A stretch of DNA of 56,517 bases from Bacteroidales bacterium (lineage in GTDB: Bacteria; Bacteroidota; Bacteroidia; Bacteroidales; UBA932): contig JAQXKS010000006.1 of the NCBI GenBank assembly GCA_029010575.1, forward strand, positions 1-56,517. The letters run 5' to 3'. Position 1 is the stretch's first letter. Each line of letters opens with the position of its first letter. A program made the translations under genes and the position numbers. Positions 1 to 56,517 of the stretch are shown here, piece after piece. The notes under the pieces are model-generated. The model was not told the DNA's origin and made no database searches. It saw only the letters and a program-made list of their open reading frames with translations.

Positions 1-1178
1 ACAAGGTCAAAGATATGAGAGAGAGCCACAGGGGTATTCAAATCATCGCATAGTGCATCCATTATTGAACAGACATCACTCTCTATCTCAGGATTAAGGG
101 TATCTCCACCATTGCCCTTGAGATTCTTGTAATCCTTCATCGCCTGCAGAATCCTCTTAAGTCCCTTTTCTGATGCCTGCAGAGCTTCATTACTGAAATC
201 CAAGGTACTGCGATAGTGAGCCTGAAGAATAAAGAACCTGACAGTCATGGGTGAATACGGCTGTGCCAACAAGGGATGTGTCCCGTTGAAGAGTTCATTA
301 AGGGTAATAAAGTTATTAAGGGACTTGCCCATCTTCTGTCCGTTTATGGTAATCAGATTATTGTGCATCCAATATCTGACACCCTGACATCCCCTTGATG
401 CAGTATTCTGGGCAAGCTCACACTCATGATGAGGGAACTGAAGGTCAAGTCCGCCTCCATGAATATCAAATGTCTCGCCGAGATACTTTTCACTCATTGC
501 CGAACACTCAAGATGCCACCCAGGGAAACCGTCACTCCATGGTGAGGGCCACCTCATGATATGCTCAGGAGAGGCCTTTTTCCAAAGTGCAAAATCAAGG
601 GGAGATCTTTTATCCTGAGTTCCATCCAGAGCACGGGTATTGGCAAGCATATCATCAATATTCCTGCCGGAGAGGACTCCGTAATGATACTTTTCGTTAT
701 AAGACCTTACATCGAAATAGACAGATCCGTTGCTTTCATACGCAAAACCGGCATCAATAATCTTCTTGATAACATCTATCTGTTCAATAATATGGCCAGA
801 TGCCCTGGGCTCGATATCGGGAGGCAGTGTATTCAGTTTACGAACTGCATCATGGAAGGCAATCGTATAAGTCTGGACAATCTCCATGGGCTCAAGAGAC
901 TCCAGCTTAGCCTTCTTTGCAATCTTATCATCACCCTCATCCGAATCATGTTCGAGGTGTCCTACATCGGTAATATTCCTTACATAACGGACCTTGTAAC
1001 CCAGATATCTGAAGAGTCTGACCAAAACATCATAGGTGATGGCAGGTCTGGCGTGTCCCAGATGAGGTTCCCCATAGACTGTAGGACCACAAACATACAA
1101 TCCCACCATTTTGGGGTGTACAGGTTTAAACAATTCTTTCCTTCTGCTTAAGGTATTATAAATCTGATAATCTCTCAT
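1..1178 (-). CDS. cysS: Cysteinyl-tRNA synthetase, C-terminal part outside window
   Basis: Charges tRNA-Cys with cysteine in the cytoplasm (class I synthetase). Reading back from the ATG at 1178 gives about 392 residues without a stop, ending at the window edge; family members are near 490, so roughly 100 C-terminal residues are missing. Visible motifs are CGPTVYG at residues 30-36, the HIGH-type signature HLGH at 39-42, the zinc-site segment GWHLECSAM, and the KMSKS-type loop KMGKS at 282-286. The gene follows ssb on the same strand after a 66-base gap that carries a likely promoter. The identification is secure; only the missing end is unknown. Confidence 0.96.
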
Positions 1179-1197
1179 AATATTCTGATAAAACATA

Positions 1198-1230
1198 CAA
1201 AGATAAGAATTATCTCCTATCACCCCCAAA
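1198..1230 (-). promoter_or_regulatory. Probable cysS promoter
   Basis: On the minus strand a TTTG (-33 type, 1227-1230) precedes TATCTTTG (-7 type, 1198-1205) by 21 bases, a little more than the usual 19. The -7 element ends 20 bases before the cysS ATG. It suggests cysS can be transcribed independently of ssb. Confidence 0.5.
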
Positions 1231-1244
1231 ATAAGTGGAATTAG

Positions 1245-1568
1245 TTATTCAATGGTTATCTTCGAAGCGAGAACTTCATAGAAAAGCCTCTCTTGACCAT
1301 CCTGATTCTTGTATTTTACTGTTCTCATCTTTCCAACTACATATAGGCACATCCCCTTCCTGATTTTTTCAAAATCGGGCATATCCCTATTCTTCCAGGC
1401 AGATACACTGTGCCAAGTAGTCTCCTCCCTGATGTTTCCCATATGGTCCTTGATAGTTTCATTGGTAGCAATGCTGAATCTGGCAACATAAGACTCCCCC
1501 ACTCTCGAGATCCGGGCATCCTGCCCCACTCGACCTCTCAACTCAATTCGATTTAAAGATCTGTCCAT
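1245..1568 (-). CDS. ssb: Short single-stranded DNA-binding protein
   Basis: OB-fold protein of 107 residues that binds single-stranded DNA. The N-terminal LRGRVGQDARIS, the central VARFSIATNE and the WHSVSAWKNR strand match the SSB family. The protein stops just after the OB fold (ends ITIE), so the flexible tail and acidic tip that recruit repair proteins in ordinary SSBs are absent. It may therefore be an accessory or PriB-like SSB rather than the main replication SSB; short paralogues of this kind occur in Bacteroidota. The ATG at 1568 is the only good start. It lies upstream of cysS on the same strand and is divergent from the small zinc-ribbon gene. Confidence 0.85.
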   Translation of the reverse strand: MDRSLNRIELRGRVGQDARISRVGESYVARFSIATNETIKDHMGNIREETTWHSVSAWKNRDMPDFEKIRKGMCLYVVGKMRTVKYKNQDGQERLFYEVLASKITIE

Positions 1569-1699
1569 AACTACTATAATTAATTCAATGCAAAGGAAGG
1601 AAATAAAAATAGTACCACCCGTATTTTACACACATATACACGTTTAAATATCTTTTTACCAAATAGGTAGTGAGAATGAGATAGGTGAATATTCCTGCA

Positions 1700-1707
1700 T
1701 ACCTTTG
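1700..1707 (+). promoter_or_regulatory. -7 element of the small zinc-ribbon gene
   Basis: TACCTTTG fits the Bacteroidota -7 consensus TAnnTTTG. No clear TTTG lies 19 bases upstream. Transcription would start near 1714, nine bases before the ATG at 1723. This placement argues against the in-frame TTG at 1705 being the start codon, because it lies inside the element. Confidence 0.4.
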
Positions 1708-1722
1708 AAACAAAAATTAAGA

Positions 1723-1920
1723 ATGAAAAGATGTCCGGTGTGCAGCAAGGAATTTAACGGGAGAAGCGACAAAAAATTCTGCTGCGACGAATGCAGAACA
1801 TACTACCACAACACTAAAAAGAGGTCATCCGGAAGCCAAAAGATGGCTCCGGATGACATATTCACCAATACGACTGCCACCTCTGGGTGGGAAGTCATTT
1901 ACTATATGGTAAAGGAGTAA
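1723..1920 (+). CDS. Small zinc-ribbon protein, atypical C-terminus
   Basis: A 65-residue protein starting at ATG 1723. Its first 35 residues carry CPVC and CCDEC around the GRSDKKFC motif, a C4-type zinc ribbon common in short Bacteroidota proteins of unknown role. The homologues I recall run past 100 residues with a basic helical tail; here the ribbon is followed by about 30 residues of unrelated Ser/Thr-rich sequence. That part overlaps a strong hairpin (1824-1857) that looks like the terminator of the convergent glmS gene. The gene may be a 3'-truncated family member whose new end was recruited from terminator DNA. No specific function can be assigned. Confidence 0.6.
   Translation: MKRCPVCSKEFNGRSDKKFCCDECRTYYHNTKKRSSGSQKMAPDDIFTNTTATSGWEVIYYMVKE
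1816..1857 (-). terminator. Probable glmS terminator
   Basis: Arms 1824-1837 and 1845-1857 pair over 13 bp (GTCATCCGG core, one bulged A) around a 7-base loop. Reading on the minus strand, a run of five T at 1816-1820 follows two to three bases after the stem. It lies about 80 bases beyond the glmS stop codon and inside the 3' half of the opposing zinc-ribbon gene. Confidence 0.65.
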
Positions 1921-1938
1921 TTACCTTAAAGGGGGGCT

Positions 1939-3783
1939 CTACTCTACCGTAACTGATTTAGCAAGATTTCTGGGCTGGTCAACATCCCTGCCTTTAGCAA
2001 TGGCAATGTGGTATGCCAGCAACTGGAGAGGAATGGTCGAAAGAAGAGGTACGAAGATTTCATCAGTATCAGGAATTTCAAATGACCAGTCTGATATATT
2101 CTTCACATCCACATCCCCTTCAGTAACGATGGAGATTACCCTTCCCTTACGTGCTTTAACCTCTTCAATATTACTTACGACTTTTTCGTAACGTCCTTTC
2201 TTGGTAGCAATTGCAACCACAGGAAGCTCATCGTCTATCAACGCGATAGGACCGTGTTTCATTTCAGCTGCAGGATAGCCCTCAGCGTGTATATAGGAAA
2301 TTTCCTTGAGTTTTAGAGCGCCTTCAAGAGCCACGGGATAGTTATATGCCCGGCCAAGGTAGATAAAATTGTGCGCATATGTGAAGACTTTGGCTATCTG
2401 TGATATCTTCGCATCGTGTTCAAGAATCCTTTCAATCTTGTCAGGTATTCTCTGAAGTTCTGCAATCAGTTCCGCAAATCTCTCCTGGGGAATGGTACCT
2501 TTTTCCTGTGCCAATGAGAGAGCCAGCAGGGTAAGAGTAGATACCTGAGAGGTGAAAGCCTTTGTCGATGCGACTCCAATTTCAGGACCGGCATGAGTAT
2601 AACAGCCTGAATCGGTTTCACGGGGAATAGACGATCCCACTACGTTGCATATTCCGAAAAGAAAGGCACCATGCTCCTTGGCAAGCTTGATTGCCGCCAG
2701 AGTATCTGCCGTTTCACCCGACTGTGAAATGGCAATCACCACATCATCCGGGTAGATAACAGGGTTTCTGTATCTGAATTCAGAGGCATATTCCACCTCA
2801 ACAGGGATACGTGCAAGCTCTTCGATAAGATACTTTCCGATCAGTCCTGCATGCCAAGATGTACCGCAAGCACAGATGATTATACGCCTTGCATTCAGGA
2901 AACGTTCCCTATTGTCAATGATTCCGGAGAGCTTAACCTGATTGAATTCGGTATTAACACGGCCTTGCATGGATATTCTGAGAGTATCGGGCTGTTCATA
3001 AATCTCCTTCAGCATGAAGTGCGGGAATCCACCCTTTTCGATAGCATCCAGATTGAGTGCAAGCTGCTTGACAACAGGGGTAACTGCGACCTTTGAAAGG
3101 TCTGTGATCCTTACAGCCTTGCCTCTTTCCAGGAACACCACCTGCTCCTCATCTATGTAGATAACCTGCTTTGTATATTCGACAATTGGAGTTGCATCCG
3201 AACCAAGAAAAAATTCATCATCACCCAGACCTACGATAAGGGGGCTGCCCTTCCTTGCGGCTATCAGAACATTGGGATTATTCTTATCAATCACCACAAT
3301 TGCATAGGCACCTATAACACTCTGTAGTGCCAGCGGAACAGCCTCTTCGAGAGATATATTGTGAGAATCCATCATAAACTGTATAAGCTGAATGAGTACT
3401 TCGGTATCAGTATCACTATGAAAATGGTATCCCCTGTTGATTAGCTCAGCCTTGAGGGTTTTATAGTTCTCGATAATTCCGTTGTGTATAAGAGCAAGAT
3501 TCTTATGCTCAGAAAAGTGAGGATGAGCATTTACATCATTGGGTTCTCCGTGTGTTGCCCATCTGGTGTGGGCAATACCAACGGTACCTGAAGTATCCTT
3601 ATCGGCAATAAGGGCTTCAAGTGCGCTGACCTTTCCTTTTGATTTGTAGATGGAAAGGTTGTTATTGTCATTAATGAGGGCGATACCGGCACTGTCATAG
3701 CCTCGGTATTCCAATCTGTGCAAGCCCTTGATAAGAATGGGTGCAGCCTGCTTGCTACCCAAATACGCTACTATTCCACACAT
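1939..3783 (-). CDS. glmS: Glutamine--fructose-6-phosphate aminotransferase (isomerising)
   Basis: Makes glucosamine-6-phosphate from fructose-6-phosphate and glutamine, the first step toward UDP-GlcNAc for peptidoglycan and lipopolysaccharide. The 614 residues match the family length. After Met1, Cys2 is the catalytic nucleophile of the glutaminase domain (MCGIVAYLG), followed by HTRWATHG near 73-80. Two SIS sugar-isomerase domains follow, with SQSGETADT near 355, and the protein ends in LAKSVTVE, as is usual. No glmS ribozyme is seen: only 86 bases separate the start from the divergent PHP gene. A TATCTTTG -7 element lies in that gap. Confidence 0.97.
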   Translation of the reverse strand: MCGIVAYLGSKQAAPILIKGLHRLEYRGYDSAGIALINDNNNLSIYKSKGKVSALEALIADKDTSGTVGIAHTRWATHGEPNDVNAHPHFSEHKNLALIHNGIIENYKTLKAELINRGYHFHSDTDTEVLIQLIQFMMDSHNISLEEAVPLALQSVIGAYAIVVIDKNNPNVLIAARKGSPLIVGLGDDEFFLGSDATPIVEYTKQVIYIDEEQVVFLERGKAVRITDLSKVAVTPVVKQLALNLDAIEKGGFPHFMLKEIYEQPDTLRISMQGRVNTEFNQVKLSGIIDNRERFLNARRIIICACGTSWHAGLIGKYLIEELARIPVEVEYASEFRYRNPVIYPDDVVIAISQSGETADTLAAIKLAKEHGAFLFGICNVVGSSIPRETDSGCYTHAGPEIGVASTKAFTSQVSTLTLLALSLAQEKGTIPQERFAELIAELQRIPDKIERILEHDAKISQIAKVFTYAHNFIYLGRAYNYPVALEGALKLKEISYIHAEGYPAAEMKHGPIALIDDELPVVAIATKKGRYEKVVSNIEEVKARKGRVISIVTEGDVDVKNISDWSFEIPDTDEIFVPLLSTIPLQLLAYHIAIAKGRDVDQPRNLAKSVTVE

Positions 3784-3821
3784 AGTTATAATATTATTAA
3801 GTTTAGAATTTTCCTCTTCAA

Positions 3822-3853
3822 TTTACAAAGATATTCAAATCTGTTTATATTTG
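3822..3853 (+). promoter_or_regulatory. Probable promoter of the PHP-domain gene
   Basis: TATATTTG (3846-3853) is a good -7 element; TTTA at 3822-3825, 20 bases upstream, is a one-mismatch -33 element. Transcription would start about ten bases before the ATG at 3870. Confidence 0.45.
3826..3833 (-). promoter_or_regulatory. glmS: glmS -7 element
   Basis: The minus strand reads TATCTTTG here, 43 bases before the glmS ATG. The -33 region is a poor match. It overlaps the divergent promoter of the PHP gene, so the two genes compete for the same 30 bases. Confidence 0.4.
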
Positions 3854-3869
3854 CTAAAAAATAAAGTTC

Positions 3870-5060
3870 ATGATAAGAAAAATAGCAACCATTATACTGA
3901 AAGCCATCGTTGTACTCATCTCAGTGATAATCACCGCAATTACACTGACGGGTATCTCCCCTGTCTACTCCTTCAGCGCACCCAAACCATTCTCAGGAGA
4001 TAGAATCTATAATCCTTATTCAGACTACGATCCGGCTATTGGATGGAAACGGTGTGTCCTTCACACCCACACAAAGGTTGACAAAGGGATAAACGAATGT
4101 CCATACTATCCTGCAACAGTGCTGTCAGACTACCGTGAACTAGGATACGAAATCGTTGGTTTCTCGAACCATAATGCACTTACCACCCATCCGGAAGATC
4201 CTCTTCTGCAGATAAATGAGTATGAACACGGCTACAATATACTGAAATACCATAAGCTTGTTATCGGTGCTCAAGAGGTGTTACCCTTCGACCAGCTGCT
4301 TCCTATACTCACATCACAGAAACAGTTCATGATAGACATGCTTGCAAAGAAAGGATGCGATATCATCGCATTCAACCATCCCGACAGGACACTCGGAATG
4401 CTGCCTGGAACACTAACCAAAGTTACAGGCTACAGACTCATAGAGGGTCAGAGCAATGATAATACGACACTGCACTACTGGGACGAGGCACTCAGTTCAG
4501 GAATATATGTCCACAATCTTATCAATGATGATAACCATAACTCCAAAGACTCATGGAGCATGGCCAGAAGGTCTTCATTCCTGAACACCCCTACTCCTTA
4601 CTATAAAGATATAAAAAAGTGTCTCATAGATGGAAACTTTTATACAATGAGCACACCTGACTTCGGTGAGGGAGACCACAAGACAAAGGTCCGGGAGAAC
4701 AAGAGGGTTCCGAAAGTAATAGGAATCGGAGCAGATAACGACACTCTCCACATCAAGTTCGACAGGGCGGCAGATTCTATAGTCGCAATAACACAGCAAG
4801 GAAGGAGAGTGGCACGAAGCACATGCTCCAATACCCTCTACCACATCATGGCACCTGATGAACCCTACATAAGATTCACTGCATATTTTCCCGAGCAGAC
4901 AGTAATCTATTCGAATGCCTTCGCAAGATGTTCAGACGGGAACAACCCTTACACGGAAAAGGAGCACCCTGTAAACATTCCACTGACAATACTATACAAT
5001 CTTATGCTTCTAGCTATCGCTGTGCTGGTCATCTATCTAAACATCAGAATATTCAAATAA
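3870..5060 (+). CDS. Membrane-anchored PHP-domain metal-dependent hydrolase
   Basis: A 396-residue protein with a hydrophobic N-terminal segment (about 5-30) and a second near the C-terminus (about 370-391), placing the body outside the cytoplasmic membrane. The body resembles PHP-superfamily phosphoesterases: HTHT at 65-68, SNHN at 99-102, an acidic residue in GAQEV near 136, FNHPDR at 168-173, and further His/Asp residues near 215-222. These are the expected metal ligands. The substrate is unknown; family members hydrolyse phosphoesters. It is monocistronic, divergent from glmS and convergent with glyA, with which it shares a bidirectional terminator. The fold is fairly sure, the function is not. 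Confidence 0.75.
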   Translation: MIRKIATIILKAIVVLISVIITAITLTGISPVYSFSAPKPFSGDRIYNPYSDYDPAIGWKRCVLHTHTKVDKGINECPYYPATVLSDYRELGYEIVGFSNHNALTTHPEDPLLQINEYEHGYNILKYHKLVIGAQEVLPFDQLLPILTSQKQFMIDMLAKKGCDIIAFNHPDRTLGMLPGTLTKVTGYRLIEGQSNDNTTLHYWDEALSSGIYVHNLINDDNHNSKDSWSMARRSSFLNTPTPYYKDIKKCLIDGNFYTMSTPDFGEGDHKTKVRENKRVPKVIGIGADNDTLHIKFDRAADSIVAITQQGRRVARSTCSNTLYHIMAPDEPYIRFTAYFPEQTVIYSNAFARCSDGNNPYTEKEHPVNIPLTILYNLMLLAIAVLVIYLNIRIFK

Positions 5061-5064
5061 TATC

Positions 5065-5103
5065 AAAAAAAAGGTCGGTAAATTGTTCTATAATTTACCG
5101 ACC
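5065..5103 (-). terminator. Bidirectional terminator between the PHP gene and glyA
   Basis: A perfect 12-bp stem (5073-5084 with 5092-5103) around a 7-base loop. On the minus strand it is followed by eight T (5065-5072), so it is a strong intrinsic terminator for glyA. The plus-strand transcript of the PHP gene would also fold it. Confidence 0.8.
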
Positions 5104-5126
5104 CAAATAATATTGTTTATAAAATG

Positions 5127-6407
5127 CTACCAGATGTTAAGCGGACGGCCTGCCATAAGTGAGCGGGCAGCTGTCTTTACCTCTTCAATAACAGCTTCAT
5201 TATCTATATTGCTGAGAACCTTGTCAACGAGTTCGACGATAGTTTCCATATCTTTTTCAACAAGACCTCTTGAGGTAACTGCAGGGGTACCTACGCGGAT
5301 ACCTGATGTTGTAAAAGGTGTACGGCTATCGAAAGGAACCATATTCTTGTTTAGGGTGATATCTGCCCTTACGAGAGTCTTTTCAGCAAGTTTTCCGGTA
5401 AGTTCAGGAAACTTAGAGCGAAGGTCGATCAACATTACATGATTGTCTGTACCGTTAGAAACAATCTTATAACCCCTATCCATGAAAGCTTTTGCCATTG
5501 CAGCAGCATTCTTCTTGACCTGAAGCTGATATTCCTTGAACTCAGGCTGGAGAGCTTCATAGAAAGCGACAGCTTTAGCTGCAATACAGTGTTCCAGAGG
5601 ACCACCCTGGATTCCTGGGAATACAGCCGAGTTGATGATTGCTGACATCTTCTTGATTTCACCCTTAGGAGTCTTGAGTCCCCAAGGATTATCGAAGTCC
5701 TTACCAATGAGGATGATACCTCCTCTGGGACCACGAAGGGTCTTGTGTGTGGTAGAGGTAACGATATGAGCATACTTAACAGGATTATCGAGGAGACCTG
5801 CCGCAATAAGACCTGCAGGGTGAGCCATATCTACCATGAAGATGGCACCTACTTTGTCTGCGATTGATCTCATTCGAGCCCAATCCCATTCACGAGAGTA
5901 TGCAGAGGCACCACCTACGATAAGCTTGGGTTTGCACTCGAGAGCGATTCTTTCCATTTCATCGTAGTCAACGAGTCCGGTCTCTTCGTTAAGCTTGTAA
6001 GCAACGGGATGATAAACCATACCAGACATATTGACGGGAGAACCATGTGTGAGGTGTCCACCATGAGCCAAATCAAGACCCATAAATGTATCTCCAGGTT
6101 TCAGACAAGCCTGAAATACAGCCATATTAGCCTGAGCACCAGAGTGAGGTTGAACATTAGCGTATTCTGCACCGAAGAGCTCTTTAAGTCTGTCGATTGC
6201 AAGCTGTTCAACCTGGTCTACCACTTCACATCCGCCATAGTAGCGTGCTCCGGGATAGCCCTCAGCATATTTGTTTGTAAGGCAAGAACCCAAAGCCTCC
6301 ATTACATTGTCCGAAACAAAGTTCTCAGAGGCAATCAGTTCGATACCATGAAGCTGACGGTTTTCCTCTTTTTTGATAAGTTCTGCTATTTGTAAATCTT
6401 TTTTCAT
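5127..6407 (-). CDS. glyA: Serine hydroxymethyltransferase
   Basis: PLP enzyme that interconverts serine and glycine and loads one-carbon units onto tetrahydrofolate. The start is the ATG at 6407 ([15 protein letters not shown]), giving 426 residues; an upstream in-frame extension to 6464 runs through the divergent promoter region and is unlikely to be translated. Typical features are [10 protein letters not shown], the YPGARYYGG segment, and the PLP lysine in [12 protein letters not shown]. The gene stands alone, divergent from a TrmH-type gene, and ends at a strong terminator. Confidence 0.97.
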
Positions 6408-6411
6408 ATTT

Positions 6412-6442
6412 TTTGATATTGTCAATTCGGTGAATAACTTTG
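6412..6442 (+). promoter_or_regulatory. Promoter of the TrmH-family gene
   Basis: TTTG (6412-6415), 19 bases, TAACTTTG (6435-6442): a full match to the Bacteroidota housekeeping promoter. The expected start near 6449 leaves a 27-base leader before the ATG. A 6-bp dyad (TAACTT/AAGTTA, 6435-6450) overlaps the -7 element. Confidence 0.75.
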
Positions 6443-6475
6443 CGAAGTTACAAAAAATAATCACTAAACAATCAA

Positions 6476-7030
6476 ATGTTCAGAAAATTATTAAACAATG
6501 AGTTGGGAAGACCCGCACTTGACGAGTATAAAGAGTTGGAAAAGCGTCCTATAACTATAGTATTGGACAACATCAGGAGCCGACACAATATAGGCTCCGC
6601 TTTCAGAACTGCAGATGCCTTCAGAATAGAGAGGATTATCCTTTGTGGAATCTCCTCCACTGAACCAGCCGCACAAGTGCACAAATCAGCTCTGGGTGCA
6701 GAATTTTCCGTAGAGTGGAGATACTTCGAGAAGACAACAGATGCAGTGGCTCACCTGAAAGAGCAGGGATATACCATACTCAGCGTGGAACAAGCTGAAG
6801 ATTCTGTCACCCTTGACAGCTTTATATCCCGAAAAAGGGAGATACATGACGAAAAATACGCCGTAATACTCGGTAATGAAGTACACGGCGTAGACCAGAA
6901 TGCAGTGAACATGAGCGATTGGGTTATTGAGATCCCCCAATATGGCACCAAACACTCCCTGAATGTTTCAGTGGCACTGGGGATAGTACTCTATAACATC
7001 GCTTCGCTATTCCCGATCAAGGATTCATAA
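6476..7030 (+). CDS. TrmH (SpoU) family RNA 2'-O-methyltransferase
   Basis: A 184-residue SPOUT-class methyltransferase. It carries the three SpoU motifs: an N-terminal [16 protein letters not shown] (motif 1), [11 protein letters not shown] near 132 (motif 2) and [17 protein letters not shown] (motif 3), which together form the knotted SAM site. Its target, tRNA or rRNA ribose, cannot be decided from sequence; the length fits tRNA-type TrmH proteins. It has its own promoter, is divergent from glyA, and its 3' end overlaps the convergent TPR gene by 14 bases. Confidence 0.9.
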
Positions 7031-7295
7031 GATCCGTATTCACAAATCTGAGAATATCATATATTGATTCCACTGCTGCCGCTGCAGGGCCACAAGGGTC
7101 CAGCAGTTTAGACTTGTTATATGCGTTGATGGCCTCTCCCCACATTTCCATCCTTCTATAGATTCCTCCGAGAAGGAACCACGCAGATGAATTGTCAGGT
7201 TCTTTTGCGAGAAGAGCCTGTAAATCCTCCCGAGCCTTGTCGAGATGTCCTTGAGCGATCAAACGCTCGATTTCAGTAATTTTCTGATTGCCCAT
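7017..7295 (-). CDS. Small tetratricopeptide-repeat protein
   Basis: A 92-residue protein with two TPR-like helical hairpins (about 8-36 and 37-68; for example AWFLLGGIYRRMEMWGEAINAYNKS is split across the second). TPR repeats mediate protein-protein contacts; no enzyme motif is present and no signal peptide is seen. It is the last gene of the rnf run, ten bases after rnfA, which suggests co-transcription and perhaps a role in Rnf assembly; that link is inference from position only. Confidence 0.75.
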   Translation of the reverse strand: MGNQKITEIERLIAQGHLDKAREDLQALLAKEPDNSSAWFLLGGIYRRMEMWGEAINAYNKSKLLDPCGPAAAAVESIYDILRFVNTDLMNP

Positions 7296-7305
7296 TGATA
7301 TATAT

Positions 7306-7905
7306 TTAAACTAATCCACTGAATCCCATAAATGCCATCGCCAGAATACCGGCCGTAATCAAAGCGATAGGAATACCTTTGAACGATGCAGGAACGCCTA
7401 CTATTTCGAGTTGCTCCCTTATACCGGCAAAAATCACCATTGCCAGACCGAAACCAAAGGCACTTGCAAGCGCATAGACCACTGACTCTCCCATATTCAA
7501 AATATGAGCTTCAGAGCCGAATGTAAACTCCTTTGTGACCACCATAATAGCAACGCCCAAAACAGCACAGTTGGTAGTAATTAGAGGAAGGAAAATTCCC
7601 AGAGCCTGATAAAGAGCAGGCGAAATCTTTTTCAAAACAATCTCTACCATCTGGACCAAAGCTGCAATAACGAGAATGAAAGAGATGGTCTGCATATACT
7701 CTATTCCAAGAGGAACAAGCACATAATGCTGGAGAAGGTATGTAACCATGGTAGAAAGCGCCATCACGAACATAACAGCTGCCGACATGCCCAGAGCCGT
7801 ACTCACTTTATTAGAGACTCCCAAGAAGGGGCATATCCCCAAAAACTGTGAAAGCAGTATATTGTTTACAAAGACTGCTGATATTATTATAATAAGGATT
7901 TCCAT
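7306..7905 (-). CDS. rnfA: Rnf electron transport complex subunit A
   Basis: Integral membrane subunit of the ferredoxin:NAD+ oxidoreductase that couples electron flow to Na+ or H+ movement. At 199 residues with six hydrophobic segments, it matches the RnfA/NqrE family: the N-terminal VNNILLSQFLGICPFLGVS and the central ITTNCAVLGVA carry the paired cysteines that hold the intramembrane iron-sulfur cluster with RnfE. It is the last subunit of the rnfBCDGEA run, one base after rnfE. Confidence 0.95.
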   Translation of the reverse strand: MEILIIIISAVFVNNILLSQFLGICPFLGVSNKVSTALGMSAAVMFVMALSTMVTYLLQHYVLVPLGIEYMQTISFILVIAALVQMVEIVLKKISPALYQALGIFLPLITTNCAVLGVAIMVVTKEFTFGSEAHILNMGESVVYALASAFGFGLAMVIFAGIREQLEIVGVPASFKGIPIALITAGILAMAFMGFSGLV

Positions 7906-7906
7906 A

Positions 7907-8494
7907 CTATTTCATTCTTTCTGTTATCTTTCTGAAAATTACCATCAGGTAACCGAGGACTATAAAAGCACCCGGTGCAAGAACAAAAGCCAACGCACCA
8001 TCACCGTTAAAGATCTTCATATCGAAAATCGAGAGATTCCCGAGCAGTTCTCTGACAAGCCCTATGACTGTAAGTGAAAGGGTAAATCCCAGACCGATAC
8101 CAATACCGTCAAGAGCCGAATCGAGGGCGTTGTTCTTGTTTGCAAAAGCCTCAGCACGTCCCAACACGATACAGTTCACTACAATCAGAGGAATAAAGAG
8201 ACCCAATGTTTCATACAACGAAGGTAGGAAAGCCTGCATAAGAAGCTGAAGCAGTGTTACAAACGATGCAATAATAACAATGTAGGAAGGTATCCTCACC
8301 TTAGCCGGAATAAGACCGGCTACCAAAGAAATGACCACATTTGAAAGGATCAGGACAAAAGTGGTGGCAAGTCCCATTCCCATACCATTAATGGCAGAAG
8401 TGGTAGTTCCAAGAGTTGGACACATACCCAATACAAGGACAAATGTAGGATTCTCCTTGATAATTCCTTTTGTTATAATAGACAATCTGCTCAT
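7907..8494 (-). CDS. rnfE: Rnf electron transport complex subunit E
   Basis: A 195-residue membrane subunit, paralogous to RnfA in inverted topology. It shows NPTFVLVLGMCPTLG at the start and IPLIVVNCIVLGRAEAFA in the middle, holding the conserved cysteines. It overlaps rnfG by four bases and is followed directly by rnfA, the standard tail of an rnf operon. Confidence 0.95.
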   Translation of the reverse strand: MSRLSIITKGIIKENPTFVLVLGMCPTLGTTTSAINGMGMGLATTFVLILSNVVISLVAGLIPAKVRIPSYIVIIASFVTLLQLLMQAFLPSLYETLGLFIPLIVVNCIVLGRAEAFANKNNALDSALDGIGIGLGFTLSLTVIGLVRELLGNLSIFDMKIFNGDGALAFVLAPGAFIVLGYLMVIFRKITERMK

Positions 8495-9078
8495 TTTTCG
8501 GATTGATTTTGGTTAGACTTTATATTTTGGAAAGCCCTGTATGCTTTGGAAAGGGCATCGGCATAAGCTCTCGATGTAATGGTAGATGCTGTTATCGCAT
8601 CAATATCACCGCCATCCTTCTTAACAGAGAGTCGGAAGGAAGCCGGATTCTTTCCTACGAACTGTCCGTAAAATTTCTGTTCGGCCATTTTTGAGCCCAG
8701 CCCCGGAGTCTCAGAGTGGGAAATGACAGAAGTCCCAGTTATATTTCCGTCAGGATCGAAACCGACCATAAGCTTTATGGTTCCACCGAAACCTTTAGAA
8801 GTAGAGACCTCAACAGCATATCCGACAGGATTATCGCCTTGCTTTGCAGGATATACAGCCAAAGACTCACCTTCAAGAGAGAGTGTCATCCTATCCGAAG
8901 CCGGACGGTTATCAAAAGCCGGCACCACCGCAGAGATTGCCAGTTCCGTCTTGGCAATTGCAGCCTGTGCGATAGCATCAGCCGTTAGTATATTCACGGC
9001 ACCCAAAAGAGCCGCACACACGATTGTAACAACACCCAGACAGAGGGTCATATTGAGAAATGTGGATTGTTTGGCCAT
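8491..9078 (-). CDS. rnfG: Rnf electron transport complex subunit G (covalent FMN)
   Basis: A membrane-anchored flavoprotein of 195 residues with one N-terminal hydrophobic segment (about 10-32) and a periplasmic FMN-binding domain. FMN is expected on the threonine of the motif that here reads DAITASTITS (family consensus SGATxT) near 165-174; LGSKMAEQKFYGQF is also typical. The start codon follows AAGGAGGT at a 5-base spacing, a clear Shine-Dalgarno site that fixes the start. It lies between rnfD and rnfE. Confidence 0.94.
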   Translation of the reverse strand: MAKQSTFLNMTLCLGVVTIVCAALLGAVNILTADAIAQAAIAKTELAISAVVPAFDNRPASDRMTLSLEGESLAVYPAKQGDNPVGYAVEVSTSKGFGGTIKLMVGFDPDGNITGTSVISHSETPGLGSKMAEQKFYGQFVGKNPASFRLSVKKDGGDIDAITASTITSRAYADALSKAYRAFQNIKSNQNQSEK

Positions 9079-9080
9079 AG

Positions 9081-10073
9081 CTACCTCCTTCCAAACCTTT
9101 TAGGTTTGACATATTTATTCAACAATGGAACAAAAGAGTTCATAATAAGGATAGCGAAGGATATCCCTTCAGGATAGGAACCGAAATAACGAATCATTAC
9201 AGTTATAAAGCCGATCCCGACACCATATATCACCATTCCCCTGGTACTCATAGGAGAGGTAACATAATCGGTCGCCATAAAGATGGAGCCGATGAGAACA
9301 CCTCCTGTAAGAATATTGAATGCAGGATCTGTAAACTGCATAGGATCACAAAGAGAGAAAATACCTGAGACCACTGCAATGGTCACAAGAATTGAGAGAG
9401 TGATATGGGGTCTTATGACTCTTCTGACAAGAAGGTAGATGAATCCCAAAATAAGGGCAATTGCAGAAACTTCACCGACAGAACCTCCGGTCTTGAAAAA
9501 GAGCATCTGCATATATGACAAGTTCGGATTCTGTGCCTGAATCTGCTCCAGAGTCATACCTGAAGAGAGTCCCTCCTTTATAAGAGAGAGGGGTGTGGCA
9601 CCCGATGCAGCATCTACTCCATCCCTGAACCACGAATCAGGAATTGACCAGTCTGTCATAATCGCAGGGAAGGAAATCAGAAGGAATACCCTGCCGACCA
9701 GAGCCGGATTGAAAATATTGTGCCCCAGACCACCGAAAGACATCTTCGCCACTCCGATAGCCACGACAGAGCCTATCAGCATTATCCACCAGGGAGCGCT
9801 GGGGGGCAGATTCAAGGCAAGAAGGACACCTGTAACAGCGGCCGAAAGGTCATTGATGGTAGGCTTAACCTTCATCAGGTATTTTTGGATGACATACTCG
9901 ACAGAGACACATGCTAAAGCTCCGACAAGAACAAGTTCGATAGCCGATACTCCGAAGAAGTAAAGCGAGACCACAAGCGAAGGAGAGAGGGCGATCAACA
10001 CATCTCTCATAATCTTACGGGTACTCTCATTCCCGTGAATGTGGGGAGCCGGTGAAACCAGTAGTTTTCTCAT
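9081..10073 (-). CDS. rnfD: Rnf electron transport complex subunit D
   Basis: A 330-residue multispanning subunit with covalently bound FMN. The segment GVDAASGATPLSLIKEG, near residue 155, is the flavin-attachment motif (threonine of SGAT). The start LLVSPAPHIHGNESTRKIM is characteristic of RnfD. It forms the membrane core with RnfA, E and G, and follows rnfC by 15 bases. Confidence 0.95.
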   Translation of the reverse strand: MRKLLVSPAPHIHGNESTRKIMRDVLIALSPSLVVSLYFFGVSAIELVLVGALACVSVEYVIQKYLMKVKPTINDLSAAVTGVLLALNLPPSAPWWIMLIGSVVAIGVAKMSFGGLGHNIFNPALVGRVFLLISFPAIMTDWSIPDSWFRDGVDAASGATPLSLIKEGLSSGMTLEQIQAQNPNLSYMQMLFFKTGGSVGEVSAIALILGFIYLLVRRVIRPHITLSILVTIAVVSGIFSLCDPMQFTDPAFNILTGGVLIGSIFMATDYVTSPMSTRGMVIYGVGIGFITVMIRYFGSYPEGISFAILIMNSFVPLLNKYVKPKRFGRR

Positions 10074-10088
10074 ATTTCCTATATTTTA

Positions 10089-11420
10089 TTATTTCGGCCT
10101 GCTTCTTAAAATTTTCAACACATCAGCCTTGGATATTCTGATATAATCCAGCAGAGGAATATTTGCCGGACAGGTATACATACAGCATCCACATTCGATA
10201 CAGTCATATACCCTCTCCCTCTCCAGATCTGCATATCTGCCGGCGCGGGCGAGTTTGTTTAGAAGGAAAGGTTCCAGTCCCATAGGACAGGCAGCAGCGC
10301 ACTTTGCACATCTGATACACTCTCCCTCCTCTTTTCGCAAAGTCTGTTCACTGGTGAGTACCAGCAGCGAGGAGGTGCTCTTGACGGTAGCGGCAGATAT
10401 ATTTGAGACAGCCTTGCCCATCATCGGACCTCCGCTTATGAGCTTTGCAGCATCCTTGGGAAGCCGTCCAACAGAGTTGAGCAGAGCATCAATAGGTGTT
10501 CCTACCCTCAGAAGGAAATTTCTCTGCTGCTCAGTGCAATCACCTGTCACAGTGACCACACCCTCGAAAAGGGGTTTGTTCTTCTGGACAGCCTCATAAA
10601 CAGCCAGGGCAGTAGCACAGTTCTGTACCACTACACCCGTATCAATAGGAAGTCCCATAGAGGGGACCTTTCTTCCTGTAATGGCATCGATCAGCTGCTT
10701 TTCACCACCCTGTGGATATTTTTTCTTTAGCGGTACCACTTTAATTTCGGGGTATGAAGCCGAGAAGGATTTCATGACATCTATTGCCTTTGGTTTATTG
10801 ACCTCTATACCTATATATCCCTCTGAAACTCCAAGGGCCTTCATCATAATTCGTGCACCTATAAGGATTTCTTCAGGTCTTTCAACCATAATCCTATAGT
10901 CGGATGTGATATAAGGCTCGCACTCGACTCCGTTGATAATCAGAATCTCTGCCTTTTTACCCGGTGGCGGGGAAAGTTTTACATGTGTGGGGAATGAGGC
11001 CCCGCCCATTCCGATAACACCGCAATCTGCAATCCTCTTGAGAATCTCCTGAGGAGTGAATTTGATATCCCTGACAATCTCTTCAGACCTATCGATACTC
11101 TCGTCCCATTGATCACCCTCTACATCAATTATGATATGCATCACCGGATTGCCGGCAATATCTTGATATGGTTCGATAGCAGACACAGTACCGGAAACCG
11201 AAGAGTGGATATTGGCAGAGATAAATCCAGAAGAGGTGGCTATCAGCTGACCGGTCAATACCTTGTCACCCTTCTGAACAATAGGAGTTGCAGGCGCTCC
11301 TATATGTTGGGACATAGATATATAAGCCTTGGATAGAACAGGGAAACGTTCAATTGCCGACTCGGCAGATATCTTTTTGTCATGAGGGTGGATACCACCC
11401 ATTGAAAATGTCTTTTTCAT
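10089..11420 (-). CDS. rnfC: Rnf electron transport complex subunit C
   Basis: The NADH-facing peripheral subunit, 443 residues. GGIHPHDKK opens the protein, a glycine-rich NADH/FMN region follows (GVIGMGGASFPTHVK near 145), and two [4Fe-4S] motifs close it: CIRCAKCAAACP and CIECGCCMYTCP, near 370 and 410. It passes electrons between NADH and the membrane subunits. It lies between rnfB and rnfD with short gaps. Confidence 0.96.
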   Translation of the reverse strand: MKKTFSMGGIHPHDKKISAESAIERFPVLSKAYISMSQHIGAPATPIVQKGDKVLTGQLIATSSGFISANIHSSVSGTVSAIEPYQDIAGNPVMHIIIDVEGDQWDESIDRSEEIVRDIKFTPQEILKRIADCGVIGMGGASFPTHVKLSPPPGKKAEILIINGVECEPYITSDYRIMVERPEEILIGARIMMKALGVSEGYIGIEVNKPKAIDVMKSFSASYPEIKVVPLKKKYPQGGEKQLIDAITGRKVPSMGLPIDTGVVVQNCATALAVYEAVQKNKPLFEGVVTVTGDCTEQQRNFLLRVGTPIDALLNSVGRLPKDAAKLISGGPMMGKAVSNISAATVKSTSSLLVLTSEQTLRKEEGECIRCAKCAAACPMGLEPFLLNKLARAGRYADLERERVYDCIECGCCMYTCPANIPLLDYIRISKADVLKILRSRPK

Positions 11421-11430
11421 ATCCCTGGTT

Positions 11431-12276
11431 TTATTCGTTATTCTGTTGAGGAACTTTGACCGGGAAATTCACGGCCCAGATGGCATTCGTAGGACACTCA
11501 TCCACGCACTTGCGGCAAAGTCTGCACTTGTTGAAGTCAATATAAGAGAGGTTGTCCTGCACTGTAATTGCACCGAAAGGACATACCTTTTCGCATTTTC
11601 GGCAGCCGATACATGCAACTGCACACGCCTTACGAGCCGTTGCACCTTTCTCCTGATTTACACAACTGACAAATACCCTGCGGTTCTTGGGCCCTTTGTT
11701 GCGAAGTTCAATTACAGATTTGGGACAGGCCTTCACACACGCCCCGCAGGCGGTACATTTATCTTGGTCCACCTCCGGCAGACCGCTTCTCTTGTTGATC
11801 TTGATAGCTCCGAACTTACAGGCCCTTTCACAATCTCCGCCTCCAAGGCAGCCCCACTTGCACCCTGTCTGGCCTGAATAAAGCGAAGAGATTATTCTGC
11901 ATGATGGCGATCCATTGTAGATATTGGTAGTAGGACGGTTATCACATGTACCATGACATCTGACAACAGCCACCATTGGAGCCTTCTCCTGTAACACAAC
12001 ACCTAAATTGGATGCAACTTTGGACATAACAACATTTCCGCCCACAGGACAGAATTTGCCATCGAGATTACCCGACTTGACACAAGCCTCCGCAAAAGCA
12101 CGGCAACCGGCAAAGCCACAGCCACCACAGTTCGCCCCAGGCATTACAGATTCGATAATGTCAATTCGTGGGTCCTCTTCCACCTTGAATTTATTGGCAA
12201 CAACGAACAGAACAATTGCCAAAAACAGTCCCAGCCCACCCAGAACAAGGATTGTGTATAAAAAAGCAGCTGTCAT
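11431..12276 (-). CDS. rnfB: Rnf electron transport complex subunit B
   Basis: The ferredoxin-like entry subunit, 281 residues. An N-terminal membrane helix (about 4-26) is followed by the NCGGCGFAGC cluster domain, a GCKWGCLGGGDCERAC segment and several CxxCxxCxxxC ferredoxin motifs (CTACGACVKACP, CIGCRKCEKVCP, CRLCRKCVDECP). It accepts electrons from reduced ferredoxin. It is the first rnf gene, one base after rseC. Confidence 0.96.
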   Translation of the reverse strand: MTAAFLYTILVLGGLGLFLAIVLFVVANKFKVEEDPRIDIIESVMPGANCGGCGFAGCRAFAEACVKSGNLDGKFCPVGGNVVMSKVASNLGVVLQEKAPMVAVVRCHGTCDNRPTTNIYNGSPSCRIISSLYSGQTGCKWGCLGGGDCERACKFGAIKINKRSGLPEVDQDKCTACGACVKACPKSVIELRNKGPKNRRVFVSCVNQEKGATARKACAVACIGCRKCEKVCPFGAITVQDNLSYIDFNKCRLCRKCVDECPTNAIWAVNFPVKVPQQNNE

Positions 12277-12277
12277 C

Positions 12278-12697
12278 TTACTGAAGTTTTTCTACTTTAA
12301 AAACAAATTTGGAATTAGTTTTATCCCTGAATATGAAGAGAATAAGAAGATATACAGCCAAAGCGGCCAATACAATGCCCCCTACAACAACCTCACTAGG
12401 GATAACAGAAGACAAAAGTAGTAATAAAATTGTTAAAATTGACAACGGAATTACATAAGCAAGGAGCACAGCCCTCAACCCCATAGAACGGGCCATGACG
12501 ACATTGACCCTCTCCCCGATGCTGAAACCGGCCTGAGGAAGCGCCCTGACGATTCTGGTCTTACTCTCTGAAGAGCCGCATATACCCTTTGCATGGCAGC
12601 CTGCACAGGCTGACTCAGGACGGATTTCCACATCAATCCACCCTTTATCAATACCCACAATAACGCCCTGATGACAATAGTTATCTTTTGAATTCAT
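12278..12697 (-). CDS. rseC: RseC/MucC-family protein linked to Rnf
   Basis: A 139-residue protein. The N-terminal half has a cysteine cluster (CAGCHAKGIC, about residues 31-40) suited to an Fe-S site, and the C-terminal half has two hydrophobic segments (about 72-92 and 100-122). RseC relatives sit beside rnf/rsx genes and in enterobacteria belong to the SoxR-reducing system. Here it directly precedes rnfB, supporting a role in the Rnf complex, perhaps in assembly or electron diversion. The ATG at 12697 overlaps the end of the DUF3108 gene by 17 bases. Confidence 0.85.
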   Translation of the reverse strand: MNSKDNYCHQGVIVGIDKGWIDVEIRPESACAGCHAKGICGSSESKTRIVRALPQAGFSIGERVNVVMARSMGLRAVLLAYVIPLSILTILLLLLSSVIPSEVVVGGIVLAALAVYLLILFIFRDKTNSKFVFKVEKLQ

Positions 12698-13514
12698 ACT
12701 TTAGATTCTCCCATTTGTCAAGCCTGCCGTAAACCTTGCCTACCCTTATTGCAGATTCAAACAGCAGAGGGACTCTGTTCAGATCGTCAGAGACCCATAT
12801 AATCATCTCCGTATCACCTTTAAAGACCTCTCCGGCTATCACCTTGGCTGCAAACTTCATAGCCTTGAACTTTCCCTTGGTGGGAACCTCCACCTCCTCC
12901 CTGCCTATAAATCTGAAATAGACATCAAAGAGCTCTTCATCGATAGTAAATTTAACAGGATAGTTCACCCCCTTCTCCAAAGCATCGAAATCGATATTCC
13001 TCGAGTAATAGAAGAGCGTGACAATATCGAAGGTATTACAATCTCCCACAAGAGCTGTATCGACCCTGCGGGAGGGATATGAGACCCTTGCATTGATCAC
13101 CCCTTCATCATAATTCCAATAGTGGTGATTAGTAATCTTGTAGCCACCCTCATTGATATCCCTGTGAAAGTAGGAGGGCGAGATTGTATCTCCGAAAAAA
13201 CGGGATTCAAAGAGATCTCTCACCTTGAAGAAATGATCCCAAAAACGATAAGTGGCACCATAAACTCTGGAGTGATATAGAGGACGACCATCTTTCTCAC
13301 CACCATTGAGCAGTTCGGCCTTTGCGGTACCCACATCCATTCTTATTCCAAGCCACTTATAATGAATGATATACTCAAGTTTTTCACCTGGACGGAACGC
13401 AGATGTTCCCTCAAGCTCCGGATGTATGGGCAAAGACTGGGCGGAGACAGAAGCCGCACAAGCCAGTCCGAACACAAACGCTATTACAGCAAACTTGATA
13501 AACCTAAAAGTCAT
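12681..13514 (-). CDS. DUF3108-type exported protein
   Basis: A 277-residue protein beginning at ATG 13514 (the longer reading uses a TTG inside dnaB). Residues 1-26 form a signal peptide ending in VSAQS. The mature part (FRPGEKLEYIIHYKWLGIR, then RFWDHFFKVRDLFESRFF) resembles DUF3108 proteins, predicted beta-rich periplasmic proteins of unknown function found widely in Gram-negative bacteria. It overlaps dnaB by 11 bases and rseC by 17, so the three are probably translationally linked. Confidence 0.8.
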   Translation of the reverse strand: MTFRFIKFAVIAFVFGLACAASVSAQSLPIHPELEGTSAFRPGEKLEYIIHYKWLGIRMDVGTAKAELLNGGEKDGRPLYHSRVYGATYRFWDHFFKVRDLFESRFFGDTISPSYFHRDINEGGYKITNHHYWNYDEGVINARVSYPSRRVDTALVGDCNTFDIVTLFYYSRNIDFDALEKGVNYPVKFTIDEELFDVYFRFIGREEVEVPTKGKFKAMKFAAKVIAGEVFKGDTEMIIWVSDDLNRVPLLFESAIRVGKVYGRLDKWENLKYEFKR

Positions 13515-14982
13515 TATTGTATTCCGAATCGTCAAAACTATTCATACTTGACTGATACTGCATACTTGAGCCATCTGCAGATTCGAAAAAATCCCCATCA
13601 TTGATATCTACGAAACGGGCTTCAGATGCCTTGAACCTCATCTGCACGACATCGGTGGAACCGTTTCTGTGCTTGGCTATGATAATCTCTGATTTACCCT
13701 GAATATCTCCCTCCTCTTCAATACCATAATACTCCGGTCTGTGAATGAACATTACTATATCAGCATCCTGTTCAATTGCACCGGATTCTCGCAAGTCACT
13801 CAACTGGGGACGTCTGTTGCCTCCTCTGGTCTCCACTGCACGGCTCAGCTGAGAAAGAGCGATAATGGGGATATCAAGCTCTTTTGCAATAGCCTTTAGT
13901 GAGCGAGATATATTGGAAACCTCCTGTTCGCGCATTCCCCTGAGTTCAGGAGGACCTGTAAGTAGCTGAAGGTAATCTATCACAATGAGCTTAACACCTG
14001 CAGTCCTGACAAGCCTGCGTGCCTTGGATCTGAACTCGTAGATAGATAGGGATGGTGTATCGTCAATATACAAAGGCGAGTTGGAGAGATCCTTTATCTT
14101 CTCGTTAAGTTGTACCAACTCAAATTCTGCAAGTTTCTTACCACCCCTGATCTTTTCAGAAGATAGACCGGTCTCTGAGACGAGCAGACGCTTTACCAGC
14201 TGTTTTGAAGACATTTCCAAAGAAAAAAAGGCAACAGGAATGTGGTGGTCCACAGCCATATTTCTGGCCATAGTAAGAACAAATGCTGTCTTACCCATGG
14301 CAGGACGAGCTGCAATAATGATAAGGTCAGAGGCCTGCCACCCAAGGGTTACCTTATCAAGTCCGGTGAATCCGGATGCCACACCGCTCAGACCGTCTCC
14401 TCTGGTCTGGTTTATCTCAATATCATTAATGGCATCCTTGATAACATCGCTAATCTGTCTGGTTTCCCTCTTCATGTTCCTCTCGGCAAGAGTAAAAAGC
14501 TTCTGCTGTGATGCATCGAGCAGATCATCGACAGGAACCGCATCATCAAATGAATCCTTCTGAATCTGGGCAGATATGGTAATCAGTTCTCGCTGAATAT
14601 ACTTCTGCAGCAGAATCTTGGAATGGTAATCAATATTGGCGGCAGTACCCACATTAGAAGTAAGCTGGCTCAGATAATAGAGTCCGCCAACCTCTTCCAA
14701 CGCATGGTTCTTTTTCAACTCCTCAGAAACGGTCAGGATATCAATCGGATTGTGATTAGACGCCAAAGAACTAATTGCACTGAAAATCTTCTTATTGGCA
14801 TCTTTATAGAAACAGTCGGCATTCAATGAATCAAGAGCTTCGGGGGCCACATTGGGTTCAATCATCAGCGCACCCAACACAGCCTCCTCAACATCAATTG
14901 CCTGAGGGGGGACCTTTCCGATATCAACGCCTATAGCACTGATAGATACATCGGTTTTATTGAATTTTGTGTTTTTAGCCAT
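13504..14982 (-). CDS. dnaB: Replicative DNA helicase
   Basis: Hexameric 5'-3' helicase that unwinds the replication fork. The ATG at 14982 (MAKNTKFNKTDVS) gives 492 residues; an in-frame TTG at 15024 would add 14 residues but lies within a terminator hairpin. The N-terminal primase-interaction domain starts near AIDVEEAVLGALMIEPN, and the RecA-like motor has Walker A RPAMGKTAF near 220, IVIDYLQLL (Walker B) and SQLSRAVETR with the arginine finger. No intein is present. It begins a gene run with DUF3108, rseC and rnf. Confidence 0.96.
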   Translation of the reverse strand: MAKNTKFNKTDVSISAIGVDIGKVPPQAIDVEEAVLGALMIEPNVAPEALDSLNADCFYKDANKKIFSAISSLASNHNPIDILTVSEELKKNHALEEVGGLYYLSQLTSNVGTAANIDYHSKILLQKYIQRELITISAQIQKDSFDDAVPVDDLLDASQQKLFTLAERNMKRETRQISDVIKDAINDIEINQTRGDGLSGVASGFTGLDKVTLGWQASDLIIIAARPAMGKTAFVLTMARNMAVDHHIPVAFFSLEMSSKQLVKRLLVSETGLSSEKIRGGKKLAEFELVQLNEKIKDLSNSPLYIDDTPSLSIYEFRSKARRLVRTAGVKLIVIDYLQLLTGPPELRGMREQEVSNISRSLKAIAKELDIPIIALSQLSRAVETRGGNRRPQLSDLRESGAIEQDADIVMFIHRPEYYGIEEEGDIQGKSEIIIAKHRNGSTDVVQMRFKASEARFVDINDGDFFESADGSSMQYQSSMNSFDDSEYNNDF

Positions 14983-14995
14983 AAGCAACCGCTTC

Positions 14996-15044
14996 AAAAA
15001 AAGCCTCCTTCCCCATATTCGCAAAGGAATATTGGGTCAGAGGC
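14996..15044 (-). terminator. Terminator-like hairpin upstream of dnaB
   Basis: On the minus strand, arms 15027-15044 and 15003-15020 pair over about 14 of 18 positions (GCCTC, CCC and ATATTC blocks) around a 6-base loop, followed by seven T (14996-15002). This is a standard intrinsic terminator, 20 bases beyond the stop of the coiled-coil gene and only 13 bases before the dnaB ATG. It either ends the upstream operon or acts as an attenuator of dnaB. Confidence 0.7.
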
Positions 15045-15062
15045 CTTTATGTTTACAAAAGA

Positions 15063-15881
15063 TTACTCGTTGTCGAAATCAGGACTCACAAGAATCCTTC
15101 CGCAATACTCGCACACTATGATCTTCTTGTTCATAGCGATATCGAGCTGTCTCTGTGGAGGAATCTTGTTAAAGCAACCTCCACACGCATCCCTCTGGAC
15201 AGTTACTACAGCCAGACCGTTATGTGTATTGCTTCTTACCATTTCGTAAGCAGCAAGAGTTCTTGCATCGAGGCTTGCCTTAAGCTTGGTAATCTCCTCA
15301 ACAAGGAGAGATTCTTCTTTACATGTCTCATTAGTAATCGCCTCACATTCAGTCTTTTTTGCCTCAAGGTCAAGAGTTCTCTGTTTGAGACTCTCTTCAG
15401 CATTCTTGAGAGCTACCTTCAATTCAGAGATATGTTTATTCTTCTCAATGATCTTTTTGGTAGCAAGTTCAAGTTCAAGCTGCTGGTACTCGATCTCCCT
15501 GGAAATGGAGACATACTCCCTGCTATTCTTGACATTTTTCTGCTGTTCCTGATATTTTTCAATGGCAGCCTTGCAGTTATCAGAATCAATCTTTCTCTGC
15601 ATCACGAACTTCTCAGATTCATTGATTTCATCTTTTATTTTGGAAGCTCTGGTCTTGAGACCTTCGATTTCATCTTCAAGATCTGAAATCTCATCGGGAA
15701 GTTCTCCCAACAAGAGATGGATTTCATCTATTTTAGAGTCTTTCTGCTGAATCAGGTAGAGGGTATGAAGCTTTTGCTCCATAGTAGCCTCAGATTCATT
15801 CATACTCTTGGAAAGAGACATAAAAGTTTCCCTGCAGTCTACAGGAGTCTCTTCTACAGTCTTATGAATATTTGTCGCCAT
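15063..15881 (-). CDS. Coiled-coil protein with C-terminal zinc ribbon
   Basis: A 272-residue protein. Residues about 30-215 are a long charged heptad-rich coiled coil, and the C-terminus holds CGGC and CEYCGR, about 20 residues apart, a C4 zinc ribbon. This is the architecture of the DUF164/CT398 family, whose function is poorly defined; a nucleic-acid or protein adaptor role is likely. It follows the Nif3-like gene by nine bases, a pairing common in bacteria. The first Met is used; a later Met near residue 27 could also serve. Confidence 0.85.
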   Translation of the reverse strand: MATNIHKTVEETPVDCRETFMSLSKSMNESEATMEQKLHTLYLIQQKDSKIDEIHLLLGELPDEISDLEDEIEGLKTRASKIKDEINESEKFVMQRKIDSDNCKAAIEKYQEQQKNVKNSREYVSISREIEYQQLELELATKKIIEKNKHISELKVALKNAEESLKQRTLDLEAKKTECEAITNETCKEESLLVEEITKLKASLDARTLAAYEMVRSNTHNGLAVVTVQRDACGGCFNKIPPQRQLDIAMNKKIIVCEYCGRILVSPDFDNE

Positions 15882-15890
15882 ATATTGTAA

Positions 15891-16670
15891 TTAATAATAA
15901 TAAACAGGATTATGGATTTGCTCTCCAATTAAGATGGCAAAGTTAGGAAATTTTTTCTTAACAACCTCAACGAATACTTTCATAATCTGAGCTTCCGTCT
16001 CAAAATGTCCCGGATCTACAATCAGCAAAGCATCTCCGGTAAAAAAATCGTGATACTTTATATCACCACTTATATAGGCATCGGCCCCCGCTTCTATAGC
16101 AGAACCAATGAGAGAGCCTCCGCTGCCGCCACAAAAGGCGACTCTGGAAATCTTCTTTCCGACAGGACGAGAAGTTCTGACATTTTTGACATCAAGACAC
16201 TGTTTTACATACTTGATAAATTCTTCATCCTTCATCGGATGAGGGAGATTGCCTATAACACCCAACCCCACATGCGGATCCTTGTCAGACTCCAAAATTG
16301 AAACATCATGAAGCCCAAGCATCTTTGCAGCAGCACCACTGACTCCATCCGCCACCTTGTCAGAAGCAGTGTGGGTAGAATAAATGACAATCCCTGAACG
16401 AATGGCCTCCATTATGCAACGTCCCGTAGGATCATCCTCAGTAACCCTCTTTATCCCCTTGAAGATCAAAGGGTGATGGGTAATGATCAATTTTATTCCC
16501 CTGTCTCGGGCTTCGCAGATGAGCTCATAAGTAGGATCAAGACCCACAAGAGCCGAATCCACTAAAATCTCCGGATCACCCACCTGCAGACCGCTATTGT
16601 CCCAGCCCTCCTGATTGGAAAGGGGAGCAAATTCCTCTATAGCCTCTATAATCTCTTTAGCAGTTCTCAT
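15891..16670 (-). CDS. Nif3-like dinuclear metal centre protein (YbgI/YqfO type)
   Basis: A 259-residue protein from the ATG at 16670 (MRTAKEIIEAIEEFAP). Conserved metal-binding histidines are in IITHHPLIF near 65-73, the GIVIYSTHTASD segment follows, and the C-terminal site includes GHFETE. Family members form hexamers with two metals per subunit and have been linked to GTP cyclohydrolase-like chemistry, without a firm physiological reaction. The gene overlaps the MerR gene by 14 bases. Confidence 0.9.
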   Translation of the reverse strand: MRTAKEIIEAIEEFAPLSNQEGWDNSGLQVGDPEILVDSALVGLDPTYELICEARDRGIKLIITHHPLIFKGIKRVTEDDPTGRCIMEAIRSGIVIYSTHTASDKVADGVSGAAAKMLGLHDVSILESDKDPHVGLGVIGNLPHPMKDEEFIKYVKQCLDVKNVRTSRPVGKKISRVAFCGGSGGSLIGSAIEAGADAYISGDIKYHDFFTGDALLIVDPGHFETEAQIMKVFVEVVKKKFPNFAILIGEQIHNPVYYY

Positions 16671-17007
16671 CAATAATCTGTGCAATGTCATTCAACCTCT
16701 CCTGAATACGCCTGAGCCGGAATACTATCTGAGCCTCTCTGGCAGTGCTATCCATAGAATTTTTCATCGTAGATGCAGCCCCTTCAAGAGTCATCCGCCT
16801 CTGAGTAACCAGATATTGAATCACCTTCAGGGCATCAATATCACTCTCTGTATACTTCCTGTCACCCCTGGCATTTCTGACAGGCTTGACAAAAGATTTG
16901 AAATGGTCAGTCCAGAACCTTACTCTCGAAGTGCTTTCATTGAGCAACTGTGCTACCTCCCCAATGGACCAATATATCTTACCGGGGACATATTCTTTGT
17001 ACGGCAT
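16657..17007 (-). CDS. MerR-family transcriptional regulator
   Basis: A 116-residue protein with a MerR winged helix-turn-helix at the N-terminus (YWSIGEVAQLLN, STSRVRFWTDHF, then RKYTESDIDALKVIQYL, residues 12-66) and a short C-terminal helix for dimerisation. No cysteine cluster for metal sensing is apparent. Its position between a peptidase pair and a Nif3-like gene is usual in Bacteroidota; its target and inducer are unknown. The fold is clear. Confidence 0.9.
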   Translation of the reverse strand: MPYKEYVPGKIYWSIGEVAQLLNESTSRVRFWTDHFKSFVKPVRNARGDRKYTESDIDALKVIQYLVTQRRMTLEGAASTMKNSMDSTAREAQIVFRLRRIQERLNDIAQIIDENC

Positions 17008-17018
17008 AACTACAAAAA

Positions 17019-17969
17019 TTAATCAAGTGACTGTCCAGTATTTAGAACGACAGTCAGAAAATCCTCATAATCATTCATATCAAGTTCCGAAATGAAATAG
17101 TTCATCGGATCTGAAGGTTCCCCATTAAAGATAACTTGATAATGGAGGTGAGGTGCAAAAGATGTACCTGTATTGCCTACACGACCAATAATTTTACCCG
17201 CTTGGACCATCTGCCCGTTTCGTACCAGAATGTCTGAAAGATGTGAATAAGTGGTAACATATCCGTTAAGATGGTCTATCTCTACGACATTCCCCCTATT
17301 CCTCTTTGACCTTTCCACTTTGATCACCTTACCTGAGGCAGTAGCCATAACATCTGTCCCGATAGGAGCAATCAAATCCATGCCATCATGAAAAACAAGT
17401 TGCTTGTAGAACGGATGGATTTTGCGACCCAGAGAAGCCCCGATATTGGATGGCGAAATATTCGCTATTGGGATAATAGAGGGTATGCCATCCATTGAAA
17501 AATCATTGAAACCAAGTACTTCATCCAGCAGAGCCTCACAATAATCAAAGCTGGAAGATACCATCTCTATCCTCTCTTTGGTATGTAGGACAAGAGATGC
17601 TCCGAATGTAGTATCTGCCGCATAAGAGGTAATCGAATCATCTGATACTCTGAAAGATATTTCAGGAAACCCAGTATTGAAAATATCCGAATAAATCCTT
17701 TCATCTTTAGATTGAAGATCGTTCACCACCTTCTCGAGCAGTTCTACTTTGGAATTCAGATCATCATATTCCCTCTGCATCAGCTCCGTTTCCCTTTGCT
17801 TGCGGGTATCTTCACTGCTTGTAACAATTAGAGAGTACAATAAGTATAGAATTAAAGCTACACAGACAGCCTTCAATAGAAACAATGCCACCTTCCTGAC
17901 ATAGTACCAGAAGGAGTGACTGTCTTCTACAAACTCCAACTTCTCTTTGTCATATCTGAGTTTTCCCAT
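17019..17969 (-). CDS. Membrane-anchored M23 peptidase, second copy
   Basis: A 316-residue protein with a short cytoplasmic start, one membrane helix (about 27-50), a coiled-coil region (to about 95) and a LytM/M23 zinc endopeptidase domain. Zinc ligands and catalytic residues are present (FHDGMDL, TYSHLSD, HLHYQV), so it should cleave or bind peptidoglycan peptides in the periplasm. It shares architecture and N-terminal sequence style with the gene just upstream, pointing to an old tandem duplication. Spacing to that gene is one base. Confidence 0.9.
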   Translation of the reverse strand: MGKLRYDKEKLEFVEDSHSFWYYVRKVALFLLKAVCVALILYLLYSLIVTSSEDTRKQRETELMQREYDDLNSKVELLEKVVNDLQSKDERIYSDIFNTGFPEISFRVSDDSITSYAADTTFGASLVLHTKERIEMVSSSFDYCEALLDEVLGFNDFSMDGIPSIIPIANISPSNIGASLGRKIHPFYKQLVFHDGMDLIAPIGTDVMATASGKVIKVERSKRNRGNVVEIDHLNGYVTTYSHLSDILVRNGQMVQAGKIIGRVGNTGTSFAPHLHYQVIFNGEPSDPMNYFISELDMNDYEDFLTVVLNTGQSLD

Positions 17970-17970
17970 A

Positions 17971-18954
17971 TCAGCTTAAAGGAATCTCCGGAGAATCTAT
18001 GATCGAGTTAAAATCTTCAGCGGCCAAATCCTTGTCATAGTAGTTAAGAGGATTGACCGGCTTGCCCATATAAATCACCTCATAATGCAGGTGTGTACCG
18101 GTAGAACGGCCAGTATTGCCCATTTCTCCAATCTGCTGGCCGCGCTTGAGTTTTTGACCCACTGCCACATTGGATTTCCTCAGATGAGCATATCTTGTCA
18201 CATAACCAAAACCGTGATCTACCGTCACATAGTTGCCAAAGCCGCCCATCTGGAAAGAGACTGCAGTAACCACGCCATCTCCGGTAACATATACGGGTTC
18301 TCCGTCCTGACCTGAACGGGGTGCCAAGTCTACGCCATTATGATGTCTCATCCTAGCCTTGGTAATCGGATCACGACGCATGCCGAAACCTGACGTATGT
18401 CTTACGTTCTCGAACTTTACGGGTGGAATATTCGGAACACAAGAGACCATCTCCTCAGCTCTGTCTGAAAAGAGGGTAATCTGATCAAACGATTTGGACT
18501 GAAGATATGCCTTCTTGGTGAGGACATCAGACTCTATAACCATAGAGGTAACCTTTCCAAAAGGGTCAGTAGCTGTCAGATACGAATATCTGTCCACACC
18601 GCCATAACCTGCTTCGCGGACATCCGACGATATGGGCTCCATACCGAATATCAGGCGGTATAGATTATTGTCCCTCATCTCCATGGCATGCAGCTGTCCC
18701 CTCACGTTATCCATCCTCCTGACTACAATTTCCATCTTGGACCTCCACTCTTTAGATCTCTTGTCAATCATATACGACTTGGGGTTTTTAATATCATATT
18801 TGTCACCGACGAAGAGCATGAGCACGAACATAGCAACCCCCACCAGAACGAACGGAAGAACCGATTTGGTGTAGAGCCAGAACTCTGAGGGAGACTTTAC
18901 GACATCGTAATTGAGTGTCTCTTTGTTAAATATGTATCTCTTAGTCCTTTTCAT
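17971..18954 (-). CDS. Membrane-anchored M23 peptidase, first copy
   Basis: A 327-residue protein: cytoplasmic start with YIFNKETLNYDVV, membrane helix near 30-49, a linker with a short coiled coil, then an M23 domain with the full set of residues (HHNGVDL, RYAHLRK, HLHYEV). Such proteins trim peptidoglycan cross-links or activate amidases. Its ATG overlaps the stop region of the thiamine kinase gene by one base. It is paralogous to the next gene. Confidence 0.92.
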   Translation of the reverse strand: MKRTKRYIFNKETLNYDVVKSPSEFWLYTKSVLPFVLVGVAMFVLMLFVGDKYDIKNPKSYMIDKRSKEWRSKMEIVVRRMDNVRGQLHAMEMRDNNLYRLIFGMEPISSDVREAGYGGVDRYSYLTATDPFGKVTSMVIESDVLTKKAYLQSKSFDQITLFSDRAEEMVSCVPNIPPVKFENVRHTSGFGMRRDPITKARMRHHNGVDLAPRSGQDGEPVYVTGDGVVTAVSFQMGGFGNYVTVDHGFGYVTRYAHLRKSNVAVGQKLKRGQQIGEMGNTGRSTGTHLHYEVIYMGKPVNPLNYYDKDLAAEDFNSIIDSPEIPLS

Positions 18955-19661
18955 TAACGGGCAAAAGTAATTATTTCTCTGATATTTACAAAAAAAGATG
19001 CAAAATAGATTAAAGCCTTTCCGTTTTTATCAAACTCAAGGGAGAGGGTACAAGAGTTCGTTCTGTTCAAGGTCGCCTTCCACCACATATCGAAAACAAC
19101 AGAATCGGTTGGATACTCCAGACCTGTACTCTTGATTCTCAAATTCCTGTCAAAAGCAAAAAGGGAGACAGGAATACCTGCACACACATTGAATGAAGCA
19201 GAACCATGCAGAGGGAAGAAAGTCCCCTCGTCAGTCACAAGAGCAATTCTTCCGGTGTAACCCATATCCAACAGAACCTTGTTAAAATCTGCCAGAAGAG
19301 ATATATTTGCTAAAGTATGGTCCTCCCTCTTCCCTGTAGCTCCATAAACAGTAATAAAGAAATTCGGATCAGGAGCAGACTCGACAATCAGGGAACATAC
19401 AAACCTGAAACACTTGGAGAGATCATTGGTCTGCTGCTCAGAGATATGGATAACCCTATCGGAGAATTTTTCCCGCATAAGCGCAGAGATGGAATCCAGA
19501 TCTCCAACAATATAGTCAGGCTCCCTAAATGGAAAAAGATTCTCCACTGCCCCGTCACAACACACAACCATGTCTGAAGCCAAGAGCCCTGTGAGAACCT
19601 GCTCGTTTACAGGGAAAGCTCCGTTACAGAGAATCGCACACTCTTTCCAACCCTTTTTCAT
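18954..19661 (-). CDS. Thiamine diphosphokinase
   Basis: Converts thiamine to thiamine diphosphate with ATP. The 235-residue protein from ATG 19661 (a Met two codons earlier is possible) has the signature DYIVGDLDSIS near 50 and the GATGKREDHTLANI segment near 110, both typical of the active site. It lies in the large minus-strand gene run, between the LptG-Fmt gene and the M23 pair, with very small gaps. Confidence 0.88.
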   Translation of the reverse strand: MKKGWKECAILCNGAFPVNEQVLTGLLASDMVVCCDGAVENLFPFREPDYIVGDLDSISALMREKFSDRVIHISEQQTNDLSKCFRFVCSLIVESAPDPNFFITVYGATGKREDHTLANISLLADFNKVLLDMGYTGRIALVTDEGTFFPLHGSASFNVCAGIPVSLFAFDRNLRIKSTGLEYPTDSVVFDMWWKATLNRTNSCTLSLEFDKNGKALIYFASFFVNIREIITFAR

Positions 19662-19673
19662 AAACATATTGTT

Positions 19674-22103
19674 CTATTCAAAACGTGCTCCTTCGCCCCT
19701 GAATCCCAGAAGAAAGTCAGAAGCGCTCAAACGTCTTTTGCCAGGTATCTGAAGTTCAAGAATTTCAATGGCACCATCGGCACATCCCACAAAGAGCCTT
19801 CTGCCATCTTTTGCCACTTCACCGCAATGAAGGTCTGTAGGAGTCCGGCTATCATCAGAGGGCACTGCCACAGAATAGATCTTTACATCCATAACATCAT
19901 CATCACATACCAGATTAGAATGGGCAGCTGGAACGGGAGAGAGACCCCTGACCAGATTCATCACATTCCTGCGAGTAGAGTTCCAATCTATACGCAATGT
20001 CTCTGCAGTGAGCTTGGGCGCATATCGGGCATACTCCGGAACAGATTCTATATCCGACTGAGGAACTGGCTCTACAGTACCATTGGCAAGAGCATCGACA
20101 CTCTTGAGGACAAGACGGGCCCCGATTCGCTGGAGCTGTTCATAAAGTTCCCCAACTGTTTCATCTTCAGATATGGATACAGATTCAGACATGATAATGG
20201 AACCGGTATCAATCTTATCATCAAGGAGGAAAGTAGTAACACCGCTCTCGGTCTCACCATTGATGATGGCCCAGTTCATGGGAGCCGCCCCGCGATACTT
20301 GGGCAGAAGGGAAGAATGGAGGTTAAAAGTACCGAAACGGGGCATAGACCAGATGGCACGCGGCAACATCCTGAAAGCAACGACTACGAATATATCTGCA
20401 TTGATCTCTTCAAGCCGACTCTTGAACCCAGGGTCCTTAAGAGACTCCGGTTGCAACAGCTCTATAGGTGAATGTTCTCCATCCTCACCCAGCGAGAGAA
20501 GATACTTCTTGACAGGAGAGTATGACACCTTAAGACCCCTGCCGCTCTTGCGGTCGGGAACAGTGACTACAGCAGCCACATCATAGCCACCCTCAATGAG
20601 GGTCTTCAGGGACTCGACAGCAAATTCCGGAGTCCCCATAAATACTATTTTTGGTTTAATCTTTCCTTTGGTTAACATAATGACCTTCCTGAATACTTTC
20701 TTAATTGCCTGAATATATGAATCTATATTGAAAATTGCCGAATCTTTGGTAGACTTCCATGTTAGGAAAACACTTATAGGCAGCAGGACCATTGTAGAGA
20801 GAAATGCTCCCAACTCAGGTGTTATTGCCCCATCCTTGGCCAGTTTCTTTCCAGAAATATCCACCACCCAATAGAGGACAAAAAACATAGAAGAGACAAT
20901 CATGGGTGTTCCCAGTCCTCCTTTTCTGATAATAGCCCCCAAAGGTGCACCTATGAAGAAGAAAATCAAACATGCAAAAGAGAGGGTAAACTTCCTCATA
21001 TACTCCAGATCTATCCTTCTAAGATAGTAGGTATGCTGATTTATCTCCCTGTCGTACGTCTGCATCGTCTGTATAGACTTCTTTACAGCCTTTAATGCCC
21101 CTTCTACGGCACTGAGTTCTGATTGATGCGAAGCGCAGGCCATCAAGGTATCCACGTCAAAACGGGAGCTGAGTCCCTTGTTCTTTGCAGTATCCAACTG
21201 TGAAGCCTTTTCAAGCGCAATGGAGTAGTTGACATTCAGCTCATGTTCAGTTATTGTCTTGTCGTATTTGGCTCCGATAGAGTCCCGGTCATTCCTTAAC
21301 TGCTCGAGATTCCTCGCCATGATATCAGAGCCATATCTCTCCTTTTCAGATTTTTGAAAAGAGTAGTTTTCCAGGGGGATGACTACCTCTTGCATGGAAA
21401 AATCCACCCGATTCACTTCACTCACTGTATCCTTGTATGAGAGTTTGGTATTCTCCTCATAAGATACTCCGCTATATAGAGTAAAGAGAAGAGCTTTCTT
21501 GTCTGCTGTAGAGCGGATCATACCTGAATCAGCAATAGCCAAAGAGACATTTCCCTTATTTGATGTATGGTTGTAGACCATTACACCATACATCATTCCA
21601 GTCTCCTTATTACGGTCATCGACTCTGAGGGAATATCCGTCGATACCATTGTAGAAAGTACCTGTGGGAATCTTTATCTCCTCCTTAGTCTTTGAGATAT
21701 CATACTGAAGAGTATATATCTTGTTGTAAGCCAAAGGAATAAGATTATTTGAAACAAAGAATGCAGAGATGCTGATCACTATTGCCACATAGACAAGCGG
21801 ATAGAGTGCCCTCTGGAGCGAAATGCCCGCAGCCTTCATGGAGAGCAGTTCATTATGTTCTCCGAAATTACCGAAGGTCATAATTGAAGCCAGAAGAGTG
21901 GAGAGGGGCATGGTATATGGAAGCGTTGTTGCCGATCCCCAGCCCAGAAACTCCAAAATCACCCATATACTCAGACCTTTCCCTACCAGGTCATCTATGT
22001 ACATCCACAGGAACTGCATCACGAATATGAATGCCGTGACGAAGAAGGTCATGAGGAATGGGCCGAAAAATGACTTGAGTATGAAAAGGTCGAGTTTTTT
22101 CAT
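19674..22103 (-). CDS. LptG-type permease fused to methionyl-tRNA formyltransferase
   Basis: One open frame of 809 residues. Residues 1-475 are a YjgP/YjgQ (LptF/LptG) permease: three N-terminal membrane helices, a periplasmic beta domain, and three C-terminal helices (about 370-450). This module moves lipopolysaccharide out of the inner membrane. Residues 476-809 are a complete formyltransferase: MGTPEF at 489-494, catalytic N594 and H596 in the NLHSSLLPKYRG block, and D632 in DKIDTGS, spaced as in known Fmt. Fmt formylates initiator Met-tRNA. An in-frame Met at 476 (20678) could give a free Fmt. No stop or frame change separates the domains. Both neighbours, alaS and thiamine kinase, are close. 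Confidence 0.88.
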   Translation of the reverse strand: MKKLDLFILKSFFGPFLMTFFVTAFIFVMQFLWMYIDDLVGKGLSIWVILEFLGWGSATTLPYTMPLSTLLASIMTFGNFGEHNELLSMKAAGISLQRALYPLVYVAIVISISAFFVSNNLIPLAYNKIYTLQYDISKTKEEIKIPTGTFYNGIDGYSLRVDDRNKETGMMYGVMVYNHTSNKGNVSLAIADSGMIRSTADKKALLFTLYSGVSYEENTKLSYKDTVSEVNRVDFSMQEVVIPLENYSFQKSEKERYGSDIMARNLEQLRNDRDSIGAKYDKTITEHELNVNYSIALEKASQLDTAKNKGLSSRFDVDTLMACASHQSELSAVEGALKAVKKSIQTMQTYDREINQHTYYLRRIDLEYMRKFTLSFACLIFFFIGAPLGAIIRKGGLGTPMIVSSMFFVLYWVVDISGKKLAKDGAITPELGAFLSTMVLLPISVFLTWKSTKDSAIFNIDSYIQAIKKVFRKVIMLTKGKIKPKIVFMGTPEFAVESLKTLIEGGYDVAAVVTVPDRKSGRGLKVSYSPVKKYLLSLGEDGEHSPIELLQPESLKDPGFKSRLEEINADIFVVVAFRMLPRAIWSMPRFGTFNLHSSLLPKYRGAAPMNWAIINGETESGVTTFLLDDKIDTGSIIMSESVSISEDETVGELYEQLQRIGARLVLKSVDALANGTVEPVPQSDIESVPEYARYAPKLTAETLRIDWNSTRRNVMNLVRGLSPVPAAHSNLVCDDDVMDVKIYSVAVPSDDSRTPTDLHCGEVAKDGRRLFVGCADGAIEILELQIPGKRRLSASDFLLGFRGEGARFE

Positions 22104-22105
22104 TG

Positions 22106-24727
22106 TTACTGCTGGATTGCTAGTTCTCTTAATTTTTCAAATGCAGTGGAGAGTGCATCAGCATTCTTGCCACCGGCAGTTGCAAGGAAAGCCTGTCCGC
22201 CACCGCCTCCCTGAATCAGTTTTGCAGCCTCCTTGACATCCTTGCCCGCATTTGCGCCGTTCTTTACCAAATCATCGGTATACATCAGCAGAAGCGAAGG
22301 CTTGCTGTCAGGTGTCTTGAAAGCAGCAACCATTGCAGCAGAAGAGAATTCCTTATAAAGTTGGAAAGCTACCTCCTTTACAACCTCAGGAGCAAAAGAG
22401 CCGGCTATTGAGAAGAGCCTGATTCCGTTTATCTCTTCACTCATCTGCACAATTGTCTTCTTGAGCGAAGCGATCCTTTCGCGAACCGCCTCCTCGATTG
22501 ATTTCTTGTAACTTTCGTTCTCCTTGATGAGCTTCTTGACACTATTGACAATGTCAGGAGTACCTTCAAAGAACTCTTTCATGGTTATAAGGGTATCTTC
22601 CAACGAATAAATGTACGCTTCAACACCTGAGCCGGTAGTAGCCTCGATACGACGAACACCGGCAGCCACAGCGGATTCGGAGAGAATCTTTAACATACCA
22701 AGCGAACCGGTAGAGGCAGCGTGAGTTCCACCACACAGTTCGATAGAATCCCCGAACTTGACAGCTCTTACCCTGTTGCCATATTTTTCACCGAAGAGCG
22801 CCATTGCACCCATCGCCTTAGCCTCATCGATAGGAATATCACGGAACTCCTGCTTTGCGAAATCTTCCCTAATGAGTGCATTGACTATCTTCTCAACCTC
22901 TCTTAACTGCTCGTGTGTCACCTTTTCAAAATGCGAAAAGTCGAAACGCAAGTAGTTGGAATTAACATACGAACCCTTCTGCTCTATATGAGTGCCAAGA
23001 ACCTTGCGAAGAGCATAATGAAGCAGATGGGTAGCAGTATGATTATTTGCTGTTTCATTCCTCTTTTCCTTATCCACACAGGCTATAAAACTTTCAGCGG
23101 GATTTGAAGGAATCCTTTCGGAGAAGTGGATATTGAGATTGTTCTCCTTTTTGGTATTGATAATCTGTATCTTCTCAGAGGTCTCTGAAGAGATGATATA
23201 TCCAGTATCACCCACCTGTCCACCACTCTCAGCATAGAAGGGGGAGTTATCGAATACGAGCTGGTAGAGCTCCTTACCTTTGGTCTTGACAGTTCTGTAT
23301 TTTACAATATTTACAGGACATTCCAAAGTATCGTAACCCACAAAGCGTGGTTGTTCACAATCACTCACCACAATCCAGTCACCCTCTTCCACAGCAGAGG
23401 CGTTGCGAGCCCTCTCCTTCTGTTTTGCAAGTTCTTCTTCAAAGCCCTTGACATCGACAGTAAATCCATGCTCCTTAGCTATCAACTCACTCAAATCGAG
23501 AGGGAATCCGAATGTGTCGTAGAGAGTAAACGTATCCTTTCCTGAAATAACATGAGTATCAGCAGACCTTTCCATTACGCCGTTAATAAGACCAATCCCC
23601 TTTTCAAGTGTTCTGAGGAATGCCTCCTCCTCTTCCTTGATTACCTTCTCGATAAGGATCTGTTGTTTTACGAGTTCAGGGTAGGCGTCACCCATAACCT
23701 CTACCAGAGTGGATACCAGTCGGCACAGGAAAGGTGTATTGAAGCCCAGAAAGGTATAACCGTACCTGACAGCACGTCTGAGGATACGTCTGATAACATA
23801 GCCAGCCTTTACATTAGAAGGCAGCTGACCGTCTGCTATAGAGAAAGAGATGGCACGGATATGGTCAGCAATCACGCGCATTGCGACATCCACATTCTCA
23901 TCCTTGCCGTACTCCTTGCCGCACAGTTCTACGATTTTTGCGATTATATCGGTAAACATATCACCTTGATAGTTACTGGTATTGCCATTTACAGCCATAA
24001 CCAGACGCTCGAATCCCATACCGGTATCGACATGCTTCTGAGGAAGCTGCTCCAGTTCTCCGTTTGCCTTTCTGTTATACTGCATGAAGACAAGGTTCCA
24101 TATCTCTATCACCAGATGATGTCCCTTGTTCACAAGTTCTGCACCAGGTAGAGCTGCTCTTTCATCATCGCTTCTCAAATCGATATGAATTTCACTGCAC
24201 GGACCGCAAGGGCCGGTATCTCCCATTTCCCAAAAATTATCTTTCTTGTTACCAAGCAGAATCCTCTCTTTGGGTAGGAATCTCTCCCATATTTCCAAAG
24301 CTTCGTTATCAAGATCAGTTCCATCTTTCTTGTCTCCTTCGAATACAGTCGCATACAGTCTTTCAGGATCAAGCTTATAAACCTGGGTAAGAAGTTCCCA
24401 TGCCCACTCTATTGCCTCTTTCTTAAAATAGTCTCCGAAGCTCCAGTTTCCGAGCATTTCGAACATTGTATGGTGATAAGAGTCATGTCCGACCTCTTCA
24501 AGGTCATTGTGCTTTCCGCTGACACGAAGACACTTCTGACTATCCGCCACCCTATGGTACTGTGCAGGTGTATTGCCAAGAAACCACTCTTTGAACTGGT
24601 TCATACCGGCATTTGTGAACATTAGTGTAGGGTCTCCCTTAACTACCATAGGAGCAGAGGGGACAACCTGATGACCTTTTGACGCAAAAAAGTCCAAAAA
24701 CGTTTTTCTAATCTCTTTGGAAGTCAT
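22106..24727 (-). CDS. alaS: Alanyl-tRNA synthetase
   Basis: Class II synthetase of 873 residues, the normal length. The catalytic domain shows [14 protein letters not shown], the editing domain [12 protein letters not shown] and the CGGTH zinc motif, and the C-terminal domain ends in a glycine-rich [14 protein letters not shown] segment. It charges tRNA-Ala and removes mischarged serine. It sits two bases before the LptG-Fmt gene and 20 bases after the LptF-type gene. Confidence 0.97.
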
Positions 24728-24747
24728 AATAATTAAGCTTTAATTCT

Positions 24748-25839
24748 TTATTTGGGTGCCATGCGGTAAAGCACTGCTGCAACAATTGCATATAGAAAAT
24801 TCGGGATCCACAGGGCGAGCCAAGGCGGCAAAGTATCGGTAATAACAAACATCTGGCTGAAACGCAGAAACAGGATGTAGGAAAAACTCAGGGCAATACC
24901 TACACCAAGATTAATTCCGATACCTCCCCTTTTCTTTCTAGATGAGAGAGAGACACCTATAAGGGTGAGGATGAAGGTGGAAAACGGGACTGCAAAACGG
25001 GTATTCTTCTCAATAAGTGAATACTTTATCATACTATCCCCTCTCATCCTCTGAGTATCAATAAGATCATTGAGACTGTTATAGTCAAGATCCTCAACAG
25101 TGTTCTCTTTCCTATAAAAATCCTCTATGGTCAGCGAAATAACAGTATCAAGTTCCTTTCCGAATTTAACCTTCTGCCTTGTTGTGGAATAATCCCTTAT
25201 AGAATAATTCTTGAGACGCCATCCACCGAATGTAGTATCCCAGGCAGCACTTTCTGCCGAGAGCTTGGAGACAAGACGGTTTGCGCGGGTAGTCTCAAGA
25301 GTAAACTTATATGCGACATTGTTCCATGTACTGAAGGACTCCACATAGACATACTCTCCGGGAGCAATCTGATAATGTACATTCCTGCTGGTATTGTAGA
25401 ACTTCGAATACTTGACATATTTCCCCTCAAACTCATGCCTTCTGGCATTGGCATTAGGGATTACATAAAGATTGAGCACAAGGCTCATGGAGGCAATTAT
25501 CAGTGAAGATATGAAATAGGGATACATCAAACGGGCGAAACTGATTCCCCCGGAAAGCATCGCAACTATTTCACTCCTGCCGGCAAGCTTGGAAGTGAAG
25601 AATATAACAGTGATAAAGACAAAAAGGGAACTGAACATATTGGCGTAGTACGGAATTACGTAAATATAGTAATCCATTACTATCTGCTTCAATGTGAGCT
25701 GATTTTCAACGAAATCATCTATCTTCTCGCTGATATCGAATATGATCACTATACAAATGATAATCAACAGGGCCATAAAATATGTCCCGATAAACTTTTT
25801 GATTATATATTTGTCTATTTTGGTGATCTTAAAATTCAT
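24748..25839 (-). CDS. LptF/LptG family permease
   Basis: A 363-residue inner-membrane protein with six predicted helices (three at the start, three from about 275) flanking a periplasmic beta-rich domain. It is the likely partner of the permease half of the fusion protein at 19674-22103: LptF and LptG form a heterodimer that, with the LptB ATPase, extracts lipopolysaccharide. Which of the two is F and which is G cannot be settled here. A gene of this type beside tgt is common in Bacteroidota. Spacing to tgt is 13 bases. Confidence 0.9.
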   Translation of the reverse strand: MNFKITKIDKYIIKKFIGTYFMALLIIICIVIIFDISEKIDDFVENQLTLKQIVMDYYIYVIPYYANMFSSLFVFITVIFFTSKLAGRSEIVAMLSGGISFARLMYPYFISSLIIASMSLVLNLYVIPNANARRHEFEGKYVKYSKFYNTSRNVHYQIAPGEYVYVESFSTWNNVAYKFTLETTRANRLVSKLSAESAAWDTTFGGWRLKNYSIRDYSTTRQKVKFGKELDTVISLTIEDFYRKENTVEDLDYNSLNDLIDTQRMRGDSMIKYSLIEKNTRFAVPFSTFILTLIGVSLSSRKKRGGIGINLGVGIALSFSYILFLRFSQMFVITDTLPPWLALWIPNFLYAIVAAVLYRMAPK

Positions 25840-25852
25840 CCGTTATACTCTT

Positions 25853-26983
25853 CTACAACCTATTCTGTAATTTTTTCACAGCAGCCTCTTTCCAAGTATG
25901 GAAATCACCTGCCTCAATATGTTTGCGCGCTTGAGCAACCACATCAAGATAAAAAGCAAGGTTATGCTCACTGGCTATCTGTGCTGCCAACATCTCCGAA
26001 GCTACAAACAAATGGCGAAGATACGATTTTGTGTAGAATTTATCAACAAATGAGGTGCCATTTTCATCAATGGGAGAAAAATCGTTTTCCCATTTTTTAT
26101 TTCTCATATTGATCCTGCCCTCCCATGTAAAGAGCATTCCATTACGTCCATTTCTGGTAGGCATCACGCAGTCGAACATATCAATACCTCTGTCAATTCC
26201 CTCAAGAAGGTTTTCCGGAGTGCCGACTCCCATCAGATAGCGCGGTCTGTCCTTAGGCAGAATTGGATGAAGGACCTCAATCATCTCATACATAACCTCA
26301 GTAGGTTCTCCGACGGAGAGTCCACCGATCGCATAACCCTCTCTATCCAGAGCTACAGCATGCTCGGCTGCCATGACCCTCAAATCAGGATATACACATC
26401 CCTGGACGATAGGGAAAAAAGCCTGATTATAACCGTACAAAGATTCAGTGGCATCGAAGCGTGCAATTCCCCTTTCAAGCCACTTCTGAGTCATTTTCAA
26501 AGACTTAGCTGCATACTCATGATCAGCATCACCAGGAGTGCACTCATCCAGAGCCATGATAATGTCAGCCCCTATGATACGCTGCGTATCAACATTGTTT
26601 TCAGGGGTAAACAGATGTTTCGAGCCATCTATATGAGACCTGAATGTACACCCTTCTTCAGAAAACTTTCTCATCTGTGAGAGCGAAAAGACCTGAAAGC
26701 CCCCACTGTCCGTAAGAATCGGACGGTCCCAGTTTATAAACTTATGAAGACCGCCGGCCCGATATAGAGTATCGAGCCCCGGTCTTAAATATAAGTGATA
26801 AGTGTTACCAAGAATGATCTGAGCACCTATATCCTCTTTCAGATCCCTATGATAAACACCCTTTACAGAACCGACTGTACCGACCGGCATAAAAATGGGA
26901 GTCTGTATTTCACCATGATCTGTGGTTATGACACCCCTTCTGGCATTGCCGGCAGGATCGGTCCCTAAAATCTTGAATTTCAT
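25853..26983 (-). CDS. tgt: Queuine tRNA-ribosyltransferase
   Basis: Exchanges guanine for the queuosine precursor in the anticodon wobble position of certain tRNAs. The ATG at 26983 (MKFKILGTDPAGN) gives 376 residues. Active-site segments are LTDSGGFQVFSLS near 92 and FDCVMPTRNGRNG near 267. The usual CxCxxC zinc triad before the YLRHL helix is absent: the region reads SPIDENGTSFVDKFY. As I recall this is general in Bacteroidota enzymes, so activity need not be lost. It follows the dehydrogenase gene with three bases between stop and start. Confidence 0.95.
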   Translation of the reverse strand: MKFKILGTDPAGNARRGVITTDHGEIQTPIFMPVGTVGSVKGVYHRDLKEDIGAQIILGNTYHLYLRPGLDTLYRAGGLHKFINWDRPILTDSGGFQVFSLSQMRKFSEEGCTFRSHIDGSKHLFTPENNVDTQRIIGADIIMALDECTPGDADHEYAAKSLKMTQKWLERGIARFDATESLYGYNQAFFPIVQGCVYPDLRVMAAEHAVALDREGYAIGGLSVGEPTEVMYEMIEVLHPILPKDRPRYLMGVGTPENLLEGIDRGIDMFDCVMPTRNGRNGMLFTWEGRINMRNKKWENDFSPIDENGTSFVDKFYTKSYLRHLFVASEMLAAQIASEHNLAFYLDVVAQARKHIEAGDFHTWKEAAVKKLQNRL

Positions 26984-26986
26984 CAA

Positions 26987-27937
26987 TTATTTGAGTTTTG
27001 CAGCAATAGCCTTCAACATATCATCAACCATTGCATCGATGTCCCATTTAGGATCCCATCCCCACTCTTCGCGTGCACATGAGTCATCCATCTTGTTTGG
27101 CCATGAATCAGCAATAGCTGCCTTTACAGGATCCACATCATAGCTGAATTCCGCTGAAGGTATTCTCTCTTTAATCTTGGCAAAGAGTTCTCTAGGGCAG
27201 AAGCTCATGCATGTAATGTTGAAACTATTCCTGTGTTTGAGTTTTGAAGGATCCGCTTCCATGAGCTGTGTCACAGCATTGAGTGCATCAGGCATGTAAA
27301 GCATATCCATATATGAATTTTCAGGAATAGGACAAGTATATCTGCCGTTCTTGATTATGTCATAGAAAACTTCTACAGCATAGTCGGTCGTACCGCCTCC
27401 TGGAAGAGCTCCGTTAGATATAATGCCAGGGAATCTAACGCTTCTTGCATCTACTCCGAACCTTGAGTGATAGTAATCGGAAAGCATCTCTCCGGTAACT
27501 TTGCAGACACCATAAATGGTATCAGGTCGCATAACCGTATCCTGAGGGGTATTGTCGTGAGGAGTACTTACTCCGAAGGCTCCTATTGAGCTAGGTGTAA
27601 AGATAGCGGCATTGAACTCTTTAGCGAGTGTAAGAGAGTTCAGCAAAGCACCCATATTTATCTTCCATGCAAGTTCAGGGTTCTTTTCACCCGTTGCTGA
27701 AAGAAGAGCAACCAGATTGAAGATAGCATCGATATCATACTTCTTCATCAGCTCACCAAAAGCGTTGAAGTCCAGAACATCGAGCTTTTCGCATCTTGCA
27801 TACTGACTAATCTTCTGTACAGCTTCATCCTTAAGGTCTGCTGCAATGACATTGTCCTCTCCATAATTTTTCTGAAGGTGAGGGACCAATTCGGTACCGA
27901 TCTGTCCACCGGCGCCCACTACTAATATGCGTTTCAT
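26987..27937 (-). CDS. L-threonine 3-dehydrogenase, short-chain (SDR) type
   Basis: Extended SDR enzyme of 316 residues with the nucleotide-binding GAGGQIG motif at 8-14 and the catalytic YGVCK (YxxxK). PSSIGAFG, PDTIYGVCK and SVRFPGIIS match the SDR threonine dehydrogenases described from Flavobacterium and relatives, which convert threonine to 2-amino-3-ketobutyrate with NAD+. A glycine C-acetyltransferase partner is not in the window. It is the first gene of the long minus-strand run, with a TACTTTTG -7 element in the divergent gap. Confidence 0.85.
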   Translation of the reverse strand: MKRILVVGAGGQIGTELVPHLQKNYGEDNVIAADLKDEAVQKISQYARCEKLDVLDFNAFGELMKKYDIDAIFNLVALLSATGEKNPELAWKINMGALLNSLTLAKEFNAAIFTPSSIGAFGVSTPHDNTPQDTVMRPDTIYGVCKVTGEMLSDYYHSRFGVDARSVRFPGIISNGALPGGGTTDYAVEVFYDIIKNGRYTCPIPENSYMDMLYMPDALNAVTQLMEADPSKLKHRNSFNITCMSFCPRELFAKIKERIPSAEFSYDVDPVKAAIADSWPNKMDDSCAREEWGWDPKWDIDAMVDDMLKAIAAKLK

Positions 27938-27970
27938 ATCTTATAAAAATACATTGAATTATATAGATGG

Positions 27971-27978
27971 CAAAAGTA
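27971..27978 (-). promoter_or_regulatory. -7 element of the dehydrogenase operon
   Basis: The minus strand reads TACTTTTG, 33 bases before the ATG at 27937. No TTTG lies at the right distance upstream. Confidence 0.4.
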
Positions 27979-28000
27979 ATGATTTTATAGAAAAAAACGC

Positions 28001-28008
28001 TACTTTTG
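28001..28008 (+). promoter_or_regulatory. -7 element of the GSCFA gene
   Basis: TACTTTTG, 29 bases before the ATG at 28038. The same octamer serves the divergent gene 22 bases away, so the two promoters face apart from one A+T-rich core. Confidence 0.4.
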
Positions 28009-28037
28009 TTTAGAGAAGAATTAAAAAAATCACTATC

Positions 28038-28850
28038 ATGCTAAAAGTGGATATTCCCAAAATTTCAGCCAAGATAGGTAAAGAGACAGAGATTATATCA
28101 TTCGGTTCGTGTTTCAGTACAGAAGTGGCCCAAAGAATGGCAAATGAAGGATACACGGTTACCAACAACCCGTTCGGAACCCTGTTCAATCCAGCCTCCA
28201 TTGCACAAAGCATCTATAGGACAATATCATGTAGAATGTTCACTCCGGAAGAGGTCATTCCACGATGCACCAACATATCTAAAGAGAGCGGAAAAGCACC
28301 GAACGAAGGGTATGTCTCATTCTCTCACCATGGTAGTTTTACCAGAGAGACACCGCAAGAGTTCCTCTGCTACGCCAACAGAAGACTCATCCAGACATCA
28401 GAGGCATTCTCCCGCGCAAAGGTGGTCCTTATCACCTTCGGTACCGCATGGGTCTACAGAAGTATTGACAGCATGGAGATAGTGGCCAACTGCCACAAGC
28501 ACCCCTCTTGCGAATTCATACGGGAACGGCTCACTGCCGAAGAGATTGTGAGTCTCTTCAGTCCGATTCTGGATAATAACCGGGACAAAGAGTGGATCTT
28601 TACAGTCTCCCCCATTCGTCACAGAAAGGACGGCTTGCACGAAAATGCAATCTCAAAATCAATACTTCTAATCGCTGTCGAGCAACTTTGCAGCACCTTC
28701 TCCAATGCCGGTTACTTCCCTGCATACGAAATCGTCCTCGATGAACTCAGAGATTATTCTTGGTTCAGGGAGGACGAAGTCCATCCTACGGACAAGGCCG
28801 TAGATTATGTCTATGAGAAATTCGCCGCAAGCCGGCTTCAGATCATCTAA
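28038..28850 (+). CDS. GSCFA domain-containing protein
   Basis: A 270-residue protein with the motif FGSCFSTEV near residue 22, which names the GSCFA family; the family resembles GDSL-type hydrolases, with the serine of GSC as probable nucleophile. The late DEVHPTDKAVDYV segment would supply the Asp-x-x-His pair. The substrate is unknown. No signal peptide is seen. Its 3' end overlaps the convergent membrane-protein gene by four bases. Confidence 0.88.
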   Translation: MLKVDIPKISAKIGKETEIISFGSCFSTEVAQRMANEGYTVTNNPFGTLFNPASIAQSIYRTISCRMFTPEEVIPRCTNISKESGKAPNEGYVSFSHHGSFTRETPQEFLCYANRRLIQTSEAFSRAKVVLITFGTAWVYRSIDSMEIVANCHKHPSCEFIRERLTAEEIVSLFSPILDNNRDKEWIFTVSPIRHRKDGLHENAISKSILLIAVEQLCSTFSNAGYFPAYEIVLDELRDYSWFREDEVHPTDKAVDYVYEKFAASRLQII

Positions 28851-29977
28851 AAAAGAGAGAACAGTACAAAAACCCAGTGGGCAGCAATACCTGCAACAAG
28901 ACCTCCTACCGTATGTGACATGATAGCATAAGAGGTAAGGTTTCTGAATCCGAGTGAGTCAAGCATAGCTGTGTGAGTGCTCAGATAGCCGCTCCAGCAC
29001 ATACCCATTGCGGTAAATACTGCTATGGCATTTCCATCGATAAGACCTTCAGCAAGGAATTTTGGAACCAGAGAGAGAGCGGCACCCACTGCACCAAGAG
29101 ATGTGATAGGGAACGCCACCAGTTCGGGATGTTCAAAACCGAAGAGCCATTTGAATACAAAATCAATCTTGCCTGCAAGATAAGGAAGAAGTGATATACC
29201 CTCGTATGCGGCACCTGTATACTCTCCGTTGGTAGGTCCAAAAGTGAGTATCATCACGAAAGTAGAGATAATAAGCACACCGGGAATGATTGCAAGACCG
29301 AGTTCGACACCGGACTTTCCTCCGTCGAGCAAAGAGTTCAAGACACGAAGGAATGCTCCCCCCTCACTCTTGAATGAGATCTGCTGCTCGTCACCACCCT
29401 TGATTTCATCATCCAATTCGGGATGATGTTTGAGAATGGATCGCTGCATCAGACGGGTCGAAACAATGCTGCCCACAAAAGAGCCGATCAGACCGATAAG
29501 CGCTGCCTTAAAGAATCCCTGGCTACCCATAAATACCAGAACGATAAGTCCCATACCGAAGGCTGTTCCGAAATTGGTCAGGGAGATAAGCTGGTATTTC
29601 TTGAAATAGCGGCTGAAGTTCTTGTCTTTGGAAAGGGAGATAATAGCCGGATTGTCTGAAAGAAAGGTAAGGATACCGCCCAATGCGGCTACACCGGGGA
29701 GATTGTAGAGAGGTTTCATCAAAGGACGCAGAAGAATCTCCATGAGTCTGACAACACCGAACTCTACCAGCAATTTACCCAGAGCCCCAGTAAGGACAGT
29801 TACACCCATCAGATAAAAACAGGTATTCAGAAGCAGATCATGAGCAGTGTGCATCATGGTGTTCATCATATTGGGAACACCCATCTTGACACCTATCCCG
29901 TAGAAGATACCGAAGAAGACCAATAGAAAGATTGTAGCCTCTATTCGCCTTTTGGTGAGGAATTTTAGTTTTTTCAT
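28847..29977 (-). CDS. Gate-domain (nucleoside-recognition type) membrane protein
   Basis: A 376-residue integral membrane protein with about nine hydrophobic segments and two regions resembling the Gate (nucleoside recognition) domain, for example GGILTFLSDNPAIIS near 100 and MGMCWSGYLSTHTAM near 330. Proteins of this kind are annotated as YjiH-like or uncharacterised transporters. No substrate can be given. It is ten bases downstream of the porin-like gene on the same strand, so the two may form an uptake pair. Confidence 0.7.
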   Translation of the reverse strand: MKKLKFLTKRRIEATIFLLVFFGIFYGIGVKMGVPNMMNTMMHTAHDLLLNTCFYLMGVTVLTGALGKLLVEFGVVRLMEILLRPLMKPLYNLPGVAALGGILTFLSDNPAIISLSKDKNFSRYFKKYQLISLTNFGTAFGMGLIVLVFMGSQGFFKAALIGLIGSFVGSIVSTRLMQRSILKHHPELDDEIKGGDEQQISFKSEGGAFLRVLNSLLDGGKSGVELGLAIIPGVLIISTFVMILTFGPTNGEYTGAAYEGISLLPYLAGKIDFVFKWLFGFEHPELVAFPITSLGAVGAALSLVPKFLAEGLIDGNAIAVFTAMGMCWSGYLSTHTAMLDSLGFRNLTSYAIMSHTVGGLVAGIAAHWVFVLFSLF

Positions 29978-29986
29978 AAATATTTA

Positions 29987-31018
29987 CTATCGATTAATAA
30001 GATACATCTGCCAACGCACACCTACATTGAAAGAGACAGGTGTTCCGGAGTAGTTGCCAGAATAGAGGAATGCATGTATTCTGACATTGTTTCTCTGGTC
30101 CACCAGCGGATAATATTCAAAACCGGCTCCATAGTAATAATGAGAATCTCCCGGATGGACAAGGCGGTCATACGCAAACGAGGCCAAGGGGTCTTCTGCC
30201 TTATTCTGTTCGTATCCACCCTTGACAAAGACCACCCATTTATCACTCACTGCAAAGTCCATATTACTGATCACAGAGAAGTCTGAGAAAAACTTGTTGT
30301 TTGATTTGGAAAGAGCGGCACGGTTGGTATAGTCAAGTTCCCAAGCCATCAAGCCCCACTCAAACCTGTTACCCAAAGAGATGTAGTTTATGAACTTGCC
30401 TCTCTCCACTTCGAAGAAGTTAAGTGAGTACATAGGTTTGAAGCAACCGAAATTTCCGTACCATATCAAGTTATAGCACAAGATGCTTTCGAAGAGCCTG
30501 GTAGTATGGAGTGAGTTAGAAATCTGCAAACGGATATTGTGCTTGCCATCATCTGTGAGATAATGGAGCGTTCCACCGAGCTGGAAAGGAGCCATATTAC
30601 TCCAGAAATCGGCAAAAAAGTAAACATCCATAGGATTTCTGTCGTACTCATAACCACCAATCTGAAGTACCTCCTTACCAAATGAGAGTGAAAAGTTCTT
30701 GTTGAATTTGAACTTTACCCACATCCAGTCGGTAGCATCGAAAAGATTGGGAACAGCATTATCCTTTATTAGGCGGGCTCTATAGCCATATGAAATACTC
30801 CTGTTGATATCACCGGACATCTGGAAGAAAATGTATTTTCCATAAAATCCGAACTGATCAGATGACGTTTTTGTAAAATAATCATATTTTCCGTCAACCC
30901 TTGCATCAAACTTGATAGAGAGTGAACGTTTGAAAGCCGTGTCTGCATCCTGTGCACGCAAAACCGGTGCAAACAGAGCAGCACATACAAGAGATAATAC
31001 AATAGTTTTTAACTTCAT
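29987..31018 (-). CDS. Outer-membrane porin-like protein (OprP/OprO type)
   Basis: A 343-residue protein with a signal peptide (1-22, ending VLRAQ) and a mature part of alternating amphipathic strands ending in an aromatic-rich strand, as in beta-barrels. FKFNKNFSLSFGKEVLQIGG and the YEYDRNPMDVYFF block resemble the phosphate-selective porin family. Specificity cannot be read from sequence. It has its own -7 element (TATATTTG, 31044-31051) and leads the Gate-domain gene. Confidence 0.75.
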   Translation of the reverse strand: MKLKTIVLSLVCAALFAPVLRAQDADTAFKRSLSIKFDARVDGKYDYFTKTSSDQFGFYGKYIFFQMSGDINRSISYGYRARLIKDNAVPNLFDATDWMWVKFKFNKNFSLSFGKEVLQIGGYEYDRNPMDVYFFADFWSNMAPFQLGGTLHYLTDDGKHNIRLQISNSLHTTRLFESILCYNLIWYGNFGCFKPMYSLNFFEVERGKFINYISLGNRFEWGLMAWELDYTNRAALSKSNNKFFSDFSVISNMDFAVSDKWVVFVKGGYEQNKAEDPLASFAYDRLVHPGDSHYYYGAGFEYYPLVDQRNNVRIHAFLYSGNYSGTPVSFNVGVRWQMYLINR

Positions 31019-31043
31019 ACTTGTTTTCTGTTAATTTAGTATA

Positions 31044-31051
31044 CAAATATA
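31044..31051 (-). promoter_or_regulatory. -7 element of the porin-like gene
   Basis: TATATTTG on the minus strand, 25 bases before the ATG at 31018. A matching -33 TTTG is not evident. Confidence 0.4.
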
Positions 31052-31066
31052 GGCAAAAGATATAAG

Positions 31067-31116
31067 AAATAGAGAGACTGATATCCAAAAAAACGGACAA
31101 GTCAGTCTCTCTATTT
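31067..31116 (-). terminator. Terminator after rplQ
   Basis: A perfect 15-bp inverted repeat (31067-31081 with 31102-31116, core AGAGAGACTGA) with a 20-base loop, 18 bases past the rplQ stop. The loop is long and the T tract short (TTT), so it may act as an RNA 3' end as much as a classical terminator. It marks the end of the ribosomal operon. Confidence 0.6.
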
Positions 31117-31134
31117 AATATTAATATCTCTATG

Positions 31135-31584
31135 TTATTCCTGTACAGGCTGTTCAGCTGTTTTTTTAGATCTGCTACGACGTGTAGTAGTCTTCTTTTC
31201 AACTTTCTGTTCTGCAGTTGTAGCTTCGTTGAAATCAACAAGTTCAATGAATGCCATTTCTGCAGCATCACCCTGTCTGAATCCAAGTTTAATGATTCGG
31301 GTATATCCACCTGGTCTTTCAGCAACCTTGGGAGCCACTGTTCTGAACAATTCAGAAACGGCCTCTTTCTGTTTCAGGTATGAGAATACGGTACGGCGTG
31401 AGTGAGTAGAGTCATCTTTTGACTTGGTGATAAGGGGCTCTACATAAACTCTCAAAGCTTTTGCTTTGGCAAGAGTGGTTTCGATACGCTTGTGAATGAT
31501 AAGCGAAGAAGCCATATTGGCAAGCATTGCTTTGCGGTGGCCACTCTTACGACCTAAATGATTGATTTTTCTATTGTGCCTCAT
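31135..31584 (-). CDS. rplQ: 50S ribosomal protein L17
   Basis: Large-subunit protein, 149 residues: a normal L17 core ([19 protein letters not shown] start, [11 protein letters not shown]) followed by a lysine/arginine-rich tail ending AEQPVQE, an extension usual in this phylum. Last gene of the alpha operon; its start overlaps the end of rpoA by 14 bases. Confidence 0.97.
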
Positions 31585-32599
31585 TTTCTACTTCTGTTTT
31601 CTTCTTTTTAACTTCAATATTGTACTTGCTTACATCCATTCCGAATGAGAGTTTCACTCTATCCATAAGGACATCTATTTCGTTCATTGACTTCTTACCG
31701 AAATTTCTGAACTTGATCAACTCACTTCTCTGATGTGAAACAAGGTCTGCAAAGTTTTCGATTTCAGCTGCCTTAAGACAGTTGAGCGCTCTTACAGAGA
31801 GTTCCATATCTGAAAGTTTGGTGAGAAGAAGATGACGCATACGGAGTGACTCTTCATCAAGTGCTTCTGTATTGGTCTTGGCAGGAGCCGCTTCCAACGA
31901 AATCTTTTCGTCTGAGAAGAGCATGAAATGATAAATCAGAATCTTCGCTGCTTCTGTCAGTGCATCCTTAGGATGGATAGAACCGTCAGTTGTAATTTCG
32001 AAGTTCAACTTATCATAGTCTGTCTTCTGTTCAACACGGTAGTCCTCTACAGAATAGTTGACATTCTTTATAGGGGTGTAAATAGAATCGATAGGAATGG
32101 TACCGATAGGAGCATTCTCAACTCTATTTTCGTCAGCTGGAACATAACCCCTTCCCTTTCCGATTCTAAGAGTGATATTGAAAGCCACATTGGGTTCCAT
32201 GAAGCAGATGTGAAGATCAGGATTCAGTACAGTAAAGTTGCACAAACCTTTAGAAATATCTTCAGCTGTAAGTTCCTGCTTTCCGGTGATACTTATGGTG
32301 GCTGTCTCTTCTTCACTCTCCTCTACGATACGTTTGAAACGTACCTGTTTAAGGTTCAAGATGATATCAACGACACTCTCGATTACACCTGGAATAGTGT
32401 CAAACTCGTGACTAACTCCCTCAATTCTGATGGAAGTGATGGCAAATCCCTCAAGCGATGACAACAATACACGACGCAAAGCGTTACCTATTGTAATACC
32501 GTATCCGGGTTCAAGCGGACGGAACTCGAACTTACCGAAAGTATCGGTGGATTCAAGCATGATAACCTTGTCCGGTTTCTGAAATGCTAAAATTGCCAT
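31571..32599 (-). CDS. rpoA: RNA polymerase alpha subunit
   Basis: A 342-residue subunit. The N-terminal assembly domain ([14 protein letters not shown] near 38) drives dimerisation and binding of beta and beta'. The C-terminal domain (LNCLKAAEI, then [15 protein letters not shown]) contacts UP-element DNA and activators. It has a standard length and place, between rpsD and rplQ in the alpha operon. Confidence 0.98.
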
Positions 32600-32610
32600 A
32601 ATGTCACTTA

Positions 32611-33213
32611 TTATTTTGAATACAACTCGACGATTAACTGTTCGTTGATAGTTTCAGGGATTTCAGTTCTTTCGGGGAGGTTGAGGAATTTTCCAGAAAG
32701 TTCTCCGCGATTCCATTCAATCCAAGAGTATCTGCATGTATCTGCTACTACATTCTGGATAACTTCCAGGCTCTTTGATCTTTCACGTACACCGATAACC
32801 TGACCGGGTCTGAGGATTGTTGAAGGGATGTTGCATACATCTCCGTCAACGATGATATGACAGTGTGAAACGAGCTGCCTTGCCGCTGCACGGGTAGGAG
32901 CGATACCCATACGGTATACGAGATTGTCAAGTCTTGATTCAAGGAGAATGATGAGGTTTTCACCAGTACGTCCTTTCATCTTCTGAGCTTTTGCATAGGT
33001 GTTTCTGAACTGTCTTTCGAGAACACCATAAGTGTATTTAACTTTCTGTTTTTCCTTCAACTGAATACCATATTCAGAAGTTTTCTTACGTTTTTTGGCC
33101 AAGCCATGCTGTCCCGGAGGATAGTTCTTCTTTTCAAAGTACCTGTCAGCTCCGTAAATAGGCTCGCCGAATTTGCGGGCAATCTTAGTTTTGGGCCCTA
33201 TATATCTTGCCAT
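32611..33213 (-). CDS. rpsD: 30S ribosomal protein S4
   Basis: A 200-residue 16S rRNA-binding primary assembly protein. The start [18 protein letters not shown] and the S4 RNA-binding domain ([20 protein letters not shown]) are clear. In many bacteria S4 represses its own operon by binding the rpsM leader; no such structure was identified here. Confidence 0.98.
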
Positions 33214-33238
33214 TTCTTTACAATTATTAAATTACAAA

Positions 33239-33631
33239 TTATACTCTACGGCGTCCTTTGGGACGGCAACCATTGTGAGGGAGGGGTGTTACGTCAATAA
33301 TTTCAGTAACCTCAATACCTACAGTGTGAATAGTACGGATTGCAGACTCACGACCTGCTCCGGGACCTTTAACGTATGCTTTAATCTTGCGAAGACCAAG
33401 GTCATAAGCAACTTTTGCCGCATCCTGAGCTGCAACCTGTGCAGCGTAAGGAGTGTTCTTTTTAGAACCACGGAAGCCCATCTTACCAGCAGAAGACCAG
33501 CTGATCACCTGACCAAGACTGTTTGTCAGAGTCACAATCACATTGTTGAAAGTAGAAGAGATGTGCGCTTCACCGTAAGCATCTACTTTTACTACTCTTT
33601 TCTTATTAGTTGTTCCTGTTTTCTTTGCCAT
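33239..33631 (-). CDS. rpsK: 30S ribosomal protein S11
   Basis: A 130-residue platform protein of the small subunit. [15 protein letters not shown] and the C-terminal [16 protein letters not shown] are diagnostic. It lies between rpsM and rpsD, in the expected order. Confidence 0.98.
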
Positions 33632-33644
33632 AATTCAGCTTCGA

Positions 33645-34022
33645 TTATTTAGTTGCTTTTTTCTTGTTAGCCACAGTTTTCTTCTTACCCTTACGAGTAC
33701 GAGCATTGTTCTTGGTGCTCTGGCCACGAAGGGGAAGACCGAGACGATGACGAATTCCTCTATAGCATCCGATATCCATCAGACGCTTGATATTTAACTG
33801 TACTGATGAACGGAGTTCACCTTCGATTTTGAAGTTTTCAGCGATATTCGCTCTTATAGCTGCGATCTGATCGTCGTTCCAGTCACTTACTTTGGTGTCG
33901 AAGTCGATACCACATTCTGTAAGGATCTTTCTTGCAGAACTGCGACCGATACCGTAGATATAGGTAAGACCTATTTCTCCACGCTTGTTTTTAGGTAAAT
34001 CTACACCGGCTATACGTGCCAT
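33645..34022 (-). CDS. rpsM: 30S ribosomal protein S13
   Basis: A 125-residue head protein that contacts tRNA and the large subunit. [19 protein letters not shown] and the [14 protein letters not shown] motif are typical; the tail is rich in lysine. It follows rpmJ as in other alpha operons. Confidence 0.98.
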
Positions 34023-34059
34023 ATTCTATTTATTGCTTTTTTATTGTTTTACAAATTAA

Positions 34060-34176
34060 TTATCCCTGACGCATTTTGAATTTAGGATTCTTTTTGCAGA
34101 TAACATAAAGGCGACCTTTGCGTTTTACAATCTTGCAATCCTCGCTGCGTTTTTTGATGGATGCTTTTACTTTCAT
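34060..34176 (-). CDS. rpmJ: 50S ribosomal protein L36
   Basis: A 38-residue protein read directly from the minus strand: starts [19 protein letters not shown] and ends KFKMRQG. It keeps two of the zinc-ligand cysteines of classical L36 (in EDC and VICKK), while the first cysteine and the histidine are replaced, so zinc binding is doubtful. The position between infA and rpsM is standard. Confidence 0.95.
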
Positions 34177-34188
34177 TATCGTAAATTT

Positions 34189-34407
34189 TTATTTGTATCT
34201 GAAAGAAATTCTACCTTTTGTCAAATCATAAGGAGACATCTCTACTCTAACCTTGTCACCGGGAAGGATACGGATATAGTGCATTCGCATTTTGCCGGAT
34301 ATGTGGGCTATAAGTACATGACCATTATCCAACTCTACTCTGAACATAGCATTTGACAGAGCTTCGACTATTGTACCGTCTTTCTCAATTACATCTTGTT
34401 TTGGCAT
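34189..34407 (-). CDS. infA: Translation initiation factor IF-1
   Basis: A 72-residue OB-fold protein that occupies the ribosomal A site during initiation. [16 protein letters not shown] and [19 protein letters not shown] are characteristic. Between map and rpmJ. Confidence 0.98.
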
Positions 34408-34439
34408 ATAAGTAAATTTTTAAGTCTCTTTATAATTTA

Positions 34440-35213
34440 TTAATAATCTCTTTTTCCTTCTATAAAGTCGAAAGTAGAAAGGACATCAGGCTGATTATCT
34501 CTGATAGCTACGGTCAACTCGAAATGAGCGGAATACTTCTTGTCGACAGTACTTACCGCCCAGCCGTTATCGTGTAGATAAATCGATTTCTGCCCGGCGT
34601 TGATCATCGGTTCGATACATATAGTCATACCATTGATAAGCTTCTTTCCCGAACCTGCTCTTCCGTAATTAGGAACTTCAGGATGTTCATGCATGTTCTT
34701 GCCGATACCATGACCGACCATTTCGCGCACAACAGAGAAACCGAAACTTTCGCTGTATGACTGTATTTCGTGACCTATATCCCCTATTCTGTTTCCGGCG
34801 ATTGCCTTTCCTATGCCGCGATACAGAGATTCTTTGGTTACCTCAAGTAACTTACGAGCCTCCTCCGACACCTTCCCCACCGGGAAAGTGTAAGCGGAGT
34901 CTCCATAAAAACCTTTGTATATAGTTCCGCAATCAACAGAAACGATATCTCCTTCTCTGAGCTTGTAGTCTGAAGGAAAACCATGAACTACAACATCATT
35001 TACAGAGATACATAAAGTATAAGGGAAACCACCGTAACCTAAGAAGCCCGGTTCCGCGCCACTCTCCCTGATATATTTTTCGGCAGCCTTGTCAAGCTCA
35101 ATGGTAGGAATACCGGGCTCGATAAGCTTGCCTACATGGGCAAGTGTCTTGGAGACAATAATCGCATTCTCTCTGAGAATTTCGATCTCTTCTTGGGTTT
35201 TAATCCTTAACAT
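34440..35213 (-). CDS. map: Methionine aminopeptidase, type I
   Basis: Removes the N-terminal methionine from new proteins. The ATG at 35213 (MLRIKTQEEIEIL) gives 257 residues; the in-frame codon two before is TTG. Metal ligands are visible in VSVDCGTIYKGFYGDSA (two Asp), GHGIGKNMHEHPEVP (His), CIEPMI (Glu) and the final FELTVAI (Glu). The spc position between secY and infA is normal. Confidence 0.97.
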   Translation of the reverse strand: MLRIKTQEEIEILRENAIIVSKTLAHVGKLIEPGIPTIELDKAAEKYIRESGAEPGFLGYGGFPYTLCISVNDVVVHGFPSDYKLREGDIVSVDCGTIYKGFYGDSAYTFPVGKVSEEARKLLEVTKESLYRGIGKAIAGNRIGDIGHEIQSYSESFGFSVVREMVGHGIGKNMHEHPEVPNYGRAGSGKKLINGMTICIEPMINAGQKSIYLHDNGWAVSTVDKKYSAHFELTVAIRDNQPDVLSTFDFIEGKRDY

Positions 35214-35234
35214 ACTCAAAGAACTTTTCTGTTA

Positions 35235-36554
35235 TTACATTCCTGAACGTCCTTTAAGACGTCCTGTTTTCATCAATCCGTCGTAGTGACGCATGAGCAA
35301 ATATGATTCAACCTGCTGAAGTGTGTCAAGAACTACGCCGACAAGAATAAGCAACGAGGTACCGCCATAGAACTGCGCGAACTGATTGTTCACTCCGAAC
35401 ATCATAGCAAATGCAGGAAGAATAGCAACCAGTGCGAGGAAAATTGATCCAGGCAGTGTGATGCGGTCCATTATTGCACCAATATACTCAGCGGTCTTCT
35501 TACCGGGTTTAACACCGGGGATAAATCCGCCGTTCTTCTTCATCTCTTCTGCCATCATTGTAGGATTGACAGTCACTGCTGTGTAGAAGTAAGTGAAAGC
35601 GACAACGAGGAGACCGAAGATGAAGTTATACCAGAAACCGGTATAGTCGCTCAATGTAGCAGCAAGGCCGGTAGTAGTATCAAAACGAGAGAGGAGCATA
35701 GGGAACATCATCAAAGCCTGAGCGAAGATGATAGGCATAACTCCTGCAGCGTTGATTTTCAAGGGAATGTACTGACGTACGCCACCGTACTGCTTGTTGC
35801 CGATGATTCTCTTTGCATACTGTACGGGAACCTTCCTCTGTCCCTGAACCAATGCAATGGTAAGCATGAATATCAGCACGAGGATTACCAGCTCAATGAT
35901 AAACATGAGTGGACCTCCATTGGTCTGGCTAAATCTGGATGCACCTTCAGCGAAAATGGCAAACGGAAGACGGGCGATAATACCGACCATAATGATGAGC
36001 GATATACCATTACCGAGTCCTCTGTCTGTGATACGTTCACCGAGCCACATTACGAACATGGTACCGGCCATGAGAATCAAGGTAGCAAAAATGTTATACC
36101 AGAATCCCTGCACAAGAAATGCCGATGCAGGAAGTTGAGCGTGAAGGTTTGTAACATAAGCGGGGCCCTGAAGAAGAAGGATTGCGATGGTGAGATAGCG
36201 TGTCCACTGATTCATTTTTCTGCGGCCGCTCTCTCCTTCACGCTGCAACTTCTGGAAGTAGGGAACCATCACTCCCAACAGCTGGATAACGATTGATGCA
36301 GAGATATAGGGCATTACTCCAAGCGCAAAAATAGATGCGTTACCGAATGCACCCCCTGAGAACATGTTCAAGAGTCCGAGGAGACCGCCGGATGCCTGAT
36401 TTTCTAGATTCGCCAGCTGAGTGGGATCGATACCAGGGAGAACGACGAAACTACCCAAACGATAGACGAGCAGGAGGAGAATAGTGTAGACTATTCTCTT
36501 CCTGAGCTCTTCAATCTTGAAGATATTTTGAATTGTTTGAAAAAATCTCTTCAT
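35235..36554 (-). CDS. secY: Protein translocase subunit SecY
   Basis: The channel subunit of the Sec translocon, 439 residues with ten hydrophobic segments. The plug and gate region (GGLLGLLNMFSGGAF, near 57) and the loop AKRIIGNKQYGGV are typical. It lies between rplO and map. Confidence 0.98.
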   Translation of the reverse strand: MKRFFQTIQNIFKIEELRKRIVYTILLLLVYRLGSFVVLPGIDPTQLANLENQASGGLLGLLNMFSGGAFGNASIFALGVMPYISASIVIQLLGVMVPYFQKLQREGESGRRKMNQWTRYLTIAILLLQGPAYVTNLHAQLPASAFLVQGFWYNIFATLILMAGTMFVMWLGERITDRGLGNGISLIIMVGIIARLPFAIFAEGASRFSQTNGGPLMFIIELVILVLIFMLTIALVQGQRKVPVQYAKRIIGNKQYGGVRQYIPLKINAAGVMPIIFAQALMMFPMLLSRFDTTTGLAATLSDYTGFWYNFIFGLLVVAFTYFYTAVTVNPTMMAEEMKKNGGFIPGVKPGKKTAEYIGAIMDRITLPGSIFLALVAILPAFAMMFGVNNQFAQFYGGTSLLILVGVVLDTLQQVESYLLMRHYDGLMKTGRLKGRSGM

Positions 36555-36565
36555 TAGTTATTTAT

Positions 36566-37012
36566 TTAGAGTACGATAGCTTTTCCTTCCAACGCTTCAA
36601 TCTTCGCTATAGCCGATTTAGAGAATGCATCAGCGGTGATTTCCACTTTAGCTTTCAATTCACCGGTACCAAGGATTTTAACTTTGTCATTTTTAGAAAC
36701 GAGACCTGCTTCAATAAATGTATCAAAACCGAAGACAGTGAGACCTTTCTTTTCATTCAAAGCCTGAATTGTGGAGAGGTTGATAGCTTTATACTCAACT
36801 CTGGTAGGATTGGTAAAACCGAACTTGGGGAGACGTCTCTGGATAGGCATCTGACCTCCTTCAAATCCAATCTTGCGACTATAACCTGAACGTGACTTAG
36901 CACCGTTCATACCGCGGGTTGACTGACCGCCGTGTCCGGAGCCTTCGCCCCTTCCGACTCTTTTTTCTCTTTTGGTAGAACCTGCAGCAGGTGTCAAATT
37001 ATTCAATTTCAT
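36566..37012 (-). CDS. rplO: 50S ribosomal protein L15
   Basis: A 148-residue protein starting at the ATG 37012 (MKLNNLTPAAGSTKREKR), which is preceded by GGAGG at an 8-base spacing; the longer in-frame reading begins at a TTG inside rpmD. The glycine-rich RGEGSGHGGQSTRG stretch is diagnostic. Confidence 0.97.
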   Translation of the reverse strand: MKLNNLTPAAGSTKREKRVGRGEGSGHGGQSTRGMNGAKSRSGYSRKIGFEGGQMPIQRRLPKFGFTNPTRVEYKAINLSTIQALNEKKGLTVFGFDTFIEAGLVSKNDKVKILGTGELKAKVEITADAFSKSAIAKIEALEGKAIVL

Positions 37013-37028
37013 TTTGTAAGCCTCCGTT

Positions 37029-37211
37029 TTAGTTAATTTCTTCAACTTTTACAAGATGTAGAACCTTCTGAATCATACCGTTGGTAACGGGTGTGAGTTC
37101 AATTTCTACAGACTGGTGCAGACGGCGGAGTCCGAGAGATACGAGATTGGCTCTCTGTCTCTGAGTCGAGCCGTTTTTACTTTTGATCTGAGTTACTCTT
37201 ACTTTAGCCAT
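37029..37211 (-). CDS. rpmD: 50S ribosomal protein L30
   Basis: A 60-residue protein (KVRVTQIKSKNGS, LGLRRLHQSVEIE). The ATG lies seven bases after GGAGG (37219-37223), which itself directly follows the rpsE stop codon, a well-formed Shine-Dalgarno site. Confidence 0.97.
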   Translation of the reverse strand: MAKVRVTQIKSKNGSTQRQRANLVSLGLRRLHQSVEIELTPVTNGMIQKVLHLVKVEEIN

Positions 37212-37223
37212 TGTCGTTCCTCC

Positions 37224-37742
37224 TTAACCTTTAAATACTCTTTGCATAGGGATACCGCGAACACCGGCGATAGTGTAAGCATCACGAAGCTCAACAAGTG
37301 CTGCCACAGTTGCTTTCACGAGGTTGTGAGGGTTGGAAGAACCTTTTGACTTCGCGAGCACATCATGAATTCCGGCTGATTCAAATACCGCACGCATCGC
37401 ACCACCGGCCTTAAGTCCGGTACCGGGAGCTGCAGGTTTCATAAATACCTTTGCACCACCGAATTTAGCGGATTGTTCATGAGGTATTGTTCTCTTGTTA
37501 AGAGGAACTCTTACGAGATTCTTCTTAGCATCTTCAATTCCTTTGGATATTGCGGTAGTTACTTCATTGGCCTTTCCGAGACCATAACCAACGACACCCT
37601 TTTCATCACCTACCACAACGATAGCTGCGAAACTGAAATGGCGTCCCCCTTTAGTTACCTTTGTAACTCTCTGTACTGCTACTAATCTATCCTTAAGTTC
37701 GAGATCGGTAGTTTTTACTCTTTTTACATTGATATCTGCCAT
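37224..37742 (-). CDS. rpsE: 30S ribosomal protein S5
   Basis: A 172-residue protein important for decoding accuracy. [19 protein letters not shown] and [18 protein letters not shown] are typical. Six bases after rplR. Confidence 0.98.
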
Positions 37743-37748
37743 AGTCTC

Positions 37749-38111
37749 TTAGAATTTAAGACCGCCCTCACGAGCTGCGTCTGCCAAACTTTTAACTCTT
37801 CCATGATAAAGATAACCTCCGCGGTCAAATGAGACTGTTGAGATACCTTTTTCGATTGCACGTTCTGCAACCAGTTTACCTACGAGTGCTGCAACTTCAC
37901 AAGCGGTTTTGCCCTGAACTGCTTCAGCAAGTGATTTATCGTTGGAACCTGCTGAAACGAGGGTAATTCCCTTTGTATCATCGATCACCTGAGCGTAGAT
38001 CTGCTTGTTACTTCTGAAAATAGACATTCTGGGTCTTTCAGCTGTACCGTTAACCACCTTGCGAATACGGTAACGGATTCTCTGTCTTCTAGCTATTTTA
38101 GTCATTGCCAT
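37749..38111 (-). CDS. rplR: 50S ribosomal protein L18
   Basis: A 120-residue 5S rRNA-binding protein ([20 protein letters not shown]-terminal [20 protein letters not shown]). The ATG at 38111 is preceded by GGAGG at an 8-base spacing (38120-38124), which supports it over the ATG two codons later. Confidence 0.97.
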
Positions 38112-38126
38112 AATCTAATCCTCCTA

Positions 38127-38687
38127 TTATTTAGCACCTGCTGACTTACCGGCCTTACGACGAAGCTGTTCACCTACGAACTTGATACCTTTACCCTTGT
38201 AAGGTTCGGGTGCGCGGAGTGAGCGGATCTTGGCTGCAACTTGACCGAGAAGTTGTTTATCATGACTCTTAAGGACGAGAACAGGGTTCTGACCTTTTTT
38301 AACTGCTTCAGCTTCCGCTTTGATTTCTGCAGGGAGCTGCATATGAATATCGTGTGAATAACCGAGGTTCATTTCAAGGATCTGTCCCTTTACTTCAACG
38401 CGGTATCCAACACCGATGAGCTCTTGTTTGATGGTAAACATCTCTGTAACCCCAACTACCATATTGTGGATAAGAGCGCGATAGAGACCGTGCAATGAGC
38501 GGTGGCGGGGAAGATCTGTAGGACGGGTAACCGTAATAACATTCCCATCAACGGATACTTTGATGTCAGGGTTTACCTTCTGGCTCAGTTGTCCGTGCGG
38601 GCCTTTAACCATTACCACATTGTCAGCAGTAACTTCTGCTGTTACTCCCTGTGGCAGGTGTACAGGCAATTTTCCTATTCTTGACAT
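38127..38687 (-). CDS. rplF: 50S ribosomal protein L6
   Basis: A 186-residue protein near the factor-binding site. MSRIGKLPVHLPQGV at the start and RAPEPYKGKGIKFVGE near the end are diagnostic. Sits between rpsH and rplR. Confidence 0.98.
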   Translation of the reverse strand: MSRIGKLPVHLPQGVTAEVTADNVVMVKGPHGQLSQKVNPDIKVSVDGNVITVTRPTDLPRHRSLHGLYRALIHNMVVGVTEMFTIKQELIGVGYRVEVKGQILEMNLGYSHDIHMQLPAEIKAEAEAVKKGQNPVLVLKSHDKQLLGQVAAKIRSLRAPEPYKGKGIKFVGEQLRRKAGKSAGAK

Positions 38688-38709
38688 TTTTATAAAATTT
38701 AATTAAATA

Positions 38710-39105
38710 TTAATATACATAACAAATTACCTCGCCTCCTACATTGAGTTCTTTAGCTTCCTTGTCGGTAATCACACCTTTGGAAGTAGAGAGGATTGCG
38801 ATACCCATTCCGTTTAGTACTCTTGGCATGTTATCCACACCTGCATACTGTCTCAAACCGGGAGAAGAAATTCTCTTGATTTTCTTGATAGCAGCCTGCT
38901 TTGTGTAAGGATGATACTTGAGAGCTATCTTGATAGTGTTATAAGGAGTACCTTCAACCACTTTGTAGCTGAGGATATAACCCTTTTCATGAAGAATACG
39001 GGTAATTTCAATCTTCATCTTTGAAGCGGGAACTTCAACGATTTTGTGTTTTGCGAGATACGCATTTCTGACTCTGGTCAGATAATCTGCTATAGGATCA
39101 GTCAT
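38710..39105 (-). CDS. rpsH: 30S ribosomal protein S8
   Basis: A 131-residue 16S rRNA-binding protein ([32 protein letters not shown]). In enterobacteria S8 represses the spc operon. Here the 68-base gap before its start is the longest inside the ribosomal cluster and holds a small GC-rich stem (39132-39143); whether that is regulatory is unknown. Confidence 0.98.
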
Positions 39106-39173
39106 TGTTTTGATGTTTTTTTAAGATTCGACGTCCGCAGACGCCCGATATCCTATTTGTTATTAAAATAATA

Positions 39174-39443
39174 TTACCAGCTTGCTTTCTTTACTCCGGG
39201 AATGAGGCCCTGGCTTGCCATTTCACGGAACTGAATACGACTTATACCGAACATACGCATATATCCCTTGGGACGACCTGTAATCGAGCAACGGTTATGC
39301 TGACGGCAAGGGCTTGAGTTCTTGGGGAGTTTGTCGAGAGCCGCCCAATCTCCTGCTTCCTTGAGAGCTTTACGTTTTTCGGCATATTTTTCGCACATTT
39401 TCGCACGTTTAACTTCACGTGCTTTCATTGATTCTTTTGCCAT
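39174..39443 (-). CDS. rpsN: 30S ribosomal protein S14
   Basis: An 89-residue S14 of the longer, zinc-independent form: the CxxC...CxxC pairs of the short form are missing, while [19 protein letters not shown] is present. Between rplE and rpsH. Confidence 0.97.
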
Positions 39444-39449
39444 ATCTTT

Positions 39450-40046
39450 TTACTGTTTTTTGTTCTTGAAGGGCAATCCAAATTCACGGAGAAGTGCGTA
39501 TGCTTCTTCATCCTTTTCAGTTGAAGTCACGAAAGTGATTTCCATTCCGAAAATTTTGGTAATCTTGTCGATGTCAATTTCAGGGAAGATAATCTGTTCC
39601 TTGATACCGAGAGTATAGTTACCTCTTCCATCGAATTTTTCATTGATACCGTTGAAGTCTCTGATACGAGGGAGAGAAACTGCGATGAGTCTTTCGAGGA
39701 ACTCGTACATTCTGGTACCACGAAGTGTAACTTTAACACCGATGGCTGTTCCCTTGCGGAGCTTGAAGTTGGAAATATCTTTTTTGGAGAGAGTTGTAAC
39801 CGCCTTCTGACCAGCGATAGAAGTAAGTTCCTGCTGAGCGACTTCCACGAGTTTTTTGTCTCCTGTAGCGTCACCGATACCCTGGTTGATGGTAATCTTT
39901 ACGAGCTTGGGAACCTGCATGATAGATTTAAAGCCGAACTCCTTTTGAAGTTTTGCTATAATCTCTTCTTTATATTTCTTCTGAAGATTGGGAACGTAAC
40001 CCTCGAGGCTTACGTGTTCTTCTACTTTAACGTCTTTCTTTGCCAT
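39450..40046 (-). CDS. rplE: 50S ribosomal protein L5
   Basis: A 198-residue 5S rRNA-binding protein, about 20 residues longer than in E. coli because of an acidic N-terminal stretch. [13 protein letters not shown] and [15 protein letters not shown] are typical. The ATG shares one base with the rplX stop codon. Confidence 0.97.
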
Positions 40047-40369
40047 TACTTAATCTCCTCTCCTGATTTTTTAGCGTAACGAACCAATTTGCCATTTTCT
40101 CCCATACGGCGTCCGATTCTGGTAGGACCACCCTTTGCAGGGTCAACTACCTGAAGGTTGGAAATGTGAATTCCGGCTTCCTGTTTGATAATTCCGCCCT
40201 GGGGATGCTGAGCATTGGGTTTGGTGTGCTTGCTCACCATATTGAGACCTTCAACGATTGCGCGGTCTTTCTTTGTGATGATCTCGAGAACCTTTCCGGT
40301 CTTTCCTTTATCATTACCGGCGTTCACATAGACCATGTCACCTTTCTTGATATGTAATTTCTTGTTCAT
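40046..40369 (-). CDS. rplX: 50S ribosomal protein L24
   Basis: A 107-residue KOW-domain protein ([18 protein letters not shown]) that starts large-subunit assembly. The ATG lies seven bases after GGAGG (40377-40381). It is followed without a gap by rplE. Confidence 0.97.
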
Positions 40370-40384
40370 TTCAGTACCTCCTTA

Positions 40385-40750
40385 TTATAATACTTCAGGT
40401 GCCAATGAGACAATTTTCATATAGTTGTCGCGCAACTCACGGGCTACGGGGCCGAAAATACGGGTTCCACGAACTTCACCCTGGTTATTCAAGAGAACGC
40501 AAGCGTTGTCATCGAAACGAATATATGAACCGTCGGCACGACGAATTTCTTTTTTGGTACGCACTACCACAGCTTTTGAAACCGAACCTTTCTTGGCATC
40601 ACCACCGGGGATAGCGCTCTTTACTGCGACTACGATTTTGTCGCCCACTCCTGCATAACGACGGCGTGTTCCACCCAAAACACGGATGCAGAGAACCTCT
40701 TTTGCACCGCTGTTATCAGCAACTAATAAACGTGATTCCTGTTGTATCAT
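40385..40750 (-). CDS. rplN: 50S ribosomal protein L14
   Basis: A 121-residue 23S rRNA-binding protein ([37 protein letters not shown]). Three bases after rpsQ. Confidence 0.98.
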
Positions 40751-40753
40751 AGC

Positions 40754-41008
40754 CTATTTAACTTTTTCTACAATTTCTACTAATCTCCAGCATTTGGTCT
40801 TGCTCAAGGGGCGAGTTTCCATAATGCGGACTGTATCTCCTTCGCTGCATTCATTCTTTTCGTCGTGTGCAACGAATTTAGTGGTTTTGTTTACGAATTT
40901 TCCGTAAATAGGGTGTTTTTCCTTGATTTTCACCGCAACTACGATAGATTTATCCATCTTGTTGCTAACCACCACCCCGATTCTTTCTTTGCGTAAATTT
41001 CTTTCCAT
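40754..41008 (-). CDS. rpsQ: 30S ribosomal protein S17
   Basis: An 84-residue OB-fold 16S rRNA-binding protein ([36 protein letters not shown]). Between rpmC and rplN. Confidence 0.98.
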
Positions 41009-41011
41009 AAA

Positions 41012-41215
41012 CTACTCAGCTTTTGCTTGATTTTCTTTTTCGGTAAGGATGGTCAGCATACGAGCGATGTCCTTTCCTGCCTTTCTGATTTTAGAGGTAT
41101 CTTCTATGGGGGAGACAGCATGATTGAGCTTCATCTGTGCAAGATTGGCTCTTTCCGATGCAAGACGCTCACGCAAATCAGCAATTGACATTTCACGAAT
41201 TTCGTTGGCTTTCAT
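41012..41215 (-). CDS. rpmC: 50S ribosomal protein L29
   Basis: A 67-residue protein from the ATG 41215 (MKANEIREMSIADLRERL). GGAGGAG lies seven bases upstream and fixes this start; the longer reading would start at a TTG before it. The protein sits at the polypeptide exit and binds trigger factor and SRP in other bacteria. Confidence 0.97.
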   Translation of the reverse strand: MKANEIREMSIADLRERLASERANLAQMKLNHAVSPIEDTSKIRKAGKDIARMLTILTEKENQAKAE

Positions 41216-41233
41216 TTTTTCTCCTCCATTCAA

Positions 41234-41656
41234 TTATTGTTCAACATAATCTCTACGAACCACAAACTTGGTAGTAACAGGAAGCTTCTGTGCACCAAGA
41301 CGAAGTGCTTCTTTTGCAATTTCCAAGGGAACACCCTCAGCTTCGATAATCATACGACCGGGAGTGATGGGCGCAACGAATCCTTCGGGATTACCTTTAC
41401 CTTTACCCATACGCACTTCGGCAGGTTTCTTAGTGTAAGGCTTGTCGGGAAATACACGAATCCAGATTTTTCCTTCGCGTTTCATATAACGCACCACAGC
41501 CTGACGCGCAGCTTCAATCTGCTGGCCGGTGAGCCAGCAAGACTCCAATGTCTTAATACCGAAAGAACCGAAAGAGAGTTCTGTACCACGATGGGCATTT
41601 CCTTTCATGCGTCCTTTCTGCTGCCTTCTAAACTTTGTTTTCTTTGGTTGTAACAT
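41234..41656 (-). CDS. rplP: 50S ribosomal protein L16
   Basis: A 140-residue protein near the A-site tRNA ([33 protein letters not shown]). It is the first gene of the cluster here. In most bacteria rpsC, rplV, rpsS, rplB, rplW, rplD, rplC and rpsJ come before it; none of them is present upstream. A full promoter lies 100 bases before the ATG. Confidence 0.98.
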
Positions 41657-41755
41657 TGTCTATAAGTTTTAACTAATAATCCATTTACTCCTCAAAAGTA
41701 GCTAAGTATCTGATTCATTGCGGCTTGAACATAACTTGCCCTGTTTGACGGATTG

Positions 41756-41786
41756 CAAAGGTAAAACAATTCTTCGAAGATGCAAA
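41756..41786 (-). promoter_or_regulatory. Promoter of the rplP-rplQ ribosomal operon
   Basis: On the minus strand: TTTG (41783-41786), 19 bases, TACCTTTG (41756-41763). This matches the Bacteroidota housekeeping consensus exactly in spacing and sequence. Transcription should start near 41749, giving a leader of about 93 bases that holds two tiny open frames, at 41692-41718 and 41673-41684. Confidence 0.8.
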
Positions 41787-41863
41787 CTTTTTTAGCAAAA
41801 AAATCAATATTTTCGACACGAAAATTTTAAAGACAAAACTGCTTGCCACAGGAAGTTACAAAA

Positions 41864-42139
41864 ATGAAAGAATTCTACGAAATGTCATTTTTGACACGAA
41901 TGAAGAAGAGCGGAAAACAGAAAAGGAGAGGCAGAAGAGAGAATACCATTCCTCCGATTGTACCCAACTCTCTTCATTTTATTAAGAAACCAGGACCGGA
42001 CTGTCTGGATGGAATGGTTTTGAACCAGCACGGCGGCCTATCTGAGACAGTTGCGTTACACAGAGAGATTCCAGATCTGATGTACTTTGACAAATTATCC
42101 TCTGCTTGGGAGCCAAAATCGGCGACATGGGCTCTATGA
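41864..42139 (+). CDS. Doubtful small open frame
   Basis: Ninety-one codons from ATG 41864: a very basic first third (KKSGKQKRRGRRE), then a neutral part with GPDCLDGMVLNQHGGLSE. No signal peptide, membrane segment or known motif is seen, and no clear promoter precedes it (the nearest promoter faces the other way). It may be a chance frame or the scar of a lost gene. Listed only so that the position is not left blank. Confidence 0.2.
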   Translation: MKEFYEMSFLTRMKKSGKQKRRGRRENTIPPIVPNSLHFIKKPGPDCLDGMVLNQHGGLSETVALHREIPDLMYFDKLSSAWEPKSATWAL

Positions 42140-42303
42140 AGCTGGTCCGACGGCAGCTGTGAAAGGCAAAATGGCTAAGAAATCACACTTTTACGCAGAA
42201 ACTTTTGGAAGTTTGCGGAATTGAGGTTATGTGAAAATCACCCCCTTAAAATTGAAATCTGCAGTCTACACAAGAGAGAAAGCAGGGAGAAGTTTTTTGA
42301 CCG

Positions 42304-42348
42304 AAAACTATGAAAAAGTTACTCGTATTTTGATTATTTCATAGTTTT
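42304..42348. promoter_or_regulatory. Inverted repeat, probable operator of the ATPase gene
   Basis: Perfect 12-bp arms, AAAACTATGAAA at 42304-42315 and its complement at 42337-42348, separated by 21 bases (33 bp, about three helical turns, from arm centre to arm centre). The -33 element TTTG (42329-42332) lies in the spacer and the -7 element just to the right, so a protein bound to both arms would block or modulate the promoter. Confidence 0.55.
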
Positions 42349-42360
42349 TGATTATTTTTG
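42329..42360 (+). promoter_or_regulatory. Promoter of the AAA/DUF4143 gene
   Basis: TTTG (42329-42332), 20 bases, TATTTTTG (42353-42360). Expected start near 42367, 15 bases before the ATG at 42382. The in-frame TTG at 42358 is part of the -7 element and therefore not a start codon. Confidence 0.55.
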
Positions 42361-42381
42361 GCTCAGTTAATACATTTAGTG

Positions 42382-43743
42382 ATGAAAAGGAAGATTACTG
42401 AACAACTCGTTGCTTGGAAAAATAGACCGAACCACAAACCCCTCATCCTTCAAGGAGCACGACAGGTAGGAAAATCATATATCCTCGAAAAATTCGGAGA
42501 AGAATACTATAAGAACCATGTCAGAATCAGTCTCGACCTCGTTCCTGATGTTCGCAACTTCCTAAAGGAAAACATCAATCCTTTGGAAGTTATCGCATAT
42601 CTCGAATCTCTTTACAATGTTAGAATCACTCCGCACGACACCTTGATCATCCTCGATGAGATCCAAGACTGCAAGCGTGCCCTCCTTGCATTGAAATACT
42701 TCCAAGAAGAATATCCTCAGTATGATATCGTTGCTGCAGGTAGTCTCCTCGGAGTTGCAGTAAACAAGGGAGAAAAAGAACAGGAAGAAGACGAAAACAC
42801 ATCAATCGTCGCAAACGAAGCAGAAGAGGACTTCTCATACCCAGTAGGAAAGGTAGATGAACTCACCCTTTACCCTATGGACTTTGAAGAGTTTCTTTGG
42901 GCGACTAATAACGATGTCCTTGCCGAAGATATACGCGATCACTACAAGACCAATGAAGGACTTTCAGAATCTGTTCACAAAATGGCGCTTGACCTCTATC
43001 AGAAATATCTCGTAGTCGGAGGAATGCCTGAATCGGTAAAGAAATTTGTCGAGACACATAGCTTTATTGAGTGCCGCGCAGTTCAGCAGACCATTCTTAA
43101 CGGATACGACTCCGACATGGGCAAATATGCCAAGCCTGCAACCACAGTCAAGATTAAGGCATGCTGGAACTCCATTCCTGCACAACTCGCAAAAGAGAAC
43201 AAGAAATTCCAATATAAGCTCGCAAAGAAAGGAGGTACTGCAAAGATCTTCGGAGAAGCCATCAATTGGCTCATCCTCTCTGGCACAGTCCATAAATGTA
43301 AACTCGTCAGCCACGGAAACATTCCGTTGACCGCATACGAAGATGACAGCGACTTCAAGATTTACCTCTCTGATGTAGGACTACTCGGAGCAAAAGCGCA
43401 GATGCCAATAACAATGCTTCTAAACGCAGTTGAAACCGACAATACATTCCTAGGAGCTGTAGCCGAGAACTATGTTGCACAAGCTCTCAGAGCCAATGGA
43501 ATCGACCTGCGATATTGGAAGAACGACAATACAGCTGAACTGGAATTCGTAATTCAAGACCAGATGAGTGTAATTCCGGTAGAGGTCAAAAAAGGCACAA
43601 AGGTGAAGGCAATCAGTATGAACACCTTCGTCCAGGAATACAAAAGCCAGGTAGCATACCGAATCTCCAGCAAGAACTTTGGTTTTGGCAACGGCATCAA
43701 GTCCATCCCGCTATATGCAGCATTCTGCATTAAAGCCGAGTAA
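42382..43743 (+). CDS. AAA-family ATPase with DUF4143 domain
   Basis: A 453-residue protein from ATG 42382. It has Walker A (GARQVGKS, residues about 25-32) and Walker B (LIILDEIQDC, about 90-99), then a winged-helix-like middle, and a C-terminal DUF4143 region with the PD-(D/E)xK-like pattern (ELEFVI ... VIPVEVKKG). Such proteins are widespread in Bacteroidota, often in many copies, and their function is unknown; a defence or mobile-element link has been suggested but not shown. It sits alone between the ribosomal operon and tRNA-Leu. Confidence 0.88.
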   Translation: MKRKITEQLVAWKNRPNHKPLILQGARQVGKSYILEKFGEEYYKNHVRISLDLVPDVRNFLKENINPLEVIAYLESLYNVRITPHDTLIILDEIQDCKRALLALKYFQEEYPQYDIVAAGSLLGVAVNKGEKEQEEDENTSIVANEAEEDFSYPVGKVDELTLYPMDFEEFLWATNNDVLAEDIRDHYKTNEGLSESVHKMALDLYQKYLVVGGMPESVKKFVETHSFIECRAVQQTILNGYDSDMGKYAKPATTVKIKACWNSIPAQLAKENKKFQYKLAKKGGTAKIFGEAINWLILSGTVHKCKLVSHGNIPLTAYEDDSDFKIYLSDVGLLGAKAQMPITMLLNAVETDNTFLGAVAENYVAQALRANGIDLRYWKNDNTAELEFVIQDQMSVIPVEVKKGTKVKAISMNTFVQEYKSQVAYRISSKNFGFGNGIKSIPLYAAFCIKAE

Positions 43744-43888
43744 AAATATATTCGTGGACAAACGGGGGACAAAGTTGAAACCGCAAAAACGACAAATAGG
43801 GCCAAAAGATGTTTGATCAATCCATCAATCAAAATTTCTTCACATTCATCTATCCCTGATAATTCTGTTGCTATGACACAGAAAAAGG
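43744..43888. other. Short intergenic stretch after the ATPase gene
   Basis: Holds two direct copies of GGACAAA (43756-43762 and 43767-43773, 11-base period) and A+T-rich DNA. No gene is seen. It lies on the 3' side of tRNA-Leu, where integrated elements often have their attachment site, but I found no copy of the tRNA 3' end here. Confidence 0.4.
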
Positions 43889-43914
43889 GAGGATGACCCT
43901 ATTTGGTCACCCTC
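43889..43914. terminator. Bidirectional terminator between the ATPase gene and tRNA-Leu
   Basis: Ten-bp stem (43889-43898 with 43905-43914, one G-T pair) with a 6-base loop. On the minus strand it is followed by CCCTTTTT nine bases beyond the tRNA 3' end; on the plus strand by TTATTT. It suits both converging transcripts. Confidence 0.7.
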
Positions 43915-43923
43915 TTATTTGTG

Positions 43924-44009
43924 TGCCTCGGACGGGACTTGAACCCGTACAGGCATTGCTGCCCACAGGATTTTAAGTCCTGCGTGTCTACCAATTCCAC
44001 CACCAAGGC
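43924..44009 (-). tRNA. tRNA-Leu (anticodon UAA)
   Basis: Minus strand, 86 bases. The acceptor stem GCCTTGG pairs with CCGAGGC, followed by discriminator A; the anticodon stem CAGGA/TCCTG encloses loop CTTAAAA with anticodon TAA; the long variable arm (GGGCAGCAATGCC) and the T arm (CGGGTTCAAGTCCCG) mark a class II leucine tRNA. The 3' CCA is not encoded. It reads UUA/UUG codons. A TATATTTG element at 44036-44043 is its likely promoter. Confidence 0.95.
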
Positions 44010-44035
44010 ATTATCCAATTACACCGGACAAAGTG

Positions 44036-44069
44036 CAAATATAGTAAATTTCTTTATATACCGTTCAAA
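44036..44069 (-). promoter_or_regulatory. Probable tRNA-Leu promoter
   Basis: Minus strand TTTG (44066-44069), 22 bases, TATATTTG (44036-44043). The -7 element is perfect, the spacer three bases long. Transcription would start about 20 bases before the tRNA. Confidence 0.5.
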
Positions 44070-44079
44070 AAAGTCTTCG

Positions 44080-45189
44080 CTATCCCCTTTTCCTGTACGA
44101 AAGCATCGCCCAGGCGAAAATAATTACGAAAAATACAACCAAAGGATAGATATATTGCATAAGATCCGCAAGAGTGCTGCCTTTTAGATAAATAAGCTTC
44201 ATAATCTCGGCAAAATATGTCATCGGATTAATGGCAGCTATGACTTGAGCCCACTCAGGCATACTACTGATCGGAGTCAGGATTCCGCTCATGAGGATAA
44301 TGATGATGATAAGGAAGAACATGGTGAACATGGCCTGCTGCATAGTCGAAGAGTAATTGGAGATGAGCAGCCCCATGGCTGAGATCCCTAATATGAAGAA
44401 TATAGAAATCCCATAAAGAAGAAAAATACTTCCCTTTGGCTGCAACCCGAACATCAGATATGAGACAAGTATCGCGATTGAGAGCACTATGACCCCGATA
44501 ATCCAATACGGAATGAGTTTGCCTGCAATAAATGCGAATTTGGACACAGGTGTAACATTTATCTGTTCTATGGTTCCAGACTCCTTCTCTGCTACAATGT
44601 TCATAGATGGAAGGAAACCTACCAAGAGAGTAACAATAAGGACAATAAGAGCAGGAATCATAGGAATCTTATAATCCATTGAAGGGTTGAACCAATAATA
44701 TGGCTCGACAGAAATACCTCCCATGGTATTGAGAGTTATTGCCCCTTGCGCGAAGTTCATCTGTGCTGCAAAGTCAATAATAATCACATTAAGATACGAC
44801 GTACCGAATCCCGCCTTACTGCCATTGACAGCATTTGCGAGGACCATCAGGGATGACGTACGGTCATTGACGAGTTCTTTTTCAAAGCCGTTAGGAATTT
44901 CTATAACCATATCTGCGACACCGCTGCTAATATGGTCATTTGCCTCCCTCTTGTTCATCGCAACGGCAGTAATATTGAAATAAGAGGTAGAAGATATCTT
45001 ATTTATCAGCTTTGCGGAGAGCGGAGTGTGATCATAGTCCAGAACAGAGATATTGACACTCTTGATCTCCATGGTAGTAGCCCATGGAAAAACCAGCATA
45101 ACCAGAGCCGGCAACAATGGTATGAGAACCAGTAGGAAGCGATCCCTCCAGATTTGCTTGAATTCTTTTTCTATAAGATACTTTATCAT
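44080..45189 (-). CDS. ABC-2 type export permease (second)
   Basis: A 369-residue inner-membrane permease from ATG 45189 (MIKYLIEKEFKQIWRDRF); the longer reading runs through the previous gene in another frame. One helix near 20-40, a large external loop, then five helices from about 175, with EKESGTIEQINVTPVSK, the cytoplasmic coupling motif of the YhhJ/YbhR family. It probably pairs with the preceding permease. The four-base ATGA overlap with it shows translational coupling. The substrate is likely a drug-like or lipid molecule. Confidence 0.9.
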   Translation of the reverse strand: MIKYLIEKEFKQIWRDRFLLVLIPLLPALVMLVFPWATTMEIKSVNISVLDYDHTPLSAKLINKISSTSYFNITAVAMNKREANDHISSGVADMVIEIPNGFEKELVNDRTSSLMVLANAVNGSKAGFGTSYLNVIIIDFAAQMNFAQGAITLNTMGGISVEPYYWFNPSMDYKIPMIPALIVLIVTLLVGFLPSMNIVAEKESGTIEQINVTPVSKFAFIAGKLIPYWIIGVIVLSIAILVSYLMFGLQPKGSIFLLYGISIFFILGISAMGLLISNYSSTMQQAMFTMFFLIIIIILMSGILTPISSMPEWAQVIAAINPMTYFAEIMKLIYLKGSTLADLMQYIYPLVVFFVIIFAWAMLSYRKRG

Positions 45190-46322
45190 AACCTGTTCTT
45201 GAATGTCAAAATACTTGCACTTACAATCACTACCAAAAAACCGCACAATATCAGGACACTGTCCATACAGTAACGTATATCCAGTCCCTGAATCATCATA
45301 ACCTTCATAGCCTCTATATACCATTTGGCCGGTATAAAATGCGAGACATATTGCAAAACAACAGGGATACTCTCAATCGGGAAAAGCATACCGGAAAGAA
45401 GAAGAGTAGGAAGCATAAAAACCATACTTGAGATAAGGATTGCCTCCTCCTGTGTATTCACTATTGTGGAAACGAATATTCCGAGACTCAGAGAGACCAT
45501 AATGAAGAGCATGGAGACAACGATAACCCAAAATAGACTTCCGGAGAGTGGTACTTTGAGAAGATGGACAGAGAGAAAGATAATAGTCACAAGATTCACC
45601 ACTGACAATGTGAAATATGGTATCGCCTTGGCCAGGATTATCGATACAGGCTTGACCGGGCTCACAAGCAACACCTCCATTGTCCCTCTCTGTTTCTCCC
45701 TTACGATTGAGACTGAGGTCATCATCGCGCAGACAAGCATAAGGATCATTCCCATAACACCTGGAACAAAATTGAATGAGCTCTTCATCTGTGGATTATA
45801 AAGCATCTTGGTGTTTACATTAATCATCACAGGGGGGAGCAGAGTCTCTGTGGCATTCAGCATACTCTCCATCATCAGTTCCTGCCGGCAGGAGGCGATA
45901 ATACTGTTCAGATAAAAGGATGCCATCTGACCTATGTTCATATCTGTACCGTCAACCAGAATCTGAATTGCACCCTGACCATCGTGAACCACCCTATGGT
46001 AAAAGTTCTCTTCAAATGCTATGATGACCTGAGCTTTGTTACTGAGCATCACCCTTTCGAAGCCTGACCTCTCCTTTATGTAGTGAGATACAGTAAAATA
46101 GGGGCTTGCATCGACCTGAGTGACTATTCTTTCGGTGATTATGTCCATTGACGGGGCATAGACTGCAACCTTTACACTTTTGAGCTCTGTCGAAAGTGCA
46201 AAACCAAATAGAAGAATCATCACCACCGGCATTACCAACAGCACCATCAGTGTTCTGGTATCCCTGAGAATGTGGCTGAACTCCTTCTTTACAAAGGAAA
46301 TGAATGTTCTGAAACTTTTCAT
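45186..46322 (-). CDS. ABC-2 type export permease (first)
   Basis: A 378-residue permease of the same family: an N-terminal helix (about 25-45), a periplasmic loop (to about 175), then helices with REKQRGTMEVLLVSPVKP as the coupling motif. It is homologous to, but clearly diverged from, the next gene. Together they would form the membrane part of a heterodimeric exporter. It overlaps the ATPase gene by four bases. Confidence 0.92.
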   Translation of the reverse strand: MKSFRTFISFVKKEFSHILRDTRTLMVLLVMPVVMILLFGFALSTELKSVKVAVYAPSMDIITERIVTQVDASPYFTVSHYIKERSGFERVMLSNKAQVIIAFEENFYHRVVHDGQGAIQILVDGTDMNIGQMASFYLNSIIASCRQELMMESMLNATETLLPPVMINVNTKMLYNPQMKSSFNFVPGVMGMILMLVCAMMTSVSIVREKQRGTMEVLLVSPVKPVSIILAKAIPYFTLSVVNLVTIIFLSVHLLKVPLSGSLFWVIVVSMLFIMVSLSLGIFVSTIVNTQEEAILISSMVFMLPTLLLSGMLFPIESIPVVLQYVSHFIPAKWYIEAMKVMMIQGLDIRYCMDSVLILCGFLVVIVSASILTFKNRL

Positions 46323-47104
46323 TCGTCCCTTTTGGCCCTCCTTGCCAAAGTATGGAAAACCTGATCCATATTTTCAGCGTTATACATTTGCTTCAGACGG
46401 GCTGGTGTATCAAGTGCCTCAATACGGCCATCAACCATGATTGACACTCTGTTACAATACTCCGCCTCGTCCATATAATGCGTTGTCACGAATATGGTTA
46501 TTCCCTGTTCTGCAGCATCGTAGATCATCTCCCAGAAACCTCTTCTGGTAGCTGGATCCACCCCACCGGTCGGCTCGTCCAGAAAGACAATCTTCGGATT
46601 GTGTATGATGGCTACTGAAAATGCCAGTTTCTGCTTCCATCCCAATGGGAGAGAGCGAACAAGGGAGTTCTTCTGCTTACGCAGATCGAGCCTATCCAAA
46701 AGCAACTCAGTCTTACGTTCTATCTCATCCTCCTTCAAGCCATATATTCCTCCGAACAAGCGTATATTTTCCCAAACCTTCAAATCTTCGTAAAGCGAGA
46801 ATTTTTGGCTCATATAGCCTATCTCCCTCTTGATTTTGCGTACGTGCCACTTGAGGTCATAACCGGCTATACATACCTGACCGTCAGTCATTGTGCTGAT
46901 TCCACACAACATCTTCATAGCTGTGGTCTTTCCTGCACCGTTAGCCCCGAGGAAACCGAAAATCTCACCTTTGTGAACGGTAAAGGATATATGATCTACA
47001 GCGGTAAAGTTCCCGAACTGTTTGGTAAGCCCCTCTGCCCTGATAACGTCACCCTCGCTGAGAAAGCCCTCCTCCAAAGGTTGTATGAATTTCCTGAACT
47101 TCAT
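46319..47104 (-). CDS. ABC exporter ATP-binding protein (second)
   Basis: A 261-residue nucleotide-binding protein with Walker A GANGAGKTT near 55 and Walker B VFLDEPTGGVDP. The signature region is weak (SLPLGWKQKLAFSVA instead of LSGGQ), a difference also known from the second half of YbhF-type ATPases. It powers export with the neighbouring ATPase, two bases away. Confidence 0.92.
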   Translation of the reverse strand: MKFRKFIQPLEEGFLSEGDVIRAEGLTKQFGNFTAVDHISFTVHKGEIFGFLGANGAGKTTAMKMLCGISTMTDGQVCIAGYDLKWHVRKIKREIGYMSQKFSLYEDLKVWENIRLFGGIYGLKEDEIERKTELLLDRLDLRKQKNSLVRSLPLGWKQKLAFSVAIIHNPKIVFLDEPTGGVDPATRRGFWEMIYDAAEQGITIFVTTHYMDEAEYCNRVSIMVDGRIEALDTPARLKQMYNAENMDQVFHTLARRAKRDE

Positions 47105-47106
47105 GA

Positions 47107-48030
47107 TTATCTGTTTATTGTGTCAAGATACATGTAGCAATCCTCTATATTCGGGGCGATTGCCTTTATTTCTACATCATCAAATCCCCTGGAAAGCAGG
47201 CTTGAGTGCAAAGAGTCTATTACATCGGCAGATACAGATTTGTTCATAACAATATGATGAGTATCACCAAATGCAAAACAGCTGTGTACTCTGTCATCCG
47301 CCCTGAGCGCCTTGAGAAGGGCTGGCATCCTGCTTCCTTTCACGCTCAGAAGTGTCCTGTCAAATTTAGAGATGATGCCGGAGGGGGAGTCCGTATCCAT
47401 GAACGATCCATTGTGGATGAGGGCTATCCTGTCACAAAGGGTTGCCTCGTCCATGTATGGAGTGGAAACAATTATTGAAAGACCCTGTTCTTTAAGCCTC
47501 TTGAGCATGACCCAGAACTCTTTTCTAGAGACAGGATCAACACCGGTTGTAGGCTCGTCCAGAAAAAGGACATCAGGTCGGTGGATAAGGGCACAAGAGA
47601 GCGCCAACTTCTGTTTCATACCTCCGGAAAGGGCTCCGGCCTTGCGTTTTTCAAATGGTTCTATCTGAGAATAAATATCCTTAACTGTTTCATAATTATC
47701 CTTAAGAGTAGTCCCGAAGAGTGTCGCGAAAAAATTGATATTCTCCCTGACGCTCAAATCCTGATAGAGGGAAAACTTTCCAGGCATATAACCGACCCTC
47801 TTACGTATCTCCTTGTAGTCCTTTACTATATCATAACCACATACCGAAGCTGTTCCCGAATCAGGCAGCAGAAGAGTGGTCAATATCCTGAACAAGGTTG
47901 TCTTTCCGGCACCATCCGGACCGATAAGCCCAAAGAGTTCCCCTTTATCGACACTCAACGATACCCCCTTCAAGGCACTGACCTTCCTGGAATAACTTTT
48001 TACAATATCTTCAGCGACAACTGTAAACAT
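47107..48030 (-). CDS. ABC exporter ATP-binding protein (first)
   Basis: A 307-residue nucleotide-binding protein with Walker A GPDGAGKTT near 36, signature LSGGMKQKLALS, Walker B VLFLDEPTTGVDP, and a C-terminal extension of about 80 residues. In E. coli YbhF the two ATPase domains are fused; here they are separate genes. Its ATG overlaps the HlyD stop (TGATG). Confidence 0.93.
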   Translation of the reverse strand: MFTVVAEDIVKSYSRKVSALKGVSLSVDKGELFGLIGPDGAGKTTLFRILTTLLLPDSGTASVCGYDIVKDYKEIRKRVGYMPGKFSLYQDLSVRENINFFATLFGTTLKDNYETVKDIYSQIEPFEKRKAGALSGGMKQKLALSCALIHRPDVLFLDEPTTGVDPVSRKEFWVMLKRLKEQGLSIIVSTPYMDEATLCDRIALIHNGSFMDTDSPSGIISKFDRTLLSVKGSRMPALLKALRADDRVHSCFAFGDTHHIVMNKSVSADVIDSLHSSLLSRGFDDVEIKAIAPNIEDCYMYLDTINR

Positions 48031-48932
48031 CAGCGGAATTTTACATCTCCATACATCCCTATTTTCACATAGCCGTCATTTACAAAAGATATCTTGACAG
48101 CATAGACCAAGTTCACCCTTTCATCTCTGGTCTGAATCGTTTTGGGTGTAAACTCTGCTGCATCTGATATCCATGAGACACGACCCTGATACTCTCTCAA
48201 ACCTTTTCCCGAATCATCAGCATAAATAGTAACAGGCTGTCCCAATTTAACATCTGCAAGCTGGGATGCAGAAATATATGCTCTGAGTGTCATATTGGAT
48301 ACATCTGCTACCTTGAAAAGAGGTCTTCCGGCACCGGTGAGTTCTCCGGCCTTCGCATATCTTACAAGCACTGTTCCTGTAATGGGTGAGGTCACTCTGC
48401 ACCTTGCGAGTCTTTCGTTAACCTGTTCGATTTGCGTCTGTAACGAAAGTACTTCTGCATCTATGGCCGCATTTGTCTGATTTAGCGATGCGACAGTCGC
48501 TTCATATTCACTTTCGAGGATAGATATTGAAGAGTTCAAGTCATCAAGTTGTTTCTGGTTTGCAGACTTGGCATCTATCAGGTTCTTTACCCTTTTGCGT
48601 TCTTTTTTGTTTACCTCTATCCTTTGGGAAAGAGATGCAGTCTGCACGGTAACGTCCACTTTCTTGGTCAACGCAGCCTGAATACCGGCTTCTATGCGGC
48701 ATTTCTGAAGGTAGAGCTGAACGGTGTCTATCAACCCGTATTCCTGCCCTGCATACAAGAGAGAACCCTCTGTCACATTCAATTCTATTATTCTGCCGTC
48801 AGCCTCAGACGACACTGTAACCTCTTCTGCTTCAAAAGTTCCAGAAGCATCGTAATCGTTGTGATTCCCGCCGCACGATACAACACAGCTCAATGCGGCT
48901 GCAGCAACCAAAAGAAATAAGTTTCTCGTCAT
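48030..48932 (-). CDS. HlyD-family periplasmic adaptor lipoprotein
   Basis: A 300-residue membrane-fusion protein. The N-terminus has a lipobox (LSCVVSC, Cys at residue 20), so it is anchored to the membrane by lipid rather than a helix. A biotinyl-lipoyl half (SEADGRIIELNVTEG), a long coiled-coil hairpin (about 85-185) and the second half (RCRVTSPITGTVLVRYAKAGE) follow. It should bridge the ABC permeases and the TolC protein. Confidence 0.92.
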   Translation of the reverse strand: MTRNLFLLVAAAALSCVVSCGGNHNDYDASGTFEAEEVTVSSEADGRIIELNVTEGSLLYAGQEYGLIDTVQLYLQKCRIEAGIQAALTKKVDVTVQTASLSQRIEVNKKERKRVKNLIDAKSANQKQLDDLNSSISILESEYEATVASLNQTNAAIDAEVLSLQTQIEQVNERLARCRVTSPITGTVLVRYAKAGELTGAGRPLFKVADVSNMTLRAYISASQLADVKLGQPVTIYADDSGKGLREYQGRVSWISDAAEFTPKTIQTRDERVNLVYAVKISFVNDGYVKIGMYGDVKFR

Positions 48933-48952
48933 TACGTTTTATATCTTAGCCG

Positions 48953-50251
48953 TTAAATGTTTTTTATATTCTTTAATTCATAAAGGGACTTCATAAGTTC
49001 TATCTTATGAAGAATGAGCTGTTTCTTAGCTACATCCTCCTTACTTATGCTATGTATCAGATCAGTTGCATTCTTCGTACCGTTCTCTACTCCTGTCTCG
49101 ACAGACTTACGAATCTTCTCCATCAGCTTCACTATCTCTGAATCATCATTTACGACACTTATATACCTTCTTACTTCAGAGACCTTTTCGTTTGCCTGAA
49201 GCATGTTATTATATAAGAATGTTTCTCGTACGGCCTCTACCTGCTGCTTATTGTATTTCACAGCTTTCTTCCCGTAGCTGATACTGTATAGTTCGGAGAT
49301 ATTCCACTGTAGTGAAACGCCTGCAATGGCATAAGGTCTGAAAGAGTCATTGAATATATCGAAGGCTGGACGGCCAAATCCTCCTCGTGCAAAGAGTTTA
49401 AGCTCAGGCATTCCACCCGCTATCCAATATTTGAGTTGAGTGTCAATCTGTTCCAGCCTTGCATCGTACAATTCCAGTTCAGGTCTTTTTACCTGTGCTG
49501 AAATAATCGTATCGAGAAGGTACTCCATGTCAACATTCTCATCCAGAGGAGCAACGAGCATATCAGGAGAGTCTATCTTGACTCCTGTCATAAGAGAAAG
49601 CATTCCAAGATATGCCTCAAGTCTGGATTCTACATCCGCTACATTTTGTTTTTGAGTGAGTATCTCCACCTGAATTAGATCCAGATCTGAGTCATTTGCC
49701 ACACCATTGCGTATGCACTCAACTACCCTTTCGTACTCAGTATCCAACTGGCCTAGCATAATATCGGTAAGACGCCTCTGTTCCTTCAGAAGTAGTATGC
49801 CAAAATATATTCCGTTTACCTGTTCACGAAGGGAGTACATGTTGATATTGTGCTCTTGCTTGTCAATCTTCGACTTGGCTTTAATATTGGCCCTCTCAGC
49901 TGCTATCTCTCCGCCATCCCATAGTACCTGCGATATTTCAATGACGGTATTATAGTGGTCGCGACTATAGTCGGGTGCCACCACTCCGTCCGGCAGGAAA
50001 GGTAACGTGAGCGACTCAGTCTGCCATGAGGCGGAAGCCGAGAATGAGATCTGAGGAAAGTATTTTGTATAGGCATTTTTCAATGTAAACTCCTCAGCCT
50101 TTTCGAGAAGGTCATACCTTTTTACGAGGGGATAGTTCATATCTACCAGCCTGTAGCACTCTTCCAAGGTATAAATTTGCTGTGCTTCGAGCTTACAAGG
50201 CTGGAAGCACAGCAGAAGGAACGACAATATCGTGTATAAAAATCTTTTCAT
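48953..50251 (-). CDS. TolC-family outer-membrane efflux protein
   Basis: A 432-residue outer-membrane channel from ATG 50251 (MKRFLYTILSFLLLCFQP), with a signal peptide to about residue 25. TLEECYRLVDMNYPLVKRYD and the repeated long helical segments mark the OEP family. It is the first gene of the exporter operon (TolC, HlyD, two ATPases, two permeases) and has a TAAATTTG -7 element at 50276-50283. Confidence 0.93.
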   Translation of the reverse strand: MKRFLYTILSFLLLCFQPCKLEAQQIYTLEECYRLVDMNYPLVKRYDLLEKAEEFTLKNAYTKYFPQISFSASASWQTESLTLPFLPDGVVAPDYSRDHYNTVIEISQVLWDGGEIAAERANIKAKSKIDKQEHNINMYSLREQVNGIYFGILLLKEQRRLTDIMLGQLDTEYERVVECIRNGVANDSDLDLIQVEILTQKQNVADVESRLEAYLGMLSLMTGVKIDSPDMLVAPLDENVDMEYLLDTIISAQVKRPELELYDARLEQIDTQLKYWIAGGMPELKLFARGGFGRPAFDIFNDSFRPYAIAGVSLQWNISELYSISYGKKAVKYNKQQVEAVRETFLYNNMLQANEKVSEVRRYISVVNDDSEIVKLMEKIRKSVETGVENGTKNATDLIHSISKEDVAKKQLILHKIELMKSLYELKNIKNI

Positions 50252-50275
50252 ATTTACTATAAGGCAAATAAACTG

Positions 50276-50283
50276 CAAATTTA
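50276..50283 (-). promoter_or_regulatory. -7 element of the efflux operon
   Basis: The minus strand reads TAAATTTG, 24 bases before the tolC-type ATG. The nearest TTTG is only 15 bases upstream, so the promoter is weak or activator-dependent. No regulator gene is adjacent. Confidence 0.35.
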
Positions 50284-50320
50284 ATATTTTTTCGGATACA
50301 AAATGATTTGTCAGTTTTTT

Positions 50321-50351
50321 TTTGAATCAACCAACGTTTATGCTATATTTG
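50321..50351 (+). promoter_or_regulatory. Promoter of the lipoprotein/DUF5723 pair
   Basis: TTTG (50321-50324), 19 bases, TATATTTG (50344-50351): a perfect Bacteroidota promoter. Start expected near 50358, 26 bases before the ATG at 50384. Confidence 0.8.
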
Positions 50352-50383
50352 TAGTTGAAACTAACCGAAAAAGTAAATTCATT

Positions 50384-52066
50384 ATGAGCAGAAAACTATT
50401 TTTAAAATCAGTAGTTATCTTCTCTGTTCTTTTTATGATTTATTCTTGCGTAAAGCAAGAGTTCGACCCTGAAAATCTGAACACCGAGATAACAATTGCG
50501 GGTGATGGTATTACTATACCCTTGGGAAACACTCTGCCAGTCAAGAGTTCTGACTTGCTCAAAAAAGTAGACTCCAGCCTGGTTTGCATTTTGGATGATG
50601 GAACTTTAGCCTTGACTATCTCTGATTCCACATCACTCGGAGAGTATCTTCCTGACATTTCATCTATGATTTCATTCCCCGATATCAGTGCAGAGACTTC
50701 GTTTGATGTACCCTTTATCGTCCTTCCTGATGAGATTTCGATTGACATTTCACAGAATTTCGAAATCACTGTCATAGATGCAAGTCAAGTACGTCCCGAG
50801 ATTGTCGCAATAGACCATGTAATATTTAACGATGTTTATTTTGTTCTTGACTACTCTTTCCTTAATATTCCAGAAACAGGTGCTGCAATTGACTTTGATG
50901 CGAATCTTCAGGTTGAGATGCCCTCAATAATTCTTTTGGATCAAAACGATTCCAGAGTCAACGGCAATATTGTAACACTTACTGCTCCATACAAAAACGG
51001 CAGATTCGACGTTGACCCCGTCCGTATTGAAGGTTTCAGCCTTGCGGAATATGATTTTTCTTCAGGAACAGATCTCACAAAAGAGATTGTAATATCTGGA
51101 AAAATCAATGTGAGCGGAGAGATCACAGACCCATCTGTCCTCGGAACACCGATTACCAACAAGATGAATATCGGGATAGAAAACATCAGCATCAGCAATA
51201 TTTCAGGAAAAATTGACTACAAGACTGATCCCATATCCAAGAAAATCAATCTGGACAATATTCCTGCGTTTCTGAAGAACGATGACATCTGTCTGGATCT
51301 GTACAATCCCTACATATTGATCGATGCAACAACAAATATCGGAATTCCCATGAAGGCAGATGTCTCCATCAATGGCGCCATAGATGCTTCTCTTGAATTC
51401 CCGGTATCTTCTTCATGGAATAATTTCGAGAGCGAAAAGTACTGGCTCGGTATGAATGTCGGCACTATCCCGGAAGACTATACTTTCGTTGAAATCGAAA
51501 ACCTGACCTCTGTCTTGAGACCTATACCTGAAGAATTGGACATAACACTCAAAGCCGGCACCATCAAGGAAGAAAAGGCTGTTTTCGAAATTGCAGCCTC
51601 ATACGACATGGATGTCAATTACCAGGTAGTGCTGCCTTTTGCATTCGGAAACGACTTCAGTTTTGTTTACAAGGACTCCATAGCTATCTCTAAAGATATT
51701 TCTGACGCTCTTAAAGCCACTGCTTTACAGCTTGGTGGCAAATTTATTAACGGTTTCCCTCTTCAGCTTGATCTGGAAATCTGTCTGATTGACCAGGACA
51801 ACAATTCTATCGAGCTAGAAAAACCCGCATTCCAGAGAATCAGTTCATGCAATCCTGACGGAACCCCCTCTGAATCTAAATTGAACCTTGATATAAAACT
51901 CAAGGACAACAAGTATTCAGGTACGATAAAAGCCATAGGATTCAAGGTTAGTGCAACACCAGAAGACGCAGTCGGTGTCTCTTTGAACAAGGATGCCTAT
52001 CTTCAGATTTTCCTAACTGCAACATTCCCAGAAGGAATAACACTTGATTTAGAGAATTACAAATAA
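50384..52066 (+). CDS. Unrecognised large lipoprotein
   Basis: A 560-residue protein from ATG 50384 (MSRKLFLKSVVIFSVLFM). The lipobox MIYSC puts the acylated cysteine at residue 22. After it come VKQEFDPENL and a long, acidic, beta-rich body with repeated blocks of alternating hydrophobic residues and many Asp-Ile/Pro-Glu pairs, as in tandem beta-sandwich domains; no catalytic motif is seen. The longer in-frame reading from 50303 crosses the promoter. I do not recognise the family. It is followed nine bases later by a DUF5723 gene, so the two are probably co-transcribed and may work together at the outer membrane. Confidence 0.85.
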   Translation: MSRKLFLKSVVIFSVLFMIYSCVKQEFDPENLNTEITIAGDGITIPLGNTLPVKSSDLLKKVDSSLVCILDDGTLALTISDSTSLGEYLPDISSMISFPDISAETSFDVPFIVLPDEISIDISQNFEITVIDASQVRPEIVAIDHVIFNDVYFVLDYSFLNIPETGAAIDFDANLQVEMPSIILLDQNDSRVNGNIVTLTAPYKNGRFDVDPVRIEGFSLAEYDFSSGTDLTKEIVISGKINVSGEITDPSVLGTPITNKMNIGIENISISNISGKIDYKTDPISKKINLDNIPAFLKNDDICLDLYNPYILIDATTNIGIPMKADVSINGAIDASLEFPVSSSWNNFESEKYWLGMNVGTIPEDYTFVEIENLTSVLRPIPEELDITLKAGTIKEEKAVFEIAASYDMDVNYQVVLPFAFGNDFSFVYKDSIAISKDISDALKATALQLGGKFINGFPLQLDLEICLIDQDNNSIELEKPAFQRISSCNPDGTPSESKLNLDIKLKDNKYSGTIKAIGFKVSATPEDAVGVSLNKDAYLQIFLTATFPEGITLDLENYK

Positions 52067-52075
52067 TAGAATACC

Positions 52076-53494
52076 ATGCGTAAAAGATACATTATTTTAG
52101 CCCTTTGCTTACTGACAAGTGTTTTCTGTTCTTACGGACAGACACTCAGAAGTAGCTATTTTCTGGACAACTCTCTATACAGATACAGGCTAAATCCTGC
52201 ATTTGCCCCCAATGCTGACTACTTCGGATTACCGATTATATCAAACACCGGAGTAGGTGTCTACAGTAATCTTGGACCAGCCAACGTACTGTTTCCCAAA
52301 AACGGTGAACTCTACACATTCCTCAACAGAAATGTCACACTAGAGGAGTTCATGAGCAAACTGCCTGCAACACCTGCTGCAGATGTGAGCTTCGACACAG
52401 ACCTTCTCTCATTCGGTTTCTATTCCAGCAAATACTCCTACTGGACTGTAAATTTCGGACTCTCCTTGGATGCAGGAGTAGGCATCTCTCGAGACTTTCT
52501 GGAATTCATAAAGAGTGGGGTTCCTGATAAATCCAGAAAATACAAACTTGACGGATTCAATGCAAATGCCCTTGCCTCACTGAGTGCCTCAATTGGTTAT
52601 TCAAGAGAGCTGTCAAATTTGGTAAAAGGCCTCAGAGTCGGAGGTGCTGTAAAATTGTACATTCCAGCAGCCTATATGTCACTGGACCTTGGTGATTCTT
52701 ATCTTGAACTGAGCGATGAAAAATGGGTGGTCAATGCCAATGCAAACGGTCTGATATCTTCATCTTTCTTCAGACTCGTTCCTCCCAAAGCGCCGGGACA
52801 GTCTCCTGATTTCACATTCAACACCAGCAATATTTCACCTGCCGGATATGGTTTCTCCATAGATTTGGGTATCGAGTACAGATTGAGCGTGGGGTCTATT
52901 ATGGACGGTCTCTCCATTTCGGCATCTGTTGTCGATTTAGGAGCCCAGTTTCTCTCGGCAAAATATATCCAGACGCTACACTCCGCAGGAAATGTCGAAT
53001 ATAATGGTTTTAGGGATATAGATGCGAGCAAACTTGACCAATTAAATTTCGAAGAGACTCTCGACCAGCTTTCGAATGACTTCCTGGCTCTTGCAAACTT
53101 TGAAGAGAAGGTTACCGAAAACGGCATCCAGATTCTCTCCACTCCTAAGGTGTACGCAGGCGTTGAAATGCCATTACTTAACAATTTAATGAGTCTTGGC
53201 GTGCTGTACAGCGGAAAATTCTCATACAATGGAAGAATTACCAATGAACTGCAGCTCTCCTATTCACTCACTCCATGTAAGTGGTTCAACCTCGGAGTAA
53301 GCTGGTCATTCCTTAACAACTACAAGTCATTGGGCTGGATTGTGGAATTCTCTCCCAAAAGGGGTATAAACTTATACATCGGAAGTGACTATATGTTCTT
53401 TGATGTAATGCCCAAGTATTACCTTCCTATAGACAAGATTTGGACCGACGTGAGATTTGGTATATCATTTAAACTCGGTTCAAAATATATCTAA
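52076..53494 (+). CDS. DUF5723-type outer-membrane protein
   Basis: A 472-residue protein with a signal peptide (1-21, ending SYGQT) and a mature part opening LRSSYFLDNSLYRYRLNPAF, characteristic of DUF5723 proteins of Bacteroidota, which resemble FadL/PorP-like beta-barrels. It closes with an aromatic-rich strand (FGISFKLGSKYI). Function unknown. It forms a two-gene unit with the lipoprotein before it. Confidence 0.85.
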   Translation: MRKRYIILALCLLTSVFCSYGQTLRSSYFLDNSLYRYRLNPAFAPNADYFGLPIISNTGVGVYSNLGPANVLFPKNGELYTFLNRNVTLEEFMSKLPATPAADVSFDTDLLSFGFYSSKYSYWTVNFGLSLDAGVGISRDFLEFIKSGVPDKSRKYKLDGFNANALASLSASIGYSRELSNLVKGLRVGGAVKLYIPAAYMSLDLGDSYLELSDEKWVVNANANGLISSSFFRLVPPKAPGQSPDFTFNTSNISPAGYGFSIDLGIEYRLSVGSIMDGLSISASVVDLGAQFLSAKYIQTLHSAGNVEYNGFRDIDASKLDQLNFEETLDQLSNDFLALANFEEKVTENGIQILSTPKVYAGVEMPLLNNLMSLGVLYSGKFSYNGRITNELQLSYSLTPCKWFNLGVSWSFLNNYKSLGWIVEFSPKRGINLYIGSDYMFFDVMPKYYLPIDKIWTDVRFGISFKLGSKYI

Positions 53495-53515
53495 TAGTCA
53501 GCCAGCAATAAACGA

Positions 53516-53614
53516 GTTCTGCGCAGCAGGACGAAAGAGATTGTGGGAGGGGCCAAAGTGAAGCGAAGCGAAACGGAGTCCTCTCAGAAGCAAGATGCTG
53601 CCTCCGCGTAGAAC
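53516..53614 (+). other. Foldable intergenic segment, possible small RNA or 3' UTR
   Basis: The ends pair over 13 bp: 53516-53522 with 53608-53614 and 53523-53528 with 53596-53601, with a 6-base bulge. Inside, 53545-53554 pairs with 53575-53585 around a loop rich in GAAGCG. A terminator follows at 53620. No open frame of note is present. It could be the 3' UTR of the DUF5723 mRNA or an independent RNA; no promoter of its own was found. Confidence 0.35.
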
Positions 53615-53619
53615 AGTAT

Positions 53620-53651
53620 AAAAAAAGGGGATGTCTTAAAGAGTCATCCCC
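53620..53651 (-). terminator. Terminator after the DUF4294 gene
   Basis: Seven-bp stem GGGGATG/CATCCCC (53627-53633 with 53645-53651). On the minus strand it is followed by seven T (53620-53626) and begins six bases past the stop codon, a strong intrinsic terminator. It probably also stops the converging DUF5723 transcript. Confidence 0.75.
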
Positions 53652-53656
53652 TGTTG

Positions 53657-54334
53657 TTATTTTCTTGCCTTTTGAGGAAAATCATTCTTCGGTTTTGCAA
53701 CCGGCGGAACAGGATCTTTACCATATATGGATCTGTATATATTGAAAAAGTCCCCTTTCTGATACGCAACAACCAGCTCCTCTGTCATTTTGTCTTCTCC
53801 TTCGGGATCATAGGGAGCCTTCATGTCCGAGCCGAACAGTTTTGCGACTCCCTGCCAGAACCCTGCAGCAATCTTGCTCTTGTAGTTCTTGATTATTTCG
53901 TAGGGAGTAATGCCTGTTTCTCTGTCAATGAGTCTTAGCAAAAGTTTCCCCTGTGAGACTGTCATGTCTCTGATAGCATCTTCAAAAGTATCGAAAAGAC
54001 GATCCTGAAGATGGTTTATATATTTCTTTTGATCACGCTTTCTCATCTGCTCGGCTGTAATGGTAGAATCGGCCTCGAAGAGTATCTCTTTTGCCACCAG
54101 AGCATAGGGATAAACCTTTGCAAAATTATAGACAAGACGATAATACTTTCGCCACTCCCTCCCCTTTCTCTTGGCGACAATGACAGCAGGCTCAATCTCA
54201 TCGTAATAGAGAGTATCGACTGCCACTGTGCTCGATGGTATCTCACAAGTCCATACAGCTCCTCTTAGAACGGACGGAAACGTGCAGACAAACAAGACAA
54301 GTGACACAAAAAGATGACACACTCTTCTTTTCAT
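53657..54334 (-). CDS. DUF4294 domain-containing protein
   Basis: A 225-residue exported protein: signal peptide to about residue 25, then a helical domain with VAKRKGREWRKYYRLVYNFAKVYPYA and LLRLIDRETGITPYEIIKNYK, which match the DUF4294 family of Bacteroidota. Function unknown. It is 32 bases after the DUF456 gene on the same strand. Confidence 0.85.
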   Translation of the reverse strand: MKRRVCHLFVSLVLFVCTFPSVLRGAVWTCEIPSSTVAVDTLYYDEIEPAVIVAKRKGREWRKYYRLVYNFAKVYPYALVAKEILFEADSTITAEQMRKRDQKKYINHLQDRLFDTFEDAIRDMTVSQGKLLLRLIDRETGITPYEIIKNYKSKIAAGFWQGVAKLFGSDMKAPYDPEGEDKMTEELVVAYQKGDFFNIYRSIYGKDPVPPVAKPKNDFPQKARK

Positions 54335-54366
54335 CCTTGATAGATCTAAAATAGCAAATCTCCTTT

Positions 54367-54858
54367 TCAGATAATTGCAGTTATTATATAGTAGAGCATA
54401 ACCCCGGACGCTGTCAGCTTAAGACCTGTTCCAAATAGAAAACCGATGAACGAGCCTATTGCTGACTTTAAAGATCCGGTGAAGGATTTTCCTTCTACTA
54501 TTGCCTCTGCAAGAAACGCACCAACAAACGAACCTGTTATCATCCCCAAAGGAGGAAAGAAGAATATCCCAACCAGCATACCTGCCGTGGCGCCCCTGGA
54601 TGCAGCTTTGGAGCCACCGCTAAACTTGGTAAAAAAAGCCGGGACAATATAGTCCAGAGCTGTTACAACAATAGTGACACCCAGCATTGTCCACATAAGT
54701 GTGGAGGAGAGCGACGAACTGACACTCTCGGGTCCTAAAAAATAGAGTAGTCCAAGAGCGGCCAGACTAAGAGGAGGTCCCGGGAGGACAGGCACTATAG
54801 AGCCTATTACCCCGAGAACCCCCACTAGAACTGCAGATACGATTATCAATAAATCCAT
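54367..54858 (-). CDS. DUF456 family membrane protein
   Basis: A 163-residue protein from ATG 54858; a GTG one codon earlier overlaps the pepP stop. Four hydrophobic segments and glycine-rich stretches (VLPGPPLSLAALGLL; GMLVGIFFFPPLGMITGSFVGA) mark the DUF456 family, of unknown function. It is practically joined to pepP. Confidence 0.88.
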   Translation of the reverse strand: MDLLIIVSAVLVGVLGVIGSIVPVLPGPPLSLAALGLLYFLGPESVSSSLSSTLMWTMLGVTIVVTALDYIVPAFFTKFSGGSKAASRGATAGMLVGIFFFPPLGMITGSFVGAFLAEAIVEGKSFTGSLKSAIGSFIGFLFGTGLKLTASGVMLYYIITAII

Positions 54859-54860
54859 CA

Positions 54861-56255
54861 CTAATTGGCCATTTCAGCCTCAACAGCTTCGGTTGTATGA
54901 GGAAGACGCTTGCTACCGAGCAATCTGCATCCTGTTTCAGTAATCAGAATGTCATCTTCGATTCTGATACCGCCGAAGTTATAATACTTTTCTTCAAGCA
55001 GAGGGAAATTGATGAATCGTGTATTGATTCCTTCGTTTTTCCATTTTTCGATAAGTGCCGGAATGAAATAGAGACCCGGTTCGTCGGTAATTACATGTCC
55101 GGGTTCGAGCATCTTACCCATACGGAGGGAGCCGAGTCCGAACTGTGTAGAACGCTTGTAGGTGTCATCGTATCCGACATAATTTTCGCCCAAATCCTCC
55201 ATATCATGAACATCAAGTCCCATATTGTGTCCCAGACCGTGAGGCATAAAGAGAGCGTGAGCACCTTCAGCTACGATTTCATCAACATCTCCCTTGAGGA
55301 TACCCACATTTACCAATCCTTGGGCAATCAGACGCGACATCTTCAGATGAACATCTGTGTATGTAATACCTGGACGTGATATTGAAATTACAAGGTCATT
55401 AGCTGCAGAGACGATATCATATATCTCCTTCTGCTGAGTGGTGAATTTTCCTGAAGAGGGAATAGTTCTGGTAAAATCTGAACAGTAGTTTGAATTGGTT
55501 TCAGCACCCGCATCTATTACCAGAAGACGACCTTCCGTCAGATACTGATGATGGGAATGGTTATGGAGAGTCTCTCCGTTCTGCGAAAGAATTATGGGGA
55601 ATGAAGGCATCAGACCTTGCGAAATTGCTATTCCCTCCATTATTCCGACAAGTTCCTGTTCAAGAACTCCGAGTTTTGCCATCTTCATGGCTGTATAGTG
55701 CATTGCATATCCGATATCGCAAGCCTTGTCGATTTCTGCGATTTCGCATGTCTGTTTCACAAGACGGAGCGATACTACAGCCTTGATAAACTCTACAGAA
55801 GCACCCGCCTTCATATCATCAAATCCGATTCCAAGCATCTTGTGAAGCTGGATCATGTTATGGTATCGGTAAGGGGGCAGATAATGAACCTTTCTTCCCT
55901 GACTGAGCGCCTTTGCAACATACTCTGAAAGTTCAGACAGAGGAAGACTCTTTGCCACGCCGACAGAAGCAGCCTTGTCCCTGATGAAGGGCTGGGGACC
56001 CATCCAGATGATATCATCGATATCGACATCGTTTCCAAAAATTATCTCTTCATCAGAATCCAAGTCGATAATAGCAGCAAGATCGGGATCGGTGAGTCCG
56101 AAGAAATAATTAAAGGTACTATCCTGACGATATCTGTAGGTGTTTCCGGGATAATTCACTGAAGCTTCTGAAGTTCCCAGGAAGAGGAGTATACCGTTGC
56201 TCACTTTTGATTTTAGAGCAGCTCTTCTTTGTACATAAATCTCTTTTTCAAACAT
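54861..56255 (-). CDS. pepP: Xaa-Pro aminopeptidase (aminopeptidase P)
   Basis: Releases an N-terminal residue preceding proline. The 464 residues show an N-terminal domain and a pita-bread metallopeptidase domain with the ligands Asp (LVIDAGAETNSNYCSDFTRT, two Asp), His (MPHGLGHNMGLDVHD), Glu (DEPGLYFIP) and a final Glu in GGIRIEDDILIT. It has its own -7 element and leads the DUF456 and DUF4294 genes. Confidence 0.95.
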   Translation of the reverse strand: MFEKEIYVQRRAALKSKVSNGILLFLGTSEASVNYPGNTYRYRQDSTFNYFFGLTDPDLAAIIDLDSDEEIIFGNDVDIDDIIWMGPQPFIRDKAASVGVAKSLPLSELSEYVAKALSQGRKVHYLPPYRYHNMIQLHKMLGIGFDDMKAGASVEFIKAVVSLRLVKQTCEIAEIDKACDIGYAMHYTAMKMAKLGVLEQELVGIMEGIAISQGLMPSFPIILSQNGETLHNHSHHQYLTEGRLLVIDAGAETNSNYCSDFTRTIPSSGKFTTQQKEIYDIVSAANDLVISISRPGITYTDVHLKMSRLIAQGLVNVGILKGDVDEIVAEGAHALFMPHGLGHNMGLDVHDMEDLGENYVGYDDTYKRSTQFGLGSLRMGKMLEPGHVITDEPGLYFIPALIEKWKNEGINTRFINFPLLEEKYYNFGGIRIEDDILITETGCRLLGSKRLPHTTEAVEAEMAN

Positions 56256-56289
56256 AGTATGAATAGTTAAATAATTATCAATATCTCTA

Positions 56290-56297
56290 CAAAGGTA
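56290..56297 (-). promoter_or_regulatory. -7 element of the pepP operon
   Basis: The minus strand reads TACCTTTG, 34 bases before the pepP ATG. The -33 region falls inside the terminator of the upstream gene and shows no TTTG. Confidence 0.45.
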
Positions 56298-56299
56298 AG

Positions 56300-56330
56300 A
56301 AAAAAAAGCGACCCCGTTGTTTGGGGTCGC
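56300..56330 (-). terminator. Terminator of the transporter gene
   Basis: A perfect 8-bp stem GCGACCCC/GGGGTCGC (56308-56315 with 56323-56330), a 7-base loop, then eight T on the minus strand. It directly abuts the pepP promoter. Confidence 0.85.
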
Positions 56331-56357
56331 CCTTTATGTATAGATTATTTTTCCTGA

Positions 56358-56517
56358 CTACTTGGTTGCATTTTCCAGACGTTTCATCATGACAAACATA
56401 AAGATTGCAGAGATGAGACAGAGTACGAGGAATACAGACCATACGACTGTGAGGTTGAGACCGCCCCAGAGGAAGCCTCCTACTGATACTAGCATGTTAC
56501 CGATAGCTGTAGCCACG
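56358..56517 (-). CDS. C-terminal end of a membrane transporter, probably peptide MFS (POT) family
   Basis: Reading back from the stop at 56358, 52 residues are open to the window edge. They contain ATAIGNMLVSVGGFLWGG, a hydrophobic helix (VVWSVFLVLCLISAIFMFVM) and the short tail KRLENATK. The pattern recalls the last helices of proton-dependent peptide transporters of Bacteroidota, but other major-facilitator proteins are possible. Confidence 0.5.
   Translation of the reverse strand, partial: VATAIGNMLVSVGGFLWGGLNLTVVWSVFLVLCLISAIFMFVMMKRLENATK

Follow-up and report, generated by a model that had tools for sequence, protein, structure and literature searches.

An in-frame fusion of an LptF-type permease and methionyl-tRNA formyltransferase in Bacteroidales

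Can the enzyme that formylates the initiator tRNA be part of the same polypeptide as a subunit of the lipopolysaccharide (LPS) exporter? Methionyl-tRNA formyltransferase (Fmt) is usually taken to be free in the cytosol, and LptF to be nothing more than a subunit of a transporter. The question is raised by a Bacteroidales contig of 56,517 nucleotides (the window, meaning the whole stretch of DNA that was analyzed), where the open-frame reading gives one frame of 809 codons plus a stop codon, free of internal stops, at positions 19674 to 22103 of the minus strand. An earlier note on this DNA had read the frame as a permease joined to a complete Fmt.

The fused frame and its genomic context

The features of the locus are as follows:

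19674..22103, minus strand: fused gene lptF::fmt (continuous frame, Pfam and NCBIfam matches, same frame in relatives)
20754..22103, minus strand: LptF-type permease half, residues 1 to 450 (Pfam LptF_LptG; one of two such genes in the genome)
21825..21875, minus strand: coupling-helix region, residues 77 to 93, with E85 and G93 (invariance in 99 fused proteins and a published consensus)
20655..20753, minus strand: linker, residues 451 to 483, basic and amphipathic (sequence, dN/dS, amphipathicity)
20676..20678, minus strand: Met476 codon, a possible relic of an old fmt start (two-gene relatives start fmt nearby; no counterpart in many fusions)
19677..20654, minus strand: Fmt half, residues 484 to 809, catalytic and C-terminal domains (Pfam, TIGR00460, PDB relatives; the genome's sole match over the fmt cut-off)
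22106..24727, minus strand: alaS-like gene, named by eye from the sequence, 2 nt upstream of the fused gene (similar neighbor in relatives)
24748..25839, minus strand: separate LptG-like permease, the likely partner (Pfam and NCBIfam matches)
18954..19667, minus strand: thiamine pyrophosphokinase gene, 6 nt downstream of the fused gene (Pfam and NCBIfam)

Pfam identified a full-length LptF_LptG domain (PF03739) at residues 8 to 450, with 241.8 bits against a cut-off of 27.9, followed by Formyl_trans_N at residues 485 to 665 and Formyl_trans_C at residues 697 to 801. The Fmt half scored 231 bits with the NCBIfam model TIGR00460 (fmt), above its equivalog cut-off of 201.5, and aligned with solved Fmt structures, including 1fmt, in the PDB comparison. 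The permease half scored higher with the NCBIfam LptF model (TIGR04407, 136.5 bits) than with the LptG model (99 bits), both scores lying below the respective equivalog cut-offs of 230 and 240. Since the LptF cut-off is not reached, the permease is named LptF-type, from its domain and best score, and not as an equivalog. The LptG-type assignment of the earlier note is at odds with these scores and with the distinct LptG-like gene at 24748 to 25839. Its reading of a single frame encoding a permease and a complete Fmt is borne out by the uninterrupted codons and by the Pfam and TIGR00460 scores, and at the level of sequence it is confirmed that two conserved domains, each complete, are truly joined in frame.

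Alignment of 99 fused proteins showed that N594, H596, and D632, which we take to be N106, H108, and D144 of Escherichia coli Fmt, are invariant in all 99. The G521-R522-G523 loop is likewise invariant, including R522 of the tRNA-contact loop, presumably the counterpart of E. coli R42. The normal arrangement of the catalytic residues claimed previously is thus upheld by their invariance and by the alignment of this segment to 1fmt. In the permease half, E85 and G93 are invariant in 99 of 99 proteins; they match the conserved glutamate and glycine that a published account places in the LptF/G coupling helices, in the loop that joins helix 2 to helix 3 (PMC5082905). LptF is described in a second account as a protein of six membrane helices that acts with LptG above the LptB ATPase (PMC6703430). 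Simple hydropathy of the permease half gives five clear membrane segments rather than the six reported earlier, and helix 2 is placed through the full-length Pfam match.

TIGR00460 gave one match over the cut-off in each of 43 genomes (38 fused, 5 two-gene), and in 38 of the 38 fused genomes this match was the fused frame. Weaker, sub-cut-off TIGR00460 matches were considered as a second, free fmt gene and rejected; they are mostly frames of about 190 to 240 amino acids, likely PurN or sugar formyltransferases by tentative naming. All 32 genomes searched for peptide deformylase have it, 29 fused ones among them, which suggests that formylation is used. With no other fmt found and deformylase present, Met-tRNA(fMet) would be formylated by the product of the fused frame. 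A PF03739 search of 16 genomes found two permease genes in 12 of 13 fused and in all 3 two-gene genomes, and in G115 (80% complete) it found the fused permease alone. LptB scored over the cut-off in the window's own genome, where a second permease gene is also present, and the LptF half is a candidate partner of LptG and LptB.

Two M23 peptidase genes (17019 to 17969 and 17971 to 18954) lie back to back with 1 nt between them, downstream in the same gene run. Across the window, the Bacteroidota-type promoter pattern TTTG-N17-24-TAnnTTTG occurs 8 times against 2.0 expected, a count reached in none of 100 shuffles; sigma-70-like and terminator scans gave counts at about chance level.

The junction and the linker in relatives

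Within the genus, 18 of 19 genomes read through the junction without a stop; in 4 of these 18, stops occur solely downstream of the Fmt C terminus. The 19th genome, G004 (81% complete), gave nothing at an E value of ≤1e-30 and a single weak match at 3.9e-5. At the family level, at least 229 of the 398 genomes sampled have an open junction, comprising 148 of 150 among the matches listed, all 80 of a further set drawn from the 398, and G115; the exceptions among the 150 listed, G102 and G217, have two genes. Eight further genomes that span the junction stand outside the 229, being cut by contig ends or, in G426, broken inside LptF. Matches were obtained in 349 of the 398 family genomes, about 79 of which fall outside the matches listed (including G420, G428, G429, G430, G433, G434, G435, and G437). 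The best 80 of 585 confirmed places in the genome_contigs set comprise 78 fused loci and two that are not (L058 and L085); this set and the family genomes partly share records (for example, L043 is L004), so the two counts are not independent. Candidatus Cryptobacteroides and Candidatus Cacconaster are among the fused relatives, and the nearest record, L043, which is 99% identical, carries the label uncultured Alistipes. In GTDB, the family would probably be UBA932.

Beyond the family, a survey of 295 genomes of the order retrieved at least three that span both halves without a stop (G000, which is the window's genome, G003, and G039), all from the same family, and one genome of another family, G072, in which lptF and fmt are in frame with two stops between them. 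Among the matches listed in a survey of 296 genomes of the phylum, the window's genome alone spans both halves. The order and phylum surveys had E-value limits of 1e-100 and 1e-62, with weaker matches falling outside, and the absence of the fusion elsewhere refers to the best-scoring matches listed in the genus, family, order, and phylum surveys. Both states occur in two genera: g2 has a fused genome, G019, and an unfused one, G043, and g23 has the fused G115, known from a single assembly, and the unfused G040 and G099. Four candidates for further fusions (G075, G785, G640, and G509) were rejected, as their apparent frame length was the sum of two adjoining frames across a stop.

The earlier note had proposed a search for the same junction in other genomes and had named a hidden stop or frameshift at the junction as the error that could undo the fusion. 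The search recovered the junction almost throughout the genus and widely in the family, and an error of this kind is contradicted by the 18 open genus genomes. The surveyed genomes are mostly metagenome assemblies, and sporadic broken frames occur in relatives, which could raise the suspicion that errors of assembly or sequencing have produced the fusion; set against the open junctions of the family genomes and of the genome_contigs loci, partly shared as these records are, that suspicion retains next to no probability. The broken frames themselves lie inside the LptF half and come from single metagenome assemblies (L142/L223 in G426; G101:C48, with G101 in three pieces); they may reflect either errors or gene decay.

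The segment between the two domains was compared in 130 non-redundant fusions, obtained from 153 open junctions by removing near-copies. Measured from residue 450 to the first Fmt strand, the linker has 29 to 46 residues, and exactly 30 in 72 of the 130. Its last 22 residues carry a mean net charge of +5.6, and its helical moment of 0.43, compared with 0.25 for shuffled sequences, exceeds the shuffled mean in 123 of 130. In 18 disjoint close-relative pairs from 108 distinct fused loci, the pooled dN/dS of the linker is 0.185 (bootstrap, 0.13 to 0.25) in the fused frame and rises to 1.40 and 1.51 when the frame is shifted either way; the flanking LptF end and Fmt start give 0.12 and 0.05. Without its first ten codons, the linker has a dN/dS of 0.25 (0.17 to 0.36), a slightly weaker constraint. 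A low dN/dS in the fused frame alone shows purifying selection on the linker and indicates that it is translated in that frame. When the window's genome is compared with G003, five base changes within 23 bases fall in four linker codons and alter all four amino acids, so that this part of the linker is loosely held in that pair. These five differences are located at locus positions 2916 to 2938 of L003 and L004, whose fused proteins are 99% identical.

These properties bear on the possibility that a single chain is made and then cut in the linker to release free LptF and free Fmt. A short, basic, and probably exposed linker might invite cleavage; on the other hand, its length is nearly constant within clades and its sequence is under purifying selection, both of which are no less compatible with a structural tie, and this leaves cutting a very unlikely course.

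Free Fmt could also arise by internal initiation, and the earlier note had suggested that one gene makes two products, the full-length LptF-Fmt protein and free Fmt, through Met476. This codon is placed where two-gene relatives begin fmt and follows a purine-rich stretch, and an ATG stands at codon −6 in 38 of the 130 non-redundant fusions. However, no ATG, GTG, or TTG is found in the last 12 codons of the linker in 53 of the 130, in the last 20 codons in 39, and in the whole linker in 14. The purine-rich stretch is altered in the nearest genome, and the Bacteroidota-type promoter pattern has no minus-strand match within 19674 to 25000. As a counterpart of Met476 is missing in many fusions, a general free-Fmt product is argued against, and the two-product proposal does not hold as a general rule; a second product from an internal start such as Met476 is considered unlikely. 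Met476 is conserved in the nearest genome, G003, and is thus kept in both genomes of the window's lineage, where free Fmt is possible. The codon may be a relic of the former fmt start, and initiation at the ATG of the MGTP motif would lose the first strand of the Fmt fold.

Gene layouts and the origin of the fusion

Both halves were recovered at 147 loci, of which 124 are fused and 23 are not (L001, L138, L144, and L151, with one or both halves missing, were left out). Among the 23, L142 is in fact a fusion whose frame is broken inside LptF. In the other 22, the two-gene loci, the earliest start codon available to fmt is at −41 to +74 nt relative to the stop of lptF. The two genes overlap in different frames at 11 of the 22 and are in frame with each other, separated by one or two stops, at 7 (L036, L058, L085, L123, and L125 to L127). 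The earlier note held that close relatives with two separate genes in the same surroundings would speak against the fusion. Such relatives exist in other genera, for example L032 with an alaS-like frame upstream, but they show the source of the fusion and do not refute it.

It had also been suggested that Fmt takes the place of a C-terminal extension of the permease. Long permease frames do exist, both in other genera of the same family (609 to 681 amino acids in L232 to L236 and L239) and in other families (634 amino acids in L210 and 669 in L176). The 22 closer two-gene loci, in contrast, have LptF C-terminal tails of 28 to 68 residues, and the extension was therefore probably lost before the fusion, so that the suggestion holds for the existence of the extension and not for a direct replacement. 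More distant genera of this family have a layout that appears older: behind a long LptF come ribBA and fmt, in that order, in L232 and L233 (LptF of 629 and 638 amino acids), ribBA in L234 and L239, and fmt directly in L235 and L236. In other families, the order lptF-ribBA-fmt is found in L219, where ribBA was domain tested, and in L162 and L177, where it was read by eye; lptF-ribBA is found in L154, L176, and L210, and other neighbors in L155. These layouts suggest an order of events in which ribBA would have left, the LptF extension would have been lost, lptF and fmt would have come to overlap, and fusion would have followed.

A still longer extension belongs to a 976-amino-acid LptF-type permease at L217:1390-4317 (genome G654), whose C-terminal extension of about 500 residues matches no Pfam family; it was rejected as a further fusion. 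Shorter extensions occur in L176, L210, and L232 to L236.

Three changes between the fused and two-gene states are required by the tree, both with 132 rows (149 rows minus near-copies, with long-branch warnings) and when a mixture model is applied to 47 chosen rows (hand picked, with no long-branch warnings and with the rooting borrowed from the 132-row tree). None of 200 bootstrap trees from the 47-row mixture-model analysis can be explained by one change. L142, broken inside its LptF half, and L136, L137, and L149, cut by contig ends, were omitted from the trees. The fusion of L124 (G115) is nested among two-gene relatives, and with a two-gene rooting this implies at least two fusion origins. 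The fusion would therefore have arisen at least twice in the family, the other state changes being gains or losses. One early fusion in the main group followed by later splits, with a separate fusion in G115, would be an alternative to three fusions. Parsimony counts cannot separate gain from loss, and the seven two-gene loci with both genes in one frame speak for this alternative; the basal lineages, however, are two-gene, and the overlaps in different frames are harder to reach by splitting, so this course of events is somewhat doubtful.

The predicted bifunctional protein and its relation to known systems

The reading that best accommodates these results, and that is held with high though not full confidence, is that one gene would give one bifunctional inner-membrane protein, with Fmt tethered at the cytoplasmic face of the LPS exporter. 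The N-terminal half would be the LptF subunit of the LptB2FG exporter, its last membrane helix leading through a short, basic, amphipathic cytoplasmic tail into a complete Fmt. Both ends of LptF are cytoplasmic, and Fmt should therefore sit in the cytoplasm, held to the membrane by the tail helix. Tethering to the inner membrane, as the earlier note had it, is thus supported insofar as the in-frame fusion is real and Fmt is expected on the cytoplasmic side. Fmt held in this position would formylate Met-tRNA(fMet), for which access of substrates by diffusion should suffice, and the cell would contain one chain with both activities on the cytoplasmic side, in 1:1 supply. Adjacent lptF and fmt, often overlapping or one in-frame stop apart, would have merged into one frame at least two times in the family, the product being afterwards the sole source of Fmt and LptF.

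As a working guess, the benefit would be fixed co-supply rather than passage of a substrate between the halves, and the fusion would be kept because splitting the genes again requires a stop and a start that must both arise anew. A regulatory link is improbable. In such a link, LptF-borne Fmt would let the LPS exporter sense initiator-tRNA and folate status or be sensed in turn, with outer-membrane assembly and translation initiation adjusted to one another, or it would concentrate formylated initiator tRNA near membrane protein synthesis; selection for being physically joined would then explain why the fusion arose repeatedly and was long retained. A direct functional tie between the export of LPS and initiation is conceivable, but nothing in these results supports it.

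If the preferred reading of a single tethered protein is right, these cells would formylate their initiator tRNA at the membrane, with a component of the LPS exporter, and whether Fmt must be free becomes directly testable. A large lineage of gut bacteria seems to be without free Fmt or free LptF, and one protein seems to serve both outer-membrane construction and the initiation of protein synthesis in many of the uncultured Bacteroidales of the gut. The loci also form a graded series toward gene fusion, with a gene between, adjacent, overlapping, one stop apart, and fused. For annotation, there is a warning that the fused gene may be labeled by one half alone.

No description of an LptF-Fmt fusion was found in searches of an open-access library, as judged by titles and the openings of abstracts. 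To our knowledge, the known Fmt members are free soluble proteins. The present protein shares with E. coli Fmt (TIGR00460; PDB 1FMT and 2FMT) both domains, the catalytic asparagine, histidine, and aspartate, the GRG loop, a score over the cut-off, and a deformylase in the same genomes; it differs in that its N terminus runs on from a membrane protein and that no free copy was found. With LptF of LptB2FG (PF03739; PDB 6mjp chain F and 6mit chain F), it shares the full-length domain, the coupling-helix glutamate and glycine, and an LptG-like partner and LptB in the genome, but the permease is about 85 residues longer than 6mjp_F (366 residues), is followed by a 326-residue C-terminal enzyme, and falls below the TIGR04407 cut-off. 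The adjacent lptF and fmt of other genera of the family have the same gene order, homologous halves, and, in L032, a similar upstream neighbor, differing in being two frames with the fmt start close to the lptF stop. Formyl_trans domains are also joined to another enzyme in ArnA and 10-formyltetrahydrofolate dehydrogenase, which are soluble and act on other substrates; unlike LptF-Fmt, neither is a transporter fusion. Both halves of the protein belong to known families.
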